This document shows, one piece after another, positions 1 to 24,706 of a DNA stretch of 24,706 bases. This DNA is from a virus, in IMG/VR virus record IMGVR_UViG_3300044522_000429, positions 1 through 24,706 of that record; one strand, written 5' to 3'. A model generated the notes under the pieces. It was not told the DNA's origin and did no database searches. It saw nothing but the letters and a program-made list of their open reading frames with translations. The position numbers and the translations under genes are program-made. Each line of letters starts with the position of its first letter. The first letter of the stretch is position 1.

Positions 1-1
1 A

Positions 2-112
2 GCTGGAGCTGCAAGTGCGACGATAACTTTATTAGCCGGAATGTCAATTTATGGAGACTTAGCCGTTACTTCGGTAACTGGGAAAGTGATTGCATATTTA
101 AGAGGAATATAA
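2..112 (+). CDS. Partial phage protein, C-terminal end only
   Basis: The window opens inside a reading frame that ends with TAA at 110-112 and has no stop before the window edge. The last 36 residues are visible; they are hydrophobic and rich in Ala, Thr, Gly and Val, ending KVIAYLRGI. The next gene starts at the adjacent base, so it belongs to the same operon as the tail/adhesion genes. I do not recognise the family from this fragment; the beginning lies outside the window. Confidence 0.6.
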   Translation, partial: AGAASATITLLAGMSIYGDLAVTSVTGKVIAYLRGI

Positions 113-271
113 ATGAACGGCTTAGGATTAGGACTGGGAAAAATTAATTTTTTTGATCGATTTGTTAGTAATTTAATAAAATTGTTCAAAGCAAGAGTGA
201 GCGCTGACTCAGGAACATTTGAGGCAGAGAGTTGCTTAAAAACTACATTAAAAAATTTAAATAAAATATGA
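113..271 (+). CDS. Small protein resembling the N-terminus of the large tail protein
   Basis: A 52-residue ORF starts at the ATG directly after the previous stop and overlaps the next gene by ATGA. Residues 21-49 match residues 21-49 of the 718-residue tail protein at 19595-21751 in the same register: LI at 21-22, F25, RV at 28-29, D32, GTF at 34-36, A38, CL at 41-42, TTL at 44-46 and L49 (16 of 29 identical). It is therefore probably a stand-alone copy of that N-terminal module. Its function is unknown; location in the tail/adhesion operon suggests a structural or assembly role. It is short, but tight packing and the similarity support it. Confidence 0.65.
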   Translation: MNGLGLGLGKINFFDRFVSNLIKLFKARVSADSGTFEAESCLKTTLKNLNKI

Positions 272-1431
272 GTTTATTAGATAAAGCAAGTTTGGTTGTT
301 ACGCCAAATGCATACAAAGCAAGTAAATTGTATTCAGTAGTTCCAAATACAACTTTGGGAGATATGACCGTAGTTCGTGCTACAACTGCAACAAGAGTAA
401 ACAGTTTAGGATTGATTGAAAGCGTAGCGGTAAATGTTCCTCGTATTGATTACACAAACGGAAGTTGTCCGAGTTTATTGGTAGAGGGACAAAGAACGAA
501 TTTAGCTACAAATAGTGACGGAAATGTAAGCACATATCCAGGATTTATAAATGTAACTAACGCTTCAAGTTCTTTTAATTCATTTACAAATGCAATACAA
601 TTTCCAAATACTGCTTTAGCTTTAGCTTATAAGCCAATAGTTACAACTGCACAAACGTATACTATTTCTGTTTTTATAAAAATGGATGATAATTCAGTTC
701 CAATACTTTCAGCAAGTCAAACAACGGGAAATGTTTCTTTAGTTATAGCGGGAGCAGTTGTTACAAATAATTTAAAAGTTGAAAGTTACGGAAATAATGT
801 TTACAGATTAAGTGGAACAGCAACAAGTGCAGGACTTAATTTAAATAATGGTGTAGTTCGATACGCTACGCAAGTATTAAAATCTTTTAAAATTACAGGA
901 ATACAATTAGAAGCAGCAAGTTACCCAACTTCATATATTCCAACAGTAGCTTCAACAACCCGTAACGCTGATGTAATTAGCAAAACAGGTATAAGTAGTT
1001 TAATAGGGCAGACACAAGGAGTATTATATGCAGAGGTTATTATAAAAAATACAGAAAATCAAATTTGTGCTTCAATTCAAAGGGATGGTGGAATTAATCA
1101 TATATTTATATCACAAGAAAATAATAAACCAAAATTTTCTGTAAGAGCAAATAATATATCAATTTTTAGTTATTCTAATGGTGTTTTTTTAAATGGAATA
1201 AATAAAGTTGCTTTAGCTTATAATACTAACGGAATCGTAAGTGCTTTTTTAAACGGAGTAAAAGTTTCAACAATATCTACATCTGCTTTTACATTTAGCA
1301 ATACTTTAAGCACATTACAACTTTTTGATGATGGATATTATTCTTTAGACAACACATCAATTAAAAATTCAACAATTTTATTTAAAACAGCTTTAACAAA
1401 TGCAGAACTTGCACAATTAACAACAATATAA
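268..1431 (+). CDS. LamG/concanavalin A-like phage tail protein, receptor-binding candidate
   Basis: 387 residues. The N-terminal part (about 1-85) carries a segment I know from phage tail and adhesion proteins: ATTATRVNSLGLIE, then VPRIDYTNG and SLLVEGQRTNL. A middle beta-rich region (about 90-230) looks like a carbohydrate-binding-type sandwich. The C-terminal part (about 245-387) has the features of a concanavalin A-like/LamG fold and ends with ALTNAELAQL, common in such modules. No signal peptide is visible. Position between tail genes and the lysis module fits a virion protein that binds host surface glycans. The family assignment is from memory of motifs; the receptor role is inference. 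Confidence 0.75.
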   Translation: MSLLDKASLVVTPNAYKASKLYSVVPNTTLGDMTVVRATTATRVNSLGLIESVAVNVPRIDYTNGSCPSLLVEGQRTNLATNSDGNVSTYPGFINVTNASSSFNSFTNAIQFPNTALALAYKPIVTTAQTYTISVFIKMDDNSVPILSASQTTGNVSLVIAGAVVTNNLKVESYGNNVYRLSGTATSAGLNLNNGVVRYATQVLKSFKITGIQLEAASYPTSYIPTVASTTRNADVISKTGISSLIGQTQGVLYAEVIIKNTENQICASIQRDGGINHIFISQENNKPKFSVRANNISIFSYSNGVFLNGINKVALAYNTNGIVSAFLNGVKVSTISTSAFTFSNTLSTLQLFDDGYYSLDNTSIKNSTILFKTALTNAELAQLTTI

Positions 1432-1432
1432 T

Positions 1433-1756
1433 ATGAATATATACAAATTAAATTACACAAACAAAGAAACTGCAATAGCTGATTTAATTGCAAAAGGAGT
1501 TTATAATGAGGTTACATTTGAAGAAGTTACTTCATTAGTTTATGGGCAAGGTATTCACGCAGTTGTTGAAATTGGAAAAATAGTTTTAGAAAATGGAACT
1601 TACGATGCTAATTTTAACGAAGTAACCGCTCCAGTATTTGCTGACGGATATGCTTTTGATATAATGTCAGATGTTACATTTGATTTTGGAAATAACGAAA
1701 TATTCCCTAAAAATTCTAAACACGGTTTTGCTGGATTTGAACCAATTAAAAAATAG
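1433..1756 (+). CDS. Conserved-type hypothetical phage protein
   Basis: 107 residues, starting one base after the stop of the LamG-type gene. It reads as a soluble, acidic, mostly beta protein with no signal peptide or membrane segment. I do not recognise a domain. Coupling to the adhesin gene suggests a partner, a chaperone or a minor virion protein, but the sequence does not show which. Confidence 0.7.
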   Translation: MNIYKLNYTNKETAIADLIAKGVYNEVTFEEVTSLVYGQGIHAVVEIGKIVLENGTYDANFNEVTAPVFADGYAFDIMSDVTFDFGNNEIFPKNSKHGFAGFEPIKK

Positions 1757-1759
1757 ATT

Positions 1760-1978
1760 ATGATATTAATACCACAAGATAAAGCAAATCATTTCATTTA
1801 TGGTTTCTTTATATACGTTTTAAGCAACTATTTTTTAAATGACTTGTATAGTATTGGAATTGTGTTTTTATTCGCTTTAGGCAAAGAAATTAAAGACCAA
1901 ATAGTTTACAAAGGATTTGATTATAAAGATTTATTAGTAACAATGATTCCCTCAATCGTTTTACATTTTTTAAAATGA
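1760..1978 (+). CDS. Small membrane protein, YfiM/DUF2279-like motif pattern
   Basis: 72 residues with two to three hydrophobic segments (about 14-26, 30-41 and 59-71). It has a DKANHFIYG motif near the N-terminus, then ALGKEIKDQ and a YKDLL segment. This order (D-x-x-x-H-F, G-K-E-x-x-D, D-L) resembles the small YfiM-type membrane/lipoprotein pattern, although no lipobox is present. It is the first gene of the lysis cluster, overlapping the next by ATGA, so a lysis or membrane-adaptation role is plausible. The exact function is unknown. Confidence 0.65.
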   Translation: MILIPQDKANHFIYGFFIYVLSNYFLNDLYSIGIVFLFALGKEIKDQIVYKGFDYKDLLVTMIPSIVLHFLK

Positions 1979-2157
1979 GCAAAGAGCAATTTGATTTAAT
2001 ATTAAATAAATGGATTTCTCGCAAGTTACTTGTTTTTATGGTAGCTTGTGGGGGTTTATTTAGTGGAACATTAACCTCGTCTGATTGGGTTGTTATTGCA
2101 ACGGCTTATATCGGTATCGAGGGAATTACAAATATAGTTGAACGATTAAGAAAATGA
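1975..2157 (+). CDS. Holin-like small membrane protein
   Basis: 60 residues with two hydrophobic stretches (about 18-33 and 38-52) separated by a short polar turn, and a positively charged C-terminus (ERLRK). Size, two-segment topology and position just before an endolysin fit a class II-type holin, which forms inner-membrane lesions to release the endolysin. It overlaps both neighbours by ATGA. Holins have little sequence conservation, so the call rests on topology and context. Confidence 0.6.
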   Translation: MSKEQFDLILNKWISRKLLVFMVACGGLFSGTLTSSDWVVIATAYIGIEGITNIVERLRK

Positions 2158-2336
2158 AACAATACTTTTTAGATTTAAAATTATCATTATTTACAGGCAC
2201 TTATTTTGTAATATCTTTTACTGATGTAGATGCTGCAATGAAAATATTAGCTTTTATAGCTGCTACAGGATATACTTTAAGACGTTGGTACTTAATGGAA
2301 AAAAATAAAAACAATGGAGGACAAACTAACGATTGA
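2154..2336 (+). CDS. Second small membrane protein, holin or antiholin candidate
   Basis: 60 residues. Hydrophobic segments lie at about 10-22 and 28-40, followed by a very polar tail rich in Lys and Asn. It overlaps the upstream holin-like gene by ATGA and the endolysin gene by 23 bases. Two adjacent small membrane proteins before an endolysin could form a holin/antiholin pair. Which one makes the lesion cannot be decided from sequence. Confidence 0.55.
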   Translation: MKQYFLDLKLSLFTGTYFVISFTDVDAAMKILAFIAATGYTLRRWYLMEKNKNNGGQTND

Positions 2337-2793
2337 ACGTATAAACCAGGCGCATCCAAAAATTAAAAAAGAATTATTAAATTCTTATATAGAATGCAAT
2401 AATAAACTACCGAAAAATGTTAGATTGCGTTTTGCTTACGTTTTTAGAACTCCGGAAGAGCAAAGAAAATTATTTTTACAAAGACCAAAGGTAACGAATG
2501 CCGATAGTTGGCAATCGATACATAATTACGGACTCGCTTTTGATATTGTTTTATTGTACGATAAAAATGGAGACGGAACTTTCGAGAGTGCGAGCTGGGC
2601 AAATGATAAAAATTGGCAATTTGTAGTTTCTTTTTTTAAGGCTGCCGGTTATGAGTGGGGAGGCGATTGGAAAAAATTTAAAGACGCTCCACATTTTCAA
2701 AAAGCCTTTGGTTATGATTGGAGAAAATTAAAAAATTTAATTGATAAAAAAATTACTATATTTGACAACGGAATTTTATATCCAAAAATATGA
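2314..2793 (+). CDS. Endolysin, M15-family (VanY/T5-type) peptidase
   Basis: 159 residues, typical for phage L-alanyl-D-glutamate or D-Ala-D-Ala peptidases of family M15. Motifs are visible: RTPEEQ (45-50), SIHNYGLAFDI (68-78) giving zinc ligands His70 and Asp77, and DAPHFQ (124-129) giving His127, with W119 before it. A DKNGDGTFE stretch (83-91) resembles a calcium-binding loop, as in the calcium-dependent T5 endolysin. There is no signal peptide, so it needs a holin to reach the peptidoglycan. It cuts the peptide part of the cell wall. It sits between holin candidates and the spanin candidate. The family call is firm; the exact bond cut is not. Confidence 0.9.
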   Translation: MEDKLTIERINQAHPKIKKELLNSYIECNNKLPKNVRLRFAYVFRTPEEQRKLFLQRPKVTNADSWQSIHNYGLAFDIVLLYDKNGDGTFESASWANDKNWQFVVSFFKAAGYEWGGDWKKFKDAPHFQKAFGYDWRKLKNLIDKKITIFDNGILYPKI

Positions 2794-3782
2794 AAGTAAC
2801 TTATAAGGGGGAAATTGTTAGAGAATATTTACTTAAATTTCCTCACGCATCCACAAACGCAATTAGTCGTTTATTGGTTGCGGATTATCCGATCGACTTT
2901 GCCAATGTAGAGAGCGCTCGAGGGATAGTAAGAAAGCACAGAGGCGAACATAGTAACCCAGTTAAACAAACAACCTCAGAAAGAACAACCAAAGAAAGAA
3001 AACAATTTATGACTAAAAATTTTGAGTTACCAGATTCGGACTATGAAAAACAAAGTGAAGTAATCGTCCCCAACAAAAACATTTTATTTTTAAGTGACAT
3101 TCACTTTCCTTACCAAAATAACGACGCTCTTAAGTTAGCGATTGATTACGGTAAAAGCGAGAAAGTCGATTGCGTTTATTTAAACGGAGATACTATCGAC
3201 ATGTATATGCTATCTCGATTTATTAAAGACAGACGTCTTAGAAATATAGCCGATGAGTTAGAAATGACACGAAATTTTTTAAAGAATTTACAGGATCACT
3301 TCCAAGCTCCGATTTATTACAAAATTGGAAACCACGAAGACCGTTGGCAAAACTTTTTAAAGTTGCAAGCTCCTGAGCTTTTAGGAATACCGGATTTTGA
3401 ACTCTCAACTATTTTAAGATTTGGAGAGGCTGGAGTTCAAGAGGTAAAAAGTAAGCAAATTGCCAAAGCTGGTAAATTGCCATTATTACACGGACACGAA
3501 TTTTTTAGCGGTTTCGCTCCTCCAGTTAATCCAGCTCGAGGATTGTATATGAAAGCTAAGGAAAGCTCAATTATAGGACACCATCACAGAACGTCCGAAC
3601 ACACGGAGGTTTCGTTAAGTGGAACTGTGACAACGACTTGGAGCGTTGGTTGTTTATGTGGTTTACAACCTGAGTATATGCCGTTTAATAGTTGGAATAA
3701 CGGCTTTGCTCATATTTTAGTGGAAAAAAATGGCGATTATGAGGTCAATAACCTTAGAATAGTGGAAAATAAAATCCGATAA
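2790..3782 (+). CDS. Calcineurin-like metallophosphoesterase with N-terminal HTH-like region
   Basis: 330 residues. The catalytic core shows the full metallophosphoesterase motif set: SDIHFPY (102-108; Asp103, His105), NGDTIDM (132-138; Asp134), GNHEDR (180-185; Asn181, His182), LHGHE (233-237) and GHHHRTSEH (263-271). These residues bind the two-metal centre that hydrolyses phosphoesters. Residues about 10-55 look like a small helical DNA-binding-type domain, followed by a charged linker (60-75). The gene overlaps the endolysin by ATGA and the spanin candidate by TAATG, which is unusual company for such an enzyme. The substrate may be nucleic acid or a cyclic nucleotide; this is not shown by the sequence. 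Confidence 0.88.
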   Translation: MKVTYKGEIVREYLLKFPHASTNAISRLLVADYPIDFANVESARGIVRKHRGEHSNPVKQTTSERTTKERKQFMTKNFELPDSDYEKQSEVIVPNKNILFLSDIHFPYQNNDALKLAIDYGKSEKVDCVYLNGDTIDMYMLSRFIKDRRLRNIADELEMTRNFLKNLQDHFQAPIYYKIGNHEDRWQNFLKLQAPELLGIPDFELSTILRFGEAGVQEVKSKQIAKAGKLPLLHGHEFFSGFAPPVNPARGLYMKAKESSIIGHHHRTSEHTEVSLSGTVTTTWSVGCLCGLQPEYMPFNSWNNGFAHILVEKNGDYEVNNLRIVENKIR

Positions 3783-4255
3783 TGGAAAATAAAATCAAAT
3801 ATATCCTTATTATATTGTTATTTGTGGGGTGCGGAACTCGCAAAGTAAACAAAAGTAACACTGAAATCACAACAAAAGGCGAAATTTCGATCTCCGATAC
3901 TACTAAAATTGTGACAAATACGGCTTATAATATTGAGAAAGTCGTTAATGATTTTGAGATTGAGCCGATTGATAGCACAAAAGCGATAGTAATTATCGAT
4001 AATAATGGTAAAAAGACCTCGTATATTAATGCTAAAATACGTCACAGACACGAAACTAGCTTAAATAAGACACTAAAAAACGAGATTGTACAAAGTAGTC
4101 ATAAAAAAAACATTAAGTCAACCACGCAAACCAAAACAAGCGTTAAGCAAATAGAACGCAAAGCATCGTTTATAAGTGAATTTTGGTGGCTTTGGCTTAT
4201 ATTATTAATAATCTTATTATACTACCTCAATAAGAAACTAAATTTATTCGCTTAA
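3782..4255 (+). CDS. Lipoprotein with C-terminal membrane anchor, u-spanin candidate
   Basis: 157 residues. The N-terminus is a lipoprotein signal (MENKIKYILI, then LLFVGC) with the lipidated Cys at 17. A polar middle region (18-130), rich in Lys, Thr and Ser, would lie in the periplasm. A single strongly hydrophobic segment (about 134-149) is followed by a short basic tail, KKLNLFA. A lipid anchor at one end and a membrane helix at the other is the arrangement of unimolecular spanins (T1 gp11 type), which fuse inner and outer membranes at the last step of lysis. It is the last lysis gene before a terminator. Topology is seen; function is inferred. Confidence 0.75.
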   Translation: MENKIKYILIILLFVGCGTRKVNKSNTEITTKGEISISDTTKIVTNTAYNIEKVVNDFEIEPIDSTKAIVIIDNNGKKTSYINAKIRHRHETSLNKTLKNEIVQSSHKKNIKSTTQTKTSVKQIERKASFISEFWWLWLILLIILLYYLNKKLNLFA

Positions 4256-4283
4256 CTTGAGACGTCGCAGACCTAAGCAAATC

Positions 4284-4310
4284 AAAGCCACTTTTTTAAG
4301 TGGTTTTTTT
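4284..4310 (+). terminator. Rho-independent terminator after lysis module
   Basis: A perfect 6-bp stem, CCACTT (4288-4293) and AAGTGG (4298-4303), encloses a TTTT loop and runs into seven T residues (4304-4310). It lies about 30 bases after the spanin candidate stop and separates the lysis operon from the early control region. Confidence 0.85.
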
Positions 4311-4367
4311 ATACCCTATTGCGTATATTTTCGAATAAATACGGATAATTATATCCTATTGGGTATA
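4311..4367. promoter_or_regulatory. Two palindromic operator-like repeats
   Basis: Two 17-base copies begin at 4311 and 4351, exactly 40 bases apart, and match at 15 positions. Each is an imperfect version of the perfect palindrome ATACCCTATTGGGTAT: the first reads ATACCCTATTGCGTAT, the second ATATCCTATTGGGTAT. The spacing is close to four DNA turns, so a dimeric protein bound at both would face the same side. They sit upstream of promoter P1. No copy was noticed elsewhere in the window. The regulator is unknown. Confidence 0.6.
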
Positions 4368-4377
4368 ATTCAAATAT

Positions 4378-4440
4378 GTTAATATTATGTTAATATTATA
4401 AAAAAGTTTTTTTATAACTATTTTATTTATATATTTGTAC
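4378..4440 (+). promoter_or_regulatory. Promoter P1 with upstream AT-rich repeat
   Basis: The -7 box TATATTTG (4430-4437) is the Bacteroidetes TAnnTTTG form and is followed by TAC, as in P2 and P3. An AGTTTTTTTAT block at 4405-4415 occupies the -33 region; it is a weak match to TTTG/TTG. Upstream, GTTAATATTATGTTAA (4378-4393) is identical to a 16-mer before P3. Transcription would start near 4442-4444, giving a 40-base leader with a possible short hairpin (ATAAC 4445-4449 with GTTAT 4459-4463). P1 would drive the early operon. Confidence 0.7.
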
Positions 4441-4482
4441 TCAGATAACAACAACGAAGTTATTATCACTAAAAAAAATATT

Positions 4483-4659
4483 ATGTATAAAGTAATTAAA
4501 TTAAATTTTGGATATGAATTGAATGGAATGGCAAACAAAACTTATACAACAAAAGAAGCTGCTGAAAATGCTGGTAATTCTTGGTTAAGAGATTGTACAG
4601 TTGACCAAAATATTAGAAGAGGTAGACATTTTGAAATAGTAAAAGAGTTAAATAAATAA
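4483..4659 (+). CDS. Small early hypothetical protein
   Basis: 58 residues from ATG 4483, preceded by an A-rich AAAAAAAATATT start region. A longer frame from TTG 4435 overlaps the promoter -7 box and cannot be translated from P1, so the ATG is preferred. The protein is basic and has no membrane segment. The KTYTTKEAAENAGNSWLRD part suggests a small alpha/beta fold like those seen in host-interaction peptides. First gene of the early operon; function not recognised. Confidence 0.65.
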   Translation: MYKVIKLNFGYELNGMANKTYTTKEAAENAGNSWLRDCTVDQNIRRGRHFEIVKELNK

Positions 4660-4669
4660 AATAAAAATT

Positions 4670-4744
4670 ATGAAAAAGCAAAAACACCAAATTTATTTTA
4701 TTGCAATCGCTGCAGTATATTTTTTAATTCAACAAATTAGATAA
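4670..4744 (+). CDS. Tiny single-pass membrane peptide
   Basis: 24 residues: a basic N-terminus (MKKQKHQ) followed by one hydrophobic helix (IYFIAIAAVYFLI). The ATAAAAATT sequence before the ATG is a typical A-rich start region, and the next gene begins three bases after the stop. Such peptides may act at the host membrane, for example in exclusion or takeover, but nothing in the sequence proves this. Confidence 0.45.
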   Translation: MKKQKHQIYFIAIAAVYFLIQQIR

Positions 4745-4746
4745 TT

Positions 4747-4971
4747 ATGAGAAATTTATTAGAACGATTAAAACCAGAGTATTTAGAATTATTAGAAGCC
4801 GATGCAATTAAATATCCAAATATTTATTATAATATAAGAACAGAATTGACAAAAAATTATTTTTTTGTAGATTTAACCATTCAAACAACTCAATTTATGT
4901 GTAGTGTTTTTATGATAAGATTTGACTTAGAAAAAATCGATAATTTATTTATAAAAGATGGGAAGGAATAA
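4747..4971 (+). CDS. Small early hypothetical protein
   Basis: 74 residues, with no signal or clear membrane segment. The first half is helical (LLERLKPEYLELLEADAI); the second half is hydrophobic and beta-like, ending DLEKIDNLFIKDGKE. It overlaps the next gene by 14 bases in a different frame. I do not recognise the family. Confidence 0.6.
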   Translation: MRNLLERLKPEYLELLEADAIKYPNIYYNIRTELTKNYFFVDLTIQTTQFMCSVFMIRFDLEKIDNLFIKDGKE

Positions 4972-5110
4972 AATACCAACAGATCAAAAGAAAAAACGTT
5001 TAGACGTTTATATTGAAACGAAAGAGCATAACATTATAATCGAAAATAAGTTATTGCCAGAAATAATTGAAACAATTAATAAAATAATAAAAAAATGGAA
5101 AAAAAAGTAA
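4958..5110 (+). CDS. Ribbon-helix-helix-like small protein
   Basis: 50 residues starting inside the end of the previous gene. MGRNKIPTDQKKKR followed by LDVYIETKEHNIII looks like the basic arm and beta strand of an Arc/MetJ-type ribbon-helix-helix DNA-binding protein, followed by helices (LLPEIIETINKIIKKW). The product is very basic. If correct, it could be a small early regulator; the pattern is short and the call is tentative. Confidence 0.5.
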   Translation: MGRNKIPTDQKKKRLDVYIETKEHNIIIENKLLPEIIETINKIIKKWKKK

Positions 5111-5217
5111 ATTTGAAACAGGTTAAAAAATTCGATAAATGGATGCGTAAAACGGTCCAGTCAATACACTACTCAAATAACGAAAAAATGTGCAACGCTT
5201 ATCAAAAAATTAATTAA
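5095..5217 (+). CDS. Small basic hypothetical protein
   Basis: 40 residues, overlapping the preceding gene by 16 bases and followed directly by the next ATG at 5218. It is basic (KKVNLKQVKKFDKWMRK) with no membrane segment. No family is recognised. The ORF is supported mainly by perfect packing between neighbours. Confidence 0.45.
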   Translation: MEKKVNLKQVKKFDKWMRKTVQSIHYSNNEKMCNAYQKIN

Positions 5218-5352
5218 ATGGAAAATTACGACAATTGGAAAACAGAGACTTCAAACGAGTCAAAAGAAAACGAGTGTAAATTTTGCGGAGAGGAAACCGA
5301 CAGCAAATATTGTTCAACTGAATGTCGCAAGGCATACGAAATCGAAAATTAA
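5218..5352 (+). CDS. Small zinc-ribbon-like protein
   Basis: 44 residues. Four cysteines are arranged C20-x2-C23-x8-C32-x3-C36 (CKFCGEE then YCSTECRKAY). This matches short treble-clef/zinc-finger proteins in which CSxECR is a common second knuckle. It probably binds zinc and a nucleic acid or protein partner. It sits directly between two other early genes with no gap. Confidence 0.65.
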   Translation: MENYDNWKTETSNESKENECKFCGEETDSKYCSTECRKAYEIEN

Positions 5353-5353
5353 A

Positions 5354-5797
5354 ATGGGAGCAAGTTCAAGTTTATTTTTAGAAAATTCAGAGCAAATCTT
5401 AACAATGTATGAGCCAACTTTTACAAAAAAGGATGCAATCTTAACAGGAAAGAGAATGGTTGACAATGTAATCGAAAGCGGAGAGATTGATAAGCACCAT
5501 TTTATGGCAAATATTTGCAGATTAAAAGAGGTTATAAATTCAGCTGATAGCGAAATGCGAAAACACCTACCAGAGGAAAAAATAAATTGCTTTGGTGTAG
5601 AGTTCACTCCAACAAATGGAGGAAGTTCAATTGACTATTCAGACGATCCGATTTACTGCCAATTAAAAACTGACTTAAATGCAAGGGTTGAATTGTTAAA
5701 ACTCGCTCAAAAACAGTCAATAATTGACGCATACGGAAACGACGTTCCCAAAGTGGGAACGACACCTCGAAAAAATTCAATATCACTAAAATTTTAA
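5354..5797 (+). CDS. Conserved-type early phage protein
   Basis: 147 residues, soluble. The N-terminal half is helical, with KKDAILTGKRMVDNVIESG and ANICRLKEVINSAD; the C-terminal half has DLNARVELLKLAQ and ends TTPRKNSISLKF. The end with Val-Pro-Lys-Val and Ser-Ile-Ser-Leu-Lys-Phe reminds me of phage proteins encoded near recombination or SSB genes, but I cannot name the family. A 7-bp hairpin (5743-5749 with 5755-5761) lies inside its last part. Confidence 0.7.
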   Translation: MGASSSLFLENSEQILTMYEPTFTKKDAILTGKRMVDNVIESGEIDKHHFMANICRLKEVINSADSEMRKHLPEEKINCFGVEFTPTNGGSSIDYSDDPIYCQLKTDLNARVELLKLAQKQSIIDAYGNDVPKVGTTPRKNSISLKF

Positions 5798-5802
5798 TAA
5801 AA

Positions 5803-6015
5803 ATGAGAATAGGTCAAAAAGTAAGATTAAAACAAACGAGTATTTTTGCAATAGAGCCAGACAGACACAATCCAACCGACAAAGTTGGCGTAATTGTAGA
5901 AATTGGAAACGAGTTACAAAATGAAAGGCGAACTTCGGGACTTCCGGTTTTAGTAAATTGGGGCAAGTTTACAAATACATATCGTTATTTAGATTTGGAG
6001 GAGGTTTATGAGTAA
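5803..6015 (+). CDS. Small SH3-like beta-barrel protein, hypothetical
   Basis: 70 residues. The pattern GQKVRLKQ, TDKVGVIVEIG and LPVLVNWG, with YRYLDLEEV at the end, alternates hydrophobic and charged residues as in small SH3/KOW-like barrels. It overlaps the next gene by eight bases. The function is unknown; such folds often bind RNA or protein. Confidence 0.6.
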   Translation: MRIGQKVRLKQTSIFAIEPDRHNPTDKVGVIVEIGNELQNERRTSGLPVLVNWGKFTNTYRYLDLEEVYE

Positions 6016-6139
6016 GCAAAGCGATTTAACAAGGATCAAAAGAGTTATTAATTTTTACTATAAAAGAGGGATTAATTCCGAGAGAGTTAATAATTTATAC
6101 CGAAAAATTTTGTTAATTAAAAAAAATTATATAATTTAG
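6008..6139 (+). CDS. Small basic hypothetical protein
   Basis: 43 residues from the ATG at 6008, inside the end of the previous gene. It is very basic and helical (RIKRVINFYYKRG then RVNNLYRKILLIKKN). No domain is recognised; a nucleic-acid-binding peptide is possible. The frame is supported by overlap with the upstream gene and by ending right at the promoter-like element at 6135. Confidence 0.5.
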   Translation: MSKQSDLTRIKRVINFYYKRGINSERVNNLYRKILLIKKNYII

Positions 6140-6167
6140 CGTTATCATAATACCGATGCAAGGTTTG
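6135..6167 (+). promoter_or_regulatory. Candidate promoter P5 before ssDNA-binding gene
   Basis: TTTAGCGTTAT (6135-6145) is identical to 13813-13823 in front of P4. At the same 25-base offset lies AAGGTTTG (6160-6167), one mismatch from TAnnTTTG. The shared element and exact spacing suggest a promoter for the 6207 gene. A small inverted repeat, GATGC (6155-6159) and GCATC (6169-6173), overlaps the presumed start point. The -7 box is imperfect, so strength is doubtful. Confidence 0.45.
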
Positions 6168-6206
6168 AGCATCTTAATTTCAGACCATAAATAAATAAAT
6201 AAAATT

Positions 6207-6890
6207 ATGAGTACAATTTCAAACAGAAAACAAGCGTTTTCACAACCACAAACAAATCCAGCGACAAAATTTATCGACTGGAAATCAAATGACAAATGTT
6301 TTAGCTTTTACGATCGTGAAACTTCGGCAAATGTTCAAATCCCGTTACCTTTTAAATTTTTAGTCTTAGAGGAACTCCACACCGTAAAAGGTTGGAACGA
6401 TGCAAGCTCAAGTCAAATCAATTCTAACGAGGTTAAATTTATCTCACGCGACGAAATGACTGTAAAACCTTTTAAAGGTAACGAAATTGCAAAGGGTTTA
6501 TATAAAGACATTAAAGAGAAAATTAAGGCTGCCGGAGGGCATTATGTTAAGAGCGTTTATTGTATGCTCGAAGACGGCTCAATTGCTAATTTACAACTTA
6601 AGGGCGCAGCGTGCCAATCTTACGGAGATTTTACAGCAAAGACTCGATCACGTTTAACAGACGAGTGGGTTGTCGTAGCCAAAGCAATCGACGGCAAAAA
6701 AGGAGCTGTCAAATATACAACGCCAGGCTTTGCATTTGATAAGTCATTAAGCGAGTCGGAGGCTGACTTAGCCGACGAGGCGTTTAATACCTTAGAGGCG
6801 TATTTAAAAACGTATTTAAGTAAAATAGAAAATGAAAGTATTGGAGTTGTTATTGAGGAGACTATCGAGGACGACGATTTGGACTTTTAA
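6207..6890 (+). CDS. Predicted single-stranded DNA-binding protein
   Basis: 227 residues. The body (about 20-195) alternates strands and helices in a way compatible with an OB-fold-containing phage SSB. It holds FIDWKSNDKCFSFYD, LPFKFLVLEELHTVKGW and EWVVVAKAID. The C-terminus is a strongly acidic tail, EETIEDDDLDF, ending in Phe as in bacterial SSB and T7 gp2.5-type proteins, where the tail contacts replication partners. It is the last gene before a strong terminator and the candidate origin, upstream of the primase/helicase. The fold is not proved by motif; tail plus context make the call. Confidence 0.6.
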   Translation: MSTISNRKQAFSQPQTNPATKFIDWKSNDKCFSFYDRETSANVQIPLPFKFLVLEELHTVKGWNDASSSQINSNEVKFISRDEMTVKPFKGNEIAKGLYKDIKEKIKAAGGHYVKSVYCMLEDGSIANLQLKGAACQSYGDFTAKTRSRLTDEWVVVAKAIDGKKGAVKYTTPGFAFDKSLSESEADLADEAFNTLEAYLKTYLSKIENESIGVVIEETIEDDDLDF

Positions 6891-6918
6891 ATTATTTGTT
6901 TGGTTAATAATGGAAATC

Positions 6919-6943
6919 GGAGGCTTTGTGCCTCCTTTTTTTT
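6919..6943 (+). terminator. Strong rho-independent terminator
   Basis: A perfect GC-rich 6-bp stem, GGAGGC (6919-6924) and GCCTCC (6930-6935), has a five-base loop and is followed by eight T residues (6936-6943). It ends the early operon 29 bases after the ssDNA-binding gene. Confidence 0.92.
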
Positions 6944-6947
6944 GCTC

Positions 6948-7150
6948 AAAACAGCAAAACAGCAAAACACAAAAAAACGCCTCTCTTATATATATATTTT
7001 ATAAAAGGTAAAAAAAAAATATTTTTCGTCAAAAAATAAAAAAATGCTGTTTTGCTGTTTTTTATAGTCAAAATGTAATGTAAAGCCACGCTATCAGTAC
7101 AACAGCAAAAAAATGAAATGCTGTCTTTTAAGTGTATTATGCTGTTTTTA
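6948..7150. other. Candidate replication origin with AACAGCA-type repeats
   Basis: This AT-rich stretch has no convincing gene. AAAACAGC is repeated in tandem (6948-6955, 6956-6963), and the 17 bases 6948-6964 recur as a perfect inverted copy at 7045-7061. Three further copies of the ACAGC/GCTGT core lie at 7102-7106 (+), 7120-7124 (inverted) and 7141-7145 (inverted), making seven in about 200 bases. Between the arms is an easily melted run of A/T (TATATATATATTTTATAAAA, then A-tracts). Position between the SSB-like gene and the primase/helicase fits an iteron-type origin. The role is inferred, not shown. Confidence 0.5.
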
Positions 7151-7167
7151 AAAAAAATATTAAAAAA

Positions 7168-7203
7168 AGTTAGTTTATTAAAAATAAATTTATATATTTG
7201 TAC
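7168..7203 (+). promoter_or_regulatory. Promoter P2 for primase/helicase
   Basis: TATATTTG (7193-7200) followed by TAC repeats the P1 -7 box. GTTAG (7169-7173) lies 19 bases upstream in the -33 region. The presumed start is near 7205. Together with the terminator at 6919 it makes the replication genes a separate transcription unit. Confidence 0.72.
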
Positions 7204-7292
7204 CACTTCGACTATTATAAAAAACATTATTAAAAAGGGATAATGAAACCAGTGTCGAAGTTGGTGGATTTATCCCTTTTAACATTTAAAAT
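7203..7292 (+). promoter_or_regulatory. Structured 5' leader, potential H-type pseudoknot
   Basis: Helix A pairs ACTTCGAC (7205-7212) with GTCGAAGT (7254-7261), extended by CC (7203-7204) with GG (7263-7264) past one bulged T. Helix B pairs 11 bases, AAAAGGGATAA (7233-7243) with TTATCCCTTTT (7270-7280). The arm order A, B, A', B' is interleaved, so both helices together make a pseudoknot with connecting loops of about 20, 10 and 8 bases. Helix A would include the 5' end of the RNA. Helix B followed by its T-run could alternatively act as an attenuator. The ATG follows 12 bases after helix B. No known riboswitch class is recognised. Confidence 0.6.
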
Positions 7293-9638
7293 ATGATAAC
7301 AATATTTTCAAAAATTACAGACGTTGAAAATCCATTCTTTGATGAGATTGACAATGTATTAAAATCTTTTAAAGACGGAAGTAATAAAGATAAAATCGAG
7401 TCTTTAAGATTAATCTCAGACAAAGAGAAACGAAACCAAGCGAAAGGAAAATTAAAGTCCGTTTGTTTTAGTGGGGAATTTTCTCGACGAGCTGCAAAAA
7501 ATTGCGTTACTCATTCAGGATTTGCGTGTTTGGATTTTGACGACGTGGACGATGCGGTTTGTTTACGCGATAGCTTACAGGATAACGAGTATATTTATAG
7601 CGCTTTTATAAGTCCGTCAGGAAACGGAGTTAAGGCAATCGTAAAAATACCAGCCGAAATTCAAAATCATAAAAAATATTATGAGGCTCTTTGCGAAACT
7701 TTTGACACAAACCTAGATACAAAGACTAAAGATATATCTCGAGTTTGTTATGAGAGTTTTGATCCTGACTTGTTTATTAACCATAATTCAAAAGTTTGGA
7801 TTTTAAAAAACGAGTTTACAGAGATAACTCGCAAAAATAATTATCCAACTCACTTTCAAATTAACGACACCTCAAAAAAGGTTGACGTAATTATAAAATG
7901 GTTTAATAAAAAATTTACTTTAAACGCTGGAGAGCGAAATAATAATCTTTTTAAATTAGCCTCCGGATTAAACAGAGCCGGACTTCCAATGGACGAGGCG
8001 ATTGGAATGTTTAAAAATTTCTATTCAGCCGGATTAACTGACTCGGAACTTGAGACAATTGTAAAAAGCGCTTATAAAAATACGAGCGAGTTTGACAGCC
8101 TTACTTTGGTTGACGATACTAAAATTAGAGAGGCTCAGGAAATACTAAAAAAGGGGGTACAAAAAGCCAAAAAACAATTTCGCAAAGACGGATTAACGGA
8201 TACAGATATTGAGGAGTTAATCGATTTCGATTTTGAGGACGATTTTTTGGTTTTTTGGGACACCGACAAAAATGGAAAACTATCTTTAAACGATTACAAA
8301 TTCAAATTGTTTTTAGAAAATCGAGGGTTTTATAAAGTCCAACTAAATGACAAAGAGTTTACTTTTGTCAAAGTTTACAATAATATTATAAACGAAGTTA
8401 ACGAGGTGCAAATCAAAGATTTTGTACTTAATCACGTTATTGAGGTTGACATGCAAGTCTATAATTTCTTTGCTAAGTCAACGACAAAATTTACAGAGGG
8501 ATATTTAAACCAACTCGACACAAAGGAATTAACAATGATCCGAGACTCAGCCGAAACGTCTTATTTATTTTTTAAAAATAAGGTCGTTGAGGTAAAAATT
8601 GACTCGGTTAATTTTATAGATTATATTAATATTGCAGGCTTTGTGTGGCAAAAAAACATAATAGACTATAATTTTAAAATCACTCAAGACAAGTCCGATT
8701 TTGAAACTTTTATTTTAAATATCTCCAACCAGGATCAGAGCAGAAAAATAGCGCTTGAAACCTCAATCGGTTACTTATTAAATACCTATAAAAAACAAGA
8801 CGAGGGATTGGCTATTGTTTACTACGATGAGACTTTAAATGACAATCCAAGCGGACGTACTGGTAAAACTTTAATATCTAAGGCGCTAGGACATTTGCGT
8901 AAAATGGTAACTTTAAACGGAAAGGAATTTAACAATAAAGGTCAATTCCCTTATCAAACTATTAACCTCGACGATAATATTATATGTTTTGACGATATGG
9001 AGCGCTCGTTTAAATTTGAAACGTTATTTAGTATAATAACAGGAAACTTGACTTTAAACAAAAAGAACTTGCAACCGATTGAAATACCATTTTATAAAAG
9101 TCCAAAAATTTTATTTACTTCAAATTATATTTTATCCGGAGTTGGAGACTCTCACGATGCGCGTAAAATTGAAATTGAATTATTTAGACACTACTCAAAA
9201 AAATATAAACCGGTTAACGAGTTTGGTAAAATGTTTTTTGACGGCTGGAATGAGGAAGAGTGGAACGCATTTTTTAATTATATGATTTCAAACATTCAAA
9301 AGTATTTTAAAAATGGTTTGATTTACTCAGAATTAAAAACCGGTAAAACCAAAAAATTAATCGCAAACACTTGCGAGGATTTTTATGATTTTTGTGAGAA
9401 TGAGTATTTATGGAAAAACGATTATTTTTATACAACTAAGGAGATAATGCAATCGTATGCCGACGGATCTAGAGAAATGCCTCGTAATATGAATGTCAGT
9501 TGGTTTGGTCGTTGGTTAGGTACTTACTTTGAATTTAAACAATGGAAACGAGAAGACACCACAAACGGAGGTATTCGTAAATTTTCGATTAACGGATTTA
9601 TTACAGAGGTTGAAGACGAAAACGACTTAGCTTTTTAA
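7293..9638 (+). CDS. Bifunctional primase / superfamily 3 helicase
   Basis: 781 residues. The N-terminal part (about 1-170) resembles the VirE_N/BT4734-like primase-type domain: CLDFDDVDD (79-87), SPSGNGVKAIV (107-117), and DISRVCYESFDPDLF (147-161). Residues 180-265 form a helical PriCT-like linker (GERNNNLFKLASGLNRAG). The C-terminal part is a D5-type SF3 helicase with Walker A GRTGKT (521-526), Walker B IICFDDME (563-570) and motif C ILFTSN (606-611). A winged-helix-like end follows. The last residues, EVEDENDLAF, form an acidic Phe-terminated tail like that of the SSB-like protein. It would prime and unwind phage DNA. It is followed closely by the SF2 helicase. Confidence 0.88.
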   Translation: MITIFSKITDVENPFFDEIDNVLKSFKDGSNKDKIESLRLISDKEKRNQAKGKLKSVCFSGEFSRRAAKNCVTHSGFACLDFDDVDDAVCLRDSLQDNEYIYSAFISPSGNGVKAIVKIPAEIQNHKKYYEALCETFDTNLDTKTKDISRVCYESFDPDLFINHNSKVWILKNEFTEITRKNNYPTHFQINDTSKKVDVIIKWFNKKFTLNAGERNNNLFKLASGLNRAGLPMDEAIGMFKNFYSAGLTDSELETIVKSAYKNTSEFDSLTLVDDTKIREAQEILKKGVQKAKKQFRKDGLTDTDIEELIDFDFEDDFLVFWDTDKNGKLSLNDYKFKLFLENRGFYKVQLNDKEFTFVKVYNNIINEVNEVQIKDFVLNHVIEVDMQVYNFFAKSTTKFTEGYLNQLDTKELTMIRDSAETSYLFFKNKVVEVKIDSVNFIDYINIAGFVWQKNIIDYNFKITQDKSDFETFILNISNQDQSRKIALETSIGYLLNTYKKQDEGLAIVYYDETLNDNPSGRTGKTLISKALGHLRKMVTLNGKEFNNKGQFPYQTINLDDNIICFDDMERSFKFETLFSIITGNLTLNKKNLQPIEIPFYKSPKILFTSNYILSGVGDSHDARKIEIELFRHYSKKYKPVNEFGKMFFDGWNEEEWNAFFNYMISNIQKYFKNGLIYSELKTGKTKKLIANTCEDFYDFCENEYLWKNDYFYTTKEIMQSYADGSREMPRNMNVSWFGRWLGTYFEFKQWKREDTTNGGIRKFSINGFITEVEDENDLAF

Positions 9639-9640
9639 TT

Positions 9641-10867
9641 ATGCTAAAACTTAGAGATTATCAGACAAAATTAGCTAACGAGGGAGTTGAAATTTTAAGA
9701 CACAAAAAAATAGTTTATTATTGCTGCGAAGTCCGCACAGGCAAAACAGCTATTGCGTTGGAAACTTGTAAACTATTTGGAGCTAAAAAGGTATTATTTG
9801 TAACTAAGAAAAAAGCTATCTCCAGCATCGAGCGAGATCATTTTAATTTTGGTTATGAGTTTGAAATTGTAATAATAAACGATCAAAGTTTACATAAAAT
9901 TGAGGATACCGATTTTGACTTAGTCGTTTCGGATGAGAATCACAAATATGGAGCTTTCCCAAAGCCGAATAAAGTCGCTCAGCTATTTAAAAAAAGATAC
10001 TCAAAACTCCCAATGATTTTTTTATCAGGAACGCCAACTCCAGAGAGTCACTCGCAATGGTTCAATCAATTTTGGGTTTCTGACTATTCACCATTTAAAC
10101 AATACACCAATTTTTATAAGTGGGCAGTTGATTATGTGAATGTAACTCAAAGAAATATTGGTTACGCTGTAATAAAAGATTATAGCCAAGCCAATGAAGG
10201 ATTAATCAAAAGAGTTTTACAAAATTATATTATCACTTTTACACAAGCTCAGGCAGGATTTACAACTTCGGTGCAGGAAATGATACTTGAGTGCGATATG
10301 CAACCAATAACCTACGAGATTATAAAACGTTTAAAGAAGGATTTAGTTGTTAAAAATTCAGAAGGTCAATTAATTTTAGGTGATACAGGTGTAAAATTAA
10401 TGCAAAAGGTTCACCAACTGTCAAGCGGAACTTGCAAATTTGAGGATGGAAGCTCAAAAGTCATTGATAAGAATAAGGCTTTATTTATACACGAGAAATT
10501 TAAAGGTATAAAAATAGCGATTTTCTATAAGTTTAAGGAGGAATATAACGCATTATGTCAAGTTTTTGGTAGCGAAAACTTGACAAACGACGTCGAGCAG
10601 TTCGACAATTCAGACAAATGTATTGCGTTACAAATAGTCTCCGGCCGTGAGGGTATCTCTTTAAAAAATGCGAAATACTTAGTCTATTATAATATTGATT
10701 TTAGCGCGACAAGTTACTGGCAATCTCGCGACAGATTAACGACAATGCAAAGACAATCAAATGAGGTCTTTTGGATATTTAGCAAAGGAGGGATTGAACT
10801 TGACATTTATAAAACAGTATTAAAGAAACGCGATTACACACTTAAAATCTTCAAAGAAAATGGATAA
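9641..10867 (+). CDS. SNF2-like superfamily 2 helicase
   Basis: 408 residues, starting two bases after the primase stop. It shows RDYQ (5-8), motif I EVRTGKT (30-36), motif II SDENH (97-101, a DExH form), motif III LSGTPT (128-133), motif V QIVSGREGISL (331-341), and motif VI with QSRDR (361-365) plus QR (370-371). The GTPTPESHSQW region and short length are typical of compact phage SNF2-type DNA translocases. It probably helps replication, recombination or fork remodelling. The end of the gene is close to the repeat and promoter P3. Confidence 0.88.
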   Translation: MLKLRDYQTKLANEGVEILRHKKIVYYCCEVRTGKTAIALETCKLFGAKKVLFVTKKKAISSIERDHFNFGYEFEIVIINDQSLHKIEDTDFDLVVSDENHKYGAFPKPNKVAQLFKKRYSKLPMIFLSGTPTPESHSQWFNQFWVSDYSPFKQYTNFYKWAVDYVNVTQRNIGYAVIKDYSQANEGLIKRVLQNYIITFTQAQAGFTTSVQEMILECDMQPITYEIIKRLKKDLVVKNSEGQLILGDTGVKLMQKVHQLSSGTCKFEDGSSKVIDKNKALFIHEKFKGIKIAIFYKFKEEYNALCQVFGSENLTNDVEQFDNSDKCIALQIVSGREGISLKNAKYLVYYNIDFSATSYWQSRDRLTTMQRQSNEVFWIFSKGGIELDIYKTVLKKRDYTLKIFKENG

Positions 10868-10920
10868 GTTAATATTATGTTAAAATATAATATATTAAAA
10901 TAAGTTTTGTATATTTGTAC
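10868..10920 (+). promoter_or_regulatory. Promoter P3 with AT-rich repeat
   Basis: TATATTTG (10910-10917) plus TAC matches P1 and P2. GTTAATATTATGTTAA (10868-10883), immediately after the helicase stop, is identical to 4378-4393 near P1. Its distance to the -7 box is 42 bases here and 52 at P1, a difference of one DNA turn. No clear -33 motif is seen at normal spacing, so an activator may be needed. The presumed start is near 10922. Confidence 0.65.
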
Positions 10921-10921
10921 A

Positions 10922-11008
10922 ACCGCCAAAGTAAAGTATTTAATAATTCCCTTTTCTTTTGCGCTTGGCGGTAGCAATCGAGGAGGGTTTATTTTTTATA
11001 TTAATATT
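10922..11008 (+). promoter_or_regulatory. Structured 5' leader, second potential pseudoknot
   Basis: Helix A is a perfect 8-bp pairing, ACCGCCAA (10922-10929) with TTGGCGGT (10965-10972). Helix B pairs CCCTTTT (10949-10955) with AGGAGGG (10981-10987), seven pairs including two G-U. The arms interleave exactly as in the P2 leader, and helix A again starts at the presumed RNA 5' end. The 3' end of helix B lies 21 bases before the ATG at 11009. AGGAGG within the B arm also looks like a Shine-Dalgarno core, although too far from the start to act normally. Helix A is convincing; B is weaker. Confidence 0.5.
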
Positions 11009-11374
11009 ATGAAAATAAGTGAATTACCATTAGAAGTTAAATTATTAGCTTTAGATTATCAAAAAAATGAAGAGTTTTATGATGTTTATGATAGAAAAAC
11101 AGATAAATTAACTGATGCTTTTGATTGGACAGCAACAAAAGAAGGAGATATTTATTGGAAAAAATGGGCTATTAAAAAAAGTGAAACCAAACCCGAACAG
11201 TATCAAATCGGTATCGATACATTTGAGCGAGCTGAGGCGAATTTAAGTAAGGAGGAAATTCTAGCGATTTGCAAATTTAATATTGACAAATACAACTGGA
11301 GAAAAAAGGATCAAGACAAAGAGGATTTTAAAAAAATTATTGATTATGCCAATTGGGCAATTAAAAATTTATAA
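11009..11374 (+). CDS. Phage protein with DUF3310-like C-terminal region
   Basis: 121 residues from ATG 11009; an upstream TTG at 10907 overlaps the promoter and is rejected. The N-terminal part (1-58) has ELPLEVKLLALDYQ and DAFDWTATKEGDIYW, a pattern seen in small phage proteins of unknown role. The C-terminal part (about 62-121), with EQYQIGIDTFERAE, ICKFNIDKYNWRKKD and KIIDYANWAIKNL, follows the DUF3310 layout (a Tyr-Gln start, N-I-x-K-Y in the middle, then D-x-x-K-x-x-x-Y). It seems to be a fusion of two common phage modules. DUF3310 is linked to nucleotide metabolism only loosely. Confidence 0.6.
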   Translation: MKISELPLEVKLLALDYQKNEEFYDVYDRKTDKLTDAFDWTATKEGDIYWKKWAIKKSETKPEQYQIGIDTFERAEANLSKEEILAICKFNIDKYNWRKKDQDKEDFKKIIDYANWAIKNL

Positions 11375-11378
11375 CGTT

Positions 11379-11498
11379 CCCTTGCTAAACGAGGTTAGGG
11401 ACAAGATAAAAAACAGATTTTCGATTAATAACTAATACCAACAAAAATGAAAAATAATTCAGATAATGCCCCAATGCCCGAATCTTGTTTAGCAAGTG
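11379..11498. repeat. Imperfect hairpin element H1
   Basis: The left arm starts right after the 11009 gene. CTTGCTAAAC (11381-11390) has a perfect inverted copy, GTTTAGCAAG, at 11487-11496. Pairing extends inward (11391-11400 with 11477-11486), where mismatches are mostly G-T. The arms enclose about 75 bases, and the small ORF at 11447 begins in the loop and runs through the right arm. It has the same kind of layout as H2. Confidence 0.6.
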
Positions 11499-11692
11499 TT
11501 AGTGGTAGTGCTTTTCAATCATTAGAGGAATTGAAAAGAAATGAACATTTAATTTCTGATTTGCAAACAGAAGAAGGTGGTTGCCAATTTAGAATAGTTG
11601 ACGGCAAAAAAATATATCAAATAGAAGAAAAGACAGACGAAGATAGAATATTGAACAATGCTATTAATCTTTGGCGTATGCGGTCACGTTAG
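11447..11692 (+). CDS. Hypothetical protein in cassette-like island
   Basis: 81 residues from ATG 11447. The first part (MKNNSDNAPMPESCLASVSG) is encoded across the right arm of H1; the rest is a hydrophilic, acidic, helical region ending INLWRMRSR. GTTAGTGGTAGTGC (11498-11511) inside the gene and its inverted near copy at 11692-11705 at the end flank most of the coding part. The TAG stop forms part of the flanking repeat. No family is recognised; the start could be elsewhere if the N-terminus is only element sequence. Confidence 0.45.
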   Translation: MKNNSDNAPMPESCLASVSGSAFQSLEELKRNEHLISDLQTEEGGCQFRIVDGKKIYQIEEKTDEDRILNNAINLWRMRSR

Positions 11693-11835
11693 CATTACCA
11701 CTAACGTTCGACGGCTATACGATGGTTGGGATTAAGTAAGCCGTAATTTTTCAGATTAAAACAAATTATCCCGACACAAACAAAACTTTAAATTAAACAA
11801 TTAACCCAACTATTGTATAACCGTTGTTAGCAGTA
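11692..11835. repeat. Imperfect hairpin element H2 (attC-like shape)
   Basis: Left arm 11701-11735 begins CTAACG and contains GGCTATACGATGGTTGGG. Right arm 11801-11830 contains CCCAACTATTGTATAACC and ends GTTAG. Read as reverse complements the arms align along nearly their full length, with a few mismatches and one insertion, around a 65-base spacer. Outside the arms, TACCACTAAC and GTTAGCAGTA continue the symmetry. The long imperfect stem with CTAAC/GTTAG ends recalls integron attC sites, but the canonical attC core consensus is not met. Confidence 0.6.
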
Positions 11836-11853
11836 GTTATAATACTCAAAATT

Positions 11854-12048
11854 ATGACATTTGAAGAATTTGACAAAACAGGATGGACTGGAAATATGAA
11901 ATGTATATTCCAAGATGAAGAATACGGAATTGCTACTGTTGATTTTGAAGAAAGATTAGTAGGAATTTACGAAATGATTAGCGGTGCAGAAAGTGAAGAT
12001 GATATTTCTTGGAAAAGATGTGAAAATATTACGTTAGTTTCTGAATAA
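11854..12048 (+). CDS. Small acidic protein in cassette-like island
   Basis: 64 residues from ATG 11854; the upstream TTG at 11824 lies in the hairpin arm and is rejected. The product is very acidic, with FEEFDKTGWTGNMKCIFQ, ATVDFEERLVGIYE and ISWKRCENITLV, like a small beta-rich host-type protein. The gene is bracketed by perfect inverted repeats GTTAGCAGTA (11826-11835) and TACTGCTAAC (12050-12059), the hallmark of an inserted cassette. The family is unknown; it may be of bacterial chromosomal origin. Confidence 0.55.
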   Translation: MTFEEFDKTGWTGNMKCIFQDEEYGIATVDFEERLVGIYEMISGAESEDDISWKRCENITLVSE

Positions 12049-12049
12049 T

Positions 12050-12080
12050 TACTGCTAACTACTTGCTAACCGCTATAAAT
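12050..12080. repeat. Cassette end repeat, likely half of a third hairpin
   Basis: TACTGCTAAC (12050-12059) is the inverted copy of 11826-11835. It is followed by ACTTGCTAACCGCTATAAAT, which repeats ACTTGCTAA and CTAACCGCTATA-like parts of H1 and H2 left arms. No matching right arm follows before the next ATG at 12092, so this may be a truncated element. Confidence 0.45.
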
Positions 12081-12091
12081 GTATTACAATT

Positions 12092-12274
12092 ATGAAACTA
12101 TACACGCAAACAAAGGTTATCCGTATTTCAGAAACGCAATTAAATACGCTTCAAAAAATGAAATCTTACAATGTTGATGTAGGTAAGTTCATCCGTGAAG
12201 CAATACAAGAGAAAATAAAAAGAGAGTATCAACAATTAATATTAAAACCTAAAAAATCGGAATGTCCGTTTTAA
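12092..12274 (+). CDS. Ribbon-helix-helix DNA-binding protein
   Basis: 60 residues. TKVIRISETQLNTLQKMKS gives the beta strand and first helix, and VDVGKFIREAIQEKIKREY the turn and second helix of a CopG/Arc-type ribbon-helix-helix fold, followed by a short tail. Such proteins bind palindromic operators as dimers or tetramers. It is the best candidate in the window for binding one of the AT-rich operator-like repeats. Its gene directly follows the truncated cassette end. Confidence 0.65.
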   Translation: MKLYTQTKVIRISETQLNTLQKMKSYNVDVGKFIREAIQEKIKREYQQLILKPKKSECPF

Positions 12275-12277
12275 ATT

Positions 12278-12535
12278 ATGAAATATGAAATAGTAGAATT
12301 TAGAAATAATAAATTTGGAATAAGAAGACGAACTTTTTTAGAAAATTTATTTAATTACGGAGGCGATTTTTTAGATTTTAAGGGAAATGTAATTAGATAT
12401 TATTTTTGGACTTCTAAAAGTAATTTTTTTAATGATTGTCAAACAAGCGACATTGATGTTTTATTTGAATTTTATTCAAAATTTAAAAATGATTATGTTT
12501 TAAATACTTTTAAAAATGGAATACTTAATCGTTAA
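12278..12535 (+). CDS. Small hypothetical protein
   Basis: 85 residues, rich in Phe, Tyr and Asn, starting three bases after the previous stop and overlapping the next gene by 20 bases. It contains FNYGGDFLDFKGNVIRYYFW and a helical second half. No signal or domain is recognised. Confidence 0.6.
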   Translation: MKYEIVEFRNNKFGIRRRTFLENLFNYGGDFLDFKGNVIRYYFWTSKSNFFNDCQTSDIDVLFEFYSKFKNDYVLNTFKNGILNR

Positions 12536-12779
12536 AAATCAAAAAATCGGTATTCACTTATTGCCTCAGGTTGGAAATTCCGGGCGTGAGTTCCGAATGA
12601 TTGGAACGGCTAAAAATTTAGAAATGCCAGAGAAGTGGAGCAATCAAAAGAAATCCTTTTGCTCTCATTATATTTATACATTTAAGTATTTAGACAATGG
12701 AGAGATTTTTGAAATGGAGTTCGACTATAATGATAATTTTGTAAAGAAATTGTCTCCGACATTTATGTCGGGGAGATAA
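12516..12779 (+). CDS. Small hypothetical protein
   Basis: 87 residues. It has a beta-like N-terminus (YLIVKNQKIGIHLLP) and an aromatic-rich middle (SHYIYTFKYLDNGEIFEMEFDY). No known domain is seen. Its last codons lie within the hairpin at 12756-12771. Confidence 0.6.
   Translation: MEYLIVKNQKIGIHLLPQVGNSGREFRMIGTAKNLEMPEKWSNQKKSFCSHYIYTFKYLDNGEIFEMEFDYNDNFVKKLSPTFMSGR
12756..12771 (+). other. Hairpin at gene end
   Basis: CCGACA (12756-12761) and TGTCGG (12766-12771) form a perfect 6-bp stem with a TTTA loop; flanking TCT and AGA (with a small bulge) can extend it. It lies over the stop region of the preceding gene and has no T-tract after it. It may stabilise or process the transcript rather than terminate it. 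Confidence 0.35.
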
Positions 12780-12791
12780 ATATTAAACTTT

Positions 12792-13001
12792 ATGACAGCA
12801 AAAGCAAAAGCAGAGTACTTAGTAAAACATTTTAAGTCTTTAAATTTATCAACTTGGATAAATAATAAAGATGCTAAAAAATGCGCCTTAATATCGGTTG
12901 AGCAAGTTCGATTTTTTCACGATAGTTTGTTTTATCTTACAAAGGGAAGTTTATTAGATCAATATTTGGACGATGTTAAAAGAGAAATTGAAAACCTATG
13001 A
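12792..13001 (+). CDS. Small phage protein, CALISVEQ motif
   Basis: 69 residues. The pattern TAKAKAEYLVKHF, then KKCALISVEQV, ending DDVKREIENL is one I associate with a frequent small protein of Bacteroidetes phages and prophages. It is helical throughout. The function is unknown. It overlaps the following tiny membrane gene by ATGA. Confidence 0.65.
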   Translation: MTAKAKAEYLVKHFKSLNLSTWINNKDAKKCALISVEQVRFFHDSLFYLTKGSLLDQYLDDVKREIENL

Positions 13002-13090
13002 TTTTAATAGCTGCGATTATTGTATATGAATTTATAAGACCGTCAATAATTTGGCTTTGGTATTATATTATAAAACTATTCTCAAAATGA
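12998..13090 (+). CDS. Tiny membrane peptide
   Basis: 30 residues, mostly hydrophobic: ILIAAIIVYEFI, then SIIWLWYYIIKLF, ending SK. It is linked by ATGA overlaps to genes on both sides, which strongly suggests translation by coupling. It would insert in the host inner membrane; the role is unknown. Confidence 0.5.
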   Translation: MILIAAIIVYEFIRPSIIWLWYYIIKLFSK

Positions 13091-13263
13091 AAGGCAAAAA
13101 ATATATTCCTAAAAAGAAACTCGACCAACTCGATGAGGTTGTCGATTTTGTAACGTGGTTACGTTTGGAGTGCGATTTCAATTCAATATACCTTTGGGAT
13201 TACAAAGGTCAAAATTTAACCTTAAACGAATTATTAATTATTTATAAAAAACGATATGAATAA
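13087..13263 (+). CDS. Small hypothetical protein
   Basis: 58 residues from ATG 13087, overlapping the membrane peptide stop (ATGA). A TTG start at 13051 would overlap that gene more and is not preferred. The N-terminus is basic (MKGKKYIPKKK), followed by LDEVVDFVTWLRLECDF. No domain is recognised. Confidence 0.55.
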   Translation: MKGKKYIPKKKLDQLDEVVDFVTWLRLECDFNSIYLWDYKGQNLTLNELLIIYKKRYE

Positions 13264-13348
13264 CAGAGAGGAATTAATTGTGGAAATATTAGCTTGGATT
13301 TCAGTGATAACTTTGGCGACCGCCTTAATTTATTTAATGACACGATAA
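13256..13348 (+). CDS. Tiny single-pass membrane peptide
   Basis: 30 residues: an acidic N-terminus (MNNREELIVE) followed by one hydrophobic helix (ILAWISVITLATALIYLM). It starts inside the end of the preceding gene and overlaps the next by TAATG. The function is unknown; it is the third such peptide in the early regions. Confidence 0.5.
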   Translation: MNNREELIVEILAWISVITLATALIYLMTR

Positions 13349-13530
13349 TGAAAATAACTATTGAATGCTACGGCAAAAAACACAGCGTTGAAACGCAAAA
13401 CGACGATTTAAATATCGACGAACATTTGCAAATCATTTACGGATTATTAATTCAGTTGACTTTTAATTCGGAATGTATTAAACACGGATTGCTAGATCTA
13501 GCTGATGAGATAAATAATTCAGCAATATGA
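13348..13530 (+). CDS. Small acidic hypothetical protein
   Basis: 60 residues from ATG 13348, sharing one base with the previous TAA. An upstream TTG at 13294 would run through the membrane peptide gene. The sequence begins MKITIECYGKKHSVE and continues with a helix (EHLQIIYGLLIQLTF). It overlaps the nuclease gene by ATGA. No family is recognised. Confidence 0.6.
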   Translation: MKITIECYGKKHSVETQNDDLNIDEHLQIIYGLLIQLTFNSECIKHGLLDLADEINNSAI

Positions 13531-13793
13531 CCGAACAGCAACTGCAAACTAAGATAAAAAAGAAACTACAGGCGGAGGGTTATTTTGTTACCAAACTAAT
13601 TAAGACCTCAACAAATGGCATTCCGGACTTATTAGCTATCAAAGACGGACAGGCGACGTTTATCGAAGTAAAAAAGGAAAATGGTATATTATCCCCTTTA
13701 CAAGGATTGAGACTCTCAGAGCTTAAAAAACACGGCTGTCAAGTTTATGTTTGGAGCGATTGGGGTGTGGAATTTAAAACAGATTTATCCTAA
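13527..13793 (+). CDS. VRR-NUC domain nuclease
   Basis: 88 residues, the usual length of stand-alone phage VRR-NUC proteins. The PD-(D/E)xK core is visible: GIPDLLAI (31-38; Asp34) and FIEVKK (45-50; Glu47, Lys49), with Glu3 at the N-terminus and SPLQ (56-59; Gln59) as in the VRR-NUC subfamily. These enzymes cut branched or Holliday-type DNA. It ends the P3 operon; P4 follows. Confidence 0.88.
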   Translation: MTEQQLQTKIKKKLQAEGYFVTKLIKTSTNGIPDLLAIKDGQATFIEVKKENGILSPLQGLRLSELKKHGCQVYVWSDWGVEFKTDLS

Positions 13794-13812
13794 ATTTGTT
13801 ACAAAATAACTT

Positions 13813-13849
13813 TTTAGCGTTATATCAATATAATTAGTATATTTGTAAA
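13813..13849 (+). promoter_or_regulatory. Promoter P4, nearly leaderless
   Basis: TATATTTG (13838-13845) lies four bases before the ATG at 13850, so transcription would begin at or next to the start codon. TTTAGCGTTAT (13813-13823), identical to 6135-6145, covers the -33 region. P4 would drive the sigma-like gene and the terminase genes. Confidence 0.68.
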
Positions 13850-14083
13850 ATGATAAAACCTTATACGATATCGACTCAAATGTGGTTGGAACAGGAAGAC
13901 GATAATCTTGGTTTCAATGGCTCTTATGTAGATTTTAGAGTCAACGTCGATAGTATTGACGGTTTTTGGGTTGAGGCTGACGACGAAATTGTTTTAATAA
14001 TTAGAGGGACGGCTTACTATATTGAGAACGAGACTCACGTTTTAAATTTTTTAAACGAGTTTTTTAATCCAATGCGATTGTGA
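13850..14083 (+). CDS. Small hypothetical protein at the start of the P4 operon
   Basis: 77 residues, acidic, with IDGFWVEADDEIVLIIRG and a C-terminal helix (THVLNFLNEFFNP). No domain is recognised. The ATG sits where P4 transcripts should start, and its end overlaps the sigma-like gene by four bases, so both would be made together. Confidence 0.65.
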   Translation: MIKPYTISTQMWLEQEDDNLGFNGSYVDFRVNVDSIDGFWVEADDEIVLIIRGTAYYIENETHVLNFLNEFFNPMRL

Positions 14084-14508
14084 TAATACACGAACTCGCT
14101 AAAAAAGACGCTCAATGGCGGAAAATGGCTTTACAAATTTGTAAAAACAAAGACTTAGCGGACGAGTTGGTGCAAAATATGTATATAAAACTATCGCAAA
14201 GAACTATTCCAGTCTCAGACGGATATATTTTCGTAACTTTGAGATCATTATTTTATGACTCTCTTAAAAATAACGATATTTTAATCGACGATTTTAGTAA
14301 ATTTGAAATCGAAGAGGAGGAATATTGCGAGGGAATTGATTATAAAGAGCTTTCAAAAGACCTAACTTGGTACGAAAGGACTTTATTTGAACTCTCAACG
14401 CTTCACGGACAGCGTGAACTCTCAAGACAAACCGGAATTCATATTCAAACTATTCACCGAGTTAATAAAATGGTAAAAATTAAATTAAATGGCAAAAAGA
14501 AAAACTAA
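14080..14508 (+). CDS. Sigma-70-like transcription factor
   Basis: 142 residues with a GTG start at 14080 overlapping the previous stop. Residues 8-65 resemble sigma region 2 (WRKMALQICKNKDLADELVQ, then MYIKLSQ and FVTLRSLFYDSL). Residues 97-135 look like the region 4 helix-turn-helix (WYERTLFELSTL, then ELSRQTGIHIQTIHRVNK). An acidic linker joins them. This is the layout of a short ECF-type sigma factor. Located just before the terminase genes, it may direct host RNA polymerase to late promoters. The sigma call is supported by pattern; the late role is inference. Confidence 0.7.
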   Translation: MIIHELAKKDAQWRKMALQICKNKDLADELVQNMYIKLSQRTIPVSDGYIFVTLRSLFYDSLKNNDILIDDFSKFEIEEEEYCEGIDYKELSKDLTWYERTLFELSTLHGQRELSRQTGIHIQTIHRVNKMVKIKLNGKKKN

Positions 14509-14866
14509 AAAAGAAATTCAAGGATTGGGCGACGTAGTTGCAGCCGTAACCTCAGCCGTTGGGATTGAGCCTTGCGATAATTGCAAAGACAGACAATTCT
14601 CTTTAAACCGACTTTTTAACTTTAAAAAGGTAAAATCGGAAATGACTCCAAACGATAAGGAGCATTTTAGAATATTCTTAGACGTAAAAGGTCAAAGGAT
14701 AATCGACGGAAGACGAACTGAGTTAATTTTCGAGGACGTTGACTATTTAAACGGACTTTATAAATACTATTTTGGGATTGATAACTCAAATTGCCCGAAT
14801 TGCTCCAAAGTTCACGAAACGATTATCAAAGATTTATATAAATTATACAGTTTTGAAAGTAACTAA
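14489..14866 (+). CDS. Conserved-type phage protein with two CxxC pairs
   Basis: 125 residues, overlapping the sigma-like gene by 20 bases. It begins MAKRKTKKEIQGLGDVV. It has CDNC (29-32), DRQFSLNRLFNF (34-45) and CPNC (102-105), so it may bind zinc. Genes of this type, with GLGDVV followed by a Cys pair and LNxLFxF, are common upstream of terminases in Bacteroidetes phages as far as I recall. The function is unknown. Confidence 0.7.
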   Translation: MAKRKTKKEIQGLGDVVAAVTSAVGIEPCDNCKDRQFSLNRLFNFKKVKSEMTPNDKEHFRIFLDVKGQRIIDGRRTELIFEDVDYLNGLYKYYFGIDNSNCPNCSKVHETIIKDLYKLYSFESN

Positions 14867-15080
14867 AAAACAACAACAAGCCGAATTTTATCAATTCCTC
14901 GATGCTATAATTGAAAACGCACCAGCAGACCTCTCAGTTAACGAAATTTGGATGCCGGACAACTTATTCAAGTTATTAAAAACGAAGTCTTACAAGGGGT
15001 TTAAAATGTTTACTTCGATGTTTTTAACGAATAACGAAGTAATTTTGGGGAGATATAACGGCACCGCTCAAATTAATTAA
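14853..15080 (+). CDS. Small phage protein upstream of terminase
   Basis: 75 residues if translation starts at TTG 14853, which overlaps the previous gene by 14 bases. A longer frame from 14772 is possible but would overlap by 95 bases. It has LKVTKKQQQAEFYQFLDAI, then NEIWMPDNLFKLL. The fold appears helical at the N-terminus. No family is recognised. The start is uncertain because no ATG fits. Confidence 0.55.
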   Translation: MKVTKKQQQAEFYQFLDAIIENAPADLSVNEIWMPDNLFKLLKTKSYKGFKMFTSMFLTNNEVILGRYNGTAQIN

Positions 15081-15084
15081 TTAA

Positions 15085-15405
15085 TTGAACATTCAAAATA
15101 TTTCAATTTTGACAGATAAAAGGAAATTTAACGGAGGTTCAAGAGCAGTTGTTCGACCAGACGACAAACGTCTAATGACAAAGTCCGAAATGCAAGACAC
15201 TTACGAGCGATTGAAACCTTTTTTACCGGAGGCTATATTGCAACTCGAGGCAGCGATGCAAGCTGGAGAAAAATGGGCGATTGAATTGTGGTTTAAATAC
15301 TTCTTTGGAATGCCAAGGCAGACAATCGACCAGCATATAAGTATTGAGAAACCGATTTTTAATTCCTTAGATTTGGATGTTTCAAAAGACGACGGCTCAG
15401 AGTAA
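15085..15405 (+). CDS. Terminase small subunit candidate
   Basis: 106 residues from TTG 15085; no ATG is available at the right place. It overlaps the large subunit gene by 29 bases. The C-terminal part (TYERLKPFLPEAILQLEAAM, then WFKYFFGMPRQTID) resembles small terminase-type or DNA-binding regions that precede TerL in such phages. It would recognise phage DNA for packaging. The call is based on position, size and this pattern; no classic HTH is obvious. Confidence 0.65.
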   Translation: MNIQNISILTDKRKFNGGSRAVVRPDDKRLMTKSEMQDTYERLKPFLPEAILQLEAAMQAGEKWAIELWFKYFFGMPRQTIDQHISIEKPIFNSLDLDVSKDDGSE

Positions 15406-16540
15406 AATTGCCAAACTAAGAAAACGAGTTAGGATTGTGCAAGGTGGGACGAGTAGTTCCAAAACGTTTTCGATATTGCCTTTACTTATTACTTACGCTA
15501 TTGAAAACCCATTTTCGGAAATATCTATAGTTAGTGAGAGCATTCCCCATTTAAAAAGGGGAGCTTTAAAAGACTTCCAAAAGATAATGTTAATGACTGA
15601 CAACTATCGAGATGCTAATTTCAATCGGTCGTCTTTAAAATATACATTTTCAAATAATTCCTATATTGAATTTTTTAGCGTCGACCAACCCGACAAGCTA
15701 AGAGGAGCGAGACGTGATATTCTATTTATAAATGAGTGCAATAATATTGACTTTGAAAGTTATCAACAACTCGCAATCCGGACCAAAAAATTTATATACC
15801 TTGACTACAATCCAACGAATGAGTTTTGGGTGCAAACGGAACTTTTAAACGATGCCGACTCTGACTTTGTCGTATTGACTTACAAAGATAACGAGGCACT
15901 CGATCCAGCAATCGTTCGAGAGATTGAGAAAGCAAAAGACAAAGCACTTACGTCAACGTATTGGGCGAACTGGTGGAATGTTTACGGACTCGGTCAACTT
16001 GGCTCACTTGAGGGAGTGATATTCCAAAATTGGGAGCAAATCGATACCATACCAACGGAGGCGAAATTTTTAGGAACGGGACTCGATTTCGGTTACTCGA
16101 ATGATCCGACAGCGCATATTGCAATATACGATTATAACGGCAAAATTATCGTTGACGAGTTGATTTATAGCACCTCACTTTTAAACTCCGATATTATTAG
16201 ACTAATGAAACAGGAACGAACAGCGCCAATTTGGGCAGACTCAGCCGAGCCGAAGTCAATCGAGGAAATAAGACGAGCGGGTTTCAATATCAAACCAGTT
16301 GTTAAAGGTGCCGACTCAATCAATTATGGAATATCGGTACTTCAACAAAAGGACATTTTAGTTACTAAGTCAAGCATTAATCTAATTAAAGAGCTGAGGA
16401 GTTATAGTTGGGACGTTGACAAAACAGGAAAAAAATTAAACCGACCTATCGACGAATTTAACCACGCAATCGACGCTCTTAGGTACTTTGCAATGATGAG
16501 CCTGGCGATAAAACCACATCGCAAGGTGATTATCACGTAA
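15377..16540 (+). CDS. terL: Terminase large subunit
   Basis: 387 residues. The ATPase domain has the Walker A variant GGTSSSKT (23-30) and Walker B DILFINE (114-120). The motif YLDYNPT (141-147) follows. The RNase H-like nuclease domain has Asp237 in LDFGYSNDP, Asp288 in WADSAEP, and Asp366 in NHAIDALRY. This is the packaging motor that cuts and pumps DNA into proheads. It is slightly short but complete. The tail chaperone gene follows after 57 bases, not a portal gene, which is unusual. A weak hairpin (16533-16537 with 16545-16549) spans the stop. Confidence 0.95.
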   Translation: MFQKTTAQSKIAKLRKRVRIVQGGTSSSKTFSILPLLITYAIENPFSEISIVSESIPHLKRGALKDFQKIMLMTDNYRDANFNRSSLKYTFSNNSYIEFFSVDQPDKLRGARRDILFINECNNIDFESYQQLAIRTKKFIYLDYNPTNEFWVQTELLNDADSDFVVLTYKDNEALDPAIVREIEKAKDKALTSTYWANWWNVYGLGQLGSLEGVIFQNWEQIDTIPTEAKFLGTGLDFGYSNDPTAHIAIYDYNGKIIVDELIYSTSLLNSDIIRLMKQERTAPIWADSAEPKSIEEIRRAGFNIKPVVKGADSINYGISVLQQKDILVTKSSINLIKELRSYSWDVDKTGKKLNRPIDEFNHAIDALRYFAMMSLAIKPHRKVIIT

Positions 16541-16597
16541 TTTTCGTGAAAACAACTTATTTTTATAAACAAAATCACTTTTTTTAGTTATATATAT

Positions 16598-17290
16598 ATG
16601 AGAGTAGTAATTCCAACGGATTTAAAGGAGATTAAATTGTCTCAATATTTGAGATATTTAAAAGTATTAAAAGACAACCAAGACGATGAGACCTTTGTGT
16701 GCATTCAAATGGTTGCTATATTTTGTAACCTTAGCGTGTCTGACGTTATGAAAATACCAGTTAACGATTTCGCTGAAATAGTGGAAAATTTGGCTAAGGT
16801 ATTGGATCAAAAACCCGAGAGAGTTAAAACATTTAAAATGAACGGGGTTGAATACGGTTTTATTCCAAACTTAGATAAAATGACACTTGGCGAACACGCA
16901 ACGATTGACTCATTACTCGGCAACGATGAGAATTTAAGTTTATTGATGTCGGTAATGTACCGCCCAATAACAAAAAAGATTTATCCATTTTATACAATTG
17001 AGGCATACGACGGAGACGAAAGCAAAGCGGAGTTATTTAACGATGTAAGAATGGACGTAGTAATCGGATCAATACTTTTTTTTTGGAATTTAAGCAAGGA
17101 ATTATTGAGCAATATCCTATTGCATTTGGAGAGCAAGGCGACGAGGGAGGGGAAATCTCTCGAGGAGGTTTTGGAGAGCGGTGGGGGTGGTTTCAATCTT
17201 TTGTTCGACTTTCGAGAGAGCTTGGAATTAAACCTAGAGAAGTTGGAAGCGAGCCTCTTCACGAGTCACTCACGCTTTTATCTTACTTAA
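16598..17290 (+). CDS. Tail assembly chaperone (G-like), frame 0 product
   Basis: 230 residues, soluble. The N-terminal part (KEIKLSQYLRYLKVLKDN, then VCIQMVAIFCNLSVSDVM) and middle (EHATIDSLLGNDENLSLLM) follow the pattern of tail assembly chaperones of Bacteroidetes phages. It reaches the run CTT TTT TTT TGG (17075-17086) encoding LFFW, then continues 68 residues before TAA. The run is a -1 slippery site; see the 17083-17343 frame. It would coat the tape measure protein before tail tube growth. Position just upstream of tail genes fits. Confidence 0.75.
   Translation: MRVVIPTDLKEIKLSQYLRYLKVLKDNQDDETFVCIQMVAIFCNLSVSDVMKIPVNDFAEIVENLAKVLDQKPERVKTFKMNGVEYGFIPNLDKMTLGEHATIDSLLGNDENLSLLMSVMYRPITKKIYPFYTIEAYDGDESKAELFNDVRMDVVIGSILFFWNLSKELLSNILLHLESKATREGKSLEEVLESGGGGFNLLFDFRESLELNLEKLEASLFTSHSRFYLT
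17077..17083 (+). other. Slippery heptamer for -1 ribosomal frameshift
   Basis: Nine T residues (17076-17084) provide T TTT TTT in frame 0. After a -1 slip both tRNAs re-pair with TTT, and reading continues at TTG GAA TTT into the frame that ends at 17343. Programmed -1 frameshifting between chaperone genes is a conserved feature of long-tailed phages. Confidence 0.65.
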
Positions 17291-17343
17291 TCGACGAAAG
17301 TAAAGAGGAGGCAAAACAAATTAAAAATCACTTTAAAAAATGA
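17083..17343 (+). CDS. Tail chaperone extension (GT-like), made by frameshift
   Basis: This 86-residue frame overlaps the end of the chaperone frame for 207 bases. Its end, RWGWFQSFVRLSRELGI and then LHESLTLLSYLIDESKEE, resembles the T part of G-GT chaperones, with a GWF motif and a charged helical end. No ATG is present; a TTG at 17083 lies in the slippery site itself, so entry by -1 frameshift is more likely. The predicted fusion has 162 frame 0 residues plus 86, 248 in all. The stop overlaps the next gene by ATGA, which supports that this frame is translated. Confidence 0.65.
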   Translation: MEFKQGIIEQYPIAFGEQGDEGGEISRGGFGERWGWFQSFVRLSRELGIKPREVGSEPLHESLTLLSYLIDESKEEAKQIKNHFKK

Positions 17344-17804
17344 GAGCATTTTATCAGGCAATAGAATATATTAAGAGTACGTTGGAAAACGCACCGCTTT
17401 TGAATACCATAACTCACGGCACAGACATAATCGACAATGTTAAAAAAAATATATTCCCACTTGCTCACATTAATATCCTCAGCTCGTCAATTAGCTCTGG
17501 AGTTGTTAATTTTACTTTTGAAATTGCTGTTGTAGATATTCGGAATATCTCAAAAATCAAAATCAATGACAAATTTTTAGGGAATGACAACGAGCTTGAC
17601 AACTTAAACACTTGTCACGCCATTTTGAATTATATGATTACTCAAATGAGATTGCAACGAAGTGAGGACGATATTGAATTGCAAAACGATCCGACTTTAC
17701 AGCCAATCCTTTTAGCGTTTACAAACGCCTTAGACGGTTGGAAGTGTGATATTGAAATAAGCGTACCGAATAACGATTTTAGTGTTTGTATAATTGGAGA
17801 CTAA
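17340..17804 (+). CDS. Tail terminator or head-tail joining protein candidate
   Basis: 154 residues. It has AFYQAIEYIKSTLENAP at the start and a central beta region (VVNFTFEIAVVDIRNISK). It ends with CDIEISVPNND. The pattern of an N-terminal helix, edge strands and DGWxxDIE at the end is that of small tail-completion proteins in Bacteroidetes phages, to my memory. It is coupled by ATGA to the chaperone extension. The exact position in the virion is not provable here. Confidence 0.55.
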   Translation: MRAFYQAIEYIKSTLENAPLLNTITHGTDIIDNVKKNIFPLAHINILSSSISSGVVNFTFEIAVVDIRNISKIKINDKFLGNDNELDNLNTCHAILNYMITQMRLQRSEDDIELQNDPTLQPILLAFTNALDGWKCDIEISVPNNDFSVCIIGD

Positions 17805-18318
17805 AAACGTACAGCAAGCCTTAAACGAGTTCGGAGCGTCCGTAGTTGAGCGAGCGAGGCTTAATTTAAAAACTGGAGGACGTTACGGAACGCATAACGC
17901 ATCCGGTCAATTATCAAAGTCTTTAGATTACAAAACCAAAGAGAGTAAAAATTCAATCTCGTTTGACTTTTACGCTGAGAGTTATTGGAAGGAGTTAGAT
18001 TTTGGAACAAAAGGGAGTGAGTCAAGTGCAAAAGCTCCAAACTCTCCTTATAAAGCACAAGCCTCAAGGGGCGCAATTGATAAATGGGTAATTCGCAAAG
18101 GCATTCAAGGAGTGCGGGGGGCTGGAGGTCAATTTGCAAATCGTCGAATGATGGTAACGTCAATCACAAACTCGATAAATAGGACAGGAACTTACGAGAC
18201 GAGATTTTTTAGAAGTGCCTTTGATTTGGAATATAAAAATTTTGATAATAATATAGTTGAAAAATACGGCTTAGATTTGGAGTCATTTTTGAAATTTACA
18301 CTAAAAGATAATTTATAA
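17794..18318 (+). CDS. HK97 gp10-like tail completion protein candidate
   Basis: 174 residues from TTG 17794, overlapping the previous gene by 11 bases. The N-terminus (NEFGASVVERARLNL, then GQLSKSLDYK) and SYWKELDFGTKG, with a later KWVIRKGI, match the layout of gp10-type neck/tail-completion proteins, in which the glycine-rich loop follows a Y-x-x-x-x-D/E-F/Y-G motif. It would act at the head-tail junction. The second half contains a basic Gly-rich stretch. Confidence 0.6.
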   Translation: METKNVQQALNEFGASVVERARLNLKTGGRYGTHNASGQLSKSLDYKTKESKNSISFDFYAESYWKELDFGTKGSESSAKAPNSPYKAQASRGAIDKWVIRKGIQGVRGAGGQFANRRMMVTSITNSINRTGTYETRFFRSAFDLEYKNFDNNIVEKYGLDLESFLKFTLKDNL

Positions 18319-18479
18319 TGAATATAGTTAAAATTTATAGAGAAAACGATACAATTCCAACTTTTACAATAAAGAGTGAAAATGCAATTGACTCAAGTCA
18401 ATATATAATTTTATGGGATTGTAAAGAAGAAATATATATTAATGAAGAATTGATTGACACAAAATATCATACAGTATGA
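18318..18479 (+). CDS. Small hypothetical protein in tail module
   Basis: 53 residues. The ATG shares a base with the previous stop (TAATG), and the end overlaps the next gene by ATGA. It begins MNIVKIYRENDTIPTFTIK and is acidic towards the end. Such tight coupling supports translation. No family is recognised; it may be a minor tail or assembly protein. Confidence 0.6.
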   Translation: MNIVKIYRENDTIPTFTIKSENAIDSSQYIILWDCKEEIYINEELIDTKYHTV

Positions 18480-19594
18480 AAGTAGTTAAAGTTAGAAGTC
18501 CGTTTATAATACAAATAAATGAAACGGCTCAAATAGGTAGTAAAATAGAAATATTTATTTGGAATTATGGAGGCTCAGCTCCAGCAACTCCAACTTATAC
18601 TTTGAGTAAACCGATACCGACTACAAATCAAAGATTGACGTCTTATAATGTTTCAAACTTTGTTAAAGAATATATCGATAACATAAAAGCAACTTACGTT
18701 CCATTTTACGGAGAGCTTGAACAAAATAATGAATGGGCATTTTTTCAAGTAAAAAGATATAAATTAGTAGGAACTACATATACGCTTTTAGATACTATAG
18801 ATTATGTGGGTGTAAATGGTTTCACTAATTATACAGACGGAATACAAAACCCAAGCGAAGTAAAATTATTATTATTAGCAAACCCAAATATTAATAATTA
18901 TTACTATTCTCAATCTATATATCCAAATGGATTAACTCAATATTTTAATTTATTAATAGACAAACCAACTACAAACACAACCACAATAGATGTAAAATAT
19001 GAGAGAATTGATGGTGCTGTTTATTCATTTACTAATAATTTAGCAGTTGGATTTGGTGGAATTTTTAATATTGCTCAACCTATTACACCAGTAAAAGCTA
19101 ATGGTAATTTTATTAACGGTTGCAAGGTTACAATAACATACACTCCAGCAACTGGAAGTGCTATAATTTTACCATCGTTTTTTACATATCCAGTTTGTGA
19201 GCCTAAATATACGCCAGTACTTTGTGATTTTATAAATCGTTACGGTGGGTGGCAAACAATTACTTTTTTTAAGGCTCAAACAAATAACATAACAGCTAAA
19301 AGCGACGAATATAAATTGATGCCAAAAGAGGTGGATTACAATGTATTTAGAGGACAGAGCAAATCGTTTAATTTTAACGGAAGTCAAAACGTAATTTTAA
19401 ACACAGGTTGGGTTGACGAGAATTATAGCGAGTTAATAACTGACTTACTTTTAAGCGAGACTGTTTTATTAGATCAAAAGCCAGTTAATTTAAAAACTCA
19501 AAGCTCAGAGCTAAAAACAAAGGTAAAAAATAGACTTATTAATTATACAATAGAATTTGAATATAATTATAATTTAATTAACGACGTTATATAA
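18476..19594 (+). CDS. Large tail protein of a Bacteroidetes phage family
   Basis: 372 residues, strongly beta-rich. Characteristic parts are VRSPFIIQINE (6-16), TYTLSKPIPTTNQRLTSYN (about 40-59) and, in the second half, VCEPKYTPVLCDFINRYGGW. I recall these motifs in tail or baseplate proteins near tape measure genes in Bacteroidetes phages and prophages. It is followed by the 718-residue tail protein with no gap. It is likely a distal tail or tail-tip component; the exact role is inferred from position. Confidence 0.65.
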   Translation: MKVVKVRSPFIIQINETAQIGSKIEIFIWNYGGSAPATPTYTLSKPIPTTNQRLTSYNVSNFVKEYIDNIKATYVPFYGELEQNNEWAFFQVKRYKLVGTTYTLLDTIDYVGVNGFTNYTDGIQNPSEVKLLLLANPNINNYYYSQSIYPNGLTQYFNLLIDKPTTNTTTIDVKYERIDGAVYSFTNNLAVGFGGIFNIAQPITPVKANGNFINGCKVTITYTPATGSAIILPSFFTYPVCEPKYTPVLCDFINRYGGWQTITFFKAQTNNITAKSDEYKLMPKEVDYNVFRGQSKSFNFNGSQNVILNTGWVDENYSELITDLLLSETVLLDQKPVNLKTQSSELKTKVKNRLINYTIEFEYNYNLINDVI

Positions 19595-21751
19595 ATGAAA
19601 TTAAATTTAGCTTTATTTTTAGAGACTACCAAATTAACGGATTTAACTCAAGGATTAATTGGCTCTTTTAGTGATCGAGTTCAATCCGACGGAGGTACTT
19701 TTGACGCTGCAAATTGTTTAAGTACTACCTTAAATGATTTGGGTGGACTTAATGGAATTGGCAATGTTTACGAGCGCATCGACTTATTTAACGACGAGAC
19801 TATCTCGATAACTCAAGTTATTCAAGACGTCAAAGATATTAGTCTAATTTTTACGAATTTTACTAAGACATTTTCAATTCCAGCGAGTGACGAAAACAAT
19901 AGACTCTTTAAACATTATTATAATTACGATATTGACGGAGGTTTTGATGCGAGAGTAAAAATAAATGGGTATATCGAGATTGATGCCAACCGATTTAACA
20001 GCGGGAAAGTCAAACTTGAGGGCGTTGATATGAAAAACAATCAACCTTATGCTTATAGAATTACTTATTATGGCGATACGGTTAACCTAAAAGACGTTAT
20101 CGGAGAGGATAAATTGAACGCTTTGCCTTTGTCAAACTATAATTTGGCTTATAATAACACAACTGTAAAGACAAAATTCCAAGCCAACCCAGCGACAACC
20201 GATGTAATTGCACCTTTTATCTCGCATACAAACCGATATTATTTTGATAGTAGTGGCGGACACGGAACGGATAAAAGAAATTTGCATTATGATACAGGCG
20301 CTGGACATAGTCACGGACTTTTGTGGTCGGATTTAAAATATGCTATTCGTTTGGATGCAATTATCCAAGCTATCGGAACTCAATACGGATTGGTATTTAG
20401 CGACGACTTTTTTAATAGTACTAATTTAGACTATTATAATTTATTTATGTGGTTACATAGAGCCAAAGGAGACGTTCAAGGAGTTGAGAGTGGAATTTTG
20501 CCTCCTGAGTTAATTACAACGTGGGAATTTGGAAGTTCGTTTTATGCTTATGAAAATCAATATGAGGCACTCTCTTATGTAACTATAAACACAGCGTCAA
20601 CAACTGATTATAAATTTATAATTTATAGAGATGGCGAATTATGGTGGCAAAGCAATACGTTAAACGGAACACAAAATGATTTACCAATTCAACCTTTATA
20701 CCTTGAGGGAAGTTATACATTTTACATTCAAAGTCAGGTTGTCATTACAATAAATTCTATTCTTTTACAACTTGGGTATTATTATGAAGACCAAAACAAT
20801 CAGCAGGAAATAGGATATAGTTTTTTTGGAGCATCAATTTTTAACACAAATAGTAATTTTATTTTTGATATTGCTCAGCAAGTTCCTGAGATAAAAGTTA
20901 TAGATTTTTTAACTGGTATTTTTAGAATGTTCAATCTTACGGCTTACGTTGAAAATGGAATTGTAATTGTAAAAACTTTAAACGATTTTTATGCAACCTC
21001 AGAAGTTTACGACGTTACGCAATATATCAAAGTAGATAGTAATAGCGTGAATGTGGCTTTACCTTTTAAACAAATCGAGTTTGGATATGAAGACACAAAA
21101 ACGCTTTTGGCTTTAAAACATTCTCAGCAATTTAACTACGATTGGGCGAAAGAGATTTATAATGAAATGCCAGAAATTGAAGGACCGGTTTATAAAGTAA
21201 TACTTCCATTTTCACATTTTAAATATGAGCGACTATTTAATATAAACGCACCGACAACTCCTTTAAATATTCAGTGGGGATATTCGGCAACGGATAACTT
21301 TAATTCAGCGACAGGAAACTACGAGGCGGCGTTAGGAAAGCCACTTTTATTTTATCCGATATTAGTCACTGGAGTCCCAAATATGTCTTGGAGACCTAAC
21401 ACTACAACTCACGAACAAATTACGTCTTATATTGCACCGTCAAACTCTCGAAGTTTTGATCCAAATGTAAGTAAGACAAATATTAATTTTAAGGCTGAGC
21501 TTAACGAGTGGACTTTTGGCAATGATTTTACAGACACTTTATTTTTAAAATATTATCAGGATTATATTATGCAAGTTTTTAACCCTAAAAATAGACTTAC
21601 AAAAATTAAAGCGATTTTGCCTTTGTCAATACTTTTAAAATTTGAATTAAATGATAGGTTTAAAATTGTGGATCGTCTATTTAGAATAAATAAAATTACA
21701 ACTAACTTAACAACTGGAGAGAGTGATATGGAACTCTTAAACGAATTATGA
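19595..21751 (+). CDS. Large tail protein, tail-tip or baseplate candidate
   Basis: 718 residues. The N-terminal 50 residues, with RVQSDGGTFDAANCLSTTL (28-46), match the small protein at 113-271. From about residue 58 the ERIDLFNDETISITQVIQDV and FSIPASDENN segments form a motif I associate with tail proteins of Bacteroidetes phages. The middle and C-terminal parts are beta-rich, including a His/Gly-rich stretch near 225-245. Its place before the tape measure gene suggests a tail-tip or hub role. The stop overlaps the next small gene by ATGA. Confidence 0.65.
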   Translation: MKLNLALFLETTKLTDLTQGLIGSFSDRVQSDGGTFDAANCLSTTLNDLGGLNGIGNVYERIDLFNDETISITQVIQDVKDISLIFTNFTKTFSIPASDENNRLFKHYYNYDIDGGFDARVKINGYIEIDANRFNSGKVKLEGVDMKNNQPYAYRITYYGDTVNLKDVIGEDKLNALPLSNYNLAYNNTTVKTKFQANPATTDVIAPFISHTNRYYFDSSGGHGTDKRNLHYDTGAGHSHGLLWSDLKYAIRLDAIIQAIGTQYGLVFSDDFFNSTNLDYYNLFMWLHRAKGDVQGVESGILPPELITTWEFGSSFYAYENQYEALSYVTINTASTTDYKFIIYRDGELWWQSNTLNGTQNDLPIQPLYLEGSYTFYIQSQVVITINSILLQLGYYYEDQNNQQEIGYSFFGASIFNTNSNFIFDIAQQVPEIKVIDFLTGIFRMFNLTAYVENGIVIVKTLNDFYATSEVYDVTQYIKVDSNSVNVALPFKQIEFGYEDTKTLLALKHSQQFNYDWAKEIYNEMPEIEGPVYKVILPFSHFKYERLFNINAPTTPLNIQWGYSATDNFNSATGNYEAALGKPLLFYPILVTGVPNMSWRPNTTTHEQITSYIAPSNSRSFDPNVSKTNINFKAELNEWTFGNDFTDTLFLKYYQDYIMQVFNPKNRLTKIKAILPLSILLKFELNDRFKIVDRLFRINKITTNLTTGESDMELLNEL

Positions 21752-21894
21752 TAACAAACATTTTAGAAATGCTCAAACACGCTGAGCAATACGAACACAA
21801 TGAAATAATAGCAAGCGCCAAGGGAAAATATGAACTTAAAAAAAACTATTTACAACAATTTAAAGACTTATTAAAATGGCGATTGAAAAAATAA
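21748..21894 (+). CDS. Small helical protein before the tape measure gene
   Basis: 48 residues, coupled to the upstream tail gene by ATGA and overlapping the tape measure start by 19 bases. It is charged and helical (NILEMLKHAEQYEHNEI, then YLQQFKDLLKWRLKK). The function is unknown; it could be a tape measure partner or an artefact of translational coupling. Confidence 0.5.
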   Translation: MITNILEMLKHAEQYEHNEIIASAKGKYELKKNYLQQFKDLLKWRLKK

Positions 21895-23771
21895 TTGATA
21901 TAAACATTCAAAGTAACGCCGACGAAAAGGTTGGAAGTTTAAGATCACAATTAAGAGAGGCTCAGGCAGACGTCGCGGCTTTATCGGATAAATTCGGAGT
22001 TACTTCAAAAGAGGCTATCGAGGCAGCTAAAAGAGCCGGAGAATTAAAAGACAAAATCGGAGATGCCAAAGCGTTAACGGATGCGTTCAATCCGGATGCT
22101 AAATTTAAGGCTTTGAGTTCGTCTTTGGCTGGAGTTGCTGGAGGTTTTGCTGCGGTACAAGGTGCGCAATCATTATTCGGTAGTCAATCCAAAGAAGTAG
22201 AACAAACGCTTTTAAAAGTTCAAAGCGCAATGGCCTTATCTCAAGGGTTGCAAACGATTGGAGAGAGTGTTGACTCATTCAAACAATTAGCAGCCGTTGC
22301 GAAATCTTATTCAATAGTTCAAAAATTAGTTACCGCCGGGCAATGGTTATGGAATGCGGCTATCATGGCAAATCCAATAGGGGCGATTGTGGCTGGAGTT
22401 GTCGCTTTAATTGCTGCTGGAGTTGCGTTAGTTAATTATTTTAAGGAAAGCTCAGCCGCAGCGGCTCAAAATACGGCCGCCGTTGACGCAAATAAAAAAG
22501 CTATTGATAACCAGTCAAAAAGTTTAGACAAAAATTCAACTGAATTACAAAGAAAACAAAATCAAGAGTTAGCAATGGCGAAAGCATCCGGAGAGAGTTC
22601 GAGTGCAATTAGAGCTTTGGAATTAAAATTGATTGACGAAAAAATCGCTTACGAAAAATCCGCGAGAGCGATTGCGTTTAATACTTACGAAAAAAATAAG
22701 AATTATTTAGCAACTTTAAGAGCCGCTGACGCTGACGAGGAAGTTATTAAAAAACAAGTTGAAATCACAAACGAGTCTGTTAAACAAGTTAATAAACAAA
22801 ATGACAATTTAAAAAAAGCATACGACGAAAAAAAGGACATTCAAAATCGACACCAGGTTGAAGTATTACAATCTCAAACCAACCATAATAAAGAGGTTGA
22901 GGATAAAAATAAAGAGGCAGCGACAAAAGCAAAAGAGGACGCAGAGACAGCGAGACTAAAAGCTATTGAGGATAAAAAGAAATTTGACGAAGAGACACAA
23001 AAAGGAATTGAGGATTTAAATAAGTCTCAAGCTGACGCAGAGAAAAAAAGACAAGACGACGCGCAGAAAATTATTGATGACTTAGCAAAAGATAAAGAAA
23101 CTCCAACTCAAAAACTTCAAAGAGAGTTTGAAGAGAAAAAAGCAATTTTAGAGGCAGCTGGTCAAAGTACTTTTGACCTTGAGATGCAACATTTGTCTGA
23201 CTTAGAAAATTTAGACGCAGAGGGCAAAGCTAAAAAGAAAAAATCCGATGAGGAGCAAGGAGCTACCGAAGTTGAAATCGCTAAAAGAACAGCAGCTGCA
23301 AAGCAAGCCTTATTTGCAAAGACTTCGGAAACCTTAAGCAAGGGTGCTGACTTATTGGGTAAAAATACGGCAGCCGGTAAAGCAATGGCAGCGGCAGCGG
23401 CTTTGATAAATACCTATCAGGGTATTACGGCGGAACTTGCAACTAAGACCGTCACTCCTTTTGAAATTGGATTGAAAATTGCCAACGTGGCTATTATCGC
23501 AGCGACAGGATTTAAAGCTGTTAAAGATATAATTTCAGTTCAAGTACCGGGCGGAGGTGGCGGAGGTGGTGGCGGTGGCGCTCAAGTTGGTAGCGCTCCG
23601 AGTATGACAGCTCCAAGTTTTAACACGGTTGGCTCAAGTTCGACAAATCAACTTGCTCAGACGATAGGAAGTCAATCTCAAACTCCGATAAAAACTTTTG
23701 TTGTAGCGTCGGACGTTAGTACAGCTCAGGCTCTCGATAGGTCAATTATATCGAATGCGTCGATAGGTTAA
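21876..23771 (+). CDS. Tape measure protein
   Basis: 631 residues. The N-terminal third is Ala-rich and helical. A membrane-type segment lies at about 157-188 (GAIVAGVVALIAAGVALV). A long charged coiled-coil region follows (about 200-480) rich in Lys, Glu, Ala and Gln. Ten glycines (559-568) precede a polar C-terminal tail ending in TAQALDRSIISNASIG, a pattern common to such proteins in this group. The protein sets tail length and helps DNA entry. By the usual 0.15 nm per residue rule the tail would be about 95 nm. The call is supported by composition, hydrophobic segment and position. Confidence 0.8.
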   Translation: MAIEKIIDINIQSNADEKVGSLRSQLREAQADVAALSDKFGVTSKEAIEAAKRAGELKDKIGDAKALTDAFNPDAKFKALSSSLAGVAGGFAAVQGAQSLFGSQSKEVEQTLLKVQSAMALSQGLQTIGESVDSFKQLAAVAKSYSIVQKLVTAGQWLWNAAIMANPIGAIVAGVVALIAAGVALVNYFKESSAAAAQNTAAVDANKKAIDNQSKSLDKNSTELQRKQNQELAMAKASGESSSAIRALELKLIDEKIAYEKSARAIAFNTYEKNKNYLATLRAADADEEVIKKQVEITNESVKQVNKQNDNLKKAYDEKKDIQNRHQVEVLQSQTNHNKEVEDKNKEAATKAKEDAETARLKAIEDKKKFDEETQKGIEDLNKSQADAEKKRQDDAQKIIDDLAKDKETPTQKLQREFEEKKAILEAAGQSTFDLEMQHLSDLENLDAEGKAKKKKSDEEQGATEVEIAKRTAAAKQALFAKTSETLSKGADLLGKNTAAGKAMAAAAALINTYQGITAELATKTVTPFEIGLKIANVAIIAATGFKAVKDIISVQVPGGGGGGGGGGAQVGSAPSMTAPSFNTVGSSSTNQLAQTIGSQSQTPIKTFVVASDVSTAQALDRSIISNASIG

Positions 23772-23816
23772 TATAGATAAAATCTATTATAAAAATATTT
23801 AGTATAGATAAAATCT
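23772..23816. repeat. 14-base direct repeats after tape measure gene
   Basis: TATAGATAAAATCT occurs at 23772-23785 and 23803-23816, 31 bases apart. Each contains AGAT-AAA-ATCT, a small inverted repeat, as expected for a protein site. A related inverted core (GATTTTATT) follows shortly after. They open the 340-base non-coding gap. Confidence 0.55.
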
Positions 23817-24111
23817 TGAGCTGTGAAGTATTGATTTTATTAGGATTTTGCGTTAAATTGAAAAACTTTAAAAAGACAATATAATATATATAAAGTCCTT
23901 TTAATTAAAATAAACGTTTAAAAATAGCCTTAAAATTAATATGGATTTACAAGCTAAAAGTTAAAATAAAAAATAAATTTTAAGCCTATAACCTTAAAAA
24001 ATAAATTAATTTTAAGGTTATAGGCTTAAAAAACAAAAAAAAGTTGTGTCATTAAATTAAAATTTAATGCAAAAAGTTTATAACAAAACAATAAAAAAAA
24101 GTTATAGTAAT
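23817..24111. promoter_or_regulatory. Non-coding gap before head module
   Basis: No convincing ORF lies here. The gap holds a 22-bp perfect inverted repeat (23978-23999 and 24010-24031, 10-base loop, with AGCCTATAACCT in the left arm), then the palindrome CATTAAATT-AA-AATTTAATG (24050-24069), 43 bases before the protease start. A short ATG frame at 23941 ends after seven codons. A canonical TATATTTG promoter was not found; a late-type promoter with another consensus may be present. The long hairpin lacks a T-tract on the + strand, so it is not a standard terminator there. Confidence 0.5.
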
Positions 24112-24706
24112 ATGGAGACTTACAAAGTTTTATTTAACGAAGAGGATAACGAGGGCGTTTATGCAATCTCGTTAGTTAGTGATCCGGCAATCGAAGTGAA
24201 TTTCGTTTCACTTTCAAAAAATAAAGAAATTAAACTTGCTACGATTAACGAGGAGCAAAGGATTTTAGTTGGGCCGATATTAATACCGGATCAATTAATT
24301 TATCGTAATCAAGACGGACACGAATATAATATAATGTTTCCAAAAGAAACAATTAAACAAGTTCAACACAATTTTGTACAACAAGGATATCAAAATAATT
24401 CAACACTAGAACACTCAGGGAAAGCAATTCCAAACGTGACATTTGTTGAAACTTGGATAAAAGAGGATGAGGTACACGACAAATCTGTTTTATACGGATT
24501 TAGTGAGCCAGTAGGTACATTGTTCGGATTAATGAAAGTTAATAACGACGAGATTTGGAACGACTACGTTAAGACTGGTAAAGTCAAAGGATTTTCGATT
24601 GACGGAGTCTTTGATATGGAGAAAGTAAATTTAAAAACAGAGATTAATATGAATTTAGAAAGTATCGTTAACGCGATAAAAGATGGTTTCGCATCGATAA
24701 AATTAT
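24112..24706 (+). CDS. Prohead protease, XkdF-type (partial)
   Basis: The first 198 residues are visible; the gene is cut by the window edge. The fragment has YAISLVSDPAIEVNF (17-31), VGPILIPDQLIYR (53-65) and HSGKAIPNVTFVETWI (101-116). VGTLFGLMKVNNDEIW (134-149) and GFSIDGVF (160-167) follow. This order is that of the XkdF-like putative phage serine proteases (Peptidase_S78_2 family), with His101 and Ser162 as the likely catalytic residues. It processes scaffold or capsid proteins during head maturation. A continuation into a scaffold domain or a capsid gene is expected downstream. Confidence 0.85.
   Translation, partial: METYKVLFNEEDNEGVYAISLVSDPAIEVNFVSLSKNKEIKLATINEEQRILVGPILIPDQLIYRNQDGHEYNIMFPKETIKQVQHNFVQQGYQNNSTLEHSGKAIPNVTFVETWIKEDEVHDKSVLYGFSEPVGTLFGLMKVNNDEIWNDYVKTGKVKGFSIDGVFDMEKVNLKTEINMNLESIVNAIKDGFASIKL

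Follow-up and report, generated by a model that had tools for sequence, protein, structure and literature searches.

The leader between the primase gene of a virus and its promoter is a pseudoknot in which the 5' tail of the RNA is paired to a hairpin's apical loop, one helix richer than the initial annotation of this DNA had proposed, and it represents what is apparently a large, undescribed family of knotted leader RNAs at early transcription units of Bacteroidetes phages, where they probably regulate the expression of the genes behind them. The DNA analysed, here called the window, is the whole of virus record IMGVR_UViG_3300044522_000429 (24,706 bases), and the genes on it, together with the nearest relatives of their proteins, mark it as a Bacteroidetes phage contig. 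As judged from the sequence, the window almost certainly encodes a phage-borne cis leader RNA of ~75-90 nt that has this fold and begins at, or within a few nucleotides of, the +1. It is further proposed, with confidence only slightly short of even, that 5'-terminal kissing-hairpin leaders constitute an unnamed superfamily that provides a general, portable expression control of Bacteroidetes phages, for replication and homing endonuclease genes.

The primase transcription unit and the fold of its leader

The features of the window are collected in Table 1. In mapped transcription start sites of Flavobacterium psychrophilum, TAnnTTTG occupies -12 to -5 (PMC9723704), which places the +1 of the primase unit at ~7205, the first base of P1; for all leaders the +1 was likewise derived from the promoter consensus. 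Just 5' of the primase promoter, at 6945-7150, blocks of CAGCAAAA and TTTTGCTG are repeated in direct and inverted orientation and could be origin iterons. The protein encoded at 6207-6890, without a Pfam family and falling in PHROG 6706, where no function is assigned, has an acidic DDDLDF C-terminus like the tails of single-stranded-DNA-binding proteins.

The initial annotation had described two interleaved helices, 7205-7212 with 7254-7261 and 7233-7243 with 7270-7280. Both are found exactly there, as P1 (8 bp) and P2 (11 bp), with Watson-Crick pairs throughout, and the view that such complementarity is unlikely by chance is borne out by 200 dinucleotide shuffles of the leader, none of which contained an equally good interleaved pair. 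An extra helix, P3, joining ACCA to TGGT, was brought out by the family data, and with P3 counted the leader scores 55.3 in the P1+P2+P3 scan described below. The nested minimum-free-energy fold of 7205-7292 (-18.3 kcal/mol, z = -2.6) consists of exactly one structure, hairpin II, which from its 5' side to the apex comprises the 11 bp of P2, a TGAA/GGAT internal loop, P3 with a closing G-U pair, and the apical loop UGUCGAAG. The RNA begins with eight nucleotides, ACUUCGAC, that can pair with the P1 3' arm, that is, to this apical loop and one closing base. The leader belongs to the class of H-type pseudoknot leaders, in that its two interleaved helices have covariation support, and has P3 in addition. 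The structured, pseudoknotted 5' leader that had been proposed is thus real, but a plain H-type description leaves P3 out, and relatives present the 5' strand in a hairpin loop, so that the general architecture is a two-hairpin kissing complex. Two further P1 pairs that had been suggested, CC 7203-7204 with GG 7263-7264, are dropped: they are upstream of the +1, most relatives lack them, and they compete with P3, for which the support is better. Of the two P1 arms, both of which had been supposed to lie at the RNA 5' end, only the 5' arm does so. The linker motif ACATTA recurs, as judged by eye, in several leader types.

Table 1. Coordinates of the primase unit, of the elements of its leader and of the second leader in the window
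Feature	Position	Strand	Basis
Intrinsic terminator ending the transcription unit of the upstream gene; sets the primase unit apart	6919..6943	+	terminator scan
Bacteroidetes sigma-A promoter: TTAG 7170-7173, 19-nt spacer, TATATTTG 7193-7200	7170..7200	+	sequence
P1 5' arm ACTTCGAC, inferred RNA 5' end	7205..7212	+	complement of 7254-7261; type A swap test
A-rich linker including ACATTA	7213..7232	+	type A alignment
P2 5' arm AAAAGGGATAA	7233..7243	+	swap test, MFE fold
TGAA, conserved and unpaired, 5' side of internal loop (core TGAAAC); TAATGAAAC itself belonged to the type A search pattern	7244..7247	+	alignment
P3 5' arm ACCA (nested fold adds G7252-U7261)	7248..7251	+	P3 swap test, MFE fold
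P1 3' arm GTCGAAGT, within hairpin II apical loop	7254..7261	+	swap test, scan, MFE fold
P3 3' arm TGGT	7262..7265	+	P3 swap test, MFE fold
GGAT, conserved and unpaired, 3' side of internal loop (core GTGGAT); TGGATTTAT itself belonged to the type A search pattern	7266..7269	+	alignment
P2 3' arm TTATCCCTTTT	7270..7280	+	swap test, MFE fold
AU-rich 12-nt spacer between P2 and start codon	7281..7292	+	sequence
Primase gene, BT4734-like_N and PriCT_1 domains, first gene after the leader	7293..9638	+	domain/protein matches
TATATTTG promoter of second element, +1 ~10922	10910..10917	+	sequence
Second element, type E	10922..10987	+	score 47.6; relatives
DUF3310 gene, after second element	11009..11374	+	protein family match

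Relatives of the leader and a second element in the window

Close relatives of the primase are encoded at 36 viral loci, and 38 loci were retrieved with larger flanks. Many of their leaders, directly 3' of a TAnnTTTG motif, have unrelated sequences and share the interleaved topology; by sequence the leaders group into types A, C, D, E, F and G. Among 313 promoter-like sites, 26 score at least 46 (P1+P2+P3) where 0.2 would be expected from shuffles, and two of these passing sites are supplied by the window, the type A site at 7193 and the type E site at 10910. At a threshold of 40 the same scan gives 38 sites against 7.5 expected, in keeping with the abundance of weak inverted repeats in AT-rich DNA to which an explanation by chance complementarity, or by a feature of the DNA itself, would appeal.

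The type E element of the window is built of P1 (10922-10929/10965-10972), P2 (10949-10956/10980-10987) and P3 (10959-10962/10974-10977), and has the kissing architecture of the primase leader with an unrelated sequence. From the end of hairpin II to the start codon there are 21 nt in this element and 12 nt in the primase leader. Elsewhere in the window, another TATATTTG promoter at 13838-13850 has a predicted +1 that falls on the ATG of the next gene, the mRNA of which is probably leaderless, and the small protein encoded at 14080-14508 (PHROG 31712, no Pfam match) resembles an ECF-type sigma factor by eye.

A DNA-similarity search with the primase leader against 50,697 phage records returned no related leader; the helices diverge too far for a match at the DNA level, so pattern and model searches were needed. 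The leader types were found through patterns seeded from this phage group, and the census is accordingly incomplete. Cellulophaga phage phi46:1 and the spring-metagenome phage MW202828 contained no element above threshold, and a scan with GAGTAG...GACGAAATTC was set aside after an nhmmer follow-up showed mostly chance matches.

Covariation of the helices

Type A of the Bacteroidetes-phage 5' kissing leaders, a class delimited here, is defined by a TAnnTTTG promoter followed by P1 close to the 5' end, the core TGAAAC...GTGGAT, a P2/P3 hairpin and a start codon close after. The search pattern for it was the core TAATGAAAC...TGGATTTAT, and the 38 rows tested comprise 36 true leaders and two chance matches in coding sequence (L234 and L311), which were left out of the leader count. 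On comparison with the 35 other leaders, window 7193-7293 is a member of this type. The core is common to all 36, while P1, P2 and P3 differ from leader to leader and are in each case self-complementary; P1, for instance, occurs as ACTTCGAC, ACTGCAAC, CTCTCTGA, GGCTCGAC, CATCTCAC, CCTCTTAC and GAGTCTCA, each with a perfect partner. Because the MAFFT alignments of type A (A3 and A4) misregister P1 in some rows, columns were left uncounted and a swap test was used instead, in which each pairing is re-optimised. Over all 38 rows the mean for P1 is 21.4 with its own partner and 13.7 (SD 0.55) with swapped partners, and that for P2 is 22.4 against 13.3 (SD 0.8); for P3, over 36 rows, 4.67 contiguous pairs are formed against 3.37 (SD 0.16). 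About 14 of the 36 type A leaders also have a hairpin P0 of 5-6 bp that holds the P1 5' arm in its loop, and a convincing P0 was not found in the shorter leaders, including that of the window, where the 5' end pairs alone.

In type D the loop of a 5' hairpin kisses a second hairpin. The core pattern of this type was matched by 76 stretches in viral contigs, giving 57 distinct leaders, nearly all right after TAnnTTTG. An alignment of 58 leaders with P0, the kissing helix P1 and P2 has 98.6% of its cells paired, and double compensatory changes occur in 11 of the 18 pairs. The covariation score reaches 0.327; shuffles give 0.085 and slid partners 0.007-0.028. Invariance of GATAAAGAC, of GACCTTTTGA and of the CC with which P2 opens is by construction, as the search pattern prescribed them, and the informative changes are those in the columns that it left free. 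The initial annotation had named an absence of covariation as grounds for abandoning the fold; covariation is instead abundant in both types. These results already exclude chance for the family, and taken with the excess over shuffles and the fixed strand and place after promoters they leave chance complementarity or a DNA-level feature a negligible probability.

A start codon lies 9-17 nt past P2 in 58 of 65 type D leaders; in L165, L170, L175, L176, L188 and L207 it is 69-116 nt off or none was found. It might be supposed that the complementary loops act in trans, by dimerisation or as a stand-alone small RNA ended at the U-run, and the full complementarity of the two loops and the few type D copies with no start codon directly following would agree with this. 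Nearly all copies, however, stand right before a start codon, and a linker of ~20 nt easily spans the cis distances, so that trans action seems very improbable.

Two side observations concern type D. Just past the element, L165, L170, L175, L176 and L207 have a TATAACG...TCGG stretch with no nearby start codon, which by eye looks like a recombination site of the integron attC kind or similar. Eight contigs (L127, L165, L170, L176, L184, L203, L213 and L219) bear two type D-like elements with differing P1 kissing sequences, for example GTGGTCG and GTCGTCG by eye, as if to avoid cross-pairing, in a comparison that does not control for shared ancestry.

Occurrence and downstream genes

The leaders are found right after a TAnnTTTG promoter, with the start codon usually 9-22 nt past the leader. 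Behind them lie genes for primase, NUMOD4/HNH homing endonucleases, DUF6291, DUF3310 and a sigma-like protein, and further, judged from the protein start alone, for GIY-YIG-like and helicase proteins. The downstream genes are thus varied, and phages with ~80% identical primases carry leaders of different types, for which reasons the leader is best read as a portable module and not as a primase-specific operator. The primase-specific role first envisaged for it is not supported, since the same architecture stands before many unrelated genes, with two copies in the window alone.

Among isolated phages, a type D leader is present in 34 Flavobacterium phage records, and the 20 among the matches listed carry the annotation endonuclease. 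In mumin6-1 the leader is followed by a gene for a NUMOD4 protein and a second element is also present (the two lie at ~11.7 and ~12.7 kb of the record), and elemoE has one element, upstream of its replication/primase block. Type D looks phage-borne, since its model, under stricter filters, matched 1 of 395 Bacteroidota genomes, the one MAG that also has the related primase. In viral contigs (L145-L219 and L221:11001-11104) type D stands mostly before homing endonuclease genes that are free-standing (of the NUMOD4/HNH kind and, by eye, in some cases GIY-YIG-like), and the gene for a small MNT(L/I)SVQGFKIDINHF protein also occurs behind it. Promoter and leader together look like a portable expression cassette in this type. 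In L118, a sigma-like gene has a pseudoknotted leader of its own.

Possible mechanisms

The sequence favours either a terminator-like gate or a 5'-end or translation element, and does not by itself separate the two. The reading preferred here, and held with rather less than even confidence, is that hairpin II is an attenuator, an expression gate for its transcription unit. The RNA 5' end, a single strand in the window and the loop of P0 in relatives, forms P1 with the hairpin II apical loop. On this reading hairpin II has the anatomy of an intrinsic terminator, with stem and U-run right before the start codon, and would gate the transcription unit. P1 is complete before the 3' arm of P2 is transcribed, and so could tune hairpin II during transcription, setting whether, or how fast, it closes. 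Candidate triggers for opening or closing the gate are RNAP speed, a phage or host protein and the arrival of a ribosome. The helices are freely exchangeable provided that both arms change, and the conserved information resides in the loops (TGAAAC/GTGGAT in the window). Terminator anatomy and an attenuation gate are suggested because a U-run follows or overlaps the 3' end of P2; T5 occurs at the P2 end in 29 of 30 elements and in 17% of ORF starts. The unrelated nature of the downstream genes (primase, NUMOD4/HNH, DUF6291, DUF3310 and sigma-like) argues for a general gate over a gene-specific operator. Against attenuation, the U-run of type A is short or interrupted; the window has the short form of the family U-run, just UUUU at 7277-7280 within the P2 3' arm, where it is paired with AAAA. 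Hairpin II is not flagged by a simple terminator scan, the loops of which are limited to 3-8 nt and would exclude it, and no competing antiterminator pairing was seen in the leader, which leaves the switch unexplained.

Because the fold starts near the +1 and hairpin II adjoins the start codon, 5'-end protection and ribosome gating fit equally well. As a post-transcriptional element, P1 (or P0 with P1) would lock the 5' end against 5'-dependent decay and hairpin II would gate ribosomes near the start codon, possibly bound by a phage protein as at T4 gene 32; we regard this as a credible minority reading. In all types the fold begins at +1 to ~+4, as reckoned from the promoter consensus, the AUG follows at a close distance (9-17 nt for the majority of type D leaders), and a leader of ~90 nt is exceptional beside the flavobacterial 5' UTR median of 24 nt (PMC9723704), with T4 gene 32 as a precedent (PMC3014915). 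Such an element does not, however, by itself account for the U-run that accompanies hairpin II, and the range of leader types, and of the genes behind them, is too wide for a single gene product regulating its own synthesis.

In the superfamily proposed here, the 5' end of the RNA itself is paired to the apex of a hairpin that looks like a terminator, and this control geometry was not found described for known attenuators. The mRNAs of Bacteroidetes are without Shine-Dalgarno signals. As the elements are small, their helices exchangeable and their pairing backed by covariation, and as they are present in cultured Flavobacterium phages, the mechanism is directly testable, and the elements would aid the annotation of Bacteroidetes phage genomes, in which they would help to place promoters, start sites and the genes of mobile homing endonucleases.

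Relation to known systems

A search of the open-access literature found no description of such leaders; the known phage leaders that may work in a similar way are those of T4 gene 32 and HK022 put. Rfam 15, applied at the gathering threshold and at relaxed E-values to the window and nine relatives, gave no match; the best (CRISPR-DR61, Hatchet, RT-14 and S15-Flavobacteria) had E > 1 and were far under the gathering score. HDV-like, hammerhead and pistol ribozymes, considered for the GACGAAA-like loop letters of type C, were set aside on topology by eye.

Kissing-loop riboswitches such as guanidine-IV have two hairpins linked by pairing between their loops, close to a terminator. In the leaders the internal loop that is conserved (TGAAAC/GTGGAT for type A) might be an aptamer in which ligand binding closes the pseudoknot, and conserved unpaired letters amid variable helices are typical of aptamers, in a core partly fixed here by the search pattern. 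Unlike those riboswitches, the present leaders lack an Rfam match, differ in core and display several unrelated cores on one topology, even within one phage, and the downstream genes have no common metabolic function; a riboswitch is distinctly improbable. Attenuators based on intrinsic terminators resemble the leaders in the order of stem, U-run and start codon (in the window only the UUUU inside P2), but here the apical loop is paired to the RNA 5' end and no alternative antiterminator stem was seen.

The put RNA of phage HK022 offers a likeness in both anatomy and place, being a two-hairpin RNA of ~70 nt right after early phage promoters (PMC9378689), and the present leaders share this form, with a strand as the 5' element of the window's copy. 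On that model the folded leader would bind the elongating RNA polymerase and override downstream terminators or pauses, and several units of one phage do bear an element. Many elements, however, stand before single small genes and not before long operons with internal terminators, and the types have no helix or loop sequence in common, as a site adapted to a single protein surface would; a put-like antiterminator is unlikely. The put RNA acts on the RNA polymerase of E. coli, and the available portion of that report describes no kissing pairing for it (PMC9378689), whereas here the hairpins pair through their loops and the start codon follows at once.

The leader of gene 32 in T4, T2 and RB69 contains a pseudoknot through which gp32 regulates its own translation, followed by an A+U-rich unstructured start region, and in a 2010 review was considered possibly the sole viral pseudoknot in translational autoregulation (PMC3014915). 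The primase leader resembles it in that a phage replication gene has a pseudoknot ahead of its coding sequence, with an A+U-rich unstructured start region next to it (PMC3014915). By position it is not a gene 32 operator, as the leader precedes a primase gene and not one for a single-stranded-DNA-binding protein, and its relatives front many others. In T4 there is one gene, a known regulator and a pseudoknot that precedes the start codon by ~67 nt; here there are many genes, a fold that extends from the +1 to 9-22 nt before the start codon, and an added P3, with P0 in relatives. The set of leaders is also far larger than the gene 32 case, with dozens of distinct sequences in several architectures, lying between host-type promoter and start codon.
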